64,000 bases of DNA. Origin: a virus. The notes beneath the pieces are model-generated. The model saw nothing but the letters and a program-made list of their open reading frames with translations, did not search any database and had not been told where the DNA came from. Positions within the stretch are counted from its first letter, which is position 1, and every line of letters begins with the position of its first letter. The stretch is from IMG/VR virus record IMGVR_UViG_3300032223_001943, positions 1 to 64,000 of that record, one strand, 5' to 3'. The translations under genes and the position numbers were made by a program. Of the stretch, positions 1-64,000 are shown piece after piece.

Positions 1-81
1 AGGCAATTAGATGATAAGTTTAATTGTTTTAGCCATAATAATATAAAATCTAAAGTTAATATATTAATATTAAATAATTAA
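1..81 (+). CDS. 3' end of an unidentified reading frame entering from the left edge
   Basis: Frame 1 is open from base 1 to a TAA at 79-81 (26 codons); the other two plus frames close within the first 12 bases. The residues are polar and Asn/Lys-rich and match nothing I recognise. It lies just before a start-less structural-type fragment, so it could be the tail of an endonuclease inside an intervening element, or simply chance in AT-rich DNA. Confidence 0.25.
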   Translation, partial: RQLDDKFNCFSHNNIKSKVNILILNN

Positions 82-117
82 TTTATAACTTTAGATAAAT
101 TTTATATAGTTTTGGTA

Positions 118-249
118 TTTAAAATAGATTGTTCAGGTAATACTCAAACAATTGTTCCTCCACACGCAACATATTCGAATGAAAATGGGGAGGATGTTAT
201 TCAATTAAACACTATTCAACTAGGCGGACAAAATGGATTATATACGTAA
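118..249 (+). pseudogene. C-terminal fragment of a Bacteroidota-phage structural-type protein, no start codon
   Basis: The frame ending in TAA at 247-249 reads IDCSGNTQTIVPPHATYSN followed by an Asn/Gln/Gly-rich tail ending GGQNGLYT. A D-C-S-G-N-T-Q-T core with a C-terminal NxIQLGGQNG tail is typical of small repeated modules at the ends of tail or baseplate proteins in Bacteroidota phages (from memory of the family). The frame runs back to a TAA at 79-81 with no ATG. Coding character starts only at about 118-121, so the gene is truncated here or its upstream exon lies beyond an intervening element outside the window. Its end overlaps the next gene by 17 nt. Confidence 0.4.
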
Positions 250-643
250 TATCATAAAAAAAGTTTTGCAAGAGGAGTACTCTTCACGTTATATGTTTTT
301 TCAGAATATTGAACAAATCAAAAGACAATGTGAAATACTTCTTGAAATGAACGAAACTGAAATCACAAACATCCTAGAGGATGGACATGATTGGGCTCAA
401 GACCATATCGCCGAAGCAAAAAATAATATGGACCAAGTTTTTGACTTTATTATGAATGAAGTTAAAGGTGAAGATGTTATATTAGATGAAGCAAAAAAGA
501 AGAATACACCAACAAACAAACGTTTATGGGATAACGCCTTAAACTGGGCGAAATCACGTTATAAAGTTTGCCCTAGTGCGTACTGTAATGGTGGTGCTGT
601 TAAACGTTATAACTCCCAGGGGGGTAAATGGGTTAAAAAATAA
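233..643 (+). CDS. T4-like phage structural-type protein with C-terminal PSAYxNG domain
   Basis: 136 aa. The N-terminal 80 residues are helical and acidic. Residues about 88-136 contain PTNKRLWDNALNWAKSRY, CPSAYCNGGAVKRY and GGKW. This resembles a short C-terminal module (PTN..LW..A...AK..F.VYPSAYANG.A.K.Y...GG.W) found at the ends of many T4-like marine phage proteins of unknown function; that family link is from memory. It is followed after 2 nt by the next gene, so the pair is probably co-transcribed. Function unknown; a virion or processing role is inferred from the company the module keeps. Confidence 0.7.
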   Translation: MDYIRNIIKKVLQEEYSSRYMFFQNIEQIKRQCEILLEMNETEITNILEDGHDWAQDHIAEAKNNMDQVFDFIMNEVKGEDVILDEAKKKNTPTNKRLWDNALNWAKSRYKVCPSAYCNGGAVKRYNSQGGKWVKK

Positions 644-645
644 TT

Positions 646-1080
646 ATGAAAATCATTATCACCGAACAACAAAACGAATCCTTAACAAAAAAAATCAAAC
701 TGACAATTCAAAAAATTGGGGTTACTCAAGCGATTGATTTATTTGGAAAAGAATTAATTAAAAACGCTTACAGCGAAAACCCAGAATCCTATTTGGATAA
801 CTACAAGAAGTTGAAACGAATTGAAAACGACGAATATGTCGGATATTTTGATGACGACAACAATCTAATATTAATTTATCGTATTGAAGATGAAGAAGAT
901 GGAATCGGTCATTATCGACTAAACTACGATAGAATTTGGACATATTTTGAAAACGTTTTAGATTATGACGATAACGAAATTATTGAAATCTTGGAACATT
1001 ATGTTAGTACCAATCTAGGTATAACCGACCTACCAATCGATTACTTTAAGGAAGAATCATTCAGAAACCCATTTAATTAA
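646..1080 (+). CDS. Hypothetical protein, member 1 of a five-gene paralogous family
   Basis: 144 aa. It shares with the genes at 23308, 23700, 31756 and (distantly) 55157 the pattern K-I-[KR]..[IV]...G...A..LFG.[ED].IK.AY..NPESYLD....L..[IV]E, then a variable beta-rich middle and a conserved tail with W.[YF]F..[IV].[DG]Y...EI..I...[WY]...N. This copy alone starts with an extra leader MKIIITEQQN, resembling the I/L-x-E leaders of the 40-50 kb virion-type proteins. Acidic and soluble, no membrane segment. Function unknown. Confidence 0.75.
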   Translation: MKIIITEQQNESLTKKIKLTIQKIGVTQAIDLFGKELIKNAYSENPESYLDNYKKLKRIENDEYVGYFDDDNNLILIYRIEDEEDGIGHYRLNYDRIWTYFENVLDYDDNEIIEILEHYVSTNLGITDLPIDYFKEESFRNPFN

Positions 1081-1166
1081 AAAATAACGGGGGTTGAATA
1101 AAAAAAATTAAAATTCATATACTCAATTAAACTTTTTTTATTAAATTTGGATATACAAAAACCCCA

Positions 1167-1592
1167 ATGGTCATGAAAAAATTCTTCAAACGTTTATTAA
1201 AACGATTATATGTTAAATGGGAATTAAATATGCGTTATAGAATGTTTAATCACCTAGAAGTTATGGACGACACAAAAAAAACAAGTCTATCCATATGTCG
1301 AAGATTAATTAACCACGATAACTCAAAATTCCTTATCGCTCCACTATCCGGAAAAAGATATATCAAAAATGAAGAAGCGGATCTCTTTATTATAATCTAT
1401 GATAATCACTTATCCATAACAAACCATGTATACCATTATGATGTTGTCTTAAATCAACGGGAAATCGATAAAATCAACCATATGTACGATAATAAGACCG
1501 AACATATTAGACAACAATTCGAAAATGAAATTATGGGACAAATACATAACTCCCTAAAATCAATTCATGAAAAACTTCTAAAGAAGCCTTAA
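1167..1592 (+). CDS. Hypothetical basic protein
   Basis: 141 aa. The first 25 residues are strongly basic (MVMKKFFKRLLKRLYVKW), the remainder mixed with a helical C-terminus. An alternative start is Met3. No family recognised. An 85-nt AT-rich spacer precedes it and a good terminator follows at 1630-1657. Confidence 0.65.
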   Translation: MVMKKFFKRLLKRLYVKWELNMRYRMFNHLEVMDDTKKTSLSICRRLINHDNSKFLIAPLSGKRYIKNEEADLFIIIYDNHLSITNHVYHYDVVLNQREIDKINHMYDNKTEHIRQQFENEIMGQIHNSLKSIHEKLLKKP

Positions 1593-1629
1593 TATTCGTT
1601 CAACCAATATATCAATATCCGATTCCTTC

Positions 1630-1657
1630 AATGACTTCTTATACGAAGTCATTTTTG
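1630..1657 (+). terminator. Intrinsic terminator after the 1167-1592 gene
   Basis: Perfect 8-bp stem ATGACTTC/GAAGTCAT with a 6-nt loop, followed by a T run. Confidence 0.8.
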
Positions 1658-1745
1658 GTTTATTACCAGTACCACTCAACCCATTCATCTATATTGATTT
1701 TATCCATATTCTTTTCTATAATTATAAATACAAACATTACCCAAA

Positions 1746-1985
1746 ATGGAAGATAAATTATACGGAAAATTATTCAACGCAATACCACTACACAATCAAG
1801 ACCATATCGATATAATACTAGATTCGTTAACAAAAGATACCTCAATACATGTTCTAATCCACGCAGTAAAATACGCACATGAAGCAAACATATTCACACT
1901 AGGCGAATCCGAAGTAATATCAAAAGCAATTAGAACTTTAACAAAAATAGAAATGGGGGTTGAACCATCAACCCAACAAGAATAA
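1746..1985 (+). CDS. Small hypothetical protein
   Basis: 79 aa, acidic, predicted mostly helical (MEDKLYGKLFNAIPLHNQD to the end). It has no recognised motif. The upstream region contains TTATAAATAC about 20 nt before the ATG, similar to the T4 late -10 element, but in the opposite sense to the late-type boxes elsewhere in this window. Confidence 0.6.
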   Translation: MEDKLYGKLFNAIPLHNQDHIDIILDSLTKDTSIHVLIHAVKYAHEANIFTLGESEVISKAIRTLTKIEMGVEPSTQQE

Positions 1986-2108
1986 TTATTGTAAATCGTT
2001 AACCAAATTTAATCTATACAACAAATTACCACAATCGTATATTTTAAGAGGCTTATAATTTTTAATCAAAAAATTCAATTAAATCCATATTTTTTTTATA
2101 ATATGTAC

Positions 2109-2116
2109 TATTTATA
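2109..2116 (+). promoter_or_regulatory. Late-type promoter motif TATTTATA before the tail-tube gene
   Basis: TATTTATA lies 64 nt upstream of the gp19-like start, within the 195-nt gap 1986-2180, which holds nothing else recognisable. The same motif sits upstream of most structural and lysis genes in the window. Confidence 0.45.
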
Positions 2117-2180
2117 AGTAACGAATGAATATTTCATTCTTTTATAAATGTAACAATAAAAAATTAAAAAAAAATAAATT

Positions 2181-2669
2181 ATGGCGGATTTATTAATGAA
2201 AATGCCTGTTCCGTATGAACCAAAACGTAATAACCGATTTATCCTTAGATTCCCTTCGGATTTAGGAATTAATGAATGGTTCGTAGAATCGGCAGCTAGA
2301 CCTCATATTACAATCGGTTCAACTGAAATTCAATTCCTAAACACATCAACTTATGTTGCTGGTCGTTTTACTTGGGGCGAAATTAACGTAACATTCCGTG
2401 ACCCAATCGGACCATCCGCTTCTCAAGCGTTAATGGAGTGGGTACGTTTATGTGCTGAATCAGTAACTGGTCGTATGGGTTATGCTGTAGGATATAAAAG
2501 AAATGTTGATCTAGAAATGTTAGATCCTACTGGTGTTGTAGTTGAAAAATGGATTCTTGAAGGGTCTTGGTTAAAAGACGTTAACTTTAATTCATTAGGT
2601 TATGGTGACGATAAGTTAGCAACAATCACAGCACAAATTAGAATGGATCGTTGTGTACTAGTTTACTAA
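2181..2669 (+). CDS. 19: Tail tube protein (T4 gp19-like)
   Basis: 162 aa, almost the length of T4 gp19 (163 aa). Characteristic features are the N-terminal NRFILRFPSDLG beta strand, the W-F-V-E-S-A-A-R-P segment, a T-W-G-E-I-N-V-T-F-R-D-P strand, the conserved SASQALMEWVR helix and a terminal strand ATITAQIRMDRC. It would polymerise into the inner tube of a contractile tail. A long terminator follows. It is convergent with the endonuclease gene that separates it from the capsid gene. Confidence 0.88.
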   Translation: MADLLMKMPVPYEPKRNNRFILRFPSDLGINEWFVESAARPHITIGSTEIQFLNTSTYVAGRFTWGEINVTFRDPIGPSASQALMEWVRLCAESVTGRMGYAVGYKRNVDLEMLDPTGVVVEKWILEGSWLKDVNFNSLGYGDDKLATITAQIRMDRCVLVY

Positions 2670-2689
2670 TATAATTGGTTTATATATTA

Positions 2690-2734
2690 AAATCCATATC
2701 ACCCATTAATATGATGGGTTATATGGATTTTTTT
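2690..2734 (+). terminator. Strong intrinsic terminator after the tail-tube gene
   Basis: Long hairpin: AATCCATAT and ACCCAT pair with ATGGGT and ATATGGATT around a short loop, followed by TTTTTTT. It ends 3 nt before the stop codon of the convergent gene. Confidence 0.88.
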
Positions 2735-2736
2735 GT

Positions 2737-4419
2737 TTAATCTTTTTGAATTAACAATTCATACTTATATAACCCACAATTCCAAATTTTACTAAAACCC
2801 AATTCTTTAGTTAACACACTTTCACTTTTACTGAAGTCAAGATGGGGGTATTTCTTCCTCATATTGTTTTTACCAAATACGAATTTGTGAAATCTTTTGT
2901 ATCTATTATATTTTGAAGAATAATAAAAATATTCTGGTTGTAATACTTTAACTAAACTAAAACCTAATTTAGTGTATAGATTATCATCCCCATCAATTGT
3001 CCATCTACGATCAGCAAAACTAATAATACTTTTTGGGGTGTATTCTTTAATGAATTTGGTGATCATTTTTGAGGCTAAACCGCTTATGATATATTTATGA
3101 TTTGTTGCAAATCTAGTTAATTCGAACTCCCCTTCATTGGTTTTAGTCATATTCCGTTTCCCATTGAAGGTCATGACACCAACTAATCCGCCCTTAAAAT
3201 AACCACCATAACATATACTTGATTTATCATTTCCTTGTATGTGGTATTGGTTCAAAAATTCTTTTTTTGTCTCGTTATCAATTAATTTTATATCAATTTG
3301 TCGACCACCAATTTTAATCCCGTCACCTTTACCTAATAAATGTTTTATTTTACATTTAGTAATTTCTTTATTTGTCATCCATTCATCCTCAAACACGTGA
3401 TAAAGTTTATAACCTAATTTATGACAATCGATTGTTTTATTTAAGTGATACGTTGAATTTTTCCCCATATCCTCAGTATGGAAATATAAACCATTATATT
3501 CGAAACATATTTTTAATTCTGGAATAATTATATCAATTTCTTTACCTTCCAATGATTTTCTATTTTTCCCTTTAACAGTGTCAAACCCTAATGATTCAAT
3601 ATATTCACGTAATTCAACTTCACCCTTAGAAGTCCAGGTTGGGGTTATTGTTTTATTTATCTCAATAATTTGTTTAGTTAATTTTTCAGATGTTTTTTCA
3701 GATACAATTCTTGAGTTTGGGTATCGTAATTTATATTCACTAATTGTCATATTATGTTGAAACAATAAATGAGTATTAGTTAAACCTACCATTTTCTCCC
3801 CACAAATTTCACAAACAACATGAGAATCTTCCGAATTTAATTTATTTTGTTTGTCATAAACTTGTTTATGAAGATGGATTTCAGTTGGGAATTCAACCAA
3901 ATACTCATAAATAGATTTACCATGTGTATTTTTAACATGTAGTTCAAAACAACCAGTATTATTTTCAATGTCGGTAGTTGTCCAATCACATAATGAACAT
4001 TTTCTAATATTTTTAGTTTCTAATTCAATGATTTCAAAATAGTGTTCATACCATTTTTTACCTGTTTGATTTTCGTATTTTTTTCTTTGGTAATTATTTT
4101 TAGGAATTTCAACTTCGGGTTGAGTTTGAATTATATGTCTAGTTATTTCGCCCGATAAATTATTTACGTCTTTAATAATTTTACCAGTTAATTTACATTT
4201 CAAACCATAACGTGTTGAATCATATTGTATTACTTTATTTTTAGATATGTCAACATCATTCTTAATTTGACCACCTTTTGATCTAATCGGAACATTATTC
4301 TCCTTTAATAGTGTACTAATTTTCTTATGGCCAACACTAAACATCTTTGCTAAAGCATGTGTACCCATACTTTTATTAGTGTATAGGTCAATAATTTCTA
4401 TTATTTTTTCTGATTCCAT
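2737..4419 (-). CDS. Free-standing composite homing-type endonuclease (HTH, Zn fingers, Vsr-like nuclease, C-terminal domain)
   Basis: 560 aa. Order of parts: helix-turn-helix at about 1-50 (HALAKMFSVGHKKISTLLKE); a C2H2-like finger (CSLCDW ... H...H) near 140-165; a second zinc motif CEICG...H...H with ISEYKLRYP, as in Ros/MucR fingers, near 200-235; a Vsr/PD-(D/E)XK-type nuclease core near 270-350 (EIDIIIPELKICFEYNGLYF, then GYKLYHVFEDEW); and a C-terminal domain near 370-530 with RFATNHKYIISGLASKM and ISFADRRW, a combination common in phage homing endonucleases. It sits alone between tail-tube and capsid genes, as mobile endonucleases do in T4. Start is supported by a TATATTTG box 4 nt upstream. 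Confidence 0.8.
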   Translation of the reverse strand: MESEKIIEIIDLYTNKSMGTHALAKMFSVGHKKISTLLKENNVPIRSKGGQIKNDVDISKNKVIQYDSTRYGLKCKLTGKIIKDVNNLSGEITRHIIQTQPEVEIPKNNYQRKKYENQTGKKWYEHYFEIIELETKNIRKCSLCDWTTTDIENNTGCFELHVKNTHGKSIYEYLVEFPTEIHLHKQVYDKQNKLNSEDSHVVCEICGEKMVGLTNTHLLFQHNMTISEYKLRYPNSRIVSEKTSEKLTKQIIEINKTITPTWTSKGEVELREYIESLGFDTVKGKNRKSLEGKEIDIIIPELKICFEYNGLYFHTEDMGKNSTYHLNKTIDCHKLGYKLYHVFEDEWMTNKEITKCKIKHLLGKGDGIKIGGRQIDIKLIDNETKKEFLNQYHIQGNDKSSICYGGYFKGGLVGVMTFNGKRNMTKTNEGEFELTRFATNHKYIISGLASKMITKFIKEYTPKSIISFADRRWTIDGDDNLYTKLGFSLVKVLQPEYFYYSSKYNRYKRFHKFVFGKNNMRKKYPHLDFSKSESVLTKELGFSKIWNCGLYKYELLIQKD

Positions 4420-4423
4420 ATAA

Positions 4424-4431
4424 CAAATATA
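4424..4431 (-). promoter_or_regulatory. TATATTTG promoter box, 4 nt before ATG
   Basis: Matches the Bacteroidota -7 consensus TAnnTTTG. Its distance to the endonuclease ATG is only 4 nt, so transcription would start at or next to the start codon. Confidence 0.6.
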
Positions 4432-4454
4432 AACAAAAAAATCAATAAGAAAAA

Positions 4455-4485
4455 AAAAAGGTCAGATTTCTCTGACCTTTTTAAG
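4455..4485. terminator. Bidirectional terminator after the capsid gene
   Basis: GGTCAGA/TCTGACC 7-bp stem with a 4-nt loop, A run on one side and T run on the other. It serves the minus-strand major capsid gene. Confidence 0.85.
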
Positions 4486-4502
4486 TATAATTAAATAATC
4501 GA

Positions 4503-6290
4503 TTATCTCAATTCTTTAATATCAAATGTACGAACACCGTCAACAGTAATTTTCGCGTAAAATCTTGAGTTAACCATCTTTTTCGCGTACCTTGTCATTA
4601 TACCTTTAATTGGTGTAAAGTTAAATGGATTGTACATTGTTGGTGTTAATTGTAATGGAACATATGGAGCATAGATGTAACCAGTATCCAATAAAGATGT
4701 TCCTTTGTGTCCTAACAATACAGTGTTTGCTGGGAAGTAAGGATCACGGAATACTTGGTAACGACCAGCTAATGTTCCAACTCTTTCAATACCCATGTTG
4801 TATTGGTCTTGCTCTGGTGAAGCGTTAGATACGTGGAAGTATTCTAAATCATCAAAAATAGCAGATACTTCAGAAGAAACTACGATCCAGTTAGCACCAC
4901 CTCTTAAAGTAGATTTGTGGATTTGTGCTGACAATTGATTAATAGCTGTAATCAATGTTTGGTTCCAATCTTTTTGAGTATAAGAAGTAGTTAAACCATT
5001 AACTCTTCTCCATCCATTGTAATCCCATCTTAAAGACCAAGCAGCACCTTTACGTAAGTCACGTAAAATTTCACGGTCAATTTCTGCAGCAACTTGCTCA
5101 GACAATAACGCTGTTAATTCAGCTTCAGCATCGATATTATGGAATGCCGCAACGTCTTGAGCTAATTCTGGAGACCATTGAGCTCTTAATTTTCTTTCAG
5201 TAACAGAAACTGTAACAGAATCCAAATCAAAAGAAACTTCACCAATTTTATCTTCAAATTCTAAATCAGCATATCTTCTGTAAACAGCTGTAAATGCTGT
5301 AGCTGCAGTTAAACCATTGATTGTTGCACCTGTGTAACCATCTAAAGTATCGTTACCACACTCAGCACATACTGGACAAGATAAATCAACTTCTAAATAG
5401 ATACTTCCTTCAGCATCACATACATTGTTGTAAGAACCACCATTTCCTGTAGAAGGGAAAGAAGTTGACGCTTGACTACCATATTTTACGATACCTTTAC
5501 CATATTGTTGAGTTACTACTCTAAACAATAAAGATCCTGTTCCTAATGCACATGGTGTAGAAGCAACATTGATACCTGCACCAGCGATGATATGTAAATC
5601 AGATAAGAAAGCTTCAGTATCCATTTCATTACCATCTGGTCCGATTAATTTACCAGCACCAGAATTAGCGAAGTTACTTAATTTAACGATTAATTTACGT
5701 TGGTTAGTACCATTTAACGCAGTTCCAGTATAGTTTTCTAATTGACCATTATTCCAACGTTGTACGGTAGTACTAGAAGTGATTGCAGACCATTGTCCTT
5801 TAGAATAATCAAAAAGACCAGCTGGATCCATTCCTGGTTCAGAACCTTCGTAGAATAAATCATATAAGTTTTTAGCAAATCCTGCGGCACCATAACCATC
5901 ACCTACAGCTCCTCCAGCACCGATTGGTGAGAAGTGTTGGTTGTTTGTATCATAACCTTGAATTTTAGGTACGAAGTAGAACAATTTACCGATTGGTAAG
6001 TTCATAGCTTGTACAGAAACGATTTCGTTAGCTAACAATTTAGAGAAAACACGTCTTACGATTGGGAAAACAACAGTTTCAAAAGCTCCGTTAGAACCTT
6101 CTGAAGTTGCTTCGTTAATTAAGTAAGATGCTTGGTTTTCGTATAATTGTGCTACGTTTTCTTTTAAGTGACCTTTAAGACCGTCTAAGAATCCTAATTT
6201 GTCCCATTTGTTAATAGTATCTTCTTTGATAACTTTAAGGTGTTTTAATCCGATGTTACCAACAAGACCTGATTCTAATAATGCTCCCAT
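4503..6290 (-). CDS. 23: Major capsid protein precursor (T4 gp23-like)
   Basis: 595 aa. T4-like landmarks: the VRRVFSKLLANEIVSVQAMN region (compare VRRAIPNLIAFDICGVQPMN in T4), the block RKLRAQWSPELAQDVAAFHN followed by LLSEQVAAEIDREILRDLR, and the C-terminal GYIYAPYVPLQL then MTRYAKKMVNSRFYA. A probable prohead-protease site is LINE/ATSE, cutting after Glu60, fitting the I/L-x-E rule of T4 gp21 and the position of the T4 cut (Glu65). Last gene of the capsid block, followed by a terminator. The insert around residues 215-330 carries CPVCAEC, an unusual Cys cluster of unknown role. Confidence 0.92.
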   Translation of the reverse strand: MGALLESGLVGNIGLKHLKVIKEDTINKWDKLGFLDGLKGHLKENVAQLYENQASYLINEATSEGSNGAFETVVFPIVRRVFSKLLANEIVSVQAMNLPIGKLFYFVPKIQGYDTNNQHFSPIGAGGAVGDGYGAAGFAKNLYDLFYEGSEPGMDPAGLFDYSKGQWSAITSSTTVQRWNNGQLENYTGTALNGTNQRKLIVKLSNFANSGAGKLIGPDGNEMDTEAFLSDLHIIAGAGINVASTPCALGTGSLLFRVVTQQYGKGIVKYGSQASTSFPSTGNGGSYNNVCDAEGSIYLEVDLSCPVCAECGNDTLDGYTGATINGLTAATAFTAVYRRYADLEFEDKIGEVSFDLDSVTVSVTERKLRAQWSPELAQDVAAFHNIDAEAELTALLSEQVAAEIDREILRDLRKGAAWSLRWDYNGWRRVNGLTTSYTQKDWNQTLITAINQLSAQIHKSTLRGGANWIVVSSEVSAIFDDLEYFHVSNASPEQDQYNMGIERVGTLAGRYQVFRDPYFPANTVLLGHKGTSLLDTGYIYAPYVPLQLTPTMYNPFNFTPIKGIMTRYAKKMVNSRFYAKITVDGVRTFDIKELR

Positions 6291-6320
6291 TTTATTTTTT
6301 ATTTGTTTTTAAGTTTATTT

Positions 6321-7700
6321 TTATTTAAGTTTACCCATAAGATCCTTCATTCTTAAGAATTGTGGATTTTCATAAGTTTTTGATTCAATTAAATTAGCTG
6401 CAGAACCTGTTGCTGGTGTGTTAGCAATAGCTCTCTCAACTGACTCATTAATTGAGGTTGTATTTGTTGAACCTTTCAATTCATCTTTAATTGCGTGATA
6501 CAAATTTTTAGATTCTTTTAATGTTTCAACATTATCAAATCTTTTTAAGATATTGATCTTTTCATGTTTAGTTGTAGTGTGTTCAGTGAACAAACGTGTA
6601 GCGTAAGCAAGATTTGAGTTAAATATCGCCACTTCATTTAATTTATCTCTAAATACATTAAGTGCTTTTCTATATTCCTCATTTTTCTCACGAAGAAGTG
6701 TTAATTCTTTTTCGTTTTGACCTTCTTCTAAAGCTGTGTTAAATTTAGAACCAGCTTTTGGTTTAGGAAGTCCTCCTTTTCTACCTACTCTACTACCAGC
6801 ACCTAAAGTTCTAGAACTTTCTTTTGTCTCAGTTTTCTTAACGGATTTTTTAACTGGTTTGAATTCACCATCTAGGTTTTCACCTTCTGAGTATTCAAAC
6901 TTAGCTTTTCCAGTTCCAACAGATTTTGGTGCTTCTTTCATCTTAGTTTTGAAACCTTGACCTTGATTTGGTTTTGATGAATATTTGAATTTATCCGCTT
7001 TACCCATTCCAACACCTTTAGCTTTGAATGATTCCATAACTTGGTCTAAGTCCAACTCTTCACCTTCATTATCGTCATCTTCAAACTCCTCATCGTCCAT
7101 TTCAATTTCATAAACGATTTCAGATTCATTTGCGTCTTCATTAGCGAATACTTTGTCTACGATACTTTTAACATCTTCGTCTGAATAATCTTCATCAGAT
7201 TCAAATTCCATAAGATCTTTATCGTCGTACATATCTTCTTCAGATTCACCAACAACCATATATTCTTTGTTAGTTTCGTTGTCTTTAATATTGATATTCC
7301 CAGACTCATCTTTTTTAACTACGATTTTATCGTTTGGACCAAGTAATTCAAACACTTTAAGAATATTGTCAGTGTCTTCTTCCCCCGTTAAGTCAATAAC
7401 TGGTTCTTCCATGTCCTCCATTTCGTCGTCCATATCAATATCCATGTCTTCCTCATCTTCCATGTCAAAATCACCTTCCATTTCGTCAGATTCATCCTCC
7501 ATTTCGTCTTCGTTGTCCATGTCAACATCCATTTCAATCTCATCTTCTTCATCTTGTTCAGTTAGAGATTCTTTTACTAGGTCTTTGATTTCTTGCTTCA
7601 TTGTAGATGCAAGTATTCCTTTTGCGTTCTCAGCAACCGTTTCTTCCAAATTCTTCATTTGGATTAGTGCTTCTTCTACCAAAGATTTTTCTTTACTCAT
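6321..7700 (-). CDS. Prohead core / scaffold protein (gp22-like)
   Basis: 459 aa between the protease and capsid genes, the position of gp22 in T4. Residues about 50-110 are nearly all Asp/Glu/Met, followed by a second acidic stretch (about 155-225), a basic low-complexity linker with two K-F-[KE]-Y-S units, and a coiled-coil C-terminus ending in FLRMKDLMGKLK. Highly charged sequence plus coiled coil is typical of T4-like scaffolds that the prohead protease destroys. It is preceded by a late-type box at 7721-7728. Orthology to gp22 is inferred from position and composition rather than motif. Confidence 0.75.
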   Translation of the reverse strand: MSKEKSLVEEALIQMKNLEETVAENAKGILASTMKQEIKDLVKESLTEQDEEDEIEMDVDMDNEDEMEDESDEMEGDFDMEDEEDMDIDMDDEMEDMEEPVIDLTGEEDTDNILKVFELLGPNDKIVVKKDESGNINIKDNETNKEYMVVGESEEDMYDDKDLMEFESDEDYSDEDVKSIVDKVFANEDANESEIVYEIEMDDEEFEDDDNEGEELDLDQVMESFKAKGVGMGKADKFKYSSKPNQGQGFKTKMKEAPKSVGTGKAKFEYSEGENLDGEFKPVKKSVKKTETKESSRTLGAGSRVGRKGGLPKPKAGSKFNTALEEGQNEKELTLLREKNEEYRKALNVFRDKLNEVAIFNSNLAYATRLFTEHTTTKHEKINILKRFDNVETLKESKNLYHAIKDELKGSTNTTSINESVERAIANTPATGSAANLIESKTYENPQFLRMKDLMGKLK

Positions 7701-7720
7701 TTTCTAAAATTTATTTTATT

Positions 7721-7728
7721 GATAAATA
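7721..7728 (-). promoter_or_regulatory. Late-type motif TATTTATC before the scaffold gene
   Basis: Reads CATATTTATC in the sense direction, about 21 nt before the scaffold ATG, behind the terminator at 7785-7806. Confidence 0.45.
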
Positions 7729-7784
7729 TGTAGTAGTTTAGAAAAAGTCAGGAAATGAATAATTTATTTTATTATAAAATAAAA

Positions 7785-7806
7785 AAGGAGGGTAAAAACC
7801 CTCCTT
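7785..7806 (-). terminator. Terminator between the protease unit and the scaffold unit
   Basis: AAGGAGGGT/ACCCTCCTT 9-bp stem with an AAAA loop. It divides the capsid block into two transcription units. Confidence 0.75.
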
Positions 7807-7831
7807 ATTGTTAATTAAATTATTTTATTGT

Positions 7832-8047
7832 TTACTCAATTACTTCATCAATTTTACTTTCTACAATGCCGGTGATTCTCCAGTCCATTGTATAATTTTC
7901 ATAAAGTTTAGTAACTTTTGTTTCAACATCGGTTGGTGAATAACCTAAAACCAATTTTTCTTCACGCATTTTTTTTACTTTACCTGATTCAGTGTCCAAT
8001 AAGTCTGAACAGATTTTCGCCACAAAATATTTTTCTCCTTGTTCCAT
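7832..8047 (-). CDS. Small protein resembling the DUF4494 family
   Basis: 71 aa. The pattern F-x-A-K-[IV]......E-S-G-K-V-K-K-x-[RE]-E..L-V....S-x-T-[DE]-x-E-x-[KR] matches what I remember of DUF4494, small Bacteroidota proteins often carried by phages. The gene follows the prohead protease by 5 nt, so it is co-transcribed with it. Function unknown. Confidence 0.6.
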   Translation of the reverse strand: MEQGEKYFVAKICSDLLDTESGKVKKMREEKLVLGYSPTDVETKVTKLYENYTMDWRITGIVESKIDEVIE

Positions 8048-8052
8048 AATAA

Positions 8053-8763
8053 TTATCTATTTCCCAAATAATGATTTAATTTTTTCATTAAGTCAAGGGA
8101 TTTGTTATCATTACTTAATCGATCTACTTGTTCTTCTTCAATATTTTCGTCAAATTTTTGCCTATCTTCTGGGTTAAGAAATAGATACGCACCAGGTGTT
8201 GATGGTGATGACACTAAATCAAAACAAATTAATTCGAAATCGTCTTGTACTTCATTTTGTTCCCCCACCTTTTTCAGTGAACCCACACCTCTAGATGATA
8301 TTCCTAGGGTTACACCTTGACGTAGGTAGTTTGCTGCCATATCACCTTTAGTTGACACGATACCTCTTTCATGGAATCCAGGACTCGTTAATAGTTTTAA
8401 TTTACCCATTAAGATATTCCCATCCCACCACACTTCCGTAATGATATGTGACACACGATCAAGATCAATTAAAGAAGATTCTGGGTGATTTAATTCGGAC
8501 AGTGAAATACCTTTTTCAATCATTTTTTTATAGTTATCCGCTTCACGTTTTAATATACGTTCAGGATATACTCTACCATTTCTATTTGGGGTATTATATT
8601 TTTGTAGAACCGCGTAAAACTCAAAAGGTTTTGAATGATCCATAGAATTTCTTGATTCCATGATATATTTGTTATCGTCACTAGTTGGGGATATGAACCC
8701 AGCGTCCTCCTCAATTAATATTCCTTTTCCTATTTCATTTGGTCTTAATATCTTTAAGCTCAT
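8053..8763 (-). CDS. 21: Prohead maturation protease (T4 gp21-like)
   Basis: 236 aa. Serine protease of the herpesvirus-assemblin-like group. His93 lies in SELNHPES and the nucleophile Ser156/157 lies in GISSRGVGS; both match the catalytic motifs of gp21 proteases. The upstream strand FEFYAVLQKYNTPNRNGRVY is also typical. It would cleave capsid, scaffold and internal proteins after I/L-x-E. It is preceded by a late-type box at 8776-8783. Neighbours (portal upstream, scaffold and capsid downstream) support the call. Confidence 0.9.
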   Translation of the reverse strand: MSLKILRPNEIGKGILIEEDAGFISPTSDDNKYIMESRNSMDHSKPFEFYAVLQKYNTPNRNGRVYPERILKREADNYKKMIEKGISLSELNHPESSLIDLDRVSHIITEVWWDGNILMGKLKLLTSPGFHERGIVSTKGDMAANYLRQGVTLGISSRGVGSLKKVGEQNEVQDDFELICFDLVSSPSTPGAYLFLNPEDRQKFDENIEEEQVDRLSNDNKSLDLMKKLNHYLGNR

Positions 8764-8775
8764 GTTTTTTTTATT

Positions 8776-8783
8776 AATAAATA
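8776..8783 (-). promoter_or_regulatory. Late-type motif TATTTATT before the protease gene
   Basis: TTAATATTTATTAA in the sense direction, 12 nt before the ATG of the prohead protease. Confidence 0.45.
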
Positions 8784-8802
8784 TTAAGCTAATTCCATTT
8801 GT

Positions 8803-8885
8803 TTAATTTCTTGTTTATTTTTGTTAAATGGGGGAAGGGGGGAGGGGATATTTATTTTGATACAAATTGTTTTTATGAGTTCTAT
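8803..8885 (-). pseudogene. Degenerate duplicate of the 3' part of the 10425-10922 gene
   Basis: Read on the minus strand, 8803-8885 encodes HKNNLYQNKY, then a run of prolines from a G-rich expansion (8830-8848), then in another frame HLTKINKKLNK. The intact gene has HKNNFYQNKYFTFHLTKNKK. At DNA level, TTATTTTGATA-AAATTGTTTTTATGA is shared with one or two differences. This marks a local duplication bracketing the recombinase island. Confidence 0.5.
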
Positions 8886-8895
8886 GATATATCTA

Positions 8896-9299
8896 TTAAA
8901 TTGGAAGATTAATTTTCTTTAATAATTGGTTTGAAACATGAGTATATATTTCAGTAGTTTTAGATGATGAGTGACCGGCAATTTTTTGTATTATACGAAG
9001 ATCTGTCCCATTTTCTAATAAATTTGTAAAACATGAATGTTTTAATGTATGTATATGTCCGTTAGGATCTATATATTTTTTGAATATATTTTGACATGAT
9101 TTTGTTGAGATACCGAGGTAAAACTATAGTTATCTAAGTAAGATTGAAAATCATTTGAGTTACAATGTATTATTTGTTTATCATTTAAACTTTCTAGAAA
9201 ACATTTAATATGTGATAAATAATTTTTCCTAGTTAGTATTGAGTAGTTCAGATATATAAACTTTTCCTCACAAATCTTTATAATTTTTTGATTTTTCAT
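8896..9299 (-). pseudogene. Tyrosine recombinase (XerC/D-like integrase) remnant with internal deletion
   Basis: The minus strand first encodes an N-terminal SAM-like DNA-binding domain (SILTRKNYLSHIKCFLESLN ... SVSQQN, 76 codons). It is followed, overlapping in another frame, by a recombinase C-terminus: HTLKHSCFTNLLENGTDLRI, QKIAGHSSSKTTEIYTHVS, ending with TAA at 8896-8898. The box-II H-x-[LK]-[RK]-H, the G-H-S-S and the catalytic Tyr in TEIYTHVS are intact. The middle of the catalytic domain, including the first Arg, is gone. The two parts meet at a stretch (about 9085-9105) that reads sensibly in both frames, as expected for a deletion at short homology. Confidence 0.8.
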
Positions 9300-9364
9300 T
9301 ATGTAACTTATTTATAATTAATGATTTACAAAAAGGTTCGTATATATAATAGTTATATTCAAGT

Positions 9365-9676
9365 TTATTTTTGTTTTGATTTGTCTATATAATTTGATTT
9401 GTCTATATAATAGTTACTTACAACATTATAATAATCAGTATTTTTACCTACTGATAATCTACTAGGATTACTATTTGTTCCTGAATACTGCAAGGAATAT
9501 ATTTTATTAGGATTTGTATCATTCAGTAAAAAATAATTAGCTGTAGCCATATAAAGTGATATATCATATAAAGTTATATCAAATTCTATATTATCAACAT
9601 CTGGAAACATATAGTGTTCATTAACTTTTGGTTTATCACCCCAAAATACTTCATCAATTTTAAATAGCCAAATCAT
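9365..9676 (-). CDS. Hypothetical protein in the recombinase island
   Basis: 103 aa, no recognised family. The C-terminus contains a duplicated NYIDKS unit, from a 17-bp tandem DNA repeat (TGATTTGTCTATATAAT twice, about 9376-9409). It lies between hairpin repeat 1 and the recombinase remnant, so it is probably accessory cargo. Confidence 0.5.
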   Translation of the reverse strand: MIWLFKIDEVFWGDKPKVNEHYMFPDVDNIEFDITLYDISLYMATANYFLLNDTNPNKIYSLQYSGTNSNPSRLSVGKNTDYYNVVSNYYIDKSNYIDKSKQK

Positions 9677-9718
9677 AATCTTCTTTTTTTTAATTGTAAA
9701 ACAAAAATAAACCTAAAT

Positions 9719-9768
9719 ATAACAAATGATAAACAACATTAAAACGATTGTTTATCATCGGACGTTAT
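9719..9768 (+). repeat. 50-bp direct repeat, copy 1, attC-like hairpin
   Basis: Identical over 50 bp to 10203-10252. Each copy is itself an inverted repeat: outer arms ATAAC/GTTAT, inner arms ATGATAAACAA/TTGTTTATCAT, an 11-nt loop, and an asymmetric unpaired segment (aa versus cggac) between arms. It begins 9 nt after the stop of the enclosed minus-strand gene. Confidence 0.9.
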
Positions 9769-9776
9769 GTACAATA

Positions 9777-10166
9777 CTACGATAGTTCTTCGATTGAAGA
9801 TACTCTATCATGTGCTGAATGGTTATCCCCACATTTAGTACAAACACATCTATTCAAATCTTTGTATTCATCTTTTTTATCCCAATTAAGAATATACCCA
9901 ACAAGTGTAGTTGTATGTTGTTCACATCCACATTTAGGACAATATTTATGTTTTTTATGATACTCTTTCATAAACATATCATATTGTTTTGAACTTTCTT
10001 CCGTATGTTCACCTAAAATATATGGTGCTAATATATATCCTTGCTTCCCTTCTGCTATTTCTTCTGACGATAAATGTTTTATTATTGGTGCGTTTTCAAC
10101 ATTAATAACACCATAAAATTTACCATCTACCATTTTATTTGCGTAATTTGTTTTAATTTTTTTCAT
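9777..10166 (-). CDS. Zinc-ribbon protein inside the repeat-bounded cassette
   Basis: 129 aa from Met at 10166; the frame is open to 10223, but the upstream 19 codons run through the repeat and are unlikely to be coding. C-terminal half: CPKCG..........Y..N...........RCVCTKCG, a four-Cys zinc ribbon. Middle: KQGYILAPYILGEHTEES. The N-terminal YANKMVDGKFYGVI and the GYILAPY words recall the gp23 C-terminus (YAKKMVNSRFYA, GYIYAPY) but in reversed order, so homology is doubtful. The gene is bounded on both sides by the 50-bp repeats. Function unknown. Confidence 0.7.
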   Translation of the reverse strand: MKKIKTNYANKMVDGKFYGVINVENAPIIKHLSSEEIAEGKQGYILAPYILGEHTEESSKQYDMFMKEYHKKHKYCPKCGCEQHTTTLVGYILNWDKKDEYKDLNRCVCTKCGDNHSAHDRVSSIEELS

Positions 10167-10202
10167 ATTTTTAAATTTATCTGTTAATAATCCGTACTGT
10201 AC

Positions 10203-10252
10203 ATAACAAATGATAAACAACATTAAAACGATTGTTTATCATCGGACGTTAT
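10203..10252 (+). repeat. 50-bp direct repeat, copy 2, attC-like hairpin
   Basis: Perfect copy of 9719-9768, 484 bp away start to start. It contains the stop codon of the small ORF at 10239-10331, suggesting recombination at the repeat trimmed or fused that ORF. Confidence 0.9.
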
Positions 10253-10331
10253 AAAATATCAAATCATAATTAATCTCTTTGAGTCTCTCTAGTTGGGTCA
10301 CTCTCTCAATTATGGTCTTATAATTTGACAT
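10239..10331 (-). CDS. 30-aa ORF ending inside repeat copy 2
   Basis: MSNYKTIIERVTQLERLKEI followed by ten residues and TGA at 10239-10241. A TATATTTG box lies 10 nt upstream. The last codons are repeat sequence, so it may be a truncated remnant. Confidence 0.4.
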   Translation of the reverse strand: MSNYKTIIERVTQLERLKEINYDLIFYNVR

Positions 10332-10341
10332 TTTATAACAA

Positions 10342-10349
10342 CAAATATA
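10342..10349 (-). promoter_or_regulatory. TATATTTG promoter box for the recombinase-island cassette
   Basis: Exact Bacteroidota -7 type box on the minus strand, directed into the 30-aa ORF, repeat 2 and the zinc-ribbon gene. Confidence 0.55.
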
Positions 10350-10370
10350 AGAAATAAGTTTCTATAACCA

Positions 10371-10396
10371 AAAAAAAGAGTGATAAAATCACTCCA
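10371..10396 (-). terminator. Terminator after the 10425-10922 gene
   Basis: GAGTGAT/ATCACTC 7-bp stem with a 3-nt loop, followed on the minus strand by TTTTTTT. Confidence 0.75.
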
Positions 10397-10424
10397 TATA
10401 TTTACGATCGTTAAGCACATGTCA

Positions 10425-10922
10425 CTAACTGGTTAACAATACTTCTAAAAATTTTGGATCATTCGTTGTTTCAGTTCGTCTTTCATATTTTTTGTTTTTT
10501 GTTAAATGGAAGGTGAAGTACTTATTTTGATAAAAATTGTTTTTATGAATTGAATCCGTTATTTTCATTAATTCAGATTGTAAACCGACGGATTTAAATT
10601 CGGTGGATGGTTCGTTGAGGTAGAAATTTATTTCAAGATTCATAAATGATTTTTTACCGACTTGAATTCCACTTGGTCTTAAGTCCAAGTCAACGATATA
10701 GTTGGATTTAAAAATATCGGAATTTAAGGATTCCAATATTGAATGTTTTATTTCTCTACTTAAGTTCAACGCAACCCTAGTCCAATTTTCATTTTCATAT
10801 TTTGGTTCGATCCAAGTTTGAATATTTAGATAAAGTGATTTTAACAAAACCGAATCAACGGTTCCATATGTTATTTTTGAAATTTCATATCCAGTTATTT
10901 TTGAGGTTTTTCCTTTTTTCAT
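10425..10922 (-). CDS. Hypothetical protein
   Basis: 165 aa. Alternating beta-rich sequence with LRPSGIQVGKKSFMNLEINF near residue 82-101. No family recognised; length and composition recall small T4-like tail or baseplate accessory proteins, which is only a guess. A degenerate copy of its 3' end lies at 8803-8885. Confidence 0.65.
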   Translation of the reverse strand: MKKGKTSKITGYEISKITYGTVDSVLLKSLYLNIQTWIEPKYENENWTRVALNLSREIKHSILESLNSDIFKSNYIVDLDLRPSGIQVGKKSFMNLEINFYLNEPSTEFKSVGLQSELMKITDSIHKNNFYQNKYFTFHLTKNKKYERRTETTNDPKFLEVLLTS

Positions 10923-11012
10923 TATATTTCATAGTCTACAATGTTTATTTTTTAATAATATAAACATATTTATAGTTATAGTCAAAAAAATAAAATTTAA
11001 TAAGTAATTAGT

Positions 11013-11207
11013 ATGCTGATAGTTAAGGTGGGGAATGATAAAAATATTGAACGAGCATTAAAACAATATAAGTCTAAAATAATTAAAACTAGACAAATGA
11101 CTAAATTAAATGAAGGTAAAGAATTTATTAAACCTTCCGTAAAAAAAAGAAACGTGCTCAGCAAAGCCAAACACGTTAATAAAATCTATAACAAAAAAGA
11201 AGATTAA
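11013..11207 (+). CDS. rpsU: Phage-encoded ribosomal protein bS21
   Basis: 64 aa, the length of Bacteroidota bS21. It aligns without gaps to the family as I remember it: MLIVKVGNDKNIERALKQYK (family MLIIPIKDGENIERALKRYK), then F-I-K-P-S-V-x-K-R, then an A-K-H-V-N-K helix. bS21 sits next to the 3' end of 16S rRNA at the anti-Shine-Dalgarno; in Bacteroidota it helps sequester it. Gapless alignment puts His at position 54, where the flavobacterial protein has a Tyr reported to contact the anti-SD. It is a lone plus-strand gene inside the minus-strand block, overlapping the convergent gene by 4 nt. No SD precedes it. Confidence 0.85.
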   Translation: MLIVKVGNDKNIERALKQYKSKIIKTRQMTKLNEGKEFIKPSVKKRNVLSKAKHVNKIYNKKED

Positions 11208-11917
11208 ATTTCTTCCGATAAGTTTTTAAGTTTGAAGTATGTTATTTTAGAATATTCTTCAGACTTAACTTTTTCTATTGATTCATTAATTGTATCAATC
11301 ATATCACCCTCGGATTTTTCTTTAATGGTATTAAGTTTGGTTAGAATACCTTCCTTAAGTGGTTCGAACTTAACTTTAAGATCTTCATCACTTGATTCGA
11401 AAATTAAGTTAAATTCTTTTTTATCGGATTCATTTAACCCCTCGTAATATTTAGTAATAGTCTTATTAGCGATATTAACCATTGTTGAAACAGGTAAATT
11501 AATAACTTGTTTCTCAGTTTCACCTGGTTTAGTCAATGATTCTCTAATCACATTCTTAGCGATAATACGTCCCTCGATATTTAAGACACTTCCATTAAAT
11601 AAATTATCAATCATATCATAATTATTCGTCACATTAACATGATTAACCCATTTCTTAATAGTTAAGATATCTTTATCTTCAATCTTATTAATAGTGTTTT
11701 CATAAAAAGTTATTGATCCATGAATAAAGTCGTTAGCGACATGTTCATTTAACCCTTTATTAGACGACAGTTCATCGTATAAATAAAAAAGTTTAGCAAT
11801 GTTTCTATTACCCAAAACATATTGGTTAAACTTCTTTATTTCATTCTTAAACGAGTCATTTCCATAAGACTCGTTTAATATATGTTCAATTTTTGTTTTT
11901 AATAACCCGAATTTCAT
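11204..11917 (-). CDS. Hypothetical protein downstream of portal
   Basis: 237 aa from Met at 11917; an in-frame ATG at 11947 overlaps the portal stop, but a late-type box lies directly before the 11917 ATG. Helical and charged throughout. The N-terminus MKFGLLKTKIEHILNES contains an I-L-N-E word like the leaders of other presumed virion proteins. It resembles the short helical proteins near portal genes in T4-like phages (prohead core role possible, not shown). Confidence 0.65.
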   Translation of the reverse strand: MKFGLLKTKIEHILNESYGNDSFKNEIKKFNQYVLGNRNIAKLFYLYDELSSNKGLNEHVANDFIHGSITFYENTINKIEDKDILTIKKWVNHVNVTNNYDMIDNLFNGSVLNIEGRIIAKNVIRESLTKPGETEKQVINLPVSTMVNIANKTITKYYEGLNESDKKEFNLIFESSDEDLKVKFEPLKEGILTKLNTIKEKSEGDMIDTINESIEKVKSEEYSKITYFKLKNLSEEI

Positions 11918-11931
11918 ATTTACTTTTTTAT

Positions 11932-11939
11932 TATAAATA
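11932..11939 (-). promoter_or_regulatory. Late-type motif TATTTATA at the portal/11917 junction
   Basis: GATATTTATAATA in the sense direction, 14 nt before the 11917 ATG. It supports that start. Confidence 0.45.
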
Positions 11940-14900
11940 TCAATCATTCAAAAGTTTGTTCAATTGTTGTTCAATATCACCTAAAGAATTTCTCGCTTTT
12001 GACAAATCAATGTATTGATCCTCCTCAAATAGATTATCATTTTCTAATAATATGGATAAATTATCCCTAGTTTTACCTTCAGGAGTTACACCCGCTTCAC
12101 CACCAACTTCTGGTCCTGGTATAGGAGGCATTGGAGGTAATCCCATATCACTACCTATACCAGATGGTTCTCCTCCTGGCGGTGGTGGGGGAGTTGCTGT
12201 TACGGATTGTGTACTACCAGTTTTTGTCCCATATAACTTATCGATATTATCAAATAATCCAGTGTGTGTTATAATGGTCGCAGTATTAGTTAACTCGGCA
12301 GCTACCGCCCGTTCAATACGTTGTTGTTGTAAATCTAATTTAATTTCTTCATCTGAAAAACCTAATATATGTTTTTTAGCCCAAGATGCCGACACCGGTG
12401 CAAAAGTGTCTTGTAAAGGTGTAACCGCGTCTTTATACAATAACATTTTTTCCTTCCAAACATCAATTTTTAATAAATCCGCTTGTGATGAGGGATTTGT
12501 TAGATTTAGAGTAAATGAACGTAATTCATCTTCAAAACCTAATAGGAATAAATGTATGATTGCGATCTTATTTAATTCCGCTAATGCACACTTCTGAATT
12601 TTATTAATTGTTCTAGCAAAACGGATATCCATTAATGATAAATCTTTACCACCACCAACTGGTTCTTCAAACCCTAAAAAGGCTTTTGGAACACGTAACG
12701 CCGTTAATAATTTTTTCTGAATATATTCAATATCTGAAATTTCTCCAAGGTTGCTATTTTTAATGAAAACCCCCGATTCGACAGCAAAAGTGTGGAAATT
12801 ATGGTATAATTCATCCCCATCTACCGTTATTGTTCCGGTGTCCATTCTATCATTTAAGTACTCAATCGCAACAATTTTGTGGTTATAAAGAATTTCAGAT
12901 TCTGTTTTGTTTTCTTTTACAATATAATATCTCCACGCACGTAAATTTTTATAACCTATTTCATTCGCGGTTGTTTTTGACCAATCTCTGTAGTTTTTGA
13001 ATCCACGTTCTTTTAACATCTTTTCAAGATGGTTGTGTGTGAATTTTTCAAGATTGGTTAATGAACTTCTAATTTCTAAGTTTGTGTTCACAAACTCGTT
13101 CATAAAATCGGTTGAATTGTTTAATTCAATTAAAGCTAAGTCGGCACGACCAGTTTTATTGAACATATCAAAAAACATTTGGTAAAGTTCTTCAGTGAAT
13201 GTTAGAGTTTGTTTTTTAGAAAAAACTTTTTCTTTATATTCATTAACTTCCCACATTTGTTTTGAAATTTTAGAAAAATTTTCCTTAAACTCAATTGTGG
13301 ATTTAACCTCACTAATTCGTTCACCTCTTTTTTTAATGATTTCAATTTTATTAGGACTATTATTAATAACCTCGTTAATCACCGCTTGATGGTATTTAAA
13401 GTGATCTTGATTATTCATCCACACAATATTTGATGGATTATTATTAAATCTATTAAAATCCTTATGGTGTCTAACTTGTTTAGTGTTGTTAACGAATTTT
13501 TCTTCATGAATCATTTCACCAATAACACCAAATTGATCTAGATGGTCAACCACAAATCTATGTGTGAATACCCATTCTTGTTTTTCAGTATCCCAAACTT
13601 GTTCATATTCATTACTTTTTTTACTAATACGTTCATTACGTTTATAAAACGGCATTAATGAATCACCAACAACTAAATCTTGTGCTTCAACAAATCCTTT
13701 TGTTCTATGAACCCACTTATGGTCTGGGGTTGTGGTAATTGATTCCCCATTATCCAATGTGATTTTAATAACTTCAGCATCTTTACGAGTAGTCCCCGCC
13801 CATGTTATCATACCTGGTGCTAATTCACCAGTTTCAGGGTTACAAGAATAAACCCATAAATCACGATTTCCGTTATCCCATTCTTCGATTATTTGTTGTA
13901 ATTCTAACACTCTACCATCCAATAATGGAATTCTCGTATCTAAAGCAATACAAGCCCCTGGTAGAGTTTCAATTGGTGATGGCGACGTTGGGTCACGAAC
14001 TGGAATAAAGTAGTCTTGATCTACCGCCATTTGGTTAAAACGCATATCAACATTCCCTGTTGCCGAATCAACCACTTGGTCTCGTTTGAACTTATTTGCA
14101 ACACGTTGTACATATGGTTCAACATCTTTATCATCCATATTACCAACAAAAACCTTAAATACTCTACGTTCAGGTGCTCTACTAGTTCGGTAGATTAACA
14201 TGGCGTCCTCAGCTAAACAATTGTGTACAACTGAACCATTTGCGATAAAATTATGTAATTCAGATTCAACCTCCAAGTCCCAAACTGGTTCATCATCATT
14301 TTCAGTTATGTCAATAATCTTTTCAAATGATACATTATCAAGTGAAGGTATTACTAAGTTATCTTCATCGATTTTTATTTCATTTAACGTCTTATATTCA
14401 AAATCACCATCACAATAAACAAGTACTTGATGATCATCTGTTATATCAATTGAATTGTATCTTGTTCTAACATTAAATGTTTTTTTAACGCCACTTTGCC
14501 AACAATCTTTAACCTTCGTTGAAATTAATTCGTTATTATTAAAATCATATGAATAAATTATCTCACCCGATTTAATATCTTTAATCATCTTATAACCATC
14601 GATTGTCCAAACTTTTGTATTTTCACTAACACACAATTGTTTCCACACACGTCTAGCCTTCTCTAACATTGACGTGCCATATGGCAATTTTCGGTCATCC
14701 CCCAATAATCTAAAGTGGGCAATTTCCCAAGTATTAAACTCCATATCTTTAGCCTTCCACTTGAATCTAAGACCTTTATTTTCAATTGGTTCGTCGGTAT
14801 TAATACTTTTGGCTGCCATTCCACGTTCAAACCGTTCAATTTCAATGTTTGGTAATTGAGTACAACCGATAATACCTTTTTCTGGATCTAATTTAAGATA

Positions 14901-16337
14901 AACGAAGTTATCACCATATTTGGTCATATTACGAATCCACATTGGTAGATTTGTATTAATATCTAATGAATTGTTGAATAAATCGGCTAATACCGACTTA
15001 ATACGTTTTGATTCGGAATATATTTGTAACATGAAACCGTTTTCATCAACCGTTGTCGATTCTTCGGAATAAATGTCCAATGCTGCGGATATTTCCGGAG
15101 TGTTATGTGAAAATATGGTGTCTGTTGCGAAATTTTTATATCCAGGTACTGTTATATCATAAACTGGTACAACACCAAATGGTTCAATTGATACGATTTT
15201 ATGGTTAATTGCTAATTGATCCCCCTTCGCTTTAGCTGTGGAGTATTTAGATTTCTCAATTTTATACGCTTCCAAGAATGTCGACCAATCTTTATAACCG
15301 GCATTAACAATGTCCCGTTGAATTTTTACATGTGATACACCTAAAGCGACCGCTGTCTTTTTTAATGTTTTATGTTGTCTTGCGGTTTCGATGATGTTAT
15401 CAAAAGGAATACTAAAATACACAGGATTATTTTCTTTTGCTCTACGTCCATCCCAACTAAAATTCTTTTTTGAACGAGCAACAATCTTCATTTTTTCACG
15501 ATATTCAGGATTACCCCATAATTTTTCGTTATTAATTTTCGCGTGATACGATTGGTGTTCAAACTTATCCATAATAAGTAGATTCTCTGGGTTATTATTT
15601 TTCCCGTTAAAATCACGATGATGAACAACTTCATTAGATTCAAGTGGTCTGTAAAACCACTCGGCTATTAAATTATGTTCGGACACCCACCCATGATGAC
15701 CAACTTTACTATTACAACTATACACCCAATGATATTTATCTTTATCATAAAATGATTTTCTATAAAAAGGCATCATTGAATCACCAGGTTTTAGGTTCAT
15801 AACACGTTCAAACGAACCATCACGCATCATCAATTGATGTTCCCATGTTGCGATGATATGATTACCATCGTCAAATGTTATTTTATAGGTCATTTCATCC
15901 CTAGTGTAGTGAGCATTTCTTGCTTTTGCTGGTATTACACGTTTTTCATTGTGATCATATGAATAAACGATAAATTCGTTATCCCTACCTTTATCCGCAA
16001 GTTCTTTAATTGTGATAAACCCATCTGGTGTTGCGATTTTTGTATCACCATGCAAACAAAACTCCATTGATTCCAGATCGAAGAATGTTGCCAATCTTGT
16101 TGGTTCATAATATACTGCTTGGGAATATAGGTTAGTTTCAATCTTCGCCCATTGATTCCCTAGGAAATAGGTTTGTTGTGCTTGAAGTTTTTCACGTTCG
16201 TATTCTTGTTTTGACGTGGTTTTTAATAGTTCAGTTTTGTCAAACTTATATGTTGGGTAATCCTGGTTCAGTAATGAATTGGGACCAAATGCCTTGGTCA
16301 GTCGTTGCCATACCGTTAAATTTTTATCTTGTTCCAT
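11940..16337 (-). CDS. 20: Portal protein (T4 gp20-like) precursor with three inteins
   Basis: 1465-aa precursor. Removing three inteins leaves extein segments 1-93, 413-568, 707-795 and 1195-1465, a 609-aa portal. Junctions rejoin conserved gp20 sequence: SMEF/TPEISAALDIYSEE, WKQL/CLAEDAMLIYRTSRAPE and ETLPGA/SNLGEISDIEYIQ (T4 has WRQL.MIED...YR.TRAPERR and DTLPGA). The portal forms the 12-subunit DNA entry ring of the capsid. The mature C-terminus is Pro/Gly-rich (about 1370-1410 of the precursor). Each splice must work for a functional capsid, so assembly may be gated by splicing. Upstream is the late-type box 16367-16374 and then terminase. Confidence 0.92.
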   Translation of the reverse strand: MEQDKNLTVWQRLTKAFGPNSLLNQDYPTYKFDKTELLKTTSKQEYEREKLQAQQTYFLGNQWAKIETNLYSQAVYYEPTRLATFFDLESMEFCLHGDTKIATPDGFITIKELADKGRDNEFIVYSYDHNEKRVIPAKARNAHYTRDEMTYKITFDDGNHIIATWEHQLMMRDGSFERVMNLKPGDSMMPFYRKSFYDKDKYHWVYSCNSKVGHHGWVSEHNLIAEWFYRPLESNEVVHHRDFNGKNNNPENLLIMDKFEHQSYHAKINNEKLWGNPEYREKMKIVARSKKNFSWDGRRAKENNPVYFSIPFDNIIETARQHKTLKKTAVALGVSHVKIQRDIVNAGYKDWSTFLEAYKIEKSKYSTAKAKGDQLAINHKIVSIEPFGVVPVYDITVPGYKNFATDTIFSHNTPEISAALDIYSEESTTVDENGFMLQIYSESKRIKSVLADLFNNSLDINTNLPMWIRNMTKYGDNFVYLKLDPEKGIIGCTQLPNIEIERFERGMAAKSINTDEPIENKGLRFKWKAKDMEFNTWEIAHFRLLGDDRKLPYGTSMLEKARRVWKQLCVSENTKVWTIDGYKMIKDIKSGEIIYSYDFNNNELISTKVKDCWQSGVKKTFNVRTRYNSIDITDDHQVLVYCDGDFEYKTLNEIKIDEDNLVIPSLDNVSFEKIIDITENDDEPVWDLEVESELHNFIANGSVVHNCLAEDAMLIYRTSRAPERRVFKVFVGNMDDKDVEPYVQRVANKFKRDQVVDSATGNVDMRFNQMAVDQDYFIPVRDPTSPSPIETLPGACIALDTRIPLLDGRVLELQQIIEEWDNGNRDLWVYSCNPETGELAPGMITWAGTTRKDAEVIKITLDNGESITTTPDHKWVHRTKGFVEAQDLVVGDSLMPFYKRNERISKKSNEYEQVWDTEKQEWVFTHRFVVDHLDQFGVIGEMIHEEKFVNNTKQVRHHKDFNRFNNNPSNIVWMNNQDHFKYHQAVINEVINNSPNKIEIIKKRGERISEVKSTIEFKENFSKISKQMWEVNEYKEKVFSKKQTLTFTEELYQMFFDMFNKTGRADLALIELNNSTDFMNEFVNTNLEIRSSLTNLEKFTHNHLEKMLKERGFKNYRDWSKTTANEIGYKNLRAWRYYIVKENKTESEILYNHKIVAIEYLNDRMDTGTITVDGDELYHNFHTFAVESGVFIKNSNLGEISDIEYIQKKLLTALRVPKAFLGFEEPVGGGKDLSLMDIRFARTINKIQKCALAELNKIAIIHLFLLGFEDELRSFTLNLTNPSSQADLLKIDVWKEKMLLYKDAVTPLQDTFAPVSASWAKKHILGFSDEEIKLDLQQQRIERAVAAELTNTATIITHTGLFDNIDKLYGTKTGSTQSVTATPPPPPGGEPSGIGSDMGLPPMPPIPGPEVGGEAGVTPEGKTRDNLSILLENDNLFEEDQYIDLSKARNSLGDIEQQLNKLLND
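12756..13952 (-). mobile_element. Portal intein 3 (399 aa, HNH endonuclease)
   Basis: Precursor residues 796-1194. Block A CIALDTRI, block B SITTTPDHKW, HNH core RHHKDFNRFNNNPSNIVWM, block F/G LYHNFHTFAVESGVFIKN, then Ser as first extein residue. The penultimate residue is Lys rather than the usual His, so Asn cyclisation may be slower. The segment about 200-350 holds a HEG-type DNA-binding region. Confidence 0.9.
14220..14633 (-). mobile_element. Portal intein 2 (138 aa mini-intein)
   Basis: Precursor residues 569-706. Block A CVSENTKV, block B SIDITDDHQVLV, block F VWDLEVESELHNFIANG, ending VVHN, with Cys +1. No endonuclease domain; the length is that of a minimal splicing domain. It is inserted in the conserved RRVWKQL/C-LAEDAM motif. 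Confidence 0.92.
15102..16058 (-). mobile_element. Portal intein 1 (319 aa, HNH endonuclease)
   Basis: Precursor residues 94-412. Block A CLHGDTKI, block B HIIATWEHQLM, HNH core VVHHRDFNGKNNNPENLLIM, a helix-turn-helix-like KKTAVALGVSHVKIQRDIV, block F VPVYDITVPGYKNFATDTI, ending SHN, with Thr +1. Confidence 0.92.
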
Positions 16338-16366
16338 AAGTTAATTATAAGTATATTTTTTTAATT

Positions 16367-16374
16367 AATAAATA
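16367..16374 (-). promoter_or_regulatory. Late-type motif TATTTATT before the portal gene
   Basis: AATATTTATTAATT in the sense direction, 29 nt before the portal ATG, overlapping the end of the terminase gene. Confidence 0.45.
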
Positions 16375-18141
16375 TTATCGTCTACCAAATAACCACCCAT
16401 ATTTCTGGTAGTCATCCCTAGTTATTTGTTGTTGACCATATGGATTTTGTCCATTACCATATGATGGTACATTTGGGTTAAAATCTAAATTTTGTCTTGA
16501 CGCATCGTTATTATTTACCGACCAAGATTCCAACATTGCTTTTGCTTGTTCGGTAACTTTAGTTAATTTACTAAATGATAATTCTGCCACGTATAGACAC
16601 ATGGCAATTGACATAAGCATATCATCGTGCCTACCTTTTTGGTGATCTGGTCGTCCATTGATATATACGAACGTATCCATTTCATTGTATAACCTACTAC
16701 TATATATCTTAAAATCATGACGTATCGCTTCTTCAAACGCCGCAATAATTTGCACACGTTTATTGTTGAAGTTTAACCCTGGTATCTTATCCATGGCTTT
16801 TGGGTTATACTTCCAGGAATTGGCAATATCCTCACCATCAACATATAAATCCCTATAACCAAGTTCTTGTAGTTTTCTAGAGGTTGCTACGCCCATTCCT
16901 CCGGTGATATCAATGACAATATACGCCGAATACATGTTTGCCCATTTATAACAAACTTCAGCCATATTATCGGGGGGTAGTTTTCCAACGAATTCGGCTA
17001 CTTGTTCTCTAGTTTCAAAATCTATTATCTGAAATGCACTAAAATCTTCACTATCCCCCCTTGAAATGTCGCCCCCGAGTATATACCTATGACCAACAAT
17101 TGGTTCCTTCCATATCCATAATTGACCTCCCAACATTTTATTTTCGGGTTCTTTAAGGTAGTTTTCTTTAATTTTACTCATTAATCTTGAGTCAAATACG
17201 TTATCACCAGACCCCAAAAAATTACATTCAAGTTCCTGGGATACTTTTCTTTTGTCGTATTTAAGTTTTTTAACCATTCGTTCAAGCCAATCTGAACATG
17301 GTTTATAACCTTCCTCAATTAGTTTTTTCGCTTCGTTGAAGTCTCGATCCTTAAATTCGATACTATTCCAACTAATGAATTTATCATTAGTATAATCTTC
17401 TTTATTTAATAGGTAATGTATGATATCATCCGTTTTAACGAAGTATAGATCTTTAGTATATCTAGGATCCCTATACCAATACATTTCCGTGATTTTGAAG
17501 TCATTCATTCCACGTAATGCTTGATCATATATTTCATAATATATTGGGTCATTACCATTGGGTGTTGATACCACAATCACTTTACCCCCCGTTGATAGGG
17601 AGGCCATACACGCCGACCAGAAATCACTATCCGCATCAATGAAGGCAGCTTCATCGAATACAAGTATTGTTGGTGTAAAACCCCTTAAGGCATCTTTTGA
17701 TGTTGCCACGGCTTTAACTTCACAACCATTTATTAACTTATAATGTTTTGTTGATTTTTTGTTTGGGTCAATTCCAACATTCATCCATGCTGGCCATTGG
17801 GTTACGAACGCACGTATTTTGTTTGCCATTTCAACGGATGTATCCAATTTGTTGGCAATGATAAGTATTTTTTCTGGTTTTTCTTTTTTTGCGAACGCCA
17901 GTTTTTTTGATATCCATGCGGAGGTTACCGTTGATACACCCGCCTGTCTATATTTTAATGCGATATTTTCATTATAATCTTCATAATCTTGAAGTAATGT
18001 TATCTGGTCAGGGAATAACTCTAATGGTACGTATTTTGACACTGTATTATCGTATGTTTGTAGATACGCACTTAAAGCGTATGGGGTATCACGCATACAC
18101 TTTACATATTCCAATACTATTTGTTCTTTTGATAAACTCAT
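16375..18141 (-). CDS. 17: Terminase large subunit (T4 gp17-like)
   Basis: 588 aa from Met at 18141; the frame extends to 18195, but the extra 18 codons cross a promoter-like box and a terminator-like region. The ATG has AAAGG 7-11 nt upstream, one of few SD-like sites. N-terminal ATPase: IALKYRQAGVSTVTSAW (P-loop position), TILVFDEAAFID (Walker B), VIVVSTPNGND (coupling motif). C-terminal RNase H-fold nuclease: ILGGDISRGDSEDFSAFQII, IVIDITGGMG and GRHDDMLMSIAM supply the acidic residues. It packages DNA into the prohead through the adjacent portal. Confidence 0.93.
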   Translation of the reverse strand: MSLSKEQIVLEYVKCMRDTPYALSAYLQTYDNTVSKYVPLELFPDQITLLQDYEDYNENIALKYRQAGVSTVTSAWISKKLAFAKKEKPEKILIIANKLDTSVEMANKIRAFVTQWPAWMNVGIDPNKKSTKHYKLINGCEVKAVATSKDALRGFTPTILVFDEAAFIDADSDFWSACMASLSTGGKVIVVSTPNGNDPIYYEIYDQALRGMNDFKITEMYWYRDPRYTKDLYFVKTDDIIHYLLNKEDYTNDKFISWNSIEFKDRDFNEAKKLIEEGYKPCSDWLERMVKKLKYDKRKVSQELECNFLGSGDNVFDSRLMSKIKENYLKEPENKMLGGQLWIWKEPIVGHRYILGGDISRGDSEDFSAFQIIDFETREQVAEFVGKLPPDNMAEVCYKWANMYSAYIVIDITGGMGVATSRKLQELGYRDLYVDGEDIANSWKYNPKAMDKIPGLNFNNKRVQIIAAFEEAIRHDFKIYSSRLYNEMDTFVYINGRPDHQKGRHDDMLMSIAMCLYVAELSFSKLTKVTEQAKAMLESWSVNNNDASRQNLDFNPNVPSYGNGQNPYGQQQITRDDYQKYGWLFGRR

Positions 18142-18157
18142 TTTATTATCCTTTATT

Positions 18158-18165
18158 AATAAATA
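18158..18165 (-). promoter_or_regulatory. Late-type motif TATTTATT before terminase
   Basis: CAATATTTATTAAT in the sense direction, 16 nt before the chosen terminase ATG at 18141. It argues against the longer 18195 start. Confidence 0.45.
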
Positions 18166-18182
18166 TTGAATTATATGAAATA

Positions 18183-18213
18183 AAAAACCCCCCATTTATT
18201 ATGGAGGGTTTAA
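18183..18213 (-). terminator. Terminator between the 18235-19656 gene and terminase
   Basis: AAACCC and CCAT pair with ATGG and GGGTTT, one mismatch in the stem; T run on the minus strand. Confidence 0.65.
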
Positions 18214-18234
18214 TTGTTATATTTTTAATATGGA

Positions 18235-19656
18235 TTAATCTTCACCCATCCAACTCATATCATCATCCCACTTATCTTCATCTTCTTCTTCTGGCTGGTT
18301 TTTAAGGTATTCTTCAATTTCACCGATCATTCGTTTAATCATTTCTTGTGAATAAGAATCACCACGAAGGATTGAATCGGTTAATTTTTTCATATCTTCC
18401 GCCGATAATCTACTGAATCTATTAAATAGATAAAGTTGGATATGACGTTTATCGTCCTCAAAAACGTTTGCTGGGATAATATTTTGGAATTTTGACCATA
18501 ACACTGGTCCTAATAATGAATCCCATATTTCTCCAGGTAGAGTATCTTCAGCACCCAATACCATTTGTGCTTGTTTTTCATTTTCTGGTAAACTATCCCA
18601 CGCCATGAAGTCAAACAAACCTTTAACTAGTTCATGAACTAATAATGGTAATGTTGGGGCTTTTGCTTTAATAACAAATGGTCCTCCTTCATCTTCCGGT
18701 TCTTCAAAAGACGATTGACCTAATTGTCCACCACCACTACCAGCCATTTGTTCCATATCTGGGTATAACCAGTATAGATGTTCCATGATTGATTGCGAAA
18801 TGTTATATAACTCCATTAATCTAGGATCAATAGCGTTAATTTCATCTGTTAATGTTTTATATAGGTGACCCATACTGAAGGCAGCACCTTGAATCATAGT
18901 GTTAACCATTCTTCTTTTACCACGTTCACCTTCAAAAGATTGTAGAGCATCATCTTCCATTTTTTTACCAAAAACTTTTTCAGCTTGTTCGGAATCAAAT
19001 TCACCACCCAATTCTTCTACTTCACGAGCGAAGTCGGCAATTTCTTCTTTATGTTTTTCGGCATTTTTGAAGGCAGTAATAACCTCTTCTTGTGAAAATT
19101 GTTCCGATGATGTACGCATCCCTTCGGCAGCACCCATTGGACCAGAAGTTAATGTTGCTTCTAATCTAACACGTTTATTCCATGGCGATTTGTCTAGGTT
19201 GAAATGTGACGTTACAAGGTTTTCAGCAAGTTCTTCAATTTCTTCTTTACGTCTACCTTGTATCCCCATAATTGATTGAAGATCACGCATAGCCAACATC
19301 ATAAGTTGCATAAATACTTGTTGTGGATTACCTTCAACAACGGCAGCTTTATCCCCTAACGCACGTTTAACTTTTTCAATAGACTTCTTAAACCCTTCAC
19401 TCGCCAATAGGTCAACTAATTCTTGTGATACACCATATTTTTTATATGGGTTTTCACCAGTTTCGAATTTTCGTTGACGACCAGGTTCCATTCTAGCACC
19501 CCCAACTTCAGAATAATCGATTGGTGCTTCATTAATCCTTTTGTTAATATTATCCAAAATAGTTTTTTCGGATTTTGTTAAACCTTCCGTCATTAATTTT
19601 TCTTCCAAGACTTTTTTCGCCTTGTTAAATTTTTCCATGTTGCCGTTTGAATTCAT
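18235..19656 (-). CDS. Probable virion/packaging-associated protein next to terminase
   Basis: 473 aa, acidic, helical. It has a Gly/Ser-rich linker near 325 and a very acidic C-terminus (QPEEEDEDKWDDDMSWMGED). No enzyme motif seen. Position immediately upstream of terminase and in the late-gene block suggests a structural or packaging accessory. It could also be a neck or scaffold-associated protein. Confidence 0.65.
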   Translation of the reverse strand: MNSNGNMEKFNKAKKVLEEKLMTEGLTKSEKTILDNINKRINEAPIDYSEVGGARMEPGRQRKFETGENPYKKYGVSQELVDLLASEGFKKSIEKVKRALGDKAAVVEGNPQQVFMQLMMLAMRDLQSIMGIQGRRKEEIEELAENLVTSHFNLDKSPWNKRVRLEATLTSGPMGAAEGMRTSSEQFSQEEVITAFKNAEKHKEEIADFAREVEELGGEFDSEQAEKVFGKKMEDDALQSFEGERGKRRMVNTMIQGAAFSMGHLYKTLTDEINAIDPRLMELYNISQSIMEHLYWLYPDMEQMAGSGGGQLGQSSFEEPEDEGGPFVIKAKAPTLPLLVHELVKGLFDFMAWDSLPENEKQAQMVLGAEDTLPGEIWDSLLGPVLWSKFQNIIPANVFEDDKRHIQLYLFNRFSRLSAEDMKKLTDSILRGDSYSQEMIKRMIGEIEEYLKNQPEEEDEDKWDDDMSWMGED

Positions 19657-19667
19657 TTCTATATCTA

Positions 19668-20531
19668 TTATTTAATTCCTATTGATGTTGATTTAAACCA
19701 GTCTGGAATATTTTCCGTTTCTGCTTTTGGTGCTGGTTTCGGTTGAATTCTTTTCCCAGGTCTAAATGGATCGTTTTTGTCTGGTGTTGTTGTTGGTTTT
19801 GTCCCAGGTTCTTTAATGCCAGGTTTCGTTGGAGCAATTGCCGGTTGTTCATTAACTTCCTTTTTCGCTTTTGGCGCTGGTTTTGGTTGAACACGTTTTC
19901 CTGGTCTGAATGGGTCATTTTTATCTGTATCTTTTTCCTTCTCTTTTTCTTTTGTCCCTGGTTTTGTAGGAGCAATTGTCGGTTGTTCATTCATTAAACG
20001 TCCAATTGTTTCCATTAAATCATTTTTAGTCATTGTAGGAAATAGTTGTGATTCAATAATTCTTGATAAAGATTCTTCAATTTGTTTATCTTCCGCTTTT
20101 TTTGGTAAACCTTTATGTTTTGTTGAAGCGAAATCTTTAACATCTTTTTTTGTCATATCTTTTGCAACTTTACCAGCTTTACCTTTTTTCGGTAAATCAC
20201 CTTTTTGCATCGCACTGACAACTCCGAAGAATTTTTGTTGTTGTTTTGATACCGCTTTTTCAGTCATTTCACCTTCGTTCGCTTGAGTGATAATTGTTTT
20301 ACCCCCCTTATTAGAAACCGACATACCACCTAGACTTGTTGAAGTACCAGCGGGTAATTCAGTTTGTTTAACAGTTTTTGTTGTTGTTATTGGCTGAGCT
20401 TGTTCCTTTTGTTCCTTTTTTGATTCTACTAATCTATTATGTAAAACATTAACTTGATTTTCGTTTAATGAAAAAACAAAAGATGGTTTTAAACCACTCC
20501 CAATTAACTCAATTTTTTTATCATTTTTCAT
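19668..20531 (-). CDS. Repeat-containing Pro/Lys-rich protein
   Basis: 287 aa. The C-terminal third has two tandem units of about 45 residues: NEQP[TA]IAPTKPG followed by a KE/PT linker and DKNDPFRPGKR[VI]QPKPAPKA. Basic, Pro-rich and probably extended. The N-terminus contains the word FSLNENQV. The gene overlaps the next upstream gene by 11 nt. A virion-internal or DNA-binding role is possible but not shown. Confidence 0.65.
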   Translation of the reverse strand: MKNDKKIELIGSGLKPSFVFSLNENQVNVLHNRLVESKKEQKEQAQPITTTKTVKQTELPAGTSTSLGGMSVSNKGGKTIITQANEGEMTEKAVSKQQQKFFGVVSAMQKGDLPKKGKAGKVAKDMTKKDVKDFASTKHKGLPKKAEDKQIEESLSRIIESQLFPTMTKNDLMETIGRLMNEQPTIAPTKPGTKEKEKEKDTDKNDPFRPGKRVQPKPAPKAKKEVNEQPAIAPTKPGIKEPGTKPTTTPDKNDPFRPGKRIQPKPAPKAETENIPDWFKSTSIGIK

Positions 20532-20931
20532 ACACTACTTTTTTTTCAAACTCTAAAACGATATCACGTTCGTATAATTTATCTTTAACAGTTTGTTCAT
20601 CATCACCATAACGAAAAACTAATCTTTTATTTAATCCAAAATCAATTTCATTATCATCATTTTCCCATCCCAACGCGATCACTCCATCAATGGCATCTGC
20701 CATACAAAAATAATCAGAATTTTGAATCACAGCTAAAGTTATTTCATTATTTTTTAATACACCAACTTTTTTTACATATTCGATATCTGGTGGTGTTGGG
20801 TAACCATTAGCTGGTCTAGCATCCCAATTTTCACCCCAAATTTCGTCGTTAGAATCTTCAGTGAAAATAAATTCGTATATATTTTCACCTTTATAATTCG
20901 GACCAAGTTCGTTGATGTAAATTAAATTCAT
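20521..20931 (-). CDS. Conserved T4-like phage hypothetical protein
   Basis: 136 aa with NLIYINELGPNYKGENIYEF, then DEIWGENWDARPANGYPTPP. I recall this pattern from many uncultured Bacteroidota T4-like phages, where the gene sits among virion genes. No known function. Tightly coupled to both neighbours (overlap of 11 nt downstream, 2 nt spacing upstream). Confidence 0.7.
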   Translation of the reverse strand: MNLIYINELGPNYKGENIYEFIFTEDSNDEIWGENWDARPANGYPTPPDIEYVKKVGVLKNNEITLAVIQNSDYFCMADAIDGVIALGWENDDNEIDFGLNKRLVFRYGDDEQTVKDKLYERDIVLEFEKKVVYEK

Positions 20932-20933
20932 TA

Positions 20934-22169
20934 TTAAATCACTTTATAACCACCTTTTGTTGATACATTCAACTTCATATCTTCAACTTCAAACACTAAA
21001 CCTTTACTAATTGTTTTACCAACAAATTTAGCGTTAGGATATTTCTCAACAACTTTTAATGAAGAAAATTCTTGTGTTGTATTTTCAGATAATTGTTTGA
21101 TTTTATCAATTGTATTTTTTCTAGTTTCTTTTTTTGTTGATTCTTTAACGATTTTTTTGTCAAAATATTTGTTTAACACTTGATCAACTTTTGCTTCAGA
21201 AAATATTTCTTCAAACATTTCTTCAACTCTAGAAGATTCATCGTCCGATAAGTCATGGTGTATTTTTTTTCTAGCACCACGGTTTTGGTGTGTGTTGTAT
21301 TCTTCTTCAAAATAATCTTCGTCTGCGAATTCTGAAGCTTCAGCCATTTCACCTTGAGGTTCAGCGGGAACTTCTGGTTCAACTTCATCACCTAAATCAA
21401 AATCATCTTCCATACCCAAACCTTCTTCAGATTCAATATCTTCCAATTTATCAATAATTGATTCTCTATCTTCTTCTTCTAATTTATCCAACTCTAATGC
21501 AGATAATATTGAATTGATGACGTATTTCATATCGTTTGAAGATAAACCTTGTTCATCTTGTTGGTTAAATTCTCTAACTTTTTGAGCCAATCTTCCAGTT
21601 ATCTTTTGGATTGTCTTAACCGATACTACTTCGTCATCTCCTTCCTCGCCCATATCAAGATCCATATCTTCCACTTCATCACTTACTGGTAATTCTTCTC
21701 CACCCTCTGGTGCTGGGGCTGGAGCTGGTTGTGGAACTGGTGCTGGAGCTGGAGCTTGTTCGTTTGCTTCAGTTTTTTTACCTAAATTAAGGTAGTACGA
21801 TACATTGTCACTTTCAGTAAATAAAGAAACATTTTTTTCGTATCCTTCATTAACGTTTACTTCTTTAGCAACTATGTTCAATCTTTTGAATGCTTGAGAA
21901 TAGGAATTGTAATATTTTCTATTTTGCATTGGTTCAAGATAATCAAAATTTTCTTTTGATTCTGAAATGGTTTTTTTAATCACATACCCATTTTTTTCTT
22001 TATCAATTCTATATGTATTACCATCCGCTAACGTGATTTTATACTCAGTAGATTTATTTTCATTCACTGGAGTAGGAATATTTTCGTTATAGCGAGCAAT
22101 CTCCATAATACGATTGATTTTCGCCATTCCATCAAGTTTTTCGCTACCAATTGGTTTTAATCCGCCCAT
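20934..22169 (-). CDS. Acidic probable virion protein
   Basis: 411 aa. It has an Ala/Pro linker (about 145-160), a Glu/Asp-rich centre (160-340) with MDLDMGEEGDDE and FDLGDEVEPEVP, and a small folded C-terminus (KFVGKTISKGLVFEVEDMKL). Several I/L-x-E words (e.g. TISESK, LSENTT, FTESD) could be prohead-protease sites. A late-type box lies at 22210-22217. Confidence 0.65.
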   Translation of the reverse strand: MGGLKPIGSEKLDGMAKINRIMEIARYNENIPTPVNENKSTEYKITLADGNTYRIDKEKNGYVIKKTISESKENFDYLEPMQNRKYYNSYSQAFKRLNIVAKEVNVNEGYEKNVSLFTESDNVSYYLNLGKKTEANEQAPAPAPVPQPAPAPAPEGGEELPVSDEVEDMDLDMGEEGDDEVVSVKTIQKITGRLAQKVREFNQQDEQGLSSNDMKYVINSILSALELDKLEEEDRESIIDKLEDIESEEGLGMEDDFDLGDEVEPEVPAEPQGEMAEASEFADEDYFEEEYNTHQNRGARKKIHHDLSDDESSRVEEMFEEIFSEAKVDQVLNKYFDKKIVKESTKKETRKNTIDKIKQLSENTTQEFSSLKVVEKYPNAKFVGKTISKGLVFEVEDMKLNVSTKGGYKVI

Positions 22170-22209
22170 TGTTATATGTTTTTAGTAAAATTATTTTTTT
22201 TTAGTTATC

Positions 22210-22217
22210 TATAAATA
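22210..22217 (-). promoter_or_regulatory. Late-type motif TATTTATA before the 411-aa gene
   Basis: ATATATTTATAGATA in the sense direction, 41 nt before the ATG. Confidence 0.4.
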
Positions 22218-22246
22218 TATAGTATTATGTAATAATTATCAATTAA

Positions 22247-22999
22247 TTAATTTTTTAATTCCTTCAATGACAATTTTTTATCTATTAACTTATTTTTTAA
22301 TGTTCTAATTTTTTCCAAATAACCATTTCTACGTAATACCTTAAACACTAAATTTTCATCCGAATATTCACCACCTTTTTGTAAACCACAAACTCGGTAT
22401 TTGTTTAATTTATCACTGTATTTTTTGATTAATTTTTTTGCGGATTCAATATCTTCATCTTCGGTATTTTCAACAACACCGTCAATTATTTTCATCCATT
22501 TTTTTGCTTTTGCTTGGATTCTGGAATAATTGATTTCCATATCTTCTTTTTTTGGATTAACCAACCATTCATTTAATAATATGGAGTAAATTCCGATATC
22601 TTTTGGTTTTTCAATAACTGAATCATCTTCAATATAAACCTCAACATCATACCCATAAATGGTAATATCATGGTTTTTATTATATATTGATTTTTTAAGA
22701 TAAAACAAATCATCATATAAATCCTTCTCCTTCTCGTTGAATTGGTCATAATCAACCATTAAATGAATATCCACGTCAGAATAATCCGACCAGTTATAGT
22801 TTGCTAAAGATCCAGTCATAACAATATCTGAAATGACAACATCGACTTCTAGGGATTCAATAAAATCATTGGCAATTTCTAATAAACGATTTCTAACTTT
22901 ATCGGTTAATATATATTGATCACCAACTTTTTCCCAAAATTTGGGGTTAAGTTCGTCTTTAATCTTAAAACTAGTCAATATTGATCTTAAATTATTCAT
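22247..22999 (-). CDS. Nucleotidyltransferase-fold protein
   Basis: 250 aa. The motif MTGSLANYNWSDYSDVDIHL gives the G-S...D-x-D signature of the polymerase-beta/MNT nucleotidyltransferase superfamily, and DVEVYIED supplies the third acidic strand. Remainder helical. Substrate unknown: such phage proteins could modify tRNA, protein or an antibiotic-like small molecule. Preceded by a late-type box at 23004-23011. Confidence 0.8.
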   Translation of the reverse strand: MNNLRSILTSFKIKDELNPKFWEKVGDQYILTDKVRNRLLEIANDFIESLEVDVVISDIVMTGSLANYNWSDYSDVDIHLMVDYDQFNEKEKDLYDDLFYLKKSIYNKNHDITIYGYDVEVYIEDDSVIEKPKDIGIYSILLNEWLVNPKKEDMEINYSRIQAKAKKWMKIIDGVVENTEDEDIESAKKLIKKYSDKLNKYRVCGLQKGGEYSDENLVFKVLRRNGYLEKIRTLKNKLIDKKLSLKELKN

Positions 23000-23003
23000 C
23001 TAT

Positions 23004-23011
23004 AATAAATA
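23004..23011 (-). promoter_or_regulatory. Late-type motif TATTTATT before the nucleotidyltransferase
   Basis: TCAATATTTATTATAG, only 4 nt before the ATG. Confidence 0.4.
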
Positions 23012-23029
23012 TTGAACAATTGAATAAAA

Positions 23030-23272
23030 TTATAATTTTTTGTATTTAAACGTTCGTGCAATTTTTGTGGAGAAGAATTTCCCTTGTGATTCTGCCATTC
23101 TGAATTGTGTATATGTTTGTAATGGTACTTGTTCATATTCATATGTTAAACCATTCTTAAACTCAACCAATAAGGTGTTTAATTGAACATCATATGTTGT
23201 TTTAACAATGTTTGATGATTCTATTTGGTTGATGATTTTTGACCCATCAATAACTTCATTAATAATTCCCAT
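23030..23272 (-). CDS. KTSC-domain protein
   Basis: 80 aa. The C-terminal 60 residues match the KTSC domain: VKTTYDVQLNTLLVEFKNGL, YEYEQVP, FRMAESQGKFFSTKIARTF. This small domain is common in phages and plasmids and is suspected to bind nucleic acid or subunits of RNA polymerase/lysyl-tRNA synthetase-type partners; the role is not established. Confidence 0.8.
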   Translation of the reverse strand: MGIINEVIDGSKIINQIESSNIVKTTYDVQLNTLLVEFKNGLTYEYEQVPLQTYTQFRMAESQGKFFSTKIARTFKYKKL

Positions 23273-23307
23273 AATTTTTTTATTTAATTATAGGATAGTA
23301 TACGTGT

Positions 23308-23685
23308 TTAATCAATGAATAATATCGGTGAATCTAAATTAAACTTAATTTTCAACCAATCATTAATAATTTTACGAGTATCATCAAAATCCTGATCAAT
23401 AATATTAAGAAAAAAATCAAAAATTTCAGGTTTAACCCTAATAAATTTATCCATTGATGATATTTTTTTAATTGGTATAAAGAATACTAATTTCCCTCTT
23501 TTATCCATATAATTAATAAAGACAAAATCCTCAACAATTGTTAGTTCCTTGAAGTTATCCAAATAAGATTCTGGATTGTCAATATACGCTTGTTTGAGAA
23601 TGTCCACACCGAATAGGTTCAATGATTGATCTAATCCCAACATTTCAACTGTTGATCTAATCTTATATTTCAATTTTTCTTCCAT
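23308..23685 (-). CDS. Hypothetical protein, paralogous family member 2
   Basis: 125 aa from Met at 23685, chosen because all close paralogues begin MEEKLKYKI/MDDKLKYKI; the frame is open to 23715. It contains LGLDQSLNLFGVDILKQAYI and NPESYLDNFKEL. It follows member 3 by 14 nt, a tandem pair. Confidence 0.75.
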   Translation of the reverse strand: MEEKLKYKIRSTVEMLGLDQSLNLFGVDILKQAYIDNPESYLDNFKELTIVEDFVFINYMDKRGKLVFFIPIKKISSMDKFIRVKPEIFDFFLNIIDQDFDDTRKIINDWLKIKFNLDSPILFID

Positions 23686-23699
23686 AAGATAAACATTAT

Positions 23700-24086
23700 T
23701 TAATAGGGAATCCATTTCGGGGATAACTCACCCAAATTATAATTAACTTTTAACCACCCCGTCATAATTTCTTTAATTTCATCGTGGGTATAACCCATAA
23801 TTTCCTCAAGAAATTTTATAATAATATCACGTCTTATCCAATAAAACCCATTTTTTGAATCTTGGTCTGTTTTATAATAACTAAATAAAATTTCATCGTT
23901 ATTATCAACATAAATAACATCACCATCTTCTTCAACTGGAGTTAAATTATTAAATTGATTTAAGAATAATAATGGATTATTGTTATATACTTGTCGGATT
24001 ATATCATCACCAAACATTTGTCTGGATTGTTTTAACCCTAATTGTTTAATTATTAACCCAATCTTATATTTCAGTTTTTCTTCCAT
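23700..24086 (-). CDS. Hypothetical protein, paralogous family member 3
   Basis: 128 aa from Met at 24086. Contains LGLKQSRQMFGDDIIRQVYN and a C-terminal GYTHDEIKEIMTGWLKVNYN. The ATG lies 4 nt after a TATATTTG box which itself follows a terminator; this terminator-promoter-start block is almost identical (about 57 bp) to that before member 4 at 31756. Confidence 0.75.
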   Translation of the reverse strand: MEEKLKYKIGLIIKQLGLKQSRQMFGDDIIRQVYNNNPLLFLNQFNNLTPVEEDGDVIYVDNNDEILFSYYKTDQDSKNGFYWIRRDIIIKFLEEIMGYTHDEIKEIMTGWLKVNYNLGELSPKWIPY

Positions 24087-24090
24087 AAAA

Positions 24091-24098
24091 CAAATATA
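24091..24098 (-). promoter_or_regulatory. TATATTTG promoter box, 4 nt before ATG (member 3)
   Basis: Minus-strand TATATTTG then TTTT then ATG. Predicted leaderless start. Confidence 0.65.
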
Positions 24099-24103
24099 AT
24101 AAA

Positions 24104-24136
24104 AAAACCCCAAACTTATTAAGAATGGGGTTTTAT
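24104..24136. terminator. Repeated terminator, copy 1
   Basis: AACCCCA/TGGGGTT stem with the loop aacttattaagaa; T runs on both sides. The same hairpin recurs at 24246-24279 and 31708-31743. Confidence 0.85.
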
Positions 24137-24230
24137 TTTTACCTAGGGGTGGGGTTTTAAACCTTCATCGGATTACGCCAGATGACCTACGACTGGTATT
24201 ATTTAGTGATTGAACCAGCAACAATCATAT
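24137..24230 (-). ncRNA. Putative small RNA between two identical terminators
   Basis: A TATATTTG box at 24237-24244 points into this 94-nt segment, and the next element is terminator copy 1. No convincing ORF: the only ATG frame gives MIVAGSITK. Local pairings exist (GATTG/CAATC, CCAG/CTGG, GGTT/AACC). A promoter-RNA-terminator unit upstream of paralogue 3 mirrors the tmRNA-terminator-paralogue 4 order at 31.3-32.1 kb. RNA class unknown. Confidence 0.4.
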
Positions 24231-24236
24231 TATGTA

Positions 24237-24244
24237 CAAATATA
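24237..24244 (-). promoter_or_regulatory. TATATTTG promoter box for the putative small RNA
   Basis: Minus-strand TATATTTG directly downstream of terminator copy 2. Confidence 0.55.
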
Positions 24245-24245
24245 A

Positions 24246-24279
24246 AAAACCCCAAACTTATTAAGAATGGGGTTTTATT
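24246..24279. terminator. Repeated terminator, copy 2 (after hsp20)
   Basis: Same stem and loop as copy 1; 19 nt after the hsp20 stop codon on the minus strand. Confidence 0.85.
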
Positions 24280-24298
24280 TGTTCATTAACAAAAAAAA

Positions 24299-24790
24299 TT
24301 AAATAAGGGTTACAGTTTTTTTCTTGTCTTTTTTGTTTTTAGGTAAAGTGATAGTTAACACACCATTAGTTAATTCAGCATTAACTTTTGTTGAATCATA
24401 TTCATAAGAAGTTAAAGTAACATTTTCGTTAACTGTTTTTGTGTACGTATTTTCACCGTAACCATATTCTCTTTTTCCTTCAATTGTTAAAACGTTATCG
24501 GTAATTTCAACTGTTAAATTTTTCTCGTTAAAACCAGGTAAATCAAACGTTAAATAAGTTGCGTCATCGGTTGTATAAGTTTGAGGAGTCAACCAATTTG
24601 TGAACAACGGAGTTAATGAAGTTGTTCCAGCAACTGTTGGCCAAGTTGTGTTAGGTCTATTCCAGTTATTTGTTGGCCAGTTGTGATTAGGAGTGTTTAA
24701 TTTACGGGATGAATCTCTGAATTCGTTAACGAAATTTCTCAATTCTTGGTCAAAATTATAACCTAATAAGTTCTCTAATGTTTTTGTCAT
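24299..24790 (-). CDS. Small heat-shock protein (Hsp20/IbpA family)
   Basis: 163 aa. An Asn/Thr/Trp-rich N-terminal arm (NHNWPTNNWNRPNTTWP) is followed by an alpha-crystallin domain: YLTFDLPGFNEKNLTVEITD, NVLTIEGKREY, then ELTNGVLTITLPKN (the A-x-x-x-N-G-V-L motif) and a short Lys-rich tail ending TVTLI. ATP-independent holdase. Divergent from the Clp gene, with a shared operator-like element (24852-24867) between them, suggesting common control. Confidence 0.9.
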   Translation of the reverse strand: MTKTLENLLGYNFDQELRNFVNEFRDSSRKLNTPNHNWPTNNWNRPNTTWPTVAGTTSLTPLFTNWLTPQTYTTDDATYLTFDLPGFNEKNLTVEITDNVLTIEGKREYGYGENTYTKTVNENVTLTSYEYDSTKVNAELTNGVLTITLPKNKKDKKKTVTLI

Positions 24791-24851
24791 CGTTTTATTT
24801 TTTTGTTAATATTTATTTTATATCACAACAATAAGTGATGAATACTCAAAA

Positions 24852-24867
24852 GTCAAATTTTGTCAGA
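24852..24867. promoter_or_regulatory. Operator-like element between hsp20 and clp
   Basis: GTCAAATTTTGTCAGA lies midway between the divergent genes. A related sequence, GGACAAATTGTCAGG, lies upstream of dnaK at 53472-53486. Two chaperone promoters sharing it suggests a common heat-shock-type regulator; no regulator gene is identified. Confidence 0.4.
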
Positions 24868-24930
24868 TAAATTTTTATTTAATTGATATTTTACGGCTTT
24901 TGGATTAAACTTAAATTAAATAAATTATTT

Positions 24931-25224
24931 ATGATTGAATCAACAGATAACGACGGACGCGGTAGTAAGAATAAGAATTCTTCAGAATCTTCAACTCCAG
25001 TTTTAGATAACTTCAGTAAAGACCTTATTAAATTAGCCGAGCAAGGTAAAATTGATCCGGTTATTGGTCGTGAAAGCGAAATAACCCGTATCGCACAAAT
25101 ATTATCTAGAAGAAAAAAAAATAATCCAATCATAATTGGTGAACCAGGATGTGTATTGGGGGATACTTTTATCGAAGTTGAAAAAGTATCGGAGGTTAGT
25201 TCACATAATATTGAATTAATGTAA
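24931..25224 (+). CDS. clpC: Clp ATPase, N-terminal fragment fused to a 24-aa N-intein
   Basis: 97 aa from the ATG at 24931. Residues 26-73 are the start of a ClpA/B/C D1 domain ([48 protein letters not shown]). The classic N-terminal repeat domain is absent. At the Walker A motif the sequence switches to [13 protein letters not shown], an intein block A, and ends after 24 intein residues. The C-terminal intein half and the rest of Clp are encoded at 26430. Trans-splicing would rebuild GEPG-CGKT, with Cys (+1) in place of the usual Val. Confidence 0.88.
25150..25221 (+). mobile_element. N-terminal half of an atypically split intein (24 aa)
   Basis: [20 protein letters not shown] then IELM. 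Block A only. Known atypical split inteins (e.g. AceL-TerL) have N-halves of about 25 residues, so this length is credible. Confidence 0.85.
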
Positions 25225-25232
25225 TATTTATT

Positions 25233-25254
25233 GGTGTGGGTATTTCCCCACACC
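25233..25254 (+). promoter_or_regulatory. Hairpin just upstream of the endonuclease ATG
   Basis: GGTGTGGG/CCCACACC 8-bp stem, 6-nt loop, ending 9 nt before the ATG at 25264. No T run, so not a standard terminator. It may limit translation of the endonuclease, as hairpins do for some T4 intron endonucleases. Confidence 0.5.
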
Positions 25255-25263
25255 TGGTATTAT

Positions 25264-26433
25264 ATGGAAATATTATATAGAAAAAAGGTGATATCCGAAA
25301 TTTGTGTTTATAATGAATTAGAAAAATTCATTATTGATAATTCATTTTACAAATATTTCAAAAAATTCCCGAATGAAAAAATCACCGAAATTCAAGAAAT
25401 GATTGAAAAAACAAATTCACTGTCATATAAAAATATTAAACCTTGGTTAAAAACAATATTAAAATACCCCGAATCTATTAATGATAAAAAATTTCTTTTA
25501 TGTATGGGGTGGGATGAAGATGAAGTTGTTAAATTTATTAGTGACAATCAAAAAAACAATTCTAAAAAACTTATAATCAAAAAAACAGAATCCCCCGAAA
25601 AATATTATAGTACTAACCCTAAAAGGGTGGAATATTGGATCAATAAAGGATATTCAATTCATGACGCTAAAATAAAAGTATCTGAATCACAACGAACCTT
25701 TAGTAAAGATATCTGTATTAAAAAATATGGTGAAATAGATGGGTTACATATCTTCAATGAACGACAAACAAAATGGATTAAATCGTTAAATAATTTAGAA
25801 AATTATGATGATATTCAGAAGTTAAAAAATTCATACGATTATAATAAAAAGTCAACCCAGGAATTAATAGACCGATCTTCATTTATTGAATCAACTAAAT
25901 TTATAATAAGTGAAGGGGTAAAATTAAAAACGATAACAGAATTCATTGAATTTGTTTTAAGTAAAGTTGATTATAAAACATTCAATGATATTCAACCATA
26001 TATTACTAGTAAAATAATCCAAAACCATTTTAATATTAATAGTGAAGGTATTAAACATATTTTTTATGAACTAACATCACACAATTTAATTCGGTCATTA
26101 TATGGGACTCCGGTTTATCACAACGGTATTAGATTTAAAAGTGTTAAAGAGTATAAAATTGCGTTATTATTAGAATATAAAAATTTGGAATATATTTATG
26201 AAAAAGGTTATCCAAATAGTAAATATAAATGTGATTTTTATATACCTTCAAAAGATTTATATATTGAGTACTATGGTATGTTAGATGGTAAAAATTTTGA
26301 AAAATTAAATAATAATCAAATATATTATTTAGATAAAATGAATGATAAAAATCGTTATTGTGAATTAAACAAAATAAATTTGATTTATGATACCGATTTT
26401 AATAATCTTTATAAAAGAATAAATAAATTATGA
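25264..26433 (+). CDS. Homing endonuclease inserted between split-intein halves
   Basis: 389 aa from the ATG at 25264; a TTG at 25231 in frame is inside the hairpin region. Middle: YWINKGYSIHDAKIKVSESQ ... YGEIDGLHIFNERQTKWIKS, a DNA-binding region I recognise from phage endonucleases. C-terminus: FKSVKEYKIALLLEY, then YKCDFYIPSKDLYIEYYGM, a Vsr/PD-(D/E)XK-like nuclease core with Asp and Glu. The stop overlaps the ATG of the C-terminal Clp half (ATGA). Very AT-rich compared with clp, as expected for a recent insertion. Confidence 0.8.
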   Translation: MEILYRKKVISEICVYNELEKFIIDNSFYKYFKKFPNEKITEIQEMIEKTNSLSYKNIKPWLKTILKYPESINDKKFLLCMGWDEDEVVKFISDNQKNNSKKLIIKKTESPEKYYSTNPKRVEYWINKGYSIHDAKIKVSESQRTFSKDICIKKYGEIDGLHIFNERQTKWIKSLNNLENYDDIQKLKNSYDYNKKSTQELIDRSSFIESTKFIISEGVKLKTITEFIEFVLSKVDYKTFNDIQPYITSKIIQNHFNINSEGIKHIFYELTSHNLIRSLYGTPVYHNGIRFKSVKEYKIALLLEYKNLEYIYEKGYPNSKYKCDFYIPSKDLYIEYYGMLDGKNFEKLNNNQIYYLDKMNDKNRYCELNKINLIYDTDFNNLYKRINKL

Positions 26434-26828
26434 AAATTAAAATTAAAGATTTTTTTGACCTAGTTGAGTCGGAGGGAGGGTCTTATAAAATCAAAACCCC
26501 ATCTGGTTATAAATTAATTGGTAATTTATATAAAAAATTAAATAAGGAATGTATTAAAATCACATTATCCAATGGAATGGAGTTGTCTGGTTCTATTGAT
26601 CACCTTGTTGAGGTTTCTAAATCAACATTAAATCCAACAGTTGTTTTTGAAAACGAAGCACTATGGATTAGTTTAGGTAATATTACTGAAGGTGAATTTA
26701 TCTACACTGAAGATAATGAACTTGTTGAAATTGTTAAATACGAAGAAATTGGTATTCATAATACTTATGACCTTGAAGTATTAGACACTGAACGTAAATA
26801 CATTTCCAACGGAATTGTATCACATAAT
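26430..26828 (+). mobile_element. C-terminal half of the split intein (133 aa)
   Basis: Block B-like GSIDHLVEVSK, block F NTYDLEVLDTERKYISNGI, ending VSHN, then Cys +1. It has its own ATG, overlapping the endonuclease stop. Confidence 0.9.
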
Positions 26829-28670
26829 TGTGGAAAAACCGCGATTGTTGAAGGTCTAGCGATCAAAATATTAAATGGTGAGTGTCCTAGAAATTTAATG
26901 GATAAACGTATCGTATCATTGGATATGACTTCAATTGTCGCTGGGACAAAATATAGAGGTCAATTCGAGGAACGTATGAAGGTTATCATTGAGGAGTTAC
27001 AAGCAAACCCAGATATCATCGTTTTTATTGATGAAATCCACACCATTGTTGGTGCGGGAAACACATCTGGAACAATGGATGCTTCTAATATCTTCAAACC
27101 AGCATTAGCTAGAGGTGAAATACAATGTGTTGGTGCAACAACATTGGATGAATATAGGAAGAATTTTGAAAAAGATGGTGCATTGGAACGTAGATTCCAA
27201 AAGGTGATACTTGATTCCACAACAAAAGAACAAACATTGGAAATTCTTAAAAACGCAAAAGAACGATATGAAAATTATCATAAGGTAATATATAATGATG
27301 AAATCTTAATCACTTGTGTTGAACTAGCTGAACGTTATATCACCGATCGTGAATTCCCAGATAAAGCTTTTGATATTTTGGATGAAGTTGGAGCTCGAAG
27401 TCAAGTTGAGGTTAAGATGCCAAAAGTGATTGAGGATCTTAAACAAGAGGCGAAACAAATTAAAGTTGAAAAAATTAGTGTTGTTAAACGTCAAGACTAC
27501 GAAGAAGCAGCAAACCTACGTGATAAGGAAAAACGTGTGTTAAATAAATTGGATAACGAGAAAAAGAAGTTTGAAGAAGAATTAAATAAAAACAAACGTG
27601 AAATTGCGGTTGAACTTGTTTATGAAGTTGTATCTAATATGACAAAAATTCCAATTTCAAAATTAAACTCGGATGAAGCAAAACAACTTATTGGTCTTGA
27701 AGATGCTTTAAATCAAAAGGTTATCGGTCAATCTGAAGCGGTTAAGAAAATTGTTAAGTCAATTAGAAGAAGTAGAATCGGAATTAAAGACCCAAATAAA
27801 CCTATAAGCTACATCCTATTGGGTCCGAGTGGTGCTGGAAAAACACATTTAACAAAAGAATTAGCAAAACAAGTTTTTGGTAGTGAAGATGCGTTGATTA
27901 GAATTGATATGTCAGAATATCAAGAACAACATTCAATTTCAAGATTAATCGGTTCACCCCCAGGATATGTGGGCCATGAAGAAGGTGGTCAATTAACTGA
28001 ACAAGTTAAAAACAAACCTTATTCTGTTATTTTATTAGATGAAGTTGAGAAGGCGAATAAAAACATTTATCAAGCGTTCCTACAGATGTTGGATGATGGT
28101 CATTTAACGGATGGTTTGGGTAGAAAAATCAATTTCAAAAATTGTATTGTTATTATGACTTCAAACTTGGGGGTTCGTAAACTACAAGAATTCGGTACTG
28201 GTATGGGATTCTCAACGGGGGATAAGAAATACGCTGAGGAGGAACAAAAACGTGAGATCTTGAAAAAAGAGTTACAAAAATTCTTTGCACCAGAATTCCT
28301 TAATAGAATTGATGAAGTGATATTCTTCAACAAATTATCAAAAGAAAATGTTAAGGAAATCGTTAAACTTGAGGTGGAAAAATTAATCCAACGTATTAAG
28401 AAAATTAATTATCACTTCTTAATTGACGACAGTGTTGTTGAACTTATCGCTGAGGTTGGGTTTGATGAAAATTATGGGGCAAGACCACTTAAACGAGCAT
28501 TACAAGATAAGGTTGAGGATTATATTTCCGAAGAAATCTTAAATGGTATTATTAAGGAGGGTCAAGAATATAAAATTATTGCGGTGAATGGTGAAATACA
28601 AATTGAACAACCAACCGAACAAATAATTGAAAAACCTAAAAGAGGTAGAAAAAAGAAGGGGGACGAATAA
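26430..28670 (+). CDS. clpC: C-intein fused to Clp ATPase C-terminal fragment
   Basis: 746 aa: residues 1-133 are the C-intein, 134-746 the Clp remainder. Clp part: CGKTAIVEGLA (end of D1 Walker A), VFIDEIHTIVGAG (Walker B), GATTLDEYRKNFEKDGALER (sensor), a short UVR-type middle region (RQDYEEAANLRDKEK), D2 Walker A GPSGAGKTHLTKELAKQVFG, Walker B VILLDEVEKANK, and the C-terminal GARPLKRALQ sensor 2. The spliced product is 686 aa, ClpC-like without the N domain. It would unfold proteins for a host ClpP or rescue aggregates with the phage DnaK and Hsp20. Confidence 0.92.
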   Translation: MKIKIKDFFDLVESEGGSYKIKTPSGYKLIGNLYKKLNKECIKITLSNGMELSGSIDHLVEVSKSTLNPTVVFENEALWISLGNITEGEFIYTEDNELVEIVKYEEIGIHNTYDLEVLDTERKYISNGIVSHNCGKTAIVEGLAIKILNGECPRNLMDKRIVSLDMTSIVAGTKYRGQFEERMKVIIEELQANPDIIVFIDEIHTIVGAGNTSGTMDASNIFKPALARGEIQCVGATTLDEYRKNFEKDGALERRFQKVILDSTTKEQTLEILKNAKERYENYHKVIYNDEILITCVELAERYITDREFPDKAFDILDEVGARSQVEVKMPKVIEDLKQEAKQIKVEKISVVKRQDYEEAANLRDKEKRVLNKLDNEKKKFEEELNKNKREIAVELVYEVVSNMTKIPISKLNSDEAKQLIGLEDALNQKVIGQSEAVKKIVKSIRRSRIGIKDPNKPISYILLGPSGAGKTHLTKELAKQVFGSEDALIRIDMSEYQEQHSISRLIGSPPGYVGHEEGGQLTEQVKNKPYSVILLDEVEKANKNIYQAFLQMLDDGHLTDGLGRKINFKNCIVIMTSNLGVRKLQEFGTGMGFSTGDKKYAEEEQKREILKKELQKFFAPEFLNRIDEVIFFNKLSKENVKEIVKLEVEKLIQRIKKINYHFLIDDSVVELIAEVGFDENYGARPLKRALQDKVEDYISEEILNGIIKEGQEYKIIAVNGEIQIEQPTEQIIEKPKRGRKKKGDE

Positions 28671-28684
28671 TCCCCCTTTTTTTT
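28656..28684 (+). terminator. Terminator after clp
   Basis: AAGGGGGA/TCCCCCTT stem overlapping the stop codon, followed by a T run. Confidence 0.85.
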
Positions 28685-28689
28685 ATATG

Positions 28690-29487
28690 TTAAACCAAAA
28701 TAGATTTTAACGGGTATAATTTACAACCCAACTTTTCAATCATATTTTTTCCAGTTTTAATTCCATTAAACACATCTTCAACAACAACGTATTCATTTTT
28801 AGTATGGTAGTTATAATAACCGATTGCGAAGTTAATACAGGAGAAGTTATATTTACGTTTTAGAGCCATAACATCTGTATATGGGTGTGATTGATAATCA
28901 TTTCTACTATTAAATCCTTCAGTTAATACATTATCACAAACATTAAAGAATTCACTATCCCTATCAAACAATTGAACCCCCCAACAATATTCGGTAACCA
29001 TGGAATTTCCTGGTGCATCAAACTCAATAACATATCCGACGTTTTCAAAAAATTCATCATCGGCATTCATTGATCCGTGACAACCGGTTTCTTCGGATAC
29101 AAATAAAGCGACCTTTAAGTTTGGTAGTTGATCCAATAATGTTAAACACGCAAATACACCGCATTTATCGTCACCCCCAATTCCGGTGGGGTTGTTATCA
29201 TCATTATATGCTTTTAAGGCAAGTTTGATTTCCCCTTGTTCATTTGGTAGTTGTTCTTCAACGATGTTTATTGTATCGATATTATGAACGGTATCGGTAT
29301 GTGCAACAACGCATGGGAAGTATTCAACATCATCTGTTTGTTTGGTGATGTATACATTATTCATACCATCCAGATAATATTCATATTTTTTTTCATGAAG
29401 ATAATTCACCAAAAAATTGATCATCATGGTTTCTCTATAGGTTTTTGTCGGAATGGACAAAACTTCCTTTAATAATTTCGTTTCCAT
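28690..29487 (-). CDS. M20-family peptidase (PepT/ArgE-like)
   Basis: 265 aa. Metal-binding motifs VVAHTDTVH, GIGGDDKCGVFA, and VSEETGCHGS with the Glu-Glu general base, and YHTKNEYV near the C-terminus. It is shorter than cellular M20 enzymes (about 370-410 aa) because the lid/dimerisation domain appears reduced. Predicted to hydrolyse short peptides. Convergent with clp; its ATG follows a TATATTTG box by 4 nt. Confidence 0.85.
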   Translation of the reverse strand: METKLLKEVLSIPTKTYRETMMINFLVNYLHEKKYEYYLDGMNNVYITKQTDDVEYFPCVVAHTDTVHNIDTINIVEEQLPNEQGEIKLALKAYNDDNNPTGIGGDDKCGVFACLTLLDQLPNLKVALFVSEETGCHGSMNADDEFFENVGYVIEFDAPGNSMVTEYCWGVQLFDRDSEFFNVCDNVLTEGFNSRNDYQSHPYTDVMALKRKYNFSCINFAIGYYNYHTKNEYVVVEDVFNGIKTGKNMIEKLGCKLYPLKSILV

Positions 29488-29491
29488 AAAA

Positions 29492-29499
29492 CAAATATA
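29492..29499 (-). promoter_or_regulatory. TATATTTG promoter box, 4 nt before ATG (M20 peptidase)
   Basis: Minus-strand TATATTTG-TTTT-ATG, same layout as members 3 and 4 of the paralogous family. Confidence 0.65.
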
Positions 29500-29516
29500 A
29501 TTAAAATTTCAATTAA

Positions 29517-31217
29517 TTAAAAATTTATTTTCACTCCTGGTAAAGTTTGGTTGGATATTGGATTTCGTTGTAGGGTTATTTTGAATGTTGGGTTTAATTT
29601 CAATTCTGCGGTTGTAATAATCTTTTGAGTACCATTTGGAAGTACGGGTAAACCGAATAAATCAATTTTCAATTTTGAATCCGTTGGTGTGTTTAATACC
29701 GTTTCTAGATTTAAGGTTGGTTGTTTTGGATTTTGATTATTATAATCATTAATCATCTTATTAAGGTTACCGATTGGTTCTTGTTTTGAAGTTGGTTTTA
29801 AGGTATCCATAAATTGTTTGACCAATATTTTATCACGATTGTTATTTAGTTGTTCATTGATTATTTTCGTATGATAATTCTTTAATCCTTCAAACAATTC
29901 ATATTGGGTTAAGAACCTATTAAATTCATCTGTTGTTAATGAACGAGTATCTTTTTTACTACCATCTGGATTATATAATGATACGACTATTTTATTTGTT
30001 TTTTCATCCACACCATCAATAACAAATGTTCGTTTTTCAGTTTTATCACGATCTAGTGGATATAAATTATATACACCAATTTTATATTTTGATGTTATAT
30101 AATCATAAGTTGTTTTACAACCAGAAAAGTCGGTATATCGTTCTTCAAACGCTTCTTCCATTTTTGAAATCCAATCCTCCGCGTCGTTATTAAATCGTTC
30201 AGAATTAAAATCACCTTGATATGGGTATTCATAAGATATTTCAGAATTGATGCTATACCCTTTTTTTTCAACCAATCGTTTAAGGATTTCAAAAATCGTT
30301 AAGTCTTTATCTTTAAACCAATTAACCATCAACCTTAATAGAATGTTAACACTAGTGACATACTTATACATTGGACTTTGCTCCATTATCCCATAATTCG
30401 AAAAAGGATCACCAAAATCTTGTTCAATTAATTGTTCACTATATTGATTACCAGCAATGTTAATTTCATTAACATAGTCTTGACACAACCCCTCAACTTC
30501 TTCTTCAAAATTATCATGTAACAATGTAGAAATCACAATTTCATCATTAAGTTCGATTTTTGGATCGATCATGTTAACTAAATTGTTTATTCGTTCCCTA
30601 TTTTCATCATTTAAATATGGAAGAATATACCCTTCATTCCATTCATTACTAACAATACCATAACCGCTCATGAATTCATAACCTTCATACCCTTGAATAT
30701 TATCAATAAACCAACGATCGTCAGGGTCAATCTCAAACATATCAAAAAAATCATCTTCGGAGTCAAAAACTATTATAACTTTTGATAAAAGTGGATTTTT
30801 TGGGTTGGTGTGTATATCATAAATTAATTTATCATAATCATTATATGATCTATAGTCCACTTCTTCACCTCTACCTATTTTTGTTAACAGTTGATATAAC
30901 TTCCCATAACCGGTAATATTCTTCTGGATGAAATTAAAGTCAGTAAATTCATTATATTCCAATTCTGACTTAAATTCATTTTTTTCAACATCATCAAAAT
31001 CTTTATTATAATATTTAACATTTCCCTGTTTATCCTTGTATATAAACCAGCGATCATTCCCATTAATAATAATATAAAAATCACCATTTCGGAAGACTTT
31101 TCCCCAATCATCTATTAATTCTTTTTCAATATCCTCTGGGGCGTATCGTTCAATATCTTCTTTTGATTGTACGTCGACAATCATCCATCCGTCCTGGTCA
31201 TATATGATATTTTCCAT
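29517..31217 (-). CDS. Large hypothetical protein
   Basis: 566 aa, acidic, aromatic-rich. The N-terminal 200 residues hold repeated W-F-I/D-x-W words (DRWFIYKDKQGNVKYYN, DDRWFIDNIQGYEG). The C-terminus (about 470-566) is a Lys/Pro/Thr region with LPVLPNGTQKIITTAELKLN. QLIEQ and INEQL are possible prohead-protease sites. The late-type box at 31236-31243 suggests a late, possibly virion, protein. Confidence 0.6.
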   Translation of the reverse strand: MENIIYDQDGWMIVDVQSKEDIERYAPEDIEKELIDDWGKVFRNGDFYIIINGNDRWFIYKDKQGNVKYYNKDFDDVEKNEFKSELEYNEFTDFNFIQKNITGYGKLYQLLTKIGRGEEVDYRSYNDYDKLIYDIHTNPKNPLLSKVIIVFDSEDDFFDMFEIDPDDRWFIDNIQGYEGYEFMSGYGIVSNEWNEGYILPYLNDENRERINNLVNMIDPKIELNDEIVISTLLHDNFEEEVEGLCQDYVNEINIAGNQYSEQLIEQDFGDPFSNYGIMEQSPMYKYVTSVNILLRLMVNWFKDKDLTIFEILKRLVEKKGYSINSEISYEYPYQGDFNSERFNNDAEDWISKMEEAFEERYTDFSGCKTTYDYITSKYKIGVYNLYPLDRDKTEKRTFVIDGVDEKTNKIVVSLYNPDGSKKDTRSLTTDEFNRFLTQYELFEGLKNYHTKIINEQLNNNRDKILVKQFMDTLKPTSKQEPIGNLNKMINDYNNQNPKQPTLNLETVLNTPTDSKLKIDLFGLPVLPNGTQKIITTAELKLNPTFKITLQRNPISNQTLPGVKINF

Positions 31218-31235
31218 TTTCTAAATAACTTTTAT

Positions 31236-31243
31236 AATAAATA
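31236..31243 (-). promoter_or_regulatory. Late-type motif TATTTATT before the 566-aa gene
   Basis: TTAATATTTATTATAA, 18 nt before the ATG. Confidence 0.45.
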
Positions 31244-31276
31244 TTAAACCTTCTTGATATATGTCAATATTTATTA

Positions 31277-31284
31277 TATATTTG
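31277..31284 (+). promoter_or_regulatory. TATATTTG promoter box of the tmRNA gene
   Basis: Plus-strand TATATTTG, 31 nt before the mature 5' end, leaving a short leader for RNase P removal. Confidence 0.6.
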
Positions 31285-31315
31285 TATTATAAATGAAACC
31301 GTTCATTGAATTATT

Positions 31316-31700
31316 GGGAGGAATTTGGCTATTGACTGGCATGGTTAGTTGTTCGGGGCACGCAGTGAAATGATATCTATCACTTAAATCCATGGTATCG
31401 ATCTACAAACGGCAACGTTTTAAACAAACTTTCTAAAATCGGATTAATCCGTGAAGAAGAAGTTGTAGTAGCTTAAGAAGTTATAACAACGCGGGTCGGA
31501 GTACATACACCCAGGAACAGAAGTACCTATAAAGACGGAAAAACGATCGAGTCAGGAAATCGGATCGTCCATTGGTTGTCATAGTTACGATGGTGAAGAA
31601 CAAAATGACTATTTCCGGAATGTTAGAAAATATTGTCCTAAGCGTGTAGTCCTTAATGGTTAAGATGACCAACACACGGGATCGTTACCCGTTCCTTCCA
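31316..31700 (+). ncRNA. ssrA: tmRNA (transfer-messenger RNA)
   Basis: 385 nt, a normal tmRNA length. 5' GGGAGGA pairs with 3' TCCTTCC (31693-31699) as a 7-bp acceptor stem with one G-U; discriminator A at 31700, CCA not encoded. The 5' domain TTTGGCTATTGACTGGCA and GGGGCACGCAGTG match the conserved Bacteroidota tmRNA start (UGGCUUUGAC ... GCAUGCAGUG, from memory). The T arm is ACGGG-ATCGTTA-CCCGT next to the acceptor. A tag frame (31450-31476) ends GTAGTAGCTTAA. A terminator follows 8 nt later. It would rescue stalled ribosomes and tag the released peptide. Confidence 0.88.
31450..31476 (+). other. tmRNA proteolysis-tag reading frame
   Basis: CGT GAA GAA GAA GTT GTA GTA GCT TAA gives (A)REEEVVVA. 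The five bases before it, TAATC, match the TAGTC determinant before the E. coli resume codon. Bacteroidota hosts normally use GENNYALAA-like tags, so this tag is divergent but keeps a hydrophobic tail ending in Ala. Confidence 0.7.
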
Positions 31701-31707
31701 CAAAAAT

Positions 31708-31743
31708 GAAACCCCATTCTTAATAAGTTTGGGGTTTTTTTAT
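31708..31743 (+). terminator. Repeated terminator, copy 3 (after tmRNA)
   Basis: Same stem-loop as 24104-24136 in inverted orientation, followed by TTTTTTT and then a TATATTTG promoter. Confidence 0.88.
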
Positions 31744-31751
31744 TATATTTG
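31744..31751 (+). promoter_or_regulatory. TATATTTG promoter box, 4 nt before ATG (member 4)
   Basis: TATATTTG-TTTT-ATG at 31756. Confidence 0.65.
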
Positions 31752-31755
31752 TTTT

Positions 31756-32130
31756 ATGGATGATAAATTGAAATATAAGATTAGGACATCGGTTGAAAAG
31801 TTGGGTATTATACAAGCTAGAGAATTATTTGGTGATGAACTTATAAAACAATCGTATGTCGATAACCCAGAATCTTATTTGGTTCAATTTAAGAATTTAA
31901 GAAAAATTGAAGATTTATTTATCAATTATATAACTAACCATAATGATGAGTGTGTTGTTTTTTTTTATAACCCTAATAATAAACGTATTTTTTTCAATAA
32001 TACTTTAGTTTGGGATTTTTTTTATGAAATCATGGATTATAATCAAAAAGAAATTGAAAAAATCTTAAGAATTTGGTTGGATGAAAATTATAATATAAAA
32101 TATTCTTTACCTGTTAAAATGATCCAATAA
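31756..32130 (+). CDS. Hypothetical protein, paralogous family member 4
   Basis: 124 aa from the ATG at 31756 (the frame is open to 31729, inside the terminator). Contains LGIIQARELFGDELIKQSYV, NPESYLVQFKNL, and the tail MDYNQKEIEKILRIWLDENY. Upstream block nearly identical to that of member 3. Function unknown. Confidence 0.75.
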   Translation: MDDKLKYKIRTSVEKLGIIQARELFGDELIKQSYVDNPESYLVQFKNLRKIEDLFINYITNHNDECVVFFYNPNNKRIFFNNTLVWDFFYEIMDYNQKEIEKILRIWLDENYNIKYSLPVKMIQ

Positions 32131-32131
32131 A

Positions 32132-32161
32132 AAACCCCACCTTTTTATTGAGTGGGGTTTA
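32132..32161. terminator. Bidirectional terminator between member 4 and the M42 peptidase
   Basis: AAACCCCAC/GTGGGGTTT stem, A and T runs on either side. Confidence 0.85.
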
Positions 32162-32164
32162 TTA

Positions 32165-33229
32165 TTATTTTATATATCTAAAATCTTGGTTGTTTTGAAT
32201 TGATAATAGGGAATGGTATAATAATTTAATGACCGTCTTAACATCCTTTTTGTCCACAGTTTCAATTTGACTGTGCATGTACTTCAAAGGAAGTGAAATC
32301 AATTGTGAAGCAACACCCCCATTTGTTTTATATATAGCTCCGGTATCTGTCCCTGAATTCCCATTATATGTTGCACGTTGAAATTTAATTTTATTTTGTT
32401 TGGCAACTTCAAGTACTTGTTTATGTAAATTCAATTGGATATCCGCACCCCTAAATATAACTGGACCTTCGCCACATTTTGTATCACCAGCTGTTATTGG
32501 ATCCATTAATGGTGTTGATGTATCATGACAAACATCGGTAACTAAAGCAACATTTGGTTTAATGGATGTTGCGATCATATGTGCACCAACCAACCCAATT
32601 TCTTCTTGAACGGCATTTACGAAATATACACTAAAAGGTAGTTCAATATTATTTTCTTTTAACTTTTTAGCAACTTGTGCAATCATGTAACCACCAATTC
32701 TATTATCTAACGCCCTGGAAATATAACGACCTTTACGTTCAACAAATTTGGTATTATAAACTAATGGAGCTCCAACGTAAATTCCCATTTCTTCGACCTC
32801 TTCTTTTGATTTTGCTTCAATATCAATAAAAAGATTTTCAACTTTTGGTGTTAATTCGGCTTTACCACCTTTACGTTCATGAATTGCCAACCATCCAAAA
32901 TGACCATCCACAATTCCTTTTTCACCTAAAATCTGAACTGAAGTCCCTGGTGCTATTTGGTGATCACTTCCCCCATTTCTAACAACCCTTAAGAATCCTT
33001 TACTATCAATGTGTGATACTGTCCATCCAATTTCATCTGAATGTGCTTCTAACATCACCTTATATTCTTTTCCCGGGTTTACAACACCAACCGCAGTACC
33101 ATATACATCTGTATAAACTTCATCAACATATGGTCTAATATAATCCAACCAGATTTGTTGTCCCTCAACTTCCATTCCAGTTGGGGATGTTGCGTTAAGG
33201 TATTTTTCTAAAAATTCTTTTTTCTTCAT
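32165..33229 (-). CDS. M42-family aminopeptidase (FrvX/glutamyl aminopeptidase-like)
   Basis: 354 aa, full length for the family. Motifs: MLEAHSDEIGW (metal His/Asp), RALDNRIGGYM (bridging Asp), NAVQEEIGLVGAHM (catalytic Glu-Glu), VTDVCHDTSTP, and the C-terminal PLKYMHSQIETVDKKDV (metal His). A tetrahedral, dodecameric aminopeptidase in bacteria that trims peptides left by ATP-dependent proteases. It looks like a cellular gene gained by the phage. Terminators flank it on both sides, so it is an independent unit. Confidence 0.92.
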   Translation of the reverse strand: MKKKEFLEKYLNATSPTGMEVEGQQIWLDYIRPYVDEVYTDVYGTAVGVVNPGKEYKVMLEAHSDEIGWTVSHIDSKGFLRVVRNGGSDHQIAPGTSVQILGEKGIVDGHFGWLAIHERKGGKAELTPKVENLFIDIEAKSKEEVEEMGIYVGAPLVYNTKFVERKGRYISRALDNRIGGYMIAQVAKKLKENNIELPFSVYFVNAVQEEIGLVGAHMIATSIKPNVALVTDVCHDTSTPLMDPITAGDTKCGEGPVIFRGADIQLNLHKQVLEVAKQNKIKFQRATYNGNSGTDTGAIYKTNGGVASQLISLPLKYMHSQIETVDKKDVKTVIKLLYHSLLSIQNNQDFRYIK

Positions 33230-33260
33230 TAATATTATTCTTTAATAGGTATATTCAATA

Positions 33261-33292
33261 AAAAACCCCCATGTTTTATGGGGGGTTTTTTA
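33261..33292. terminator. Terminator between the M42 gene and the 90-aa membrane protein
   Basis: AAACCCCCAT/ATGGGGGGTTT stem with a short T-rich loop; T run on the plus side, A run opposite. Confidence 0.8.
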
Positions 33293-33562
33293 TTTATTAT
33301 CTACGTAGTTTTTTAATTGATCGTATCGTTTATCGATTATACGATGAATATCGTTTACATGATCTATTAGATTTCTATTGATATCTTGAGAATCATTTGC
33401 AAAATCACGATATAAATTATCAAACCTACGATTAAAAATTTCCGATTCCGCACGAGAATCATTTTTGAGTCCATTTAACTTAACCATCCCAATAATAACT
33501 GTAACTACTAAAGTAATAACAACTACCAAAAGAATACCCAAACTAAAATATAATCCTTCCAT
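33290..33562 (-). CDS. Membrane-anchored coiled-coil protein
   Basis: 90 aa. Residues 7-28 form a membrane helix (GILLVVVITLVVTVIIGMV); the rest is a charged helix with heptad-like spacing (FDNLYRDFANDSQDINRNL). Could be a spanin-like or membrane-tethering protein. No family recognised. Confidence 0.65.
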   Translation of the reverse strand: MEGLYFSLGILLVVVITLVVTVIIGMVKLNGLKNDSRAESEIFNRRFDNLYRDFANDSQDINRNLIDHVNDIHRIIDKRYDQLKNYVDNK

Positions 33563-33584
33563 ATCCTTAATTTGTTAATAAATT

Positions 33585-33746
33585 TTATGCTATTTCTTGG
33601 TTGTTTTTCTCAACATAAACATTATCCGTACCATAATAATGTGCCCTAACTTCAGCTAACTCAACGTTTGAAGTGTACAATTTGTGACCTTTTTGTGTTT
33701 TGTAGAAAAATATTAAATTTTCAACTACTTGTGTTTGTTCTTCCAT
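33585..33746 (-). CDS. Small hypothetical protein (53 aa)
   Basis: MEEQTQVVENLIFFYKTQKG to VEKNNQEIA. Good start context (AT-rich, no SD) and a stop 23 nt before the next gene. No family recognised. Confidence 0.55.
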   Translation of the reverse strand: MEEQTQVVENLIFFYKTQKGHKLYTSNVELAEVRAHYYGTDNVYVEKNNQEIA

Positions 33747-33807
33747 ATTATTTAATTTTAATTTTTATAATTAAATCTTAAACAATTCATATTGGATAGT
33801 CAAGTTA

Positions 33808-34947
33808 TCACTTCAATAATCTTTTAATTTTTTCAACTTCTTCATTTATATTTTTAGAATATATATTTTTTATTCCAGGAATATCCCCCTTATCATATAT
33901 ATTCTTTATTGAAGTGTCATCATTTTTTTTATATACATTTTTAATCGGAGGGATGTCACCTTTATCGTATATATTCTTAATTGTTGAATCATTTTTAGTT
34001 GGTGTTTTTTGTTTTTCTTCTTTTTTAAACCATCTTCTTAAGTCCCCACCATCTACTTCAATAACAATTTTTTTAGTTGCTGTATAACCAATAATTTCAC
34101 CACGTCCTAAAGTTGACCCTTCACTAACTTTTATATTTGTTAAGTTTTTTATGGTTATATTAAATTGTTCATATTTCTGAGTGATTGTTAATACAATACT
34201 ATCTTGTTTTTTTTCAATAACTTCAGCATTATATGGTGAAACAACTTTTGAATTGGGTTCAACCCTTAACCCAACAATTTGTTTTGATAATGAAGTTATT
34301 TCAGTATATGATACTGGTTTTGTAAATTCATCGTATCTGATTGATTCGGTTAGAACTCTTGATAATCTTCGAAATCTATTAACTTCTTCGTTTATCCCCA
34401 TCGTATTTAATCCTTTTTTTAATGGTGATAATAAAGTATTCCAGGTAATATCCCCACTTTTAGTATCAGTTGTGGATGTACTTGCCCCCGTTGATGTTGA
34501 CACACCACCCCCACTTTTTCTAGAAATATGAATATGGTTATCGTGTCCTGGGGAACCAAAAGTTAAAACCGCTTTATCATTACCGGATTCTTGATTTTGA
34601 ATGTAACCCATATTAACAAGTTCATTTACGAATTTCATAATTCCATCGTAAATACCCAACGATCTTGCTTGTTGTTCACCACCAGAAAAACCTTTACCAT
34701 TAACCATCGCAATATCCACAGCGTTCCCTTGTTCGTGTCTTGAACCTTTATCATGACCACTAACAGCGGTAGTTATGGTAACCTTAATACCTGCTTGTGT
34801 TGCCGCTTTATCAACATCCGCCAATAGGGATGGGTTAATAAGATCTTTTGTTGGTGTTGAACTACCAACAACTTTATCCTTAAAATCGGTGTTTTTATAT
34901 AAAGACGGGTTAACCGCTTGAACATCTTCGTTGAAATTTTTCTTCAT
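33808..34947 (-). CDS. M15-type peptidase with degenerate M23-like domain and C-terminal repeats
   Basis: 379 aa. Residues about 40-145: GSRHEQGNAVDIAM and GHDNHIHIS supply the S-x-H...G-x-x-x-D and H-x-H zinc motifs of M15/VanY-like L,D- or D,D-carboxypeptidases. Residues about 215-300 look like a beta-rich M23/lipoyl-like fold (VVSPYNAEVIEKKQDSIVLT, GRGEIIGYTATKKI) without the catalytic His set. The C-terminus has IKNIYDKGDIP repeated with variants. MGINEEVNRFRRLSRVLTES and NINEEVEKIKRLLK are I-x-E words suggesting virion processing. Probably a virion-associated murein hydrolase. Confidence 0.7.
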   Translation of the reverse strand: MKKNFNEDVQAVNPSLYKNTDFKDKVVGSSTPTKDLINPSLLADVDKAATQAGIKVTITTAVSGHDKGSRHEQGNAVDIAMVNGKGFSGGEQQARSLGIYDGIMKFVNELVNMGYIQNQESGNDKAVLTFGSPGHDNHIHISRKSGGGVSTSTGASTSTTDTKSGDITWNTLLSPLKKGLNTMGINEEVNRFRRLSRVLTESIRYDEFTKPVSYTEITSLSKQIVGLRVEPNSKVVSPYNAEVIEKKQDSIVLTITQKYEQFNITIKNLTNIKVSEGSTLGRGEIIGYTATKKIVIEVDGGDLRRWFKKEEKQKTPTKNDSTIKNIYDKGDIPPIKNVYKKNDDTSIKNIYDKGDIPGIKNIYSKNINEEVEKIKRLLK

Positions 34948-34950
34948 ACA

Positions 34951-34958
34951 AATAAATA
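34951..34958 (-). promoter_or_regulatory. Late-type motif TATTTATT before the M15-type gene
   Basis: GATATTTATTTG, 3 nt before the ATG. Confidence 0.4.
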
Positions 34959-34972
34959 TCTTTATAATATAA

Positions 34973-34998
34973 AAAACCCACCTTTATAAGATGGGTTT
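34973..34998 (-). terminator. Terminator after the 35003-35353 gene
   Basis: AAACCCA/TGGGTTT stem; T run on the minus strand. Confidence 0.7.
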
Positions 34999-35002
34999 AA
35001 TT

Positions 35003-35353
35003 TTATATTTCCGAATCATCAATCCGTTTAACCATTTCGGATTTGGTATAAACTTCTTCACCGGTATCGAATTTCAATAATAAATCTAAGGTTATTTCCG
35101 TATCCAATAATTCCTCCAAATACCTATGATTGCAGTCGGTATCAATCACAATTGCTGTTTGTTTGAATAAAGGATCGATTCCGGTATAATGGACTCCGGT
35201 ATTTTTTTCAACATTATACGACCCATCCCACACCAAAACACGATCCCCGATTTCTTTAACTCGGTCATCCTTATGTTGTCGTATATATTCCTGAACTTCA
35301 TCAATAAATTTTAATACTTCCGAAATGTTAATTTTATCTTTTTCTTCGTCCAT
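35003..35353 (-). CDS. Hypothetical protein
   Basis: 116 aa from Met at 35353 (frame open to 35377, which would overlap the preceding gene). Contains VKEIGDRVLVWDGSYNVEKN and IVIDTDCNHRYLEELLDTEI. A beta-rich, acidic protein found alongside small phage genes; no known function. It follows the 58-aa gene with 5 nt spacing. Confidence 0.65.
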   Translation of the reverse strand: MDEEKDKINISEVLKFIDEVQEYIRQHKDDRVKEIGDRVLVWDGSYNVEKNTGVHYTGIDPLFKQTAIVIDTDCNHRYLEELLDTEITLDLLLKFDTGEEVYTKSEMVKRIDDSEI

Positions 35354-35358
35354 GACTT

Positions 35359-35535
35359 TTATTTTTCTAATAAACAACTAAATTCATTGAGAATATTATC
35401 ATCAATATCTTTTACAATAACTGTTAAGTTATTTCCATCTGTTTTGAAATGGATTGAACCATTCCCTAGATCAACCGATCCGTCTTTTGGACCGATTGTT
35501 GTTTTTGTGTTATTTTTAATATCCCAATAATTCAT
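35359..35535 (-). CDS. Small hypothetical protein (58 aa)
   Basis: MNYWDIKNNTKTTIGPKDGS, then VDLGNGSIHFKTDGNNLTVI, ending EFSCLLEK. Supported by a TATATTTG box exactly 4 nt before the ATG. No family recognised. Confidence 0.65.
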   Translation of the reverse strand: MNYWDIKNNTKTTIGPKDGSVDLGNGSIHFKTDGNNLTVIVKDIDDNILNEFSCLLEK

Positions 35536-35539
35536 AATC

Positions 35540-35547
35540 CAAATATA
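35540..35547 (-). promoter_or_regulatory. TATATTTG promoter box, 4 nt before ATG
   Basis: Minus-strand TATATTTG-GATT-ATG for the 58-aa gene. Confidence 0.6.
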
Positions 35548-35553
35548 TATAAT

Positions 35554-36396
35554 TTATCTTATTCCACCAAATATATGTGCGATAACATCAACTGTCCAAC
35601 CATCACCTAATACACACGCCGCATCATTTCTTGACACCATTGATGTATAATCCATTGGCATAGTTTGTGCTCGTTCCATTTCTCGGTGTGTCATATATCT
35701 AACATCACCTTCTTCGGCCAATCCATAATCTTCTTTTAATTTATTATATGTTTCTTCATCCCTAAAAATAACTTGCCAAAACCCATATAAAAAATATCTT
35801 CTAGCGATTTTAACTGGGTTCTTTAAAGGTCTAGAATACGATTCTAATAAACATAAACCTTTTTCTCGATCAACATAACCATTATCAATAATATCACCCA
35901 ACTTAACACCTTTATCTTTTGGTAAACCATCGAATGGAATATTCGTCCAATAAAAACGATCACGCATCGCACCGCTAACTAATGAACTATTTATCCTAAC
36001 TGGTTGTACCCCCAATTCTTCACTAATCAAGTCTTGCCATTCTTTTTTCATTCTAACATTTTCCAACAAGAAATAGGTTGGTTTAACTTCTCGTAAAACT
36101 CTAATGTACTCCCAAAATAATCCGGATTTTTCACCATCAACACCTTTTTGTACTTTATTCGCCCTACTGAAATCTTGACAAGGTGAACCACCAAATAATA
36201 AATCTATTTTTGGTAAATCATCACCCTTCAATTCTTTTATATCACCCAACTGAATCGTATTTGGATAATTATGTTGTGTGATGTTAATGGCGTGTGGTTT
36301 TATTTCCGACGCATAATATTTATCGTACTCTACGCCAGCACGATTGAGGGCAACTTGACCACAAGAAATACCATCAAAAAGACTTAATACATTCAT
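35554..36396 (-). CDS. dcm: DNA (cytosine-5) methyltransferase
   Basis: 280 aa. Motif I VLSLFDGISCGQVALNRAG, motif IV GGSPCQDFS with the catalytic Cys, motif VI FLLENV, motif VIII RDRFYWTN, motifs IX-X MERAQTMPMDYT and VLGDGWTVDVIAHIF. The order and the short target-recognition region are those of compact phage C5 methyltransferases of the DNMT3-like type. It modifies host or phage DNA, most likely against host restriction; no cognate nuclease is nearby. A TATATTTT box lies 4 nt before the ATG. Confidence 0.92.
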   Translation of the reverse strand: MNVLSLFDGISCGQVALNRAGVEYDKYYASEIKPHAINITQHNYPNTIQLGDIKELKGDDLPKIDLLFGGSPCQDFSRANKVQKGVDGEKSGLFWEYIRVLREVKPTYFLLENVRMKKEWQDLISEELGVQPVRINSSLVSGAMRDRFYWTNIPFDGLPKDKGVKLGDIIDNGYVDREKGLCLLESYSRPLKNPVKIARRYFLYGFWQVIFRDEETYNKLKEDYGLAEEGDVRYMTHREMERAQTMPMDYTSMVSRNDAACVLGDGWTVDVIAHIFGGIR

Positions 36397-36413
36397 TGTA
36401 AAAATATAAGATA

Positions 36414-37361
36414 TTACTTAAAGTTATCAATAATGATTTTAACAATTTCACCCCCAATTCTACCTTGAGCTTCATTTGTCGCGGCACCGATATGGGGTGT
36501 TGAAATTATTTTGGGGTGGGATAATAAATCCTTATTTGGATTTGGTTCATTTTCAAAAACATCTAATCCTGCTGAAAATACTTTATCGTTATCCAAATTT
36601 TTGATTAATTCTTCTTCATCAATAACTCCACCCCTTGAAGTGTTAATTAATATAACGTCATCCTTCATTAATTCGAATTCAGATTTACCAATAACCGGTT
36701 TATTTCCTTCTTGTTTTGGTACATGTACCGAAATATAATCACAAATTGGTAGTATTTCATTAATATCAGTTTTAACGTCAATATAAGTCGTTAATTTATG
36801 TTTATCACTTGATATGGACACACCAACCGTTTTTTCTTCAATATCAATTGCAACAACATCCATTCCAACACCAATTGCGTATGACGCTAAAGTTTGACCA
36901 ATTCTTCCAAAACCAATTATTCCCAATGTTTTACCCCTCAATTCAATCCCTGAACCATATTCTTTTTTAAGTTTATTAAAATCACCAGATTCAATATTTC
37001 TAGATGAACTACCAATAAACCTTGAAGTACTAAACATTAATCCAATAACAAGTTCCGCAACGGATTGGGAAGATGACGCTGGTGTGTTAAATACAAATAT
37101 CCCCTTTTCCCTTGCGTAGTTAACATCAATATTATCCATACCAACACCACCCCTTCCGATGAATTTAATCCCTGGACAATTGTCAATAATATCTTGTCTA
37201 ATTTTTGTGGCACTTCTAACTAAAATACCTTCATAATTTTCTTTATTGATAACCTCAATTAAATCTTCTTGATTTACTTTTTCGGTGATAACAATAAAAC
37301 CTTCTTTTTCTAATTCTAGTTTTGATTCACTAGAAATTCCGTCATTTGCTAATATTTTCAT
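36414..37361 (-). CDS. serA: D-3-phosphoglycerate dehydrogenase-like 2-hydroxyacid dehydrogenase
   Basis: 315 aa. NAD-binding GIIGFGRIGQTLASYAIGVG; catalytic Arg in NTSRGGVIDEEEL, Glu in DVFENEPNP, His in STPHIGAATNEA. The N-terminal ILVRSATKI and GRGGVGMDNID match SerA. The regulatory ACT domain is absent, giving a minimal, probably unregulated enzyme. It would oxidise 3-phosphoglycerate to start serine synthesis. It overlaps the HD gene by 20 nt in the same operon, followed by the methyltransferase gene. Confidence 0.88.
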   Translation of the reverse strand: MKILANDGISSESKLELEKEGFIVITEKVNQEDLIEVINKENYEGILVRSATKIRQDIIDNCPGIKFIGRGGVGMDNIDVNYAREKGIFVFNTPASSSQSVAELVIGLMFSTSRFIGSSSRNIESGDFNKLKKEYGSGIELRGKTLGIIGFGRIGQTLASYAIGVGMDVVAIDIEEKTVGVSISSDKHKLTTYIDVKTDINEILPICDYISVHVPKQEGNKPVIGKSEFELMKDDVILINTSRGGVIDEEELIKNLDNDKVFSAGLDVFENEPNPNKDLLSHPKIISTPHIGAATNEAQGRIGGEIVKIIIDNFK

Positions 37362-37779
37362 TTAATACTTTTTTTAATTCATTATATGCTTTATGATATT
37401 TTTGTAAACGTTCAAAATCTTTTGATGTTAATTCTTTTAATCTGGTGATGTTCATATTATCTTCCAGATCCGATATTTTAACTACCAACGATAATGAATT
37501 GTTTTTAACTCGGTTTAGATAATCACTATATTTTTCCCCCTTTATTTTGGTTAAACAAACCACCGCGTCAACAATATTCGTTGGAAATTCTAACCTTAAA
37601 TCATCTTCCGTCCATTCTTCACAATCCTCCAATAAATCATGGAGTAAACCAACAACTATTTCATCTGTCTTTTCTAATTTACCACTAACCCTAATTAAGT
37701 GGTGAAGATAAGGATGACCACCCTTATCCACTTTATCGTGAAACGCTTGTTCAACTATTTTAATCGCCTTATCAATCAT
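37342..37779 (-). CDS. HD-domain hydrolase, SpoT/MESH1-like
   Basis: 145 aa. HPYLHHLIRVSG, then VGLLHDLLEDCEEW (HD-ED), and VVKISDLEDNMN provide the metal and substrate motifs of (p)ppGpp hydrolases of the RelA/SpoT HD type; length suits a single-domain enzyme. Likely role: removal of the starvation alarmone, keeping host translation and transcription active. Other HD nucleotide hydrolases cannot be excluded. It overlaps serA and follows the cREC gene by 3 nt. Confidence 0.8.
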   Translation of the reverse strand: MIDKAIKIVEQAFHDKVDKGGHPYLHHLIRVSGKLEKTDEIVVGLLHDLLEDCEEWTEDDLRLEFPTNIVDAVVCLTKIKGEKYSDYLNRVKNNSLSLVVKISDLEDNMNITRLKELTSKDFERLQKYHKAYNELKKVLNENISK

Positions 37780-37782
37780 AAT

Positions 37783-38238
37783 TTATACTGTATGTTCGAT
37801 TTGTATTCTAACACAAGTTTGTTTTTGACCTTCGTTCTTTAAGAAATTGTTAATATAACCACAGATATTACCCGAGCCGACTGGATTATGTGAGTGAACA
37901 ACAACTTCAGGAAATTTAATTGGTGTTTGTTTTTTTTCCGAACGAGTCATTTCAATTCTATCTGGGTTTTTATTATAGAATTCATCTACCAACCATTTAG
38001 CAACATCATACCCAGTTTTTTCCTCAATGTTATTATAATCTATAGTATAGTTTTTAATAGTGTTACTAAAGTATTCCTTCATAGCAGTATCACCCAAATC
38101 ATGATCCAACGATATTAAAGAAATGTTTTCAATACCTAACTTTTGAACTAGGTTAACACACTCGTGGAAATTTCTAACCACCAACCAATCTTTTTCAACT
38201 GGTGTACGTAGGTCATCTAAATAAATTTTCGATTTCAT
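37783..38238 (-). CDS. Cyclic-phosphate-processing receiver (cREC) domain protein
   Basis: 151 aa. KIYLDDLRTPVEKDWLVVRN, SLISLDHDLGD, TGYDVAKWLVDEF and VVVHSHNPVGSGNI match the cREC family, a receiver-like domain predicted to bind RNA cyclic-phosphate ends and often linked to RNA repair. First gene of the cREC-HD-serA-dcm operon; a TACATTTG box lies 19 nt upstream. Confidence 0.82.
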   Translation of the reverse strand: MKSKIYLDDLRTPVEKDWLVVRNFHECVNLVQKLGIENISLISLDHDLGDTAMKEYFSNTIKNYTIDYNNIEEKTGYDVAKWLVDEFYNKNPDRIEMTRSEKKQTPIKFPEVVVHSHNPVGSGNICGYINNFLKNEGQKQTCVRIQIEHTV

Positions 38239-38257
38239 AATTTTCGTTTTATACGAA

Positions 38258-38265
38258 CAAATGTA
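38258..38265 (-). promoter_or_regulatory. TACATTTG promoter box of the cREC-HD-serA operon
   Basis: Fits TAnnTTTG on the minus strand, 19 nt before the ATG at 38238. Confidence 0.5.
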
Positions 38266-38279
38266 GTAAAAATAATTAA

Positions 38280-38312
38280 ATAAAAAAATCCGAACTATTA
38301 ATTCGGATTTAA
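38280..38312 (-). terminator. Terminator downstream of tRNA-Ser
   Basis: AAATCCGAA/TTCGGATTT stem with a 6-nt loop, followed by a T run on the minus strand. Confidence 0.85.
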
Positions 38313-38335
38313 TTGTACGTAATGATACGTACTTG

Positions 38336-38422
38336 AGGAAAAGGAGGGATTTGAACCCCCGGAACCCTTTCAGGTTCGCGGCTTTTCAAGAGCCGTGCAA
38401 TCAACCACTCTGCCACTTTTCC
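38336..38422 (-). tRNA. tRNA-Ser (anticodon UGA)
   Basis: 87 nt, class II. Acceptor GGAAAAG pairs with CTTTTCC (7 bp). The D arm starts TGGCAGAGTGGTTGATTGC, the anticodon loop is in GGCTCTTGAAAAGCC (UGA), there is a long variable arm (CCTGAAAGGG) and a T arm GGGGGTTCAAATCCCTCC. CCA is not encoded. Decodes UCA, a frequent serine codon in AT-rich genes. Confidence 0.95.
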
Positions 38423-38452
38423 TTAATATTATAACATTAAATATAACAATTT

Positions 38453-38998
38453 TTATTTTTTTATCAATACATATAAATTATTTGTACCATATTCGGTGGG
38501 GGAATTAACATTAATCTTAATCATTTCATCATTCAATTTCCCTGACTTAAACATCTTCCTAGATAATACCAAACATCCTTTTGGGATTTTAGCATATATC
38601 ATTTCATCAATATTCGTTGGAAATAGTGTGTTGTCGGTATATATTACGGTGGCATCACTTATATCAACATTTACGAAATTATCATTAATGAATTCAATGT
38701 TATTACCAGGACTAATACCAACCGAATAATTATATCGTTCAACACTATATTCAATACCACAAGATTTTTTAAGATTACATCTTAAACCAATATGAATAAC
38801 TAGTTTACCTAAACCTGAACCTAGATCATAAAATACTGTGTTTTCATTAAAATAATCCTTGAAGGTTTTAATTATTTCTTCAACGGAGTCATATCCAATT
38901 TCACCATAACCTTCAGCCCCTACAACAGCTCGGTTAAACTCGGTTTTATTATAAACTTGTTTATTATTATTCCGATATAGTAGTTGAATTTCGTTCAT
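38453..38998 (-). CDS. SAM-dependent methyltransferase (DOT1-like fold)
   Basis: 181 aa. FYDLGSGLGKLVIHIGLRC is the SAM-binding motif I (D-x-G-S-G-x-G-K, as in DOT1-type enzymes); CGIEYSVERY is motif II; VIYTDNTLF and IYAKIPKGCLVLSRKMF are the later strands. The target could be a protein lysine or another nucleophile; not predictable. Co-directional with tRNA-Ser, 30 nt downstream. Confidence 0.82.
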   Translation of the reverse strand: MNEIQLLYRNNNKQVYNKTEFNRAVVGAEGYGEIGYDSVEEIIKTFKDYFNENTVFYDLGSGLGKLVIHIGLRCNLKKSCGIEYSVERYNYSVGISPGNNIEFINDNFVNVDISDATVIYTDNTLFPTNIDEMIYAKIPKGCLVLSRKMFKSGKLNDEMIKINVNSPTEYGTNNLYVLIKK

Positions 38999-39119
38999 TT
39001 TTGATTCTACTAATTAATTGTTTAATTATTTTTAATCTAATCTTAAATAAAATTGGATTCATTTTAAGATTTTCTCGACTGGAAGGACATGTACCTTTTA
39101 TTATTTGCTTATTTTTCAT
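38967..39119 (-). CDS. Possible small basic protein (50 aa)
   Basis: MKNKQIIKGTCPSSRENLKM, then Lys/Ile-rich. It overlaps the methyltransferase start by 32 nt in another frame. Weak case: no promoter box and no family. Confidence 0.3.
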   Translation of the reverse strand: MKNKQIIKGTCPSSRENLKMNPILFKIRLKIIKQLISRIKNERNSTTISE

Positions 39120-39140
39120 TTCTTAAATTGGTTAGATAAA

Positions 39141-39172
39141 AAACCCCCATCTTATTCAAACGGGGGAATTTA
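39141..39172. terminator. Bidirectional terminator-like hairpin
   Basis: CCCCC/GGGGG 5-bp GC stem with a 14-nt loop, A and T tracts on both sides. It separates the methyltransferase unit from the two small genes at 39277-39557. Confidence 0.6.
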
Positions 39173-39276
39173 AAAAAAATATTACGACGGTTTAACGAGA
39201 CTTTATTGAACCAAATATATTTATTTGGTTAAAATCAATTCATTACAATTATAAATATACATAAAATAACTTAAAG

Positions 39277-39378
39277 TCATTTTTTTAATGAAATATAACT
39301 ATCAAACTCGTACAGATATTGTAAATATTCTGGTGAATTGATAAATTCTTCATGTAGTTGTTGATGAATATCGCCCAT
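39277..39378 (-). CDS. Small hypothetical protein (33 aa)
   Basis: MGDIHQQLHEEFINSPEYLQ, ending SYISLKK. It starts 3 nt after the stop of the 58-aa gene upstream, so probably translationally coupled. No family. Confidence 0.45.
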   Translation of the reverse strand: MGDIHQQLHEEFINSPEYLQYLYEFDSYISLKK

Positions 39379-39380
39379 AA

Positions 39381-39557
39381 CTATATTTTTTTAACTGAAT
39401 AAATATGTCCAGAATCTGAATTGGTTTCAAACGCATCTTTAATACCCATTGCAGATTCAAAATCATTAAATTCCCAGATTTCAGATTGGGAGTTCAATAA
39501 AATCACCGGTAATACTTTACCATTTTTCTTCTTAACATTTTTCACTATTACAAACAT
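39381..39557 (-). CDS. Small hypothetical protein (58 aa)
   Basis: MFVIVKNVKKKNGKVLPVIL, then NSQSEIWEFNDFESAMGIKD and a short tail. The TATATTTG box at 39576-39583 supports it. No family. Confidence 0.6.
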   Translation of the reverse strand: MFVIVKNVKKKNGKVLPVILLNSQSEIWEFNDFESAMGIKDAFETNSDSGHIYSVKKI

Positions 39558-39575
39558 AACCTTTAATTTTTTCTA

Positions 39576-39583
39576 CAAATATA
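39576..39583 (-). promoter_or_regulatory. TATATTTG promoter box for the 39381-39557 gene
   Basis: Exact box on the minus strand, 18 nt before the ATG. Confidence 0.5.
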
Positions 39584-39655
39584 ACTATTTTTTTCTAATA
39601 TCCTAACTTGTTTTTAGATAAATAAAAATTTATATTTTTTAATATCAAGATAAAC

Positions 39656-39730
39656 ATGGACAACGTTTTAGTATTTAATCCTGAAGTGTATCGGATTTTT
39701 GAAGAATTCAAAAAAGAAATATATTTATAG
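39656..39730 (+). CDS. Possible 24-aa peptide
   Basis: MDNVLVFNPEVYRIFEEFKK then EIYL. Its last codons overlap the late-type box at 39722-39729. Weak; may be chance. Confidence 0.25.
   Translation: MDNVLVFNPEVYRIFEEFKKEIYL
39722..39729 (+). promoter_or_regulatory. Late-type motif TATTTATA before the 39743 gene
   Basis: ATATATTTATAGTT, 13 nt before the ATG. Confidence 0.45.
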
Positions 39731-39742
39731 TTAAAATAGAAT

Positions 39743-40132
39743 ATGGCTAAGATTGTTAAATTAACAGAATCCGATATAAAAAGATTGGTTAATAAAGTTA
39801 TAGAAGAAAAAGAAATTGAAGAAGGTATTTTTGATCCAATTAAGGATGTTTATCACGGGGTTAGAGGTTTAGTTCGTGGGCAAGGATATAATTATTCCAA
39901 ATATACCAGTTCACTACAAAATTTGGTGAAGGATCTTCAACGTCTGGATAAACCAAATCATAAAATAATGGAAGAATTGAGCAAACTACGAACTAAAGTA
40001 GATGGTAGTAATATGCCGATGGAACGTAAAAATGAATTGTTACGTAATATCGATGGGGCTATTCGTTATTTCAAAGTTTATGCGGATTTTATAAAACGAA
40101 TTGATGATTTAACTACAAATACATTGAAATAA
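39743..40132 (+). CDS. Probable virion-internal protein with N-terminal leader
   Basis: 129 aa. The leader MAKIVKLTESDIKRLVNKVI then EEKEIEEG matches the K-x-L-T-E-S-D-[IL]-x-x-[IL]-V-x-x-V-[IL]-x-E pattern I recall at the start of many Bacteroidota T4-like phage proteins. The rest is helical and basic (QNLVKDLQRLDKPNHKIMEE). It likely enters the prohead and is trimmed by the gp21-like protease at L-T-E or V-I-E-E. Confidence 0.65.
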   Translation: MAKIVKLTESDIKRLVNKVIEEKEIEEGIFDPIKDVYHGVRGLVRGQGYNYSKYTSSLQNLVKDLQRLDKPNHKIMEELSKLRTKVDGSNMPMERKNELLRNIDGAIRYFKVYADFIKRIDDLTTNTLK

Positions 40133-40161
40133 AAAAAGGGGTTGTTTAACCCCTTTTTTTA
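40132..40161. terminator. Bidirectional terminator
   Basis: AAAAAGGGGTT/AACCCCTTTTT stem with a 4-nt loop, between convergent genes. Confidence 0.88.
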
Positions 40162-40165
40162 TTTA

Positions 40166-41728
40166 TTAACTTAATGCTTTTTGTTTTATTGTGTCTAATT
40201 GTTTATCCATATTAAGACCAACTTTACTTAATGCTGGACAAATTAAAGAATTTATTTTTTCTTCAATATCGTGAATAAATTCCGTTTTAGTGAATGTTTC
40301 GGCCATTGTATTTCTAATAATATCAGCAAATGGTCCTGAAGCTTGTTTTTCAATCATGAATTTCCTAACAATACCTTCAGATACCGATTTAGCAATGAAA
40401 TCTGTTAAAAATTGACAATTTGTTAATTTACCTAAATCGGTATATGGTATATTACCTAAAGCGGTGATAACTATATTCCCAATAAATGTATCATTTTTAA
40501 GTCCGAATTTACTCAATAACCATTCAGCGAATTGTTCCTTAAAATAACTTAAAATACCCTCACCTGAACTACCGAACATACCTCTAATGAAATCGAATAA
40601 TCCTTCGTTGATAACTTCTGAATCAATTCCTTGTTGGTGTAGAATTGCTGTTTCAACGATAAGATCATTTACGAATTTAGTGATTTCTTTTTTTGTTTTA
40701 GGAGTTTCACCCTCAACTAGTAAATTAAATCTATTTTTAACTATTGTATTTTCAGTAATAACCTCTTTTTTCTTTTGAATTAAATTTTCTTTAATCACTT
40801 TACTCAATTTTTTATTTTCATTCATTGATTGTAAATTTTTAAGAAATTCACCTAAACCATATTTAGAATAATCTTGAAGTAAACTATCTAATTTTTCTTT
40901 AGTGTTACCACCAAACAACCCTAAATCAACTTTATGTTTTTGACACGCCCAAACCTGTCTTTTCAAGGTCATAAGATCTTTATCGTCGATATCCGATTGT
41001 TTATCAAGATAACTATATAAGGTTTCGATAGTTGTTTTACAAGCGTTTTTATCTTGTTCAGCTAGTTTTTGTGTTGGGTAAATGTATATAGGTTCACCAG
41101 TACCACCCAATTGTTTATAGAAGTTTTTATATTTACCCCCCATTATTTTGGTAATATCTACTCGTTCATCATATAATGAAGATGTTATCGCAGGTGTTGT
41201 TAAACTATAATCTATACTAGTTAACATTTGTTCAATTTCAGGTTGTTGCTCAATTTTAGTATTAATTGATGAAATTCTTTTATAGATGAATCGTTCCCCT
41301 GGTTTGAATAGTTTAGAATCTAAAGTCGATAAATCAACTTTATCATATTTACGACCAATTTCGTATGGTTCATCAACTGTTTTAACATATTCTTTATTAT
41401 TCTTAATAAGACCATCAATAAACTTATCTTGAGTATTACTTGTTGATGGTGATGTTTGACAAGACCAGAATTTTGAATTTCCATTAACTTGGTTCTTATA
41501 AACGCCATTAGTTTGTCCCGGTTCTGGTGCGTAAAACCAAACAATTTCACCTTTACTATTTTTACCAGTAATAACAAATTTACCTAACGATGTTTTTTTT
41601 GGTTGTTTACCACCATCAATAGTAAACCAAGTGTATTTTTCGTTTGAAAAACAACCATTATTAAATGATTGTTCCATATAACTTCTAGCGTCAAAATTTT
41701 GACTTTGTTCTTGTATATTCTTTTTCAT
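40166..41728 (-). CDS. Large probable virion protein
   Basis: 520 aa from Met at 41728, 4 nt past the upstream stop codon; the frame is open to 41761 inside that gene. N-terminal half: ENKYT-like CFSNEKYTWFTIDGGKQPKK, VITGKNSKGEIVWFYAPEPG. Middle: LSKVIKENLIQKKKEVITEN, an I-x-E-rich segment, then IVKNRFNLLVEGETPKTKKE. The C-terminal third (about 380-520) is hydrophobic/amphipathic (FIRGMFGSSGEGILSYFKEQ). It belongs with the two genes upstream as a three-gene late set. Possibly an ejected internal protein. Confidence 0.6.
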   Translation of the reverse strand: MKKNIQEQSQNFDARSYMEQSFNNGCFSNEKYTWFTIDGGKQPKKTSLGKFVITGKNSKGEIVWFYAPEPGQTNGVYKNQVNGNSKFWSCQTSPSTSNTQDKFIDGLIKNNKEYVKTVDEPYEIGRKYDKVDLSTLDSKLFKPGERFIYKRISSINTKIEQQPEIEQMLTSIDYSLTTPAITSSLYDERVDITKIMGGKYKNFYKQLGGTGEPIYIYPTQKLAEQDKNACKTTIETLYSYLDKQSDIDDKDLMTLKRQVWACQKHKVDLGLFGGNTKEKLDSLLQDYSKYGLGEFLKNLQSMNENKKLSKVIKENLIQKKKEVITENTIVKNRFNLLVEGETPKTKKEITKFVNDLIVETAILHQQGIDSEVINEGLFDFIRGMFGSSGEGILSYFKEQFAEWLLSKFGLKNDTFIGNIVITALGNIPYTDLGKLTNCQFLTDFIAKSVSEGIVRKFMIEKQASGPFADIIRNTMAETFTKTEFIHDIEEKINSLICPALSKVGLNMDKQLDTIKQKALS

Positions 41729-41732
41729 AATT

Positions 41733-43103
41733 TTATACTTCATCTGTTGATGGTTCGTCATTTACCAATTCTTCTGGTTTTTGTATCGGTTGTGTTGTTT
41801 GAGTTGTTGTACCACAAATTGTGTTAATATCCGCATCAGTAAATGAAGATCTACCTAATTTAGATGTAACGGCACCTTTTGTTTCCGGTCCAAATAAACC
41901 ATCCGCTGTGATTCCTAAACACCCTTGCGCTTTACGAATAACTTCAGATTTACAATTTTGTTTATATGTTCCAGTACATTCAGTGAATTGTGATTTTCTT
42001 ATCGGTGTTGGAGTAATAGTTCCACCACCATTATTTTCTTTTTTAGGTTTTTCTTCTTTTTTAGATTTGACTTCTTTTTTTAATGGATATTCTTCACCAT
42101 TAAATTCAACAATTAGTTGATTCCCATCACACTCCCACGTACCTTCAAAATCACCATTTTTTGCGGTACCGTTATTTCTTAAATAAAGTTGACCCGCTAA
42201 ATCTAATGATGGGACACCTGTTTTACCAATTAAAAATGATAAAACGCCACTACCTTGATCAAAAATTCTATTAACTTTGAAATTTTCATATCCAACATAA
42301 TCAATTAAACATTGACTCCATTGTTTTGGTTTATCAGTAAACCAATTTCTCCATAAATAGATTAATAACCAACCACCAATACCGTAAGTTAAGACTTTTC
42401 TCCACCCTAATTTTTTAAGGTATTCTAAAGTTTTAATCCCTTGTTGACGTGCGAATTTTCCAAATCCTTCCCATTTACCTTTTTGAGTGGTTAAATTTTT
42501 TACTTCTTCAACTGAATTAATTTTTCTCGCTTTAGTTATATCTTCAACTTCTTTAGTGGTATTAACACCTTTAGTTTTTTGACCTAATTGACTTCCTTGA
42601 AGTGCGTCAGCCAACATTGTTTCAACTTCTTTTTCGGTGATACCAAATTGTTTGTAATAATTTTGTGCTGTAGATAACGCTTTAGCGTCTGCTCCCATGA
42701 CAGCACCATTAGGGTAAACTTTTTTAGCTATTTCAAGAAATGATGGTGATTTACTAATCATCCCTTTTAATTTAACAGCAATTTCAGGTGTTTTAGCCAA
42801 ATTTTTACCAATATTAATCATTTCGGCATTATTTATCAACGCACCTTCTTTACCCACCCCCTCTAAAGCTTTAATCAATTCATCTGCGTTATTAAAACGT
42901 CTAAACGTAGGTATTTCATTCTTAAATGTTTGGAATAACCCTTTTTCGGTACCTAAAACATCTTTAAAGGTTTGAGCGACAGTTTTAGCAACTTCATTAG
43001 CTTGTTCAGTTAAAATAGTGTTATCATAATTTTCTGTTAATGTACTTTTCATATCATAGTTCATTAACAACTTAACTCTATTTAATATTTCTTTTTTATC
43101 CAT
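41733..43103 (-). CDS. Probable virion protein with peptidoglycan-binding domain
   Basis: 456 aa. The N-terminus MDKKEILNRVKLLMNYDMKS with TLTENYDNTILTEQAN carries two L-T-E words and a pattern frequent in these phages. Residues about 235-255 form a membrane-like segment (VLTYGIGGWLLIYLWRNWF). Residues about 385-440 are a PG_binding_1 domain: IRKAQGCLGITADGLFGPET. Could be an ejection or baseplate protein that contacts the cell wall. The stop lies 4 nt before the next ATG and the start 1 nt from the preceding stop. Confidence 0.7.
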   Translation of the reverse strand: MDKKEILNRVKLLMNYDMKSTLTENYDNTILTEQANEVAKTVAQTFKDVLGTEKGLFQTFKNEIPTFRRFNNADELIKALEGVGKEGALINNAEMINIGKNLAKTPEIAVKLKGMISKSPSFLEIAKKVYPNGAVMGADAKALSTAQNYYKQFGITEKEVETMLADALQGSQLGQKTKGVNTTKEVEDITKARKINSVEEVKNLTTQKGKWEGFGKFARQQGIKTLEYLKKLGWRKVLTYGIGGWLLIYLWRNWFTDKPKQWSQCLIDYVGYENFKVNRIFDQGSGVLSFLIGKTGVPSLDLAGQLYLRNNGTAKNGDFEGTWECDGNQLIVEFNGEEYPLKKEVKSKKEEKPKKENNGGGTITPTPIRKSQFTECTGTYKQNCKSEVIRKAQGCLGITADGLFGPETKGAVTSKLGRSSFTDADINTICGTTTQTTQPIQKPEELVNDEPSTDEV

Positions 43104-43104
43104 T

Positions 43105-44340
43105 TTATAAATTATTTAATTGATTTAATAAATCATTATTAATTGTATTCGCGATGTTGGGATTACTGATTATTTTATCCGCAATATTAGTTCGTTTAAT
43201 ATCTTCTTTTTCTTTTTGGTATTCACCATATGTGCCAACACCACCAACTAAACCAGCAGTAGTTAAACCAGTTTTAAGACCTTTTTGTGTTTTTGTTGCG
43301 GTAGCCATTGATTTAATACCCAACATTTTATTTAACATATTACCAATTTTTGTTAAAAATCCACCTATTGACCCTAAAACATTATTAATGAATTTAGACC
43401 CTTTTGGGAATTTTGACGATATTGATGAACTAATTTCACTTAATTTACCAGGAACTTCAGATAACCCATTTTTCATTTTTGTTAAAATCCCTTTTATTGT
43501 TGGATTTTTAGATACAACCTCAACCATTTCAGCTTCAGTACGAGCATTTGTTAATGGTTTAAGTGCTAATCTCGCCGATTTAGCTGCAACTCCTGCGAAA
43601 ACTAAACCAAGAATATCAACCCCTAAAAATAATAGACGTTGCCATAATGGTATATTTTCTTCATAATTCCCACTAATTAATTCGTAAACATCTGTAGCAA
43701 CAACAATCCCCCATAATACAGCTTGAGCTACTTTACCGATACCTGTTGCTACTAAAATAGCATCCAGTATAAGTCCAATTGGATTGTATAACGCTGAACG
43801 TATTTTTCTACCCAAATAAAGAAGTCCTTTACCTATTAAACTAAAAACTTCAGACCATTCACCTTTAGATACTCTATTAATTAATTCTTCACCCCCCTCA
43901 ACTGAAGTTTTAAGAAAATCCTGAAAACCTTCCCAACTTGATTTACCGGTGTCAACCGCCCATTTCTTGAATGATGACCATAACCCTTCATTTAAGAATA
44001 TTTTAAGATCTTCTTTAATTAAAGATAAATTTCTAGTTTGTTCAGTTAATATAAAATTATTCAAGGTTGAATTAATTTCTTCTTTAATGAATTTTGGTAA
44101 AGAAGATACGTTGAATGAATATTGTAGAAAAAACTTAAGATTATCAAAATTTTCCCAGATATTCCCTAATTTAGTTTTATTTTCTATATCATAAAGTTCA
44201 TCTAGGAATACAACATATTTTTCATCTGGTGATAACCAATCAACAATTAAGGTATCATTATTAAATGAACCGTTCACCCCTAACTTATGTTGGGATAAAA
44301 TACTTGTTTTATCGGACTCACTTAATAAAAATTTTTTCAT
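43105..44340 (-). CDS. Membrane-active probable virion protein with leader
   Basis: 411 aa. Leader MKKFLLSESDKTSILSQHKL (L-S-E then I-L-x-x-H-K). Hydrophobic stretches at about 185-215 (LILDAILVATGIGKVAQAVL), 235-260 (LLFLGVDILGLVFAGVAAKS) and a series of amphipathic helices to about 350. Such proteins in T4-like and other phages may form an ejection conduit; that is inference. It overlaps the 80-aa gene upstream by 4 nt. Confidence 0.65.
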   Translation of the reverse strand: MKKFLLSESDKTSILSQHKLGVNGSFNNDTLIVDWLSPDEKYVVFLDELYDIENKTKLGNIWENFDNLKFFLQYSFNVSSLPKFIKEEINSTLNNFILTEQTRNLSLIKEDLKIFLNEGLWSSFKKWAVDTGKSSWEGFQDFLKTSVEGGEELINRVSKGEWSEVFSLIGKGLLYLGRKIRSALYNPIGLILDAILVATGIGKVAQAVLWGIVVATDVYELISGNYEENIPLWQRLLFLGVDILGLVFAGVAAKSARLALKPLTNARTEAEMVEVVSKNPTIKGILTKMKNGLSEVPGKLSEISSSISSKFPKGSKFINNVLGSIGGFLTKIGNMLNKMLGIKSMATATKTQKGLKTGLTTAGLVGGVGTYGEYQKEKEDIKRTNIADKIISNPNIANTINNDLLNQLNNL

Positions 44341-44579
44341 AATAATGTATTGGCTTTACCTCTAGTTATTTTATAACTATCACTCCATTTTGTATTACCG
44401 ATTTGATTGCCAGCACCCCTGGTGACCCCACTTTCCCATTTGGTAACGGTAGGATAATCTGGTTTAACGGCACTCGCGTCAGTGGATGTTTCACCACCAC
44501 CTTCTTGTTCCTCAACCTCGTCTTTAATTGGGGAATTGGATATATCGTTCATAAGTGATATTAAAAAATCAATATTCAT
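44337..44579 (-). CDS. Conserved T4-like structural-type protein (WESGVTRG)
   Basis: 80 aa. After an acidic Gly/Ser linker the C-terminus reads TKWESGVTRGAGNQIGNTKW followed by RGKANTLL, a strongly conserved signature in uncultured Bacteroidota T4-like phages (from memory). First gene of the 44579-40166 late unit; a late-type box lies 3 nt upstream. Confidence 0.7.
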   Translation of the reverse strand: MNIDFLISLMNDISNSPIKDEVEEQEGGGETSTDASAVKPDYPTVTKWESGVTRGAGNQIGNTKWSDSYKITRGKANTLL

Positions 44580-44582
44580 TAC

Positions 44583-44590
44583 TATAAATA
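44583..44590 (-). promoter_or_regulatory. Late-type motif TATTTATA for the 44579-40166 unit
   Basis: TTCATATTTATAGTA, 3 nt before the ATG. Confidence 0.45.
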
Positions 44591-44612
44591 TGAATTAAGT
44601 CGAAAAAAGTTG

Positions 44613-44620
44613 TATATTTG
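44613..44620 (+). promoter_or_regulatory. TATATTTG promoter box for the lipoprotein gene
   Basis: Plus-strand TATATTTG, 21 nt before the ATG at 44642. Confidence 0.5.
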
Positions 44621-44641
44621 TTAGAAATAAAACTATAAACC

Positions 44642-45142
44642 ATGAAACACATTTTAATCCTATTAACAATTGTATTATTTGGGTGTTCCAAATATGACCA
44701 ACCAAAAACATTACAGATAACTGGGGAATATGTTGTTGATCGTATTACAGTGTCCACGAATGGTAACTTATCATCTAATTATAAATACGTTTACAATCCT
44801 GGTGATGTTATGATTGACCCAAATGGGACGTTCCCATTGGATTCAATATCTGTTGGTTTTACAAAATGGATGATCACTTATTACGATATTGGTTTTAACC
44901 CCCTTCCAACACCAACTGGTAAAGTGGAGTGGTTAAATAGGTATTACTATAGAGTAACTAATCAAACGATACATGATTTGGGTTATATGGATATAACCAT
45001 GGGTAATGGCTTGAGAAGGGTATTTCATATCCTTGAGGATGGGTTTGAGTCTTTAACATTAAGAACTACTGGTCAATGGCCGAATGGGCAATATGGGGAA
45101 CAAATTTCAATGACCATTTATTTAACTAGAGTTGGACCTTAA
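44642..45142 (+). CDS. Lipoprotein
   Basis: 166 aa. Signal peptide MKHILILLTIVLFGCSK with lipobox V-L-F-G/C, so it should be exported and lipidated at Cys15. The mature part is beta-rich (ITGEYVVDRITVSTNGNLSS). A phage lipoprotein under an early-type promoter suggests superinfection exclusion or surface modification; unproven. Confidence 0.72.
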   Translation: MKHILILLTIVLFGCSKYDQPKTLQITGEYVVDRITVSTNGNLSSNYKYVYNPGDVMIDPNGTFPLDSISVGFTKWMITYYDIGFNPLPTPTGKVEWLNRYYYRVTNQTIHDLGYMDITMGNGLRRVFHILEDGFESLTLRTTGQWPNGQYGEQISMTIYLTRVGP

Positions 45143-45453
45143 AAGAATTCCACTTTTGGAACTCGTTCAGGGTATACCATATAATATTCGTTGAGGAATG
45201 ATATTACTTCATGCATTAGATTGTCATCAAACACACTATCGAATTGAAAATAATAGTTATCCCCATCTTCTTCATCATCTTCGAACATTGGGTCTTGGTT
45301 TAGGATATAGTCGTATGCCATATCCCAAACCTCCTTAACCTCAATATGATCTTGACGAATTTCGTCGTATGAATCGTTGATACATCTAAACGAAACGTCT
45401 AGGGATTGTGTGGATTCATTAATGAAATAAGTTATGATTTCTTTAACTTCCAT
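45139..45453 (-). CDS. Small acidic hypothetical protein
   Basis: 104 aa; FEDDEEDGDNYYFQFDSVFD in the middle. Follows the 209-aa gene by 8 nt in the same orientation. No family recognised. Confidence 0.6.
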   Translation of the reverse strand: MEVKEIITYFINESTQSLDVSFRCINDSYDEIRQDHIEVKEVWDMAYDYILNQDPMFEDDEEDGDNYYFQFDSVFDDNLMHEVISFLNEYYMVYPERVPKVEFF

Positions 45454-45461
45454 TGAATGTT

Positions 45462-46091
45462 TTAGTAGTTTTTAAACCTTTTGAACATATCTAGGGTTTT
45501 ATTCACTTGTTCGGATAAGTCAATTACGATAACATCGTCATCTAATTCATCCGTTAACTCGTCCATATCAAAAGCGTAGTCCTCCGGATTTTCCATTGTA
45601 CCATGAATTAGGTCGTTTGGTCCATCACCAATCCCATCTTTTGGTGGAACTTGTTCAAAAGTTTCTTCAGGATCAAAATCCGCTCCAGCATAGAAATCTT
45701 CATCCAACTCAATATCGAATTTGGTATCATAATCAATTGCGTGTTTTGGCCAATCTTCAGATGGATCTTCTTCGTAATGAAATGGTCTTTTCGCCGATTT
45801 ATTGAAATGTTTTTTTATATCCGATTTGGCAGTTTTTTCAGCTTCCCCTGAAAATAAACCGGTGTCTTTATTGTCAAAACGCATTTCATTAATATGCATA
45901 TTTTTATATTCGGACACTTCACCTTTATTGTTTACAGTAATACCCCCTTTATCTTTTGCGAAATCTTCGATATATAATGGTTGTTCGTTATTTTGACCAT
46001 ATTCGGTCTTAAACCCATCATATATTTCTTTATGTTGGTTTTTAATTGCCTCACGTTCCTCGTTTGTCAATGTTAAAAAATATGCGTTCAT
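45462..46091 (-). CDS. Acidic probable virion protein with leader
   Basis: 209 aa. The start MNAYFLTLTNEEREAIKNQH then KEIYDGF matches the second leader type (L-x-x-E-E-R-x-x-I-x-x-x-H-K). The remainder is very acidic, ending LSEQVNKTLDMFKRFKNY, with L-S-E a possible protease site. Late-type box at 46108-46115. Confidence 0.62.
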   Translation of the reverse strand: MNAYFLTLTNEEREAIKNQHKEIYDGFKTEYGQNNEQPLYIEDFAKDKGGITVNNKGEVSEYKNMHINEMRFDNKDTGLFSGEAEKTAKSDIKKHFNKSAKRPFHYEEDPSEDWPKHAIDYDTKFDIELDEDFYAGADFDPEETFEQVPPKDGIGDGPNDLIHGTMENPEDYAFDMDELTDELDDDVIVIDLSEQVNKTLDMFKRFKNY

Positions 46092-46107
46092 TTTATAATT
46101 GTTTTTT

Positions 46108-46115
46108 TATAAATA
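46108..46115 (-). promoter_or_regulatory. Late-type motif TATTTATA before the 209-aa gene
   Basis: ACATATTTATAAAA, 16 nt before the ATG. Confidence 0.45.
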
Positions 46116-46118
46116 TGT

Positions 46119-46352
46119 TTATTTTGTTTTGGTGGCAAGTTTCCAGATGTCTGTACTAGAAATTAAGGCTAAACTTGAAATTTCTTCACCAACATTGTCT
46201 TGATCACCATCATCCCAAAATACGACGTATTGGTCATCCCCAAATACATGACTGACAGTTTTAACGGTTCCCCAAGTCCCAGGTGATAACGATTCACCTT
46301 CCATATATAAAAGACGAACACGATCCCCAGGTTTTAATTTTTCATTTGCCAT
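46119..46352 (-). CDS. Small SH3-like/DUF4314-type protein
   Basis: 77 aa from Met at 46352 (frame open to 46439). LKPGDRVRLLYMEGESLSPG then TWGTVKTVSHVFGDDQYVVF resembles DUF4314, a beta-barrel of unknown function. Late-type box at 46368-46375 supports this start. Confidence 0.65.
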   Translation of the reverse strand: MANEKLKPGDRVRLLYMEGESLSPGTWGTVKTVSHVFGDDQYVVFWDDGDQDNVGEEISSLALISSTDIWKLATKTK

Positions 46353-46356
46353 ATTA

Positions 46357-46551
46357 TTAATTTTTTCTATAAATATAAACCTTATTTGCCTTTTTTTGGA
46401 TTGTATCGTTATTAAATTTTTGATTATTTTCGTTTTCACGTTGGAGGTGGGCTTGACCCAAACAACCGAATAACAATAAAATCCCCCAGATTATCAATAA
46501 CACCTTGATTAATGTTCGGTTGTTGTTTGACTTTAATTTTTCATAAGTCAT
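46357..46551 (-). CDS. Small membrane or lipoprotein-like protein (spanin candidate)
   Basis: 64 aa. Membrane helix IKVLLIIWGILLLFGCLGQA with a lipobox-like L-F-G/C, then a charged tail (RENENNQKFNNDTIQKKANK). Size and layout fit an o-spanin/Rz1-like lipoprotein, but no i-spanin partner is evident. The late-type box is at 46565-46572. Confidence 0.55.
   Translation of the reverse strand: MTYEKLKSNNNRTLIKVLLIIWGILLLFGCLGQAHLQRENENNQKFNNDTIQKKANKVYIYRKN
46368..46375 (-). promoter_or_regulatory. Late-type motif TATTTATA before the 46352 gene
   Basis: TATATTTATAGAAA, 15 nt before the ATG. Confidence 0.4.
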
Positions 46552-46564
46552 AATATTTTTTATA

Positions 46565-46580
46565 TATAAATATATTTATA
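46565..46580. promoter_or_regulatory. Divergent pair of late-type motifs
   Basis: TATAAATA (46565-46572) read on the minus strand and TATTTATA (46573-46580) on the plus strand abut, serving the 46551 and 46584 genes. Confidence 0.45.
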
Positions 46581-46583
46581 ATC

Positions 46584-47213
46584 ATGAAGGTGAAGGTTAT
46601 AATTAGTGAATCTCAAAAAAATAGAATAATAATTGAGTCCATGGGGGATCAAATTAAGGATGAATTGGAGGAAAAAAAGAAATTAATTTCTCGAATTTCT
46701 AAAGAGGCATCCGAACAAATAAAGTTCGACTTATCCATTATGTTGACCTTCAGTGCCCCGATAGCGGGGTTTATTGGACCATTGGAAGATTATCTTAAGG
46801 GTAAACACCATGAATTAACTTCCGTTGAAATATCACTAATTTTGTCTGGAATTATTTTTCAATATATTAAAGATAATAACGAAATTTTACGTAAAATTAA
46901 GAAAAAAATTAAGGATATGGGATTAACCGTTTATTTTAGAGACGCGTTAAGTAAAAGTGAAGAACTTAAAAATTCATTCTTAAACTTCCTTGAATCAATT
47001 GGTGTTAGTATACAAAAGACTTCCAATATCATGGGATTTACCTTCTTAATCCCAATCATACCATTGTTATACCATGGAATTCAGAATGGTTCAATCACAC
47101 CAGAAAATATTTATGAAATTGTTGAACGTATCGGATTATTTATGGGTGCAAATTATGGGGGAACAACTTTACGTGAAATTCTATCGTTATTAATTCGAAA
47201 ATTAAGACAATAA
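46584..47213 (+). CDS. Membrane-associated probable virion protein with leader
   Basis: 209 aa. Leader MKVKVIISESQKNRIIIESM (I-I-S-E/S). Two hydrophobic stretches: IMLTFSAPIAGFIGPLEDYL and GFTFLIPIIPLLYHGI. Helical linker between. No family recognised. The gene end overlaps the convergent metalloprotease gene by 12 nt. Confidence 0.62.
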   Translation: MKVKVIISESQKNRIIIESMGDQIKDELEEKKKLISRISKEASEQIKFDLSIMLTFSAPIAGFIGPLEDYLKGKHHELTSVEISLILSGIIFQYIKDNNEILRKIKKKIKDMGLTVYFRDALSKSEELKNSFLNFLESIGVSIQKTSNIMGFTFLIPIIPLLYHGIQNGSITPENIYEIVERIGLFMGANYGGTTLREILSLLIRKLRQ

Positions 47214-48146
47214 GATTTCTATCACCCCATCCATTTCATCTTGATTCAATTTGTGGGTTGTTTTGTGTGTTTCAAACCATTTTTTAACCACTTCTTCATA
47301 TGGTACTTTTTTTAGTTTGGAAATACGTTGAAATCCTTTTTTTTGTGCGTTTATTTCGTGTGGTTGTGTGTAGTATGTAAAAGGATCTGTTGGTTGTTCA
47401 CCACCTAACTCAAACTCACCTGAATTATGTTGACTAACATGTTCCATTTCATGGGCCAATACTTCATTTAATTCACCCACCAAATCATATAGATTCTGGG
47501 TGATTGTATTTGGATTATAGTTAACACCGATTTCAATAACATCATCTTCAGTGGAATAATACCCCTCAACTTCAAACCCCTCAATATCTGACTTAACTAA
47601 CGTTAACTCAATACTATAGTTTATTTTTGAGTTTGAGAAGACATATTCAGGTTCACCATCAAGGTCTTCTGGTAGATAGAAATTCCCCTCACCATTTTCT
47701 CTAATGATCATTAAGATATCTTTAATCATTGTTCGTAGTGCTAAACGATTCATTTTGGCTTCAGTTAAATTAGTTTTTGGTTCATTTACTTCTGACGAAT
47801 ATATGAAAATATTTTCAATTATTATTGGTTTTATATCAATCATTCTAGTAAAAGATTCAACCTCCTCTAATAAACGGTGGTATATTTTTAGATTTTCAAT
47901 GGATTTGGTTATATTATAAACACCATTATTTTCATCATGTTTGGATTTAGTAAACTTCAACATACGTTTCAGATGATCGTTCGTATTAAATATGGTTACG
48001 GAACAACCATAATAATTAATAGCATTTTTTATTATCGTATCGTCCAATAATATGATATAATCAAAAGAAAATAACCCATCGTCATATTGATGGGTGATTT
48101 GTTCAAGTTTACTTGAAATTATTTGTAATAGTTTGGTACTTAACAT
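47202..48146 (-). CDS. Zinc-metalloprotease-like protein (HEMEH)
   Basis: 314 aa. NEVLAHEMEHVSQHNSGEFE contains H-E-x-x-H with an Asn/Glu-rich third-ligand region. The middle has NLTEAKMNRLALRTMIKDIL, an internal leader-like word, so the protein may be cleaved at L-T-E/A to release the protease domain. Function unknown; related HExxH proteins lie at 60163 and 61319. Confidence 0.7.
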   Translation of the reverse strand: MLSTKLLQIISSKLEQITHQYDDGLFSFDYIILLDDTIIKNAINYYGCSVTIFNTNDHLKRMLKFTKSKHDENNGVYNITKSIENLKIYHRLLEEVESFTRMIDIKPIIIENIFIYSSEVNEPKTNLTEAKMNRLALRTMIKDILMIIRENGEGNFYLPEDLDGEPEYVFSNSKINYSIELTLVKSDIEGFEVEGYYSTEDDVIEIGVNYNPNTITQNLYDLVGELNEVLAHEMEHVSQHNSGEFELGGEQPTDPFTYYTQPHEINAQKKGFQRISKLKKVPYEEVVKKWFETHKTTHKLNQDEMDGVIEILLS

Positions 48147-48418
48147 TATATTACATTAATTTTAATTTTTAACGATGATCCCCCTTTAATAACCCGGTGG
48201 TACATTCCTTCAGGTATAATATATTGTTTACCAGGTAATAATGGTTTTGGTAGTTCATTGTCAAACTGTATAAACCAACCGTCACCTTCGATCACCTCAA
48301 CCAATCTATCTTCACGATCACGATGCCATTTTAATTCTTCATCGTTCACTTTAGGTGTAAAGATACGCAATTTTTCGTTACGTTCATTAATTTTTTCTAT
48401 ATAAGGTTGTTTTTTCAT
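48146..48418 (-). CDS. Cupin-like small protein
   Basis: 90 aa. ELKWHRDREDRLVEVIEGDG, WFIQFDNELP and YIIPEGMYHRVIKGGSSL give the double beta-helix pattern with conserved His residues of a metal-binding cupin; I recall this family from many T4-like phages. Substrate unknown. The stop codon overlaps the next gene by one base. Confidence 0.72.
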   Translation of the reverse strand: MKKQPYIEKINERNEKLRIFTPKVNDEELKWHRDREDRLVEVIEGDGWFIQFDNELPKPLLPGKQYIIPEGMYHRVIKGGSSLKIKINVI

Positions 48419-48420
48419 TT

Positions 48421-49434
48421 TTACCAGTTACTTGAACTTTTTAATCCCAATTTTTTAGCAAATCTTCCGACGTTGCAGGCCCAGAACCCAGCAGTTGTTC
48501 GATCCTTCTTTTGATCACATTTATGCCTTGCTCTGAACGATTTTGCGGCCTTTTTATTAGCGTTCCTAACTCTTAAATTTGGGTCACCAAATGTAACCTT
48601 TTTAATTGTACCTTTTGGTGTTTTAACATATACCGCAAACTTTTTTGGTCCACCAGGAGTTCTAAATGGACTATTTAATTTCACTTTTTTCCCTCTATGT
48701 ATTGCCTCACCCAACATTTCATCTTCTTTTGGTGAATATTCATATATTTTATCAATATCAATTGGGTCAATATCAAACCTAATTCGACTTTTATCCATTG
48801 GTCCAACTAATCCGGTTGTGATAAATTTAGGTTCATTTGGGAAAATAATTGTTTCATATCTGGGGGTGAAAATAAAAAAATCAAAATCTAAATCCAATTT
48901 AGTCATAAAATGATTAACACCATCAATAAAAAAGAATTCATGTATACCACGATCTGCGGATTCACGACCAAGACCAAATCTATAAACATTACCCATAATA
49001 CAATTTTTGGTTATACCATCGTTGGTTAAAGAAAAATATTTAATAGACCCAAAATCCTTAATCATATCGACCTCAATTTCATCATCAAGTTTTAACTTTT
49101 GACGGATTTCATTTATTTCTTGTTCGTATTCTTCGTTGAGGTAGATTGGTACGTCCAACCATACTTGACGACCATCTTCAAGTAAAACTTTTTTACCCAA
49201 ATCCGATTCAACCAACCAAATATCATCTTCAGTTAATCTTATTAAGTTGTTATCATATAAATCACGAACTTCATTGATTAAAGCGAAATATTTGTCCGAA
49301 TATATTCTGAATACATTTTCAGATAATGTTAACCCATTCTCAAGGTGATACATTAATTCGTTCGATATATTTGTATTTTGACTTAAACGCATTATTGTTG
49401 TTTTATCATAAATATTATAAGATTTATAAACCAA
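48421..49434 (-). CDS. Probable virion protein with DUF5872-like C-terminus
   Basis: 337 aa (alternative start Met15 at 49392). N-terminus: LMYHLENGLTLSENVFRIYS then YFALINEVRDLY, a widespread module in Bacteroidota phages. C-terminal 90 residues: GKKVKLNSPFRTPGGPKKFA, VYVKTPKGTIKKVTFGDPNL, KSFRARHKCDQKKDRTTAGF, WACN, matching a module common at the ends of marine T4-like phage proteins. Between them a 150-aa beta-rich region. Likely processed (L-S-E, L-T-E, L-G-E words). Function unknown. Confidence 0.7.
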   Translation of the reverse strand: MVYKSYNIYDKTTIMRLSQNTNISNELMYHLENGLTLSENVFRIYSDKYFALINEVRDLYDNNLIRLTEDDIWLVESDLGKKVLLEDGRQVWLDVPIYLNEEYEQEINEIRQKLKLDDEIEVDMIKDFGSIKYFSLTNDGITKNCIMGNVYRFGLGRESADRGIHEFFFIDGVNHFMTKLDLDFDFFIFTPRYETIIFPNEPKFITTGLVGPMDKSRIRFDIDPIDIDKIYEYSPKEDEMLGEAIHRGKKVKLNSPFRTPGGPKKFAVYVKTPKGTIKKVTFGDPNLRVRNANKKAAKSFRARHKCDQKKDRTTAGFWACNVGRFAKKLGLKSSSNW

Positions 49435-49459
49435 TCATAAATAATTCAATTAATTAAAC

Positions 49460-49467
49460 TATTTATA
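49460..49467 (+). promoter_or_regulatory. Late-type motif TATTTATA before the 49486 gene
   Basis: AACTATTTATAAATAAAC, 18 nt before the ATG. Confidence 0.45.
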
Positions 49468-49485
49468 AATAAACAATTAGTTATT

Positions 49486-49992
49486 ATGGCAAGAGTTATA
49501 ATTAGCGAAGAACAACTTCGTAAAATCATACGTAAAAATATATCCGAACAAGAAGTTAACCAACCACAAGAGTCACAACAAGAACGTTGTTTAACAAATA
49601 ACACAATTCCATTAGAACACATCGTTGGATTAAACGATGAATTCCAAAATTATACATCAAAATTATATAAAAGAAGTGGTGGTATTCGCGGAATGATTGA
49701 CGCATTAGATATATTGAGAACAATCCGTCTACATGACGAAATTAATGATAATGGTGAAAATTTAGCATACGACTTAATGAACCACCTAAAAACATTTCAA
49801 GGAAAAAATTATTTTGATGACACCACAAGTAAATGTAGTAAAGCGATCGATAAAGTAGTTGAACTATATAAAGAAAATGAACATGGTGAAGAACTTGTTA
49901 AAGATATTGAAAAAGTATTAGGTCATTCAGACCCCTCACAAAAAACCAAGGAGTATCTTAAAGCTTGCTTGGAAATTGTTAAAGGAAAATAA
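49486..49992 (+). CDS. Probable virion-internal protein with leader
   Basis: 168 aa. Leader MARVIISEEQLRKIIRKNIS then EQEVNQPQ: I-I-S-E and N-I-S-E, two candidate cleavage sites 14 residues apart. The remainder is an acidic helical domain with two Cys (CLTNNTIPLEHIVGLNDEFQ; KYSK-like CSKAIDKVVELY). No family recognised. Confidence 0.65.
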   Translation: MARVIISEEQLRKIIRKNISEQEVNQPQESQQERCLTNNTIPLEHIVGLNDEFQNYTSKLYKRSGGIRGMIDALDILRTIRLHDEINDNGENLAYDLMNHLKTFQGKNYFDDTTSKCSKAIDKVVELYKENEHGEELVKDIEKVLGHSDPSQKTKEYLKACLEIVKGK

Positions 49993-50040
49993 ACCCCAAT
50001 TTAATTTGGGCAATTAGGACCGTTGTTGATTATGGCAACG

Positions 50041-50077
50041 AAAAAAGGGGAGGTTCGCTACCATCCCCTTTTGTATT
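50041..50077 (+). terminator. Terminator after the 49486 gene
   Basis: AAGGGGA/TCCCCTT stem with a 12-nt loop and a T-rich tail. Confidence 0.75.
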
Positions 50078-50085
50078 TTAAACAC

Positions 50086-50093
50086 TATTTATA
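50086..50093 (+). promoter_or_regulatory. Late-type motif TATTTATA before the 50106 gene
   Basis: CACTATTTATAATC, 12 nt before the ATG. Confidence 0.45.
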
Positions 50094-50105
50094 ATCAAAA
50101 ACATT

Positions 50106-50366
50106 ATGGAAAAATTAAAGTGGTTTTTCGGTGAAATAATGAAATTATATTCACCTCAAAAATCTTATTTCTCGAAAAAAAGAATTGAATCCGGAATCGC
50201 GTTCATCATCGCACAATGGGGTATGATTTATTACATGTATTCCAATTATTCAAAATTAACTATGGAAGATGTTGTCCTATGGGCCGGAGTTGAATTCGCA
50301 ATGGCTGGTTGGATGATACATAAAATCCAAAAAGAAAAAACTGGAACCGATTCTGAAGAAAATTAA
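50106..50366 (+). CDS. Small membrane protein, holin-like candidate
   Basis: 86 aa. YFSKKRIESGIAFIIAQWGM and IYYMYSNYS form one membrane segment; VVLWAGVEFAMAGWMIHKIQ a second; the C-terminus is charged. Two membrane helices with a charged tail and a late-type promoter suit a holin or inner-membrane virion protein. Confidence 0.6.
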   Translation: MEKLKWFFGEIMKLYSPQKSYFSKKRIESGIAFIIAQWGMIYYMYSNYSKLTMEDVVLWAGVEFAMAGWMIHKIQKEKTGTDSEEN

Positions 50367-50368
50367 AA

Positions 50369-50405
50369 TAATTGGGTTTAAGATAAAAACCCAATTATTT
50401 TTTCT
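50369..50405. terminator. Bidirectional terminator
   Basis: AATAATTGGGTTT/AAACCCAATTATT stem with a 6-nt loop between convergent genes. Confidence 0.88.
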
Positions 50406-50899
50406 TTAACACCGCATTGTTTGATACCTTCATTGTGTGGTCGTTTTGTTTGAACAAAATTTTCTAATTCAGATAAATCCATATCGTCAACCGCAACCCA
50501 GTGTGTAACTTCTGGGTGATCTTCCAAATATTTATTAACCTCCAAAACACGAATTGTTTCAATATCGATAGTTGATTTTAATAAATGATATTTTTCTTCA
50601 TCAAAATCTTTTAAGTTGGGGGTATAATCAATGGGGGGTTTAATCCCACGAGTAATATACATTTCCTTCATCTGTTCCAAGGTACCAGGTAATTTCCAAT
50701 CCGAAGAAATTACAAGTTCACAACCAGTGGTTTCAATAATATTGTTTAGAATTTTAATAGCCTTAAAATCAAAATTATCCATTCTAATATCCAATGGTGT
50801 TAAAGGGTTTGAATCAAAACCCTTCTTCTTAAAACGACTCCCCCATTGATCGGATAAACAAATTACACCATCGTGATCCAAAAAAATTATTTTTTTCAT
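50378..50899 (-). CDS. HAD-fold phosphatase of the RNA-repair-associated type
   Basis: 173 aa from Met at 50899 (frame open to 50938). HAD motif I KKIIFLDHDGVICLSDQWGS (D-x-D), motif II ELVISSDWK, and motif III WVAVDDMDLSELE. The arrangement matches HAD domains found in composite RNA-repair proteins and stand-alone in phages. With the cREC gene at 37783 it could act on RNA ends; substrate not shown. Confidence 0.8.
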   Translation of the reverse strand: MKKIIFLDHDGVICLSDQWGSRFKKKGFDSNPLTPLDIRMDNFDFKAIKILNNIIETTGCELVISSDWKLPGTLEQMKEMYITRGIKPPIDYTPNLKDFDEEKYHLLKSTIDIETIRVLEVNKYLEDHPEVTHWVAVDDMDLSELENFVQTKRPHNEGIKQCGVKEKIIGFLS

Positions 50900-50928
50900 T
50901 TCTATTATTGTTTTTACGAAGATACGAA

Positions 50929-51117
50929 TTATTTGCAATCATTGTCAATTATCCTTGAGAAATATTGAGCAACTAAACCCATAATACCTGAAGAAAACCA
51001 GGCAATAGCTTCAGAAGTTAATCCGTCCAAGGCGATTGTTAAAAAACATGCGATAAATGAAACTACCGAGTTTAATGTAAAAATATAAGTTAAAATTAAA
51101 TTCAAAAAATTCTTCAT
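50929..51117 (-). CDS. Small membrane protein
   Basis: 62 aa with hydrophobic segments NLILTYIFTLNSVVSFIACF and IAWFSSGIMGLVAQYF. Third holin-like candidate in the 50-54 kb lysis neighbourhood. No family recognised. Confidence 0.55.
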   Translation of the reverse strand: MKNFLNLILTYIFTLNSVVSFIACFLTIALDGLTSEAIAWFSSGIMGLVAQYFSRIIDNDCK

Positions 51118-51145
51118 GTTAAATAATAAAAGTTAAAGGTAATGA

Positions 51146-51182
51146 AAAACCCAGGATAATAAAGATTAACCTGGGTTAAAAA
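51146..51182 (-). terminator. Terminator after dnaK
   Basis: AACCCAGG/CCTGGGTT 8-bp stem with a 14-nt loop; T run on the minus strand. Confidence 0.82.
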
Positions 51183-51198
51183 GTGAATTTATGACTTT

Positions 51199-53396
51199 TT
51201 ATTTCACTTCCTCGTAGTCAACATCTGAAAATTCATCACCTCCGGTCGTGTTTTCGGAATTCGTTTGTTCAGACAATACTTGTGTGATTTCATTGAATTT
51301 ACCATTAAGGTTATCAATCTTATTCTGGATGTTTGTAACATCTTTATTATTGTACGAATCCTTTAATTCCGTAATTAACGTGTTAAGGTCAGTTTTTTGT
51401 TCTTCGGTTAATTTATCTTCAATATCTTTTACCGATTTTTCAGATTGGAATATCACACCATCCGCTTTATTTAACAACTCAACTTCTTCACGTAGTTTAT
51501 TATCCGCGTCAGCATTCGCTTCAGCTTCCGCCTTCATTCGTTCAATTTCTTCTTTTGATAACCCAGACGAAGCTGTAATAACGATTTTTTGTTCTTTACC
51601 TGTAGCTTGATCTGTTGCACTAACATTGATAATTCCATTTGCATCCACATCAAAATTTACGGCTATTTGCGGTACCCCTCGTTGTGCTGGTAAGATACCA
51701 TTCAATTGGAATTTACCAATAGTTTTATTATCTGCCGCCATTGGTCGTTCACCTTGTAGTACGTGAATATCCACCGCGGATTGGTTATCTGACGCCGTTG
51801 AGAATATTTGTGATTTTTTGGTCGGAATTGTTGTGTTAGCATCAATTAATTTCGTAAATACACCGCCCATTGTTTCAATACCCAATGATAATGGGATAAC
51901 ATCTAATAATAACACATCTTTAACATCCCCAGCTAGTACACCACCTTGGATTGCAGCACCTAACGCTACTACTTCATCCGGATTAACCCCTTTTGATGGT
52001 TCTTTACCGAAGAATTTTTTAACCGCATCCTGGATTGCAGGAATTCTTGTTGAACCACCAACTAAAATCACTTCATCAATATCGCTAGTTTTTAATCCGG
52101 CGTTATCTAATGCCGTTTGACAAGGTTTAATTGTTCTGTTAATTAATGATTCACACAATTGTTCAAACTTCGCTCTAGATAAAGATAATACCAAGTGTTT
52201 TGGTACACCATCAACTGGCATTAAATAAGGTAAATTAACTTCCGTTGTTAATGAAGATGATAACTCAACTTTAGCTTTTTCTGCGGCTTCTTTTAATCGT
52301 TGTAACGCCATTGGATCTTGACTAACATCAATACCATTTTCATCCTTAAATGATTCAACCAAATAATCAATAATAACCTGGTCGAAGTCATCCCCTCCAA
52401 GGTGGGTATCCCCATCTGTCGATAATACTTCAAAAACACCATCCCCTAATTCAAGGATTGAAACATCATGTGTTCCCATATGTTATCGTTAAGCTCTTTA
52501 TCTTAACTTCTTATATTTTCATATAAGTTCAGACTATATCTTCACTTTTACAAGTGATCGGTGTTCGTGGTTATTTCATCTTGTTTAAGACTACTTTAAC
52601 TAGTCGTTGAACGTTCATCTTATCACTAAGACGCTTCGCTGCGGATTGCCCAATGTTAATCTATTTTACCATACCCAAATCATTATATTTGGCCACAAAA
52701 TGTATCACTACTTTTGCTTGGTTGATCAACCTCTAAGGGGTTCCCCGTCAATTAACCGATTTTTAATTATTTCTTTTGTTAGTTTAAACAAAAGGCGGAG
52801 GCAGATAACAGTTTACCACCGCAGTCAAAAACGACAATTTTTGCGTCTTTTGATTTTTTATCTAAACCATACGCTAACGCTGCAGCTGTAGGTTCTGAAA
52901 TTATACGTCTAACATTAAACCCCGCAATTTCCCCTGCTTCTTTTGTTGCTTGACGTTGTGCGTCATTAAAATATGCTGGTACTGTAATAACCGCTTCAGT
53001 GATTGTTGTCCCCAAATAATCTTCAGCCGTTTTTTTCATCTTTTGAAGAATTGTCGCTGAAATTTCTTGTGGTGAATATTCTTTACCATCAATTGACACT
53101 CTAGGTGAATTTCCACCCCCTCTAACTACCGAATAAGGTACGCGTTCAATTTCACTTTTTGATTCGTCAAAAGTTGTTCCCATAAAACGTTTAATTGAGT
53201 AAATCGTTTTTGTTGGGTTAGTGATTGCTTGTCTTTTCGCCGGATCACCAACTTTACGTTCATCATTTACAAACGCTACCACTGAAGGTGTCGTCCTTTT
53301 CCCCTCACTATTTGGAATGATAACAACATCATTACCTTCCATAACAGCACAAGCGGAGTTTGAAGTTCCTAAATCTATACCTAAGATTTTTCCCAT
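51199..53396 (-). CDS. dnaK: Hsp70 chaperone DnaK, interrupted by a group I intron
   Basis: Exon 1 is 53396-52815 (194 codons), exon 2 is 52476-51199 (425 codons plus stop), giving 619 aa, full length. ATPase domain: [20 protein letters not shown] (phosphate 1), [18 protein letters not shown] (phosphate 2, across the splice), [13 protein letters not shown] (adenosine). Substrate domain: [20 protein letters not shown] then [11 protein letters not shown]; lid and acidic tail ending DVDYEEVK. The usual DLGGGTFDVS is DCGGGTHDVS here: Leu to Cys and Phe to His, both close to the intron. No DnaJ or GrpE in the window, so it may use host co-chaperones. Confidence 0.95.
52477..52814 (-). mobile_element. 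Group I intron in dnaK (338 nt, no ORF)
   Basis: Exon 1 ends TGCGGTGGT; intron begins AAACTG. P1: exon GCGGTGGT pairs with intron GCCTCCGC (52796-52803) with a U-G wobble at the splice site. The core contains TTCAACGACTAG and GAAGATATAGTCTGAAC, matching TCAACGACTA and GAGATATAGTCTG of the T4 td intron (group IA2). The intron ends with G (CATATG/GGAACA). Removing it restores the DnaK frame exactly. No endonuclease is encoded. Confidence 0.93.
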
Positions 53397-53471
53397 ACTT
53401 AATTTATTATTTATTTGTTTATTTTTTTGTTTGGTAAAAACATAATCAAAATCATACCAATAATCAAATTA

Positions 53472-53506
53472 GGACAAATTGTCAGGAAAAATATATACTT
53501 GTCAGG
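53472..53506 (-). promoter_or_regulatory. Operator-like repeats upstream of dnaK
   Basis: GGACAAATTGTCAGG (53472-53486, near-palindrome GACAA-A-TTGTC) followed by a half site TTGTCAGG (53499-53506), 76-110 nt before the dnaK ATG. Related to 24852-24867 at hsp20/clp. Confidence 0.4.
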
Positions 53507-53530
53507 TTTTTTTTATTAAAAAAATATTAT

Positions 53531-53538
53531 TATATTTG
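53531..53538 (+). promoter_or_regulatory. TATATTTG promoter box, 4 nt before ATG
   Basis: TATATTTG-CTAC-ATG for the 53-aa gene. Confidence 0.62.
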
Positions 53539-53542
53539 CTAC

Positions 53543-53704
53543 ATGGCAAAAAAGAAAATAGAAAATGAAGAAATTCCCCAACAATACGAAAAAGTGATGG
53601 AATATGATGATTGTACTATCATCTGGAAATATGATAAAAGAAAAAGTCATTTCAACCCCTACGAAGTTGAAATGAAATATAAGAAAACGAAATCAAAAGA
53701 TTAA
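53543..53704 (+). CDS. Small charged hypothetical protein (53 aa)
   Basis: MAKKKIENEEIPQQYEKVME, then YDDCTIIWKYDKRKSHFNPY and a Lys-rich end. Promoter box 4 nt upstream. Its stop overlaps that of the convergent holin gene by 3 nt. No family. Confidence 0.65.
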   Translation: MAKKKIENEEIPQQYEKVMEYDDCTIIWKYDKRKSHFNPYEVEMKYKKTKSKD

Positions 53705-54141
53705 TCGTCGTTTTTGATATCTTTTTTGATTTGTTTGAATTTTCGAATCATTTCCGCAAAAACAATCCAAATACTTCTATTACCCAACTTAACGGATGTT
53801 TCATCCATTGACTTCACTTCAATGTATATGAATGATACCGCCATCGCTTTAGTTAAGATAAATTCAATATTCATGATTTTAGTACCGTTCAATATGAACT
53901 TATCAATGAAAAACATACCAATAGTCGCACCTAGATAAAAGAATAATTTAACAACAACGTTAAACAATTTCGTTGATTTCAATCCCTTAATTCCCTCCAT
54001 CCTAATAACACGATAAATACCGAATACGGTATCCAATAAAGTAAAAAATAATAAAGTGTAAATAATTCCTGAAATGGGAGCCAAAAACGTCCCTATTATT
54101 CCAAACATTTGGAATATATGTTTTGAGATAATACTCTTCAT
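53701..54141 (-). CDS. Phage holin (Bacteroidota holin family 4-like)
   Basis: 146 aa with three to four membrane segments (MFGIIGTFLAPISGIIYTLL, FNVVVKLFFYLGATIGMFFI, EFILTKAMAVSFIYIEVKSM) and a charged C-terminus (KFKQIKKDIKNDD). The layout F-F-x-L-L-D-T-V-F-G-I resembles the Phage_holin_4 family. Divergent from the endolysin gene, the expected partner. Confidence 0.75.
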   Translation of the reverse strand: MKSIISKHIFQMFGIIGTFLAPISGIIYTLLFFTLLDTVFGIYRVIRMEGIKGLKSTKLFNVVVKLFFYLGATIGMFFIDKFILNGTKIMNIEFILTKAMAVSFIYIEVKSMDETSVKLGNRSIWIVFAEMIRKFKQIKKDIKNDD

Positions 54142-54175
54142 ATGAAGGTTTTATTAAAAGTAAAGTTTTATTGAC

Positions 54176-54183
54176 AATAAATA
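54176..54183 (-). promoter_or_regulatory. Late-type motif TATTTATT before the holin gene
   Basis: GAATATTTATTGTC in the sense direction, 34 nt before the ATG. Confidence 0.4.
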
Positions 54184-54286
54184 TTCATCATTTTATAAAA
54201 AATTCATTCAATAATCATTATTCTTTTTTATCCTCGATTTTTAATATCAAAACAATTAAAAAAACTTTTATTATTCTTTTTGAGAA

Positions 54287-54294
54287 TATTTATC
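54287..54294 (+). promoter_or_regulatory. Late-type motif TATTTATC before the endolysin gene
   Basis: GAATATTTATCTTA, 14 nt before the ATG at 54309. Confidence 0.42.
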
Positions 54295-54308
54295 TTAAAA
54301 GAAATCTT

Positions 54309-55121
54309 ATGTTAAAAATCGGTTCAACTGGTGAAGATGTTAAAAAACTTCAAACCAAATTGGGTCTAACTCCAGATGGAGTATTTGGACCAGCAACAGA
54401 ACGTAAAGTTAAAGAATGGCAACGTAGTAATGGTTTAACTGACGATGGTATTGTCGGACAACAAACCTGGGAAAAATTAAAGTTGGGTATGATGATTAAA
54501 GAAGATGTGAAATCAACATCAAAATTCAAAATCGATAAACTTAGGGGGATAATACCTGAAGAAGTTATTAACCAAATTGAATCTGTTTGTGATAAATTTA
54601 ATATTAACACACCGATCCGTTTAGCACACTTCTTAGCACAATGTGCCCATGAAAGTGGGAATTTCCGAGCAACTGTTGAAAATCTAAATTATTCGTCGGA
54701 TTCATTAAAAAAAGTATTTCCAAAATACTTCCCAAACAACCTATCCGAATCATATGCTAAAAACCCAGAAAAAATCGCTTCAAGGGTATATGGGAATAGA
54801 ATGGGTAATGGGGATGAACTATCTGGTGAAGGATGGAAATTCCGTGGTCGTGGTTATCTACAAACTACCGGTAAAGAAAATTATCGATTATTGGGTCAAT
54901 TTCTAAAAGAAGATTTAATTTCAAACCCCGATCTTGTATCAACCAAATATTCATTGGCTTCCGCGGCGTTTTTCTTTAATTCTAACGGACTTTGGAGTAT
55001 TTGTGATAAAGGAATATCGGAAGATGTTGTTAAAGCTCTTACGAAGAGAATAAATGGGGGATTTCATGGTCTTGAAGATCGGATAAACCAATTCGTTAAA
55101 TTCTATAATATTCTGAAATAG
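54309..55121 (+). CDS. Endolysin: peptidoglycan-binding plus GH19 chitinase-like lysozyme
   Basis: 270 aa from the ATG at 54309, which begins the binding domain; the open frame to 54171 adds 46 unlikely residues. Residues 1-60: MLKIGSTGEDVKKLQTKLGL and DGVFGPATERKVKEWQRSNG (PG_binding_1). Residues about 75-270: HFLAQCAHESGNFRATVENL (catalytic Glu), SRVYGNRMGNGDELSGEGWK, FRGRGYLQTTGKENY, as in GH19-type phage endolysins. It degrades murein at lysis; divergent from the holin. Confidence 0.92.
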   Translation: MLKIGSTGEDVKKLQTKLGLTPDGVFGPATERKVKEWQRSNGLTDDGIVGQQTWEKLKLGMMIKEDVKSTSKFKIDKLRGIIPEEVINQIESVCDKFNINTPIRLAHFLAQCAHESGNFRATVENLNYSSDSLKKVFPKYFPNNLSESYAKNPEKIASRVYGNRMGNGDELSGEGWKFRGRGYLQTTGKENYRLLGQFLKEDLISNPDLVSTKYSLASAAFFFNSNGLWSICDKGISEDVVKALTKRINGGFHGLEDRINQFVKFYNILK

Positions 55122-55128
55122 AAATGAT

Positions 55129-55159
55129 AACCCCCACCTTTTGGAATGGGGGTTTTTTA
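55129..55159. terminator. Bidirectional terminator after endolysin
   Basis: AACCCCCA/TGGGGGTT stem followed by TTTTTT. Confidence 0.85.
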
Positions 55160-55552
55160 TTTGTCATATCTAAAAGAATTTCCGGCGGTAGTGTTACCTA
55201 ATTCGGGATAATATTCATGTAACCATTTTGATAATAATTCTTGAATATCATCGTACATCATTCCTTTTATCGTTGCGAAGTATTGCCAAATCTTATCATG
55301 TGAAAAAAATGTATATGGACTTTTTAGATCGGTGGTGAAAAAAATAACATTATCAAAAGAATCCTTATAAATCAACATCTTTTCATCGTTAACTATTGAA
55401 CTAATTCCAATATAATCATCCATGAATCTAATTGGGTCTTCACCCTCAAAACATTCTTTAATCAATGATTGAGTTCCAACAAGTTGAATGGCGGACTTAA
55501 TATCATTGAATTTAATGAAGTATTTTAACCTAGATTTCAATAGTGGTTTCAT
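55157..55552 (-). CDS. Hypothetical protein, divergent paralogous family member 5
   Basis: 131 aa. It keeps the family layout: a K-Y-x-I/F-K start, A-I-Q-L-V-G...I-K-E-C-F, P-I-R-F-M-D-D-Y, a beta-rich middle, then DKIWQYFATIKGMMYDDIQE and LLSKWLHEYYP. Much more divergent than members 1-4, so membership is inferred. Follows the phosphoesterase by 1 nt. Confidence 0.62.
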   Translation of the reverse strand: MKPLLKSRLKYFIKFNDIKSAIQLVGTQSLIKECFEGEDPIRFMDDYIGISSIVNDEKMLIYKDSFDNVIFFTTDLKSPYTFFSHDKIWQYFATIKGMMYDDIQELLSKWLHEYYPELGNTTAGNSFRYDK

Positions 55553-55553
55553 G

Positions 55554-56264
55554 TTACATAAAAACTATTTCATTGGTAATAGGATTCCAATCAACATTCC
55601 AAGGTGATTGTGTGTAAATGTATCGTTCGTTCAATACTGAAGTGTTGAAGTAGTGTGTATGGCCGTCGAAATAATGACCATATCCAGTATGGATGTGGCC
55701 GCAAATGTGAATTTTAGGTTTAATTTCCTTGATTCGTTCCGCCAATAATTCACACCCCAAGTGTTGTCCTCGTTTACCTTCAACATCATCCAAGAACCCA
55801 TAAGCCGGACCATGTGTGATTAAGATATCCGTATTTTCTGGAATCATATTCCATTTGGATTGTAACCCAGGTCCATTTTTGGGTAAGTTAAACGCCCAAT
55901 TATAAAATTCTGGTTGCCATGGTGTACCATAGATACGAATATTTTCTTCTGGTTTATCACCATTCGGACCATCAAGGTATAAAACCAATTCTTCATCTTC
56001 CAAATAATCAACAGTTTTATAACCGGTTAATAAACCTCTACATTGATCTGGTTTTGTTTGGAATCCCCAATCATGATTCCCTGCGATAAATACTTTTGTG
56101 TCGTAGTTATCGATTTTATCGAACCAAGTTAAGAAATCTTCAATTTCTGGTTTATACCCCATCGAGGATATATCACCAGCATGAATTAATATGTCACCAC
56201 CAGGTAAATCACCAGTTAATGATTTGTGTTTATTGTGTGTGTCGGAAATAAAAGTTAGTTTCAT
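55554..56264 (-). CDS. Calcineurin-like metallophosphoesterase
   Basis: 236 aa. MKLTFISDTHNKH (D-x-H), ILIHAGDISS (GD), VFIAGNHDW (GNHD), DILITHGPAYG and KIHICGHIHTGYG (GH-x-H) provide all metal ligands. Resembles the eukaryotic-type MPPED/239FB-like esterases seen in phages. Could act on cyclic nucleotides or phosphodiesters; substrate unknown. Confidence 0.88.
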   Translation of the reverse strand: MKLTFISDTHNKHKSLTGDLPGGDILIHAGDISSMGYKPEIEDFLTWFDKIDNYDTKVFIAGNHDWGFQTKPDQCRGLLTGYKTVDYLEDEELVLYLDGPNGDKPEENIRIYGTPWQPEFYNWAFNLPKNGPGLQSKWNMIPENTDILITHGPAYGFLDDVEGKRGQHLGCELLAERIKEIKPKIHICGHIHTGYGHYFDGHTHYFNTSVLNERYIYTQSPWNVDWNPITNEIVFM

Positions 56265-56277
56265 TTTGTTTAATTTT

Positions 56278-56781
56278 TTATAAAGATAACAATTTTTGTT
56301 GATTAATTGGGAAAATCATTTCTTTATCTTCCAAAAATAGCAAATCATTTTGGGTTAAAGATTTTTTTCCATGTTTCAATATTTTATCCAGGATATCGTC
56401 TTTTGTCATGTAGTTGTTTCTATATTGGAAAAATGTAAATTCCATATCCGATTTTGCGAATCCAAATATATTACAGTCAAACATATCGTAAAGTACGGAT
56501 TCGGTTATTTCTTCAATAGTTGTGTAACCTTCAAAACCTTCATGTAGTTTATCGTCAATTCCCTTGAATTGTTTAATTTCCGATTCGGTCATGATTAGTA
56601 CTGCGTACATTCGATCACCCTCCTCCCAGTCACAAACGTTGCCGTCATATAAAAAGAAATTATTATTATAATCATCAATGATATCATCGGCAATTTCATT
56701 CTCGTGTTGGGTCAACCTGGTTAATCCTAGTTCAGTATCTTCAGTTGAATAAGTTGATATTACTTTATAAATTTTTTTCAT
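56278..56781 (-). CDS. Hypothetical acidic protein
   Basis: 167 aa. KIYKVISTYSTEDTELGLTR at the start, GNVCDWEEGDRMYAVLIMTE, ending LLFLEDKEMIFPINQQKLLS. No family recognised. Part of a tight run 57687-56278 with start/stop overlaps. Confidence 0.6.
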   Translation of the reverse strand: MKKIYKVISTYSTEDTELGLTRLTQHENEIADDIIDDYNNNFFLYDGNVCDWEEGDRMYAVLIMTESEIKQFKGIDDKLHEGFEGYTTIEEITESVLYDMFDCNIFGFAKSDMEFTFFQYRNNYMTKDDILDKILKHGKKSLTQNDLLFLEDKEMIFPINQQKLLSL

Positions 56782-56921
56782 TTTTCAGTTAGTTCGCGAT
56801 TATCTATTTTTTGAAATATGGATTCGTTGAAGTTATCATTTTCAAACCAAAATTCGAATCCATCAAAAAAATAAATTTTCCAATTTTCTTTTAAGCACCA
56901 ATAATATCCAACAGCACGCAT
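56778..56921 (-). CDS. Small hypothetical protein (47 aa)
   Basis: MRAVGYYWCLKENWKIYFFD, then GFEFWFENDNFNESIFQKID. Aromatic-rich. The stop codon overlaps the next ATG (ATGA), which supports it. Confidence 0.6.
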   Translation of the reverse strand: MRAVGYYWCLKENWKIYFFDGFEFWFENDNFNESIFQKIDNRELTEK

Positions 56922-57097
56922 TATATTAATTTTTTGAAATCTTCAAGGTTGAAACTATTTTCTTTTTTTCCAAGGTTATAGGTTGTATATGATTTATCTT
57001 CATTTTGAATTTTGATCATAAGATATCCCAATTCAGAAACATAAATGTTTTCCAGTTCACCAATTCCTTTTTGTGTTTTAACTTTTAATCCCACCAT
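56921..57097 (-). CDS. Small hypothetical protein (58 aa)
   Basis: MVGLKVKTQKGIGELENIYV, then SELGYLMIKIQNEDKSYTTY: a small SH3-like beta-barrel pattern. Overlaps the upstream gene by 13 nt and shares a base with the next ATG. Confidence 0.6.
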   Translation of the reverse strand: MVGLKVKTQKGIGELENIYVSELGYLMIKIQNEDKSYTTYNLGKKENSFNLEDFKKLI

Positions 57098-57687
57098 TTT
57101 TCGATATTATTCTCCATTATCTTGAAAAGTAATTTACGACATCTAGCTTGATTTTCGTAGGAAATTTCCATCGCAATAATTTGTTTATCTTTTTCTTCAA
57201 TGGATCTATTGAATCGATTAACTTCACCAGACATTACTCGTTTATATTGAATAGGATATTTTTTGAAGTATTCATCAAAATTTTCAGATATTAATTCAAC
57301 ATCCATTATTTTTGAATCTTTATATTTCGTTGGAATATCGTCTTCATCCGTGACATCTAACCAATTGATTTTAGATTCGTGATAATCCATATATTCCATA
57401 TCATAATAATCATCCTGACAACGTTGAATTAGTTCACAACATAACTTCATTATTTCAGCATCACGCTTCGCTCTTGTGTGTCTATCTTTACCTCCGATAT
57501 AATCCGCTTGTTTCTTTAACTTGAATTTAATTATTTCATAAATGAAATTATGATCCCAATCACGATCCTTCCATATAACTGGAACCCATTTAACTAAATT
57601 TTTAATACCTTCCCTTAAATTATATGGTAACTCCTTGAAGAACCCCTCGATTTTCCAATATAATTCTTGTATTTTTAGATTTTTCAT
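57085..57687 (-). CDS. Conserved phage hypothetical protein (IWKDRDWDHNF family)
   Basis: 200 aa. LREGIKNLVKWVPVIWKDRD followed by WDHNFIYEIIKFKLKKQADY is a pattern I recall from many phages of diverse hosts; the function is unknown. Helical, with paired CC near residue 83. First gene of the 57687-56278 run. Confidence 0.68.
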   Translation of the reverse strand: MKNLKIQELYWKIEGFFKELPYNLREGIKNLVKWVPVIWKDRDWDHNFIYEIIKFKLKKQADYIGGKDRHTRAKRDAEIMKLCCELIQRCQDDYYDMEYMDYHESKINWLDVTDEDDIPTKYKDSKIMDVELISENFDEYFKKYPIQYKRVMSGEVNRFNRSIEEKDKQIIAMEISYENQARCRKLLFKIMENNIEKWWD

Positions 57688-57810
57688 AAAAAAATTATTT
57701 TTTTTTGGTTTTAACTATTGACTTTGAAAAATTTGCATTTAAATATATATTATATATTAACTAGTTAATAATAAATAACCCATTTAAATATAATAAATTA
57801 ATCTAAATTA

Positions 57811-58026
57811 TTAAATAATTTCTTTTAATTTATTTAATCTAATATTTTTTAATTTATTAAAATTATTAGTTAATTTAATTAGTATTATATTACTAATAAA
57901 GGCCCCCCATTTGCCCAAAAAGTTCTGAAACAACTTTTCTGACGTTTCTAGTTGTGAAAAAGTGGTGGAAGACTCCATAACTTTAACCACCCATTTATAT
58001 TCAATATCAATTTGTAAAAATTCCAT
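57811..58026 (-). CDS. Small hypothetical protein
   Basis: 71 aa. The first 40 residues (MEFLQIDIEYKWVVKVMESS) look coding; the rest runs into Asn/Lys/Ile/Leu-rich low-complexity sequence. A TATCTTTG box lies 14 nt upstream. An AT-rich spacer (57688-57810) without a recognisable feature separates it from the next gene. Confidence 0.5.
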   Translation of the reverse strand: MEFLQIDIEYKWVVKVMESSTTFSQLETSEKLFQNFLGKWGAFISNIILIKLTNNFNKLKNIRLNKLKEII

Positions 58027-58040
58027 ATTATTTTTTTCTT

Positions 58041-58048
58041 CAAAGATA
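58041..58048 (-). promoter_or_regulatory. TATCTTTG promoter box for the 57811-58026 gene
   Basis: Fits TAnnTTTG on the minus strand. Confidence 0.45.
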
Positions 58049-58134
58049 ATACATTTTCAATCATTATTCAAACAATTTATTTATTTATCAATTAAAATTT
58101 TTTGTCTATTTTTTAGTTGTAATGTTATTATTCA

Positions 58135-58404
58135 ATGAAGGAAGCAATCCAGTTACTTATTAATCGAATGAAAAAAGATGAATTAGTTTTATTGTTTGGT
58201 GAAAATAGTAAAGTTGAGGTTAACTACGTGAAATATTTAACAAATAAAAAAATTCATCATATCGATTGTAAATTATATGTTGGTTCCTTCAACGAAGAAG
58301 AATTTTTATTCTTATATCCTGAAGCTATGAATTCAATAATATATGAAGTTTGGAATTTCATCGGTAACTACGAACCTCTATCCATTACATTATCCTATGA
58401 ATAA
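58135..58404 (+). CDS. Small hypothetical protein
   Basis: 89 aa. MKEAIQLLINRMKKDELVLL then FGENSKVEVNYVKYLTNKKI. The L-F-G-E word recalls the paralogous family, but the rest does not align well. Plus-strand neighbour of the FKBP gene. Confidence 0.55.
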   Translation: MKEAIQLLINRMKKDELVLLFGENSKVEVNYVKYLTNKKIHHIDCKLYVGSFNEEEFLFLYPEAMNSIIYEVWNFIGNYEPLSITLSYE

Positions 58405-58516
58405 GGTTATTTTCCTTGGATTTAACGAACTTTTAGACCAATATTCGATTCAACCCCTTGACAAACCAAAAAAAACCAATTAAACTTAACTTATAAAACT
58501 TAATTAAACATTTATT

Positions 58517-58945
58517 ATGAAAAAAGCTGAAAACGGAAATTCAATCACAGTTCATTACACTGGTAAATTTGAAAATGGTGAAGTATTTGATACATCATTA
58601 ATGGAAGGTAGAGAACCTTTAACTACAGTATTGTCAGAAGAAACAAACCTTATTAAAGGTTTTACTGAAGCGTTATACGGATTAACTGAAGGTGAGAAAA
58701 AAACTATTGAACTTAATCCTGAAGAGGCGTATGGTGAAGTGTCTCAAGACTTAATTTCTGACGTTCCATTGGAAAATATGCCAGAAGGTGTTAAAGTTGG
58801 TGATACACTTCAAGCACAAGGACCAGATGGGGTATTCAACGTAACAGTAACTGAAGTAAATGAAACTACAGCTAAAGTTGATGCTAACCACCCATTAGCA
58901 GGGAAAAAATTAATTTTTGACCTTGAGGTTGTAAGCGTAGACTAA
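58517..58945 (+). CDS. FKBP-type peptidyl-prolyl isomerase (SlyD-like)
   Basis: 142 aa. ITVHYTGKFENGEVFDTSLM, IKGFTEALYGLTEGEKKTIE and LNPEEAYGE are FKBP active-site motifs; the inserted flap LISDVPLENMPEGVKVGDTL and HPLAGKKLIFDLEVVSVD place it with SlyD-like proteins. The His-rich SlyD tail is missing. It catalyses proline isomerisation in folding proteins and adds to the phage chaperone set. Ends at a good terminator. Confidence 0.93.
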   Translation: MKKAENGNSITVHYTGKFENGEVFDTSLMEGREPLTTVLSEETNLIKGFTEALYGLTEGEKKTIELNPEEAYGEVSQDLISDVPLENMPEGVKVGDTLQAQGPDGVFNVTVTEVNETTAKVDANHPLAGKKLIFDLEVVSVD

Positions 58946-58962
58946 TTGTTATCACAACAAAA

Positions 58963-58993
58963 ATAACCCCCAACTAAACCCTGGGGGTTTTTA
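58963..58993 (+). terminator. Terminator after the FKBP gene
   Basis: AACCCCCA/TGGGGGTT stem with a 9-nt loop and T run. Confidence 0.85.
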
Positions 58994-59021
58994 ATTAAAA
59001 TAAACCAATAAATTCATTAAT

Positions 59022-59354
59022 ATGAACGAAAAATTAAAATCGTTTTTGGAAACAACAAGAAAAGTGGTCAACAAACTATTTCTTTATGTTGTTATCGCGG
59101 GATCTATCATTGCCGCATACATATTTGGTGCGGAACATACCAAATTAACCCAAAAACCAGTCAAACATAAGGTTGAGGTGTTAAAAATTAAAAAATCGGA
59201 TGTTAATCTGGCAATTGATGAAGATAACCACTTAATCATCATTAATAACAAAACTGGTAACTATACCATGTATCAAGATTCTATTGGTAAAACAATATTC
59301 AAGTTGTACGCTAAAAATGTGTGGGGTCAAAATTCCACATTAATGGTTAAATAA
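59022..59354 (+). CDS. Single-pass membrane protein
   Basis: 110 aa. Membrane helix LFLYVVIAGSIIAAYIFGAE at about 19-38, then a basic linker and a beta-rich external domain (LAIDEDNHLIIINNKTGNYT). Precedes the lytic transglycosylase by 6 nt; could be an i-spanin-like partner, which is conjecture. Confidence 0.6.
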   Translation: MNEKLKSFLETTRKVVNKLFLYVVIAGSIIAAYIFGAEHTKLTQKPVKHKVEVLKIKKSDVNLAIDEDNHLIIINNKTGNYTMYQDSIGKTIFKLYAKNVWGQNSTLMVK

Positions 59355-59360
59355 TATATT

Positions 59361-59909
59361 ATGAAGTTACGTGAAATAGTTTTATTGATCCTTATAACAT
59401 TTTCTTCAATAATTTATATTTCATATGATAATATTGAATCAAAAAAACACTATAATTATATTGATATTGAGTTGGGGGATAAGAAGTTGAATATCCCCCA
59501 ACCCATTTCAATGAAGATGTATGATGAAATATTAAGATATTCAAAAAGGTATAAAGTACCGAAACATATTGCGTTTAACATTGCGTATATGGAAACAAAA
59601 TACCGGGGACCATTTCATTTTGATTATGAACATAATTTATCATCTGGGGCTGGTGCTGTAGGTCCAATGCAAATTAAACCTAGTACTGCCAATTATGTTC
59701 ATGATAAACAAATATCTTCACACCATTTACGAAATAATGTACGGTTGAATATTCAGACTAGTATGAAGTTATTACGTTTGTTATACGATAGATATCGTGA
59801 TTGGAAGGTCGCTTGTGGGTGTTATAATACAGGTAGACCAATGATTAATGGTTACGCGTTATTTTGTGTGAATAATAAGGATTATAGAAGATTTTGGCAT
59901 ACGGTTTAA
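59361..59909 (+). CDS. Membrane-anchored lytic transglycosylase (SLT)
   Basis: 182 aa. N-terminal signal anchor LREIVLLILITFSSIIYISY. SLT domain: IAFNIAYMETKYRG (catalytic Glu in E-T-K-Y), SSGAGAVGPMQIKPSTANYV, then a helix LNIQTSMKLLRLLYDRYRDW and GCYNTG. Cleaves murein glycan strands at the membrane face; a lysis or DNA-entry role is likely. Confidence 0.88.
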   Translation: MKLREIVLLILITFSSIIYISYDNIESKKHYNYIDIELGDKKLNIPQPISMKMYDEILRYSKRYKVPKHIAFNIAYMETKYRGPFHFDYEHNLSSGAGAVGPMQIKPSTANYVHDKQISSHHLRNNVRLNIQTSMKLLRLLYDRYRDWKVACGCYNTGRPMINGYALFCVNNKDYRRFWHTV

Positions 59910-60154
59910 CCTAATTTTAGAGGGTTAGATTTAGTTAATTCTATAAAATTATTATGTGCTCGTTCCAACATTTCCTTATGTTGAGTTGAACTTGGTATAT
60001 AATAATCACCAATATTATCTTCATTCATTTCAATTTCAACCCCGTTTTTTCTAAAAACCCATACATTTATTCCAACATCATTAACCCCTTGAGTTATCAA
60101 TTCATAACCCAATTCTTTTTGTAAAAGAATGGCTAATAACTCGGATTTATTCAT
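59906..60154 (-). CDS. Small hypothetical protein
   Basis: 82 aa. MNKSELLAILLQKELGYELI then TQGVNDVGINVWVFRKNGVE: a helix followed by a small beta unit. Downstream of the HEWVH protein gene in the same orientation (8 nt gap). Confidence 0.55.
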   Translation of the reverse strand: MNKSELLAILLQKELGYELITQGVNDVGINVWVFRKNGVEIEMNEDNIGDYYIPSSTQHKEMLERAHNNFIELTKSNPLKLG

Positions 60155-60162
60155 TTGGGGGG

Positions 60163-60582
60163 TTATATTAATTTTTTCAATAAATTGATGACGATTTGTT
60201 CATACATCATTTCCTCCATTTCTGGAAAATGTTTTTCAAACTTCTTAATCACTTTACCAGCTTCGGCGTTTGCCTCATCTTCATTTTGTCCACCGATATC
60301 TGGACCATGTTCACGATTAAGAATGGTCATTTGGTATTCATGAACCCATTCATGTGCTAGGGTGCGACAAATATCACGATTCATTCGGTTTTTAGTTAAT
60401 ACTTTAATTTCATTGTCATTACGACTACCAGTTGTCATTGAACCAGTACGATCACCCAAAAAACTAACAATAACGTCACCCTTCAATGGGTATTCTTTTT
60501 GTAGGTATTTAACAAATTCATTATAGAAATCATAATGTTTTTTATCAATACCAGAATTTTTATGTTTAACTATTACCTTCAT
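60163..60582 (-). CDS. Zinc-metallopeptidase-like protein (HEWVH)
   Basis: 139 aa. ICRTLAHEWVHEYQM carries H-E-x-x-H, with EDEANAEAGKVIKKF offering the third Glu ligand, a minimal gluzincin layout as in SprT/ImmA-like small metallopeptidases. Basic N-terminal part. Substrate unknown. Late-type box at 60587-60594. Confidence 0.72.
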   Translation of the reverse strand: MKVIVKHKNSGIDKKHYDFYNEFVKYLQKEYPLKGDVIVSFLGDRTGSMTTGSRNDNEIKVLTKNRMNRDICRTLAHEWVHEYQMTILNREHGPDIGGQNEDEANAEAGKVIKKFEKHFPEMEEMMYEQIVINLLKKLI

Positions 60583-60586
60583 TTAT

Positions 60587-60606
60587 TATAAATATTAATA
60601 TTTATA
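60587..60606. promoter_or_regulatory. Divergent late-type motifs
   Basis: TATAAATA at 60587-60594 (minus direction, 4 nt before the 60582 ATG) and TATTTATA at 60599-60606 (plus direction, 14 nt before the 60621 ATG). Confidence 0.45.
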
Positions 60607-60620
60607 AAAAAACATTTATC

Positions 60621-61319
60621 ATGACGCGAAGAATTATTATTAGTGAAGATGAAAAACAAACAATTAAGAATTTATACCATATAAATGAACAAGATGATCT
60701 TTATAATACTTTTGTTCAAGGTATTAGTCAAAGTTGGAATGAACTAATGGCGAATAAGGGTAAAGGTATTAATAGTTCATCACCTTCATCAACAAGTAAT
60801 AAACCAATATCTGAAAAAGGACAAGAATTGTTGAATAATCCAATATTCAAGGAGAAATTGAAGGAAATTTCACAAGCAATTAATATTGATGAACAATATA
60901 TCATTAAATTGATGAATCATGAATCTGGATTAAACCCAACGATAACAAATTCTATTGGGTGTGTTGGATTAATACAGTTTTGTCCTGACTCCGGAAATTC
61001 AAAAACAATAAATGGTGTTAAATATGATTTGGGTCAACTTAAAAATGATTTAACACTACAGATGGATGCGATTAAAGAATTTTGGTTATCTGGATATAAA
61101 AGTGGTAAAATAAAAACACCTGAAGATTTATATACTTATAACTTGTTTCCAGTGGCTGCCGGTAAACCAGATGATTTTGTATTACAGACAAATAGTACTT
61201 CCGCTCAAACAATTGCTAAAGCAAATCCGATATTCAATAAAAAGTTGGGTAGATCGATTGATACACCATTAACGGTGGGTGATCTTAATAGATATTATAA
61301 ACAAGAAGGAATGGTATAA
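60621..61319 (+). CDS. Lysozyme-like (SLT-type) probable virion protein with leader
   Basis: 232 aa. Leader MTRRIIISEDEKQTIKNLYH then INEQDD (I-I-S-E and I-N-E sites). A Ser-rich linker (SSSPSSTSNK) is followed by a transglycosylase-like domain at about 85-232: YIIKLMNHESGLNPTITNSI (catalytic Glu), GCVGLIQFCPDSG, TLQMDAIKEFWLSGYKSGKI. Likely a virion murein hydrolase used during DNA entry. Its stop overlaps the next ATG by one base. Confidence 0.78.
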   Translation: MTRRIIISEDEKQTIKNLYHINEQDDLYNTFVQGISQSWNELMANKGKGINSSSPSSTSNKPISEKGQELLNNPIFKEKLKEISQAINIDEQYIIKLMNHESGLNPTITNSIGCVGLIQFCPDSGNSKTINGVKYDLGQLKNDLTLQMDAIKEFWLSGYKSGKIKTPEDLYTYNLFPVAAGKPDDFVLQTNSTSAQTIAKANPIFNKKLGRSIDTPLTVGDLNRYYKQEGMV

Positions 61320-62446
61320 TGAAAAAGGAAATTAAAGAAGTTGTAGGGGTACCTGCCGGGATATTAAAAAGTGCTGAAAATTTGTTTGATAACATTGTTA
61401 CCGTATTGGAAGATACTAATGATGAAGATTTTGAATTTAAAGGTACGTTTACGGATAATTTATCATTACCAATAACTGTTATAATTAACGACTTAACTAT
61501 TACATCCGTTAATGTTGCGGTAACATTTAATGTTGGTGACTATTCAAAACTTGAAATCGCTGGCGCGGGTTATTCTTCAGAATTGGGTTTAGATTATAAA
61601 ACACTTAAATTAGTTACGATTTTTGACCCATCTGAAATTGGATTGACAATGAACTTCTTGATTCCAAATACTGGTGAATATATTTTCAATGATATTATTA
61701 CATATATGTTGAAAAATCGTACATTGATCACATCAACATTAGCACATGAATTAAAACACGCTTACGATAATTATAAACGACCTAATCGTAAAGTTACCGA
61801 CCAGGTGGATTATAATACAAACATTAGCTCCAAGGGTTTAGCTATTCCTGCTTTTAGAAGGTTTAATCGTATGTTATATTTGGCAACATTCATTGAACAA
61901 TTGGTTAAACCGACAGAATTAGCCTCAAGGTTAAAAGCTGAAAATGTTTCACAAAAAGAATTTTTGGAGTTTTTACTAAATGATCGAACATATAAAGAAT
62001 TTATTCAATTAAAAAAATATTCAATCAATAGTTTAGTTTCCGAATTAATGGCTCATGAAGATGAATTAAAGTCACTTGACAGATTTAAGGGAAAAGTGAC
62101 CGAGGAAATTATCAATGACCTAATAAATTTGGCTTACACCCAATTTACGAATGATAAAATTGAAACTTTAGAAAAATACATTCTTAGGGATAATGATTAT
62201 TTATTAAAATCATTGGGTATGACATCCGTTAACATGGATTATTTCCTCAAACAAGTGGATAAATATCAAAAATATTCCAAAAACCCAAAAGATTTCTTTA
62301 ATAATGAAATTAAATTTCTTAATTTTGTGGGGGATAAGATGATAAAGAAGTTGGGAAAACTTTATTCAATTGCCAATGAAGATAAAACACAACAAGCAAA
62401 TATCATCAAGAAAATTTATAATAAAGTGAACCATGAACAAGGATAA
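61319..62446 (+). CDS. Zinc-metalloprotease-like protein (HELKH)
   Basis: 375 aa. A beta-rich N-terminal 125 residues precede LITSTLAHELKHAYDNYKRP, a zincin H-E-x-x-H followed by His/Tyr residues; the C-terminal 200 residues are helical. Translationally coupled to the lysozyme-like gene. Third HExxH protein of the window; none shows strong similarity to another outside the motif. Confidence 0.7.
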   Translation: MKKEIKEVVGVPAGILKSAENLFDNIVTVLEDTNDEDFEFKGTFTDNLSLPITVIINDLTITSVNVAVTFNVGDYSKLEIAGAGYSSELGLDYKTLKLVTIFDPSEIGLTMNFLIPNTGEYIFNDIITYMLKNRTLITSTLAHELKHAYDNYKRPNRKVTDQVDYNTNISSKGLAIPAFRRFNRMLYLATFIEQLVKPTELASRLKAENVSQKEFLEFLLNDRTYKEFIQLKKYSINSLVSELMAHEDELKSLDRFKGKVTEEIINDLINLAYTQFTNDKIETLEKYILRDNDYLLKSLGMTSVNMDYFLKQVDKYQKYSKNPKDFFNNEIKFLNFVGDKMIKKLGKLYSIANEDKTQQANIIKKIYNKVNHEQG

Positions 62447-62615
62447 TAAAGAATTTTGGATTAGGGATTATTTCGGACCATATCCGATAGATTGGGATTT
62501 ATACGATATCGCAATGGGTCGAAAACCAGGTGAAAAAACAATAGATATCATTAGTTATATGGAATCTGAAGAATATAAAAACTTTTTTAAGGATAAGAAA
62601 ATCCCTAAAAAATAA
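62433..62615 (+). CDS. Small hypothetical protein
   Basis: 60 aa. MNKDNKEFWIRDYFGPYPID, then WDLYDIAMGRKPGEKTIDII. It overlaps the metalloprotease gene by 14 nt. No family. Confidence 0.6.
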   Translation: MNKDNKEFWIRDYFGPYPIDWDLYDIAMGRKPGEKTIDIISYMESEEYKNFFKDKKIPKK

Positions 62616-62616
62616 T

Positions 62617-63291
62617 TTAATTTTCCAAGTCGTGGGATATCCCCAAATTTATGGAATGGATTAGTTTAACATTGGAAAAACTATTATAATTAAAAATATC
62701 AATAATTGAAACCCCAAATCCATTTATCTTATAAGTCAATTTAATAGTACCATATATTAAATAATCTTTATAATTCACAAAATTCGGTTGGTAATAATAT
62801 TCAATATTCCAGTTATAATTTATTGTTTTTTTAATGATCTTTATTCTAAAAGAATTCCGCAATCGATTAATATCTTTATTTGTGGTATACTGCCACAATA
62901 TCGCATAAGAATAGTTTATCTTAACATTGGAAATAGAATCCCTTATACCATAACCAAATCCAGTTAAATGATCCAAATTTAGATTTCTGGTTAACGAATA
63001 ATTTGTTTGATAATTCAAAAAACCACTATGTTTATTTTTAGAAATACCAATTGATAGTTTATTGGATACTTCATTTTGAATTATCTTATCCGTAAATGAA
63101 ATATTCTGGTTCAAAATATTATTTACCGAAAACCATTTTTTCTGAAAACTCGTTGAATTGTTTAAGTTACCTGAATAAGTACTTGACTTATTATCATTAT
63201 AATTAAACCCAAGCGAAAAATCATTTTTAAGGTTTTGTGATAATGTTGGTACATTAAAAAATAAAAATAATAGGATCAATATTTTTTTCAT
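62617..63291 (-). CDS. Exported DUF481-like outer-membrane barrel protein
   Basis: 224 aa. Signal peptide MKKILILLFLFFNVPTLSQN. The rest is alternating short beta strands rich in Asn, Tyr and Ser (FSLGFNYNDNKSSTYSGNLN, GYGIRDSISNVKINYSYAIL), the texture of a DUF481-type beta-barrel. Overlaps the secreted nuclease gene by 4 nt. An outer-membrane protein encoded by a phage suggests receptor masking or superinfection exclusion; unproven. Confidence 0.65.
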   Translation of the reverse strand: MKKILILLFLFFNVPTLSQNLKNDFSLGFNYNDNKSSTYSGNLNNSTSFQKKWFSVNNILNQNISFTDKIIQNEVSNKLSIGISKNKHSGFLNYQTNYSLTRNLNLDHLTGFGYGIRDSISNVKINYSYAILWQYTTNKDINRLRNSFRIKIIKKTINYNWNIEYYYQPNFVNYKDYLIYGTIKLTYKINGFGVSIIDIFNYNSFSNVKLIHSINLGISHDLEN

Positions 63292-63944
63292 TTTATTGTG
63301 ATTTTCAACGAATTTTTATTTATCGATATAACCTTGAATAAAGTTACCATATCAATAACTTTAACTTCCCCCGTAACATTATCACCAATCCAACAGATAT
63401 AATCATTTTTACCAAAAACCAATATCTTATAATATAAAATCGGAATTTTAACCCTGGAATTATTAAGATATGTTTTTTTTATATTATCATATATTACACC
63501 AGTAACAACAATTGCGTTCTTATTTCTTTTTTTAATTGAATCTTCCACCGATTTTTCCAATCGCATCCATCCCCCTCGATTAAACTTCCCTAGTTGGGGG
63601 GATTGATTAAATAAACTAAAAGAATGATAATTTAATGTGTCATCATACGATGTTATATTGGAGGGGGTTAAATGTCCCAAATCATATCCGGTACCTTCAT
63701 AATATTTTAACTTATATGGTCCAGTCGGTTTTTCCTTATGCCACTTATCACTACGAATACCATCCAATTTTTTAATGTTTTTAATCAATACCTTATGTAC
63801 CGATACATAACTGTTTGTGTCTTCATCCAAATATAAAGTTATATCACCATGTTTAATGGTGAATTTGGTTGATTCGATTTTAACTTTTTGGGTGAATGAA
63901 AAAAATGTAAATAATATGAAAATGGTAGTTATTAAAGATTTCAT
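63288..63944 (-). CDS. Secreted DNA/RNA non-specific endonuclease (NUC1 family)
   Basis: 218 aa. Signal peptide MKSLITTIFILFTFFSFTQK. Nuclease core: GTGYDLGHLTPSNITSY (the D-R-G-H active site appears as D-L-G-H, catalytic His kept), then SFSLFNQSPQLGKFNRGGWM (metal Asn) and W-x-x-L-E. Exported to the periplasm or outside, where it could degrade incoming DNA of competing phages or scavenge nucleotides. The Leu in place of the conserved Arg may lower activity. Confidence 0.85.
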   Translation of the reverse strand: MKSLITTIFILFTFFSFTQKVKIESTKFTIKHGDITLYLDEDTNSYVSVHKVLIKNIKKLDGIRSDKWHKEKPTGPYKLKYYEGTGYDLGHLTPSNITSYDDTLNYHSFSLFNQSPQLGKFNRGGWMRLEKSVEDSIKKRNKNAIVVTGVIYDNIKKTYLNNSRVKIPILYYKILVFGKNDYICWIGDNVTGEVKVIDMVTLFKVISINKNSLKITIK

Positions 63945-63961
63945 TATTTTTCTGAATATAG

Positions 63962-63969
63962 AATAAATA
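63962..63969 (-). promoter_or_regulatory. Late-type motif TATTTATT before the secreted nuclease
   Basis: ATATATTTATTCTA, 17 nt before the ATG. Confidence 0.42.
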
Positions 63970-64000
63970 TATAATCAAACCCAAATCTTCGTTTAATGGT

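Follow-up and report, generated by a model that had tools for sequence, protein, structure and literature searches.

A 64,000-nucleotide stretch of viral DNA (IMG/VR record IMGVR_UViG_3300032223_001943, positions 1 to 64,000; hereafter the window) carries at 31316-31703, on the plus strand, a gene whose sequence confirms it as a tmRNA of the phage. It belongs to a new family of phage tmRNAs with a long, selected, non-host tag that is tied to a phage unfoldase. The identity of the RNA, the frame of its tag, selection on the tag peptide and the linkage to a Clp gene are established from sequence, and trans-translation with a private phage tag is, on the same grounds, well supported. We call these phages T4-like because the window encodes a Gp20 portal and a Gp23 capsid protein. 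The reading that we favor, and to which we give about an even chance, is that of a working tmRNA whose tag would be a private degron, most likely read by the linked phage ClpC.

The earlier note on this DNA had proposed a phage-encoded tmRNA at 31316-31700, which is borne out by a full-length match to the Rfam tmRNA model and by covariation in relatives. Of the two programs suggested there as a check, Infernal gives that match (cmscan over 31200-31800: RF00023 positions 1-374 of 374 on 31316-31703, E 2.5e-11) with a score of 32.4 bits, below the curated gathering score of 47 bits, and ARAGORN is blind to the gene, a tRNA-Ser being all that it reports for the window. With the curated threshold applied, Rfam likewise lists no tmRNA in the window. 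An nhmmer profile built from related phage tmRNAs, the window's own sequence among them, matches 31316-31702 at E 2.7e-92. A chance match of the RF00023 model is ruled out by its E-value and by the covariation. The acceptor stem, T arm, tag frame and terminator that the note had described were all located, the last at 31709-31741, along with G3:U70, P2 and PK1-PK4; the CCUAAGCGUGUAG motif, the tag frame and the terminator are visible on inspection of the sequence itself. The gene, its parts and its flanking signals are these:

31254-31284 (+): Bacteroidota-type promoter, TTG (~-33) at 31254-31256 and TATATTTG (~-7) at 31277-31284 (TTGATA..TATATT, spacing 17)
31301-31309 (+): boxA-like leader element GTTCATTGA, GTTCTTT[AG]A in relatives (from motif counts in relatives)
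31316-31703 (+): one-piece tmRNA gene with 3' end ACAA, CCA only partly encoded (RF00023 full length; family nhmmer profile)
31316-31322 (+): 5' strand of the acceptor stem, GGGAGGA, pairing with UCCUUCC at 31693-31699 (7/7 pairs, with G3:U70)
31358-31363 (+): 5' strand of P2a, GCACGC, pairing with GCGUGU at 31642-31647 (100% of cells paired, two-sided changes at 2 pairs)
31364-31399 (+): PK1, 31364-31368/31380-31384 and 31372-31377/31394-31399 (compensatory changes at 9/11 pairs)
31411-31476 (+): tag reading frame GNVLNKLSKIGLIREEEVVVA with its stop (PK1 spacing, invariant A at -4, conserved peptide)
31493-31526 (+): PK2, 31493-31496/31509-31512 and 31501-31504/31523-31526 (two-sided changes at 4/8 pairs)
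31534-31568 (+): PK3, 31534-31536/31551-31553 and 31543-31548/31563-31568 (98-100% of cells paired, two-sided changes at 5/9 pairs)
31569-31609 (+): PK4, 31569-31572/31590-31593 and 31578-31582/31605-31609 (S1 100% and S2 75% paired, two-sided changes at 3/9 pairs)
31676-31692 (+): T arm, ACGGG-AUCGUUA-CCCGU, stem 5/5 (98% of cells paired, two-sided changes at 4/5 pairs)
31709-31741 (+): rho-independent terminator AAACCCC...GGGGTTTTTTT (read directly from the sequence)

Relatives were collected by scanning IMG/VR with a 15-base motif and then running ARAGORN; since chance could give a comparable number of 15-mer matches in so large a collection, each match was checked by structure and tag. Together with a degenerate tag pattern, this gave 124 unique full-length tmRNAs in all, and the tags collected comprise 98 different DNA sequences and 71 different peptides. 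The family is easy to overlook, as ARAGORN detects only 32 of the 124 members. G3:U70 is kept in 122 of the 124 unique relatives. The structure was assessed through covariation because single-sequence folding, in which the window's RNA has no excess stability (z -0.6), cannot model pseudoknots. Among 40 diverse members, 89% of the cells in P2a, PK1, PK2 and the T arm are paired, and two-sided changes occupy 120 cells against 35 in shuffled controls and no more than 40 in slid ones; for the full helix set, scored in 17 members nearly all of which have the window's PK3/PK4 type, the paired fraction is 93% and two-sided changes number 70 against 22 in shuffled controls. The pseudoknots sought between the tag and the T arm are thus present and backed by compensatory changes in relatives. 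As a separate observation, columns ~230-320 of alignment A3 hold two alternative PK3/PK4 sequence modules, variously combined with the rest of the RNA, which look as if they had been exchanged by recombination.

The tag frame opens at the resume codon GGC at 31411, 11 nt past the end of PK1 at 31399, and closes with the TAA stop at 31474-31476. In E. coli, too, PK1 and the resume codon are 11 nt apart, and there is a dependence on A86 at -4 (PMC2481249). We set the opening at 31411 on this spacing, on the corresponding A at -4, which is invariant in the alignment of 40 sequences, and on the conservation of 21 residues. The full tag so predicted is (A)GNVLNKLSKIGLIREEEVVVA, 21 residues ending in VVVA; written as a C-terminal sequence it is AGNVLNKLSKIGLIREEEVVVA. 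The tag (A)REEEVVVA given earlier proves to be only the C-terminal end of this peptide, as PK1 spacing and the tags of relatives contradict the short frame; on the same evidence a start at CGT 31450 is ruled out. ARAGORN itself calls such long tags in the relatives that it can recognize, GNVLNKMATIGLIREDAAVAA and GETIAKLQAVGLIRTEEVTVA among them, and the tag most similar to that of the window is GNVLNTLSKIGLIREEEVVVA in L012.

The peptide is conserved with synonymous changes across the 98 unique tag DNAs. For the 81 distinct 21-codon tags, pN/pS (uncorrected, pooled pairwise and from related sequences) is 0.55 when read in the tag frame, as against 0.80 and 1.21 for the two alternative frames, and drops to 0.29 at tag residues 11-14, while third codon positions vary most (permutation p 1e-4). 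G1, G11 and A21 are invariant, each with 2-3 codons, and R14 is retained in 77 of the 81 through both CGN and AGA codons. Judged from these patterns, the tag is under selection at the peptide level, strongest at G-L-I-R.

Tags read from Bacteroidota genomes are of the GENNYALAA, GNNYDYALAA and GDNTYAMAA kind, and the readable ones among those checked have 9-10 residues, bar one doubtful ARAGORN frame. The earlier suggestion that the phage tag is unlike Bacteroidota tags is upheld by this comparison: with its 21 residues and VVVA end it falls outside the host class of 9-10 residues ending in ALAA or AMAA. The window's RNA shares with the Bacteroidota ssrA RNAs (RF00023) the one-piece layout, G3:U70, the conserved 5' and 3' ends, PK1-PK4 and a GGN resume codon with E or N as the next residue, but most of its body is not alignable with theirs, and its family has tags of 21-22 residues with a V-x-A end. 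A degenerate pattern of the tag finds at least 119 stretches in the viral contigs of IMG/VR and 0 matches among 84,980 species of bacteria and archaea, each represented by one genome. By these searches, tmRNAs with this 21-22-residue tag form a family of their own that is confined to phages, and the diversity of its 71 tag peptides indicates that it is old in phages. The annotated phage collection has no record matching the window tmRNA.

The host is very probably a member of the Bacteroidota, judging from the promoter type and from the kinship of SmpB. TAnnTTTG occurs upstream of 99 of 123 related tmRNAs (10.8 in shuffles), and 98 of those 99 also have TTG in the -33 region, a combination that we take to be the Bacteroidota promoter consensus. 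The SmpB encoded by one relative (L262:3139-3591) has as its 25 first-listed relatives only Bacteroidota SmpBs, 50-57% identical. The terminase is at most 30% identical to that of any known record; Flavobacterium phage immuto, one of those matched, shows no tmRNA. The leader element GTTCTTT[AG]A lies no more than 30 nt upstream of the gene in 75 of the 123 related tmRNAs (0.04 in shuffles), and a looser boxA-like form that covers the window's precedes 103 of them; by analogy with the rrn boxA consensus, we infer that it could act in antitermination. The terminator at 31709-31741 is missing from the list of the consensus scan, its loop being too long.

Upstream of the tmRNA the window encodes three proteins that recur in the family:

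26430-28670 (+): ClpC-type AAA+ unfoldase, C-terminal part, with the C-part of an intein (Pfam AAA_2, AAA_lid_9, ClpB_D2-small)
28690-29487 (-): M20-like peptidase (PF01546 at E 3.8e-5, slightly below cut-off; phrog_4191 peptidase at E 6.8e-37)
29517-31217 (-): fast-evolving 566-aa protein, a constant neighbor of the tmRNA (homolog in 113/144 tmRNA loci)

That the phage has a ClpC-like unfoldase, as first noticed from the open reading frames, holds on its Pfam domains and on ClpC as its nearest PDB chains, with an alignment that starts at ClpC residue 149. In common with ClpC (PDB 6em9; 3j3t) it has both AAA+ modules, the middle region and the ClpP-docking loop [VIM]GF, in agreement with the ClpP-binding pattern [LIVM]G[FL]; it differs in lacking the N-domain, full-length relatives starting just before AAA1, and, in the window phage, in being interrupted by an intein. 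A Clp homolog is present on 50 of 50 large tmRNA contigs, in one case only as a fragment at the contig end and otherwise mostly at 64-78% identity, and it is upstream of the tmRNA on the same strand in 66 of the 67 loci whose sequence extends far enough, with a median gap of 2.4 kb. Viewed in reverse, the tmRNA is downstream of Clp in 63 of the 79 closest Clp loci; of the other 16, 15 hold at most 3.4 kb after Clp, and only L373 is clearly without a tmRNA.

The conserved block runs u411, u250, u80 (-), Clp (+), M20-like peptidase (-), fast-evolving protein (-), tmRNA (+). The M20-like peptidase is found in 111 of 144 tmRNA loci, many of which are short. The 566-aa protein matches no Pfam or PHROG family, its AlphaFold model (mean pLDDT 72) has no fold match, and a direct search of viral contigs yields no relatives, its homologs being found through synteny only; the constancy of its place points to a function alongside the tmRNA or Clp. 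Longer relatives of this protein (L222, L233) carry an N-terminal YGxxTxWC motif. The M42 peptidase, DNA methylase and 2-hydroxyacid dehydrogenase encoded near the window tmRNA occur in no other tmRNA locus and hence lie outside the module. ClpP is encoded on the record of the window phage (G000:114993-115517) and in 9 of 50 relatives, whose records are fragments. No SmpB was found on the 123-kb record of the window phage, so the host SmpB presumably serves it; 4 of 50 relatives have their own, near the tmRNA in three (L262, G003, G011).

The window also holds inteins and a group I intron. The ClpC gene is broken at the first Walker A motif (25000-26828) by a sequence resembling a naturally split intein, with a very short N-part of 24 aa and a C-part ...SHN|CGKT within the ORF at 26430-28670 (Pfam Intein_splicing, E 0.0013); between the parts lies a separate 400-aa ORF (25231-26433) that matches no Pfam family and is possibly a homing endonuclease. 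The Clp gene of a relative, on the L021 contig (G008:45240-49270), seems to bear inteins too, one match including the intein part of the window and a second stretch being 29% identical to it. The Gp20 portal gene (11940-16337, 1465 aa) bears at least one HNH-endonuclease intein, besides a second stretch that is HINT-like, and a group I intron (RF00028, 79 bits) lies at 52510-52824 on the minus strand.

On the reading of a private degron, the charging of the RNA, its use of SmpB, recognition by Clp, degradation and the benefit to the phage would run as follows. The tmRNA would be transcribed from its host-type promoter and charged with alanine by the host AlaRS via G3:U70. With SmpB, supplied by the host here and by the phage in some relatives, it would enter stalled ribosomes, replace the broken mRNA and add (A)GNVLNKLSKIGLIREEEVVVA to the nascent chain. 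The tag would act as a phage-private degron of about twice the length of the host tag, with its hydrophobic and G-L-I-R core and V-x-A end recognized by the N-domain-less ClpC. This unfoldase would feed the products to ClpP, either that of the host or, in the window phage and some other members, a phage-encoded one, and the adjoining M20-like peptidase may finish the peptides, which suggests peptide recycling. Recognition by ClpC is proposed from the linkage, from the absence of the N-domain and from tag distances that correlate weakly with Clp distances. No N-domain is required where pore loops read the tag, as in ClpA. After correction for the RNA body and M20, tag distances track Clp distances with a partial r of 0.21 (0/300 permutations), while the partial correlation with M20 distances is 0.03; the former is weak and may reflect only that Clp is the least noisy marker. 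The linkage across the family strengthens the idea, put forward in the earlier note, that tagged peptides are redirected to the phage ClpC. Against the private-degron reading stand the low counts of ClpP (9 of 50, in fragmentary records) and of SmpB (4 of 50) among the relatives. The host ClpXP might, moreover, read the tag as well, since the V-x-A end resembles LVA-type E. coli degron variants.

It is possible, if on balance doubtful, that ribosome rescue alone is needed, for instance upon mRNA cleavage in infection. The tag would then lead to ClpXP or further proteases of the host, and the Clp linkage would reflect shared gene order. Rescue is the general function of tmRNAs, other phage tmRNAs can have host-like tags (e.g., ANSKNASAYALAA in Streptomyces phage Faust), and the tag ends in A, mostly with V before it. 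Moreover, the whole block around Clp is conserved, and a gene order kept within a single phage lineage could tie Clp to the tmRNA without functional coupling. However, rescue alone would make a 21-residue peptide needless, yet this peptide is under purifying selection that is tightest mid-tag, and it is absent from the 84,980 cellular genomes searched. We regard as unlikely that the tag is no degron and instead protects or redirects, hiding proteins from host ClpXP or serving as a binding or targeting helix: its length, conserved hydrophobic pattern and lack of the LAA/MAA end would fit, host tags by contrast ending in ALAA or AMAA, but its conserved neighbors are a Clp unfoldase and a peptidase, and small C-terminal residues are typical of degrons. 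Quite improbable, too, is an origin of tmRNA and tag in an unsampled host clade. Many freshwater Bacteroidota are without genomes and the RNA is similar to Bacteroidota tmRNAs at its 5' and 3' ends, but against this stand the empty search of species representatives, the short tags of the Bacteroidota checked and the 71 tag peptides of a family old in phages.

In its T loop the window copy deviates from the consensus, which also counts against the private-degron reading: AUCGUUA combines U54A with A58U where relatives mostly have UUCRANN, and an exact-pattern search for a T arm like it found no other copy. The combination is not unique to the window, as the T loops of L202 and L205 are AUCGUGA. 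That the copy is decaying, or is a decoy titrating SmpB as one account proposes for the TLD-only RNA of phage DS6A (PMC4131195), is highly improbable, for the odd T loop and the score below the Rfam cut-off are set against a full-length structure, an intact tag frame, a promoter and a terminator, and the paired U54A/A58U change, present in those two relatives with intact tags, resembles covariation. Separately, the 484-kb phage record LR756508.1 has a tmRNA-like gene at 92434-92880 (L463); another match of 112 nt, at 414804-414915 (L466), also exceeds the RF00023 cut-off and is perhaps a form without a tag domain.

Phage tmRNAs as such are already known, usually listed as annotation: one survey is cited for 402 of 18,146 phages (PMC9004378), another account for mycobacteriophages and Bacillus phage G (PMC4131195), and a third reports huge phages that carry both tmRNA and SmpB (PMC7162821). 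The carriers include mycobacteriophages Bxz1, Catera and others, methylophage Melnitz and Streptomyces phage Faust, whose tag is host-like, unlike those of the window family. The annotated tmRNA of Maribacter phage Panino, which overlaps two tRNAs, was left out of the comparison. A linkage of tmRNA to Clp does not appear in the parts consulted of published accounts of other phage tmRNAs (PMC9004378, PMC4131195, PMC7162821). A private tag with its own protease is known as well, from Mesoplasma florum, where a long ssrA tag is read by the bacterium's own Lon (PMC9382460). The likeness lies in the long divergent tag and in a protease other than ClpXP; that pair is bacterial and uses Lon, and here a phage ClpC-type unfoldase would be the reader.

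A private, selected tag beside a private unfoldase in a diverse environmental family makes the purpose of a phage tmRNA testable, with ribosome rescue, amino-acid recycling and control of the host proteome as candidate uses. Should tag and unfoldase form a pair orthogonal to host ClpXP, they would also make a useful tool for degradation. For the phages themselves, we tentatively propose, at somewhat less than an even chance, that this T4-like family runs an orthogonal trans-translation with a private tag and a phage ClpC reader, by which the output of stalled ribosomes would be kept from host ClpXP and passed instead to an unfoldase, a peptidase and an amino-acid supply under phage control.
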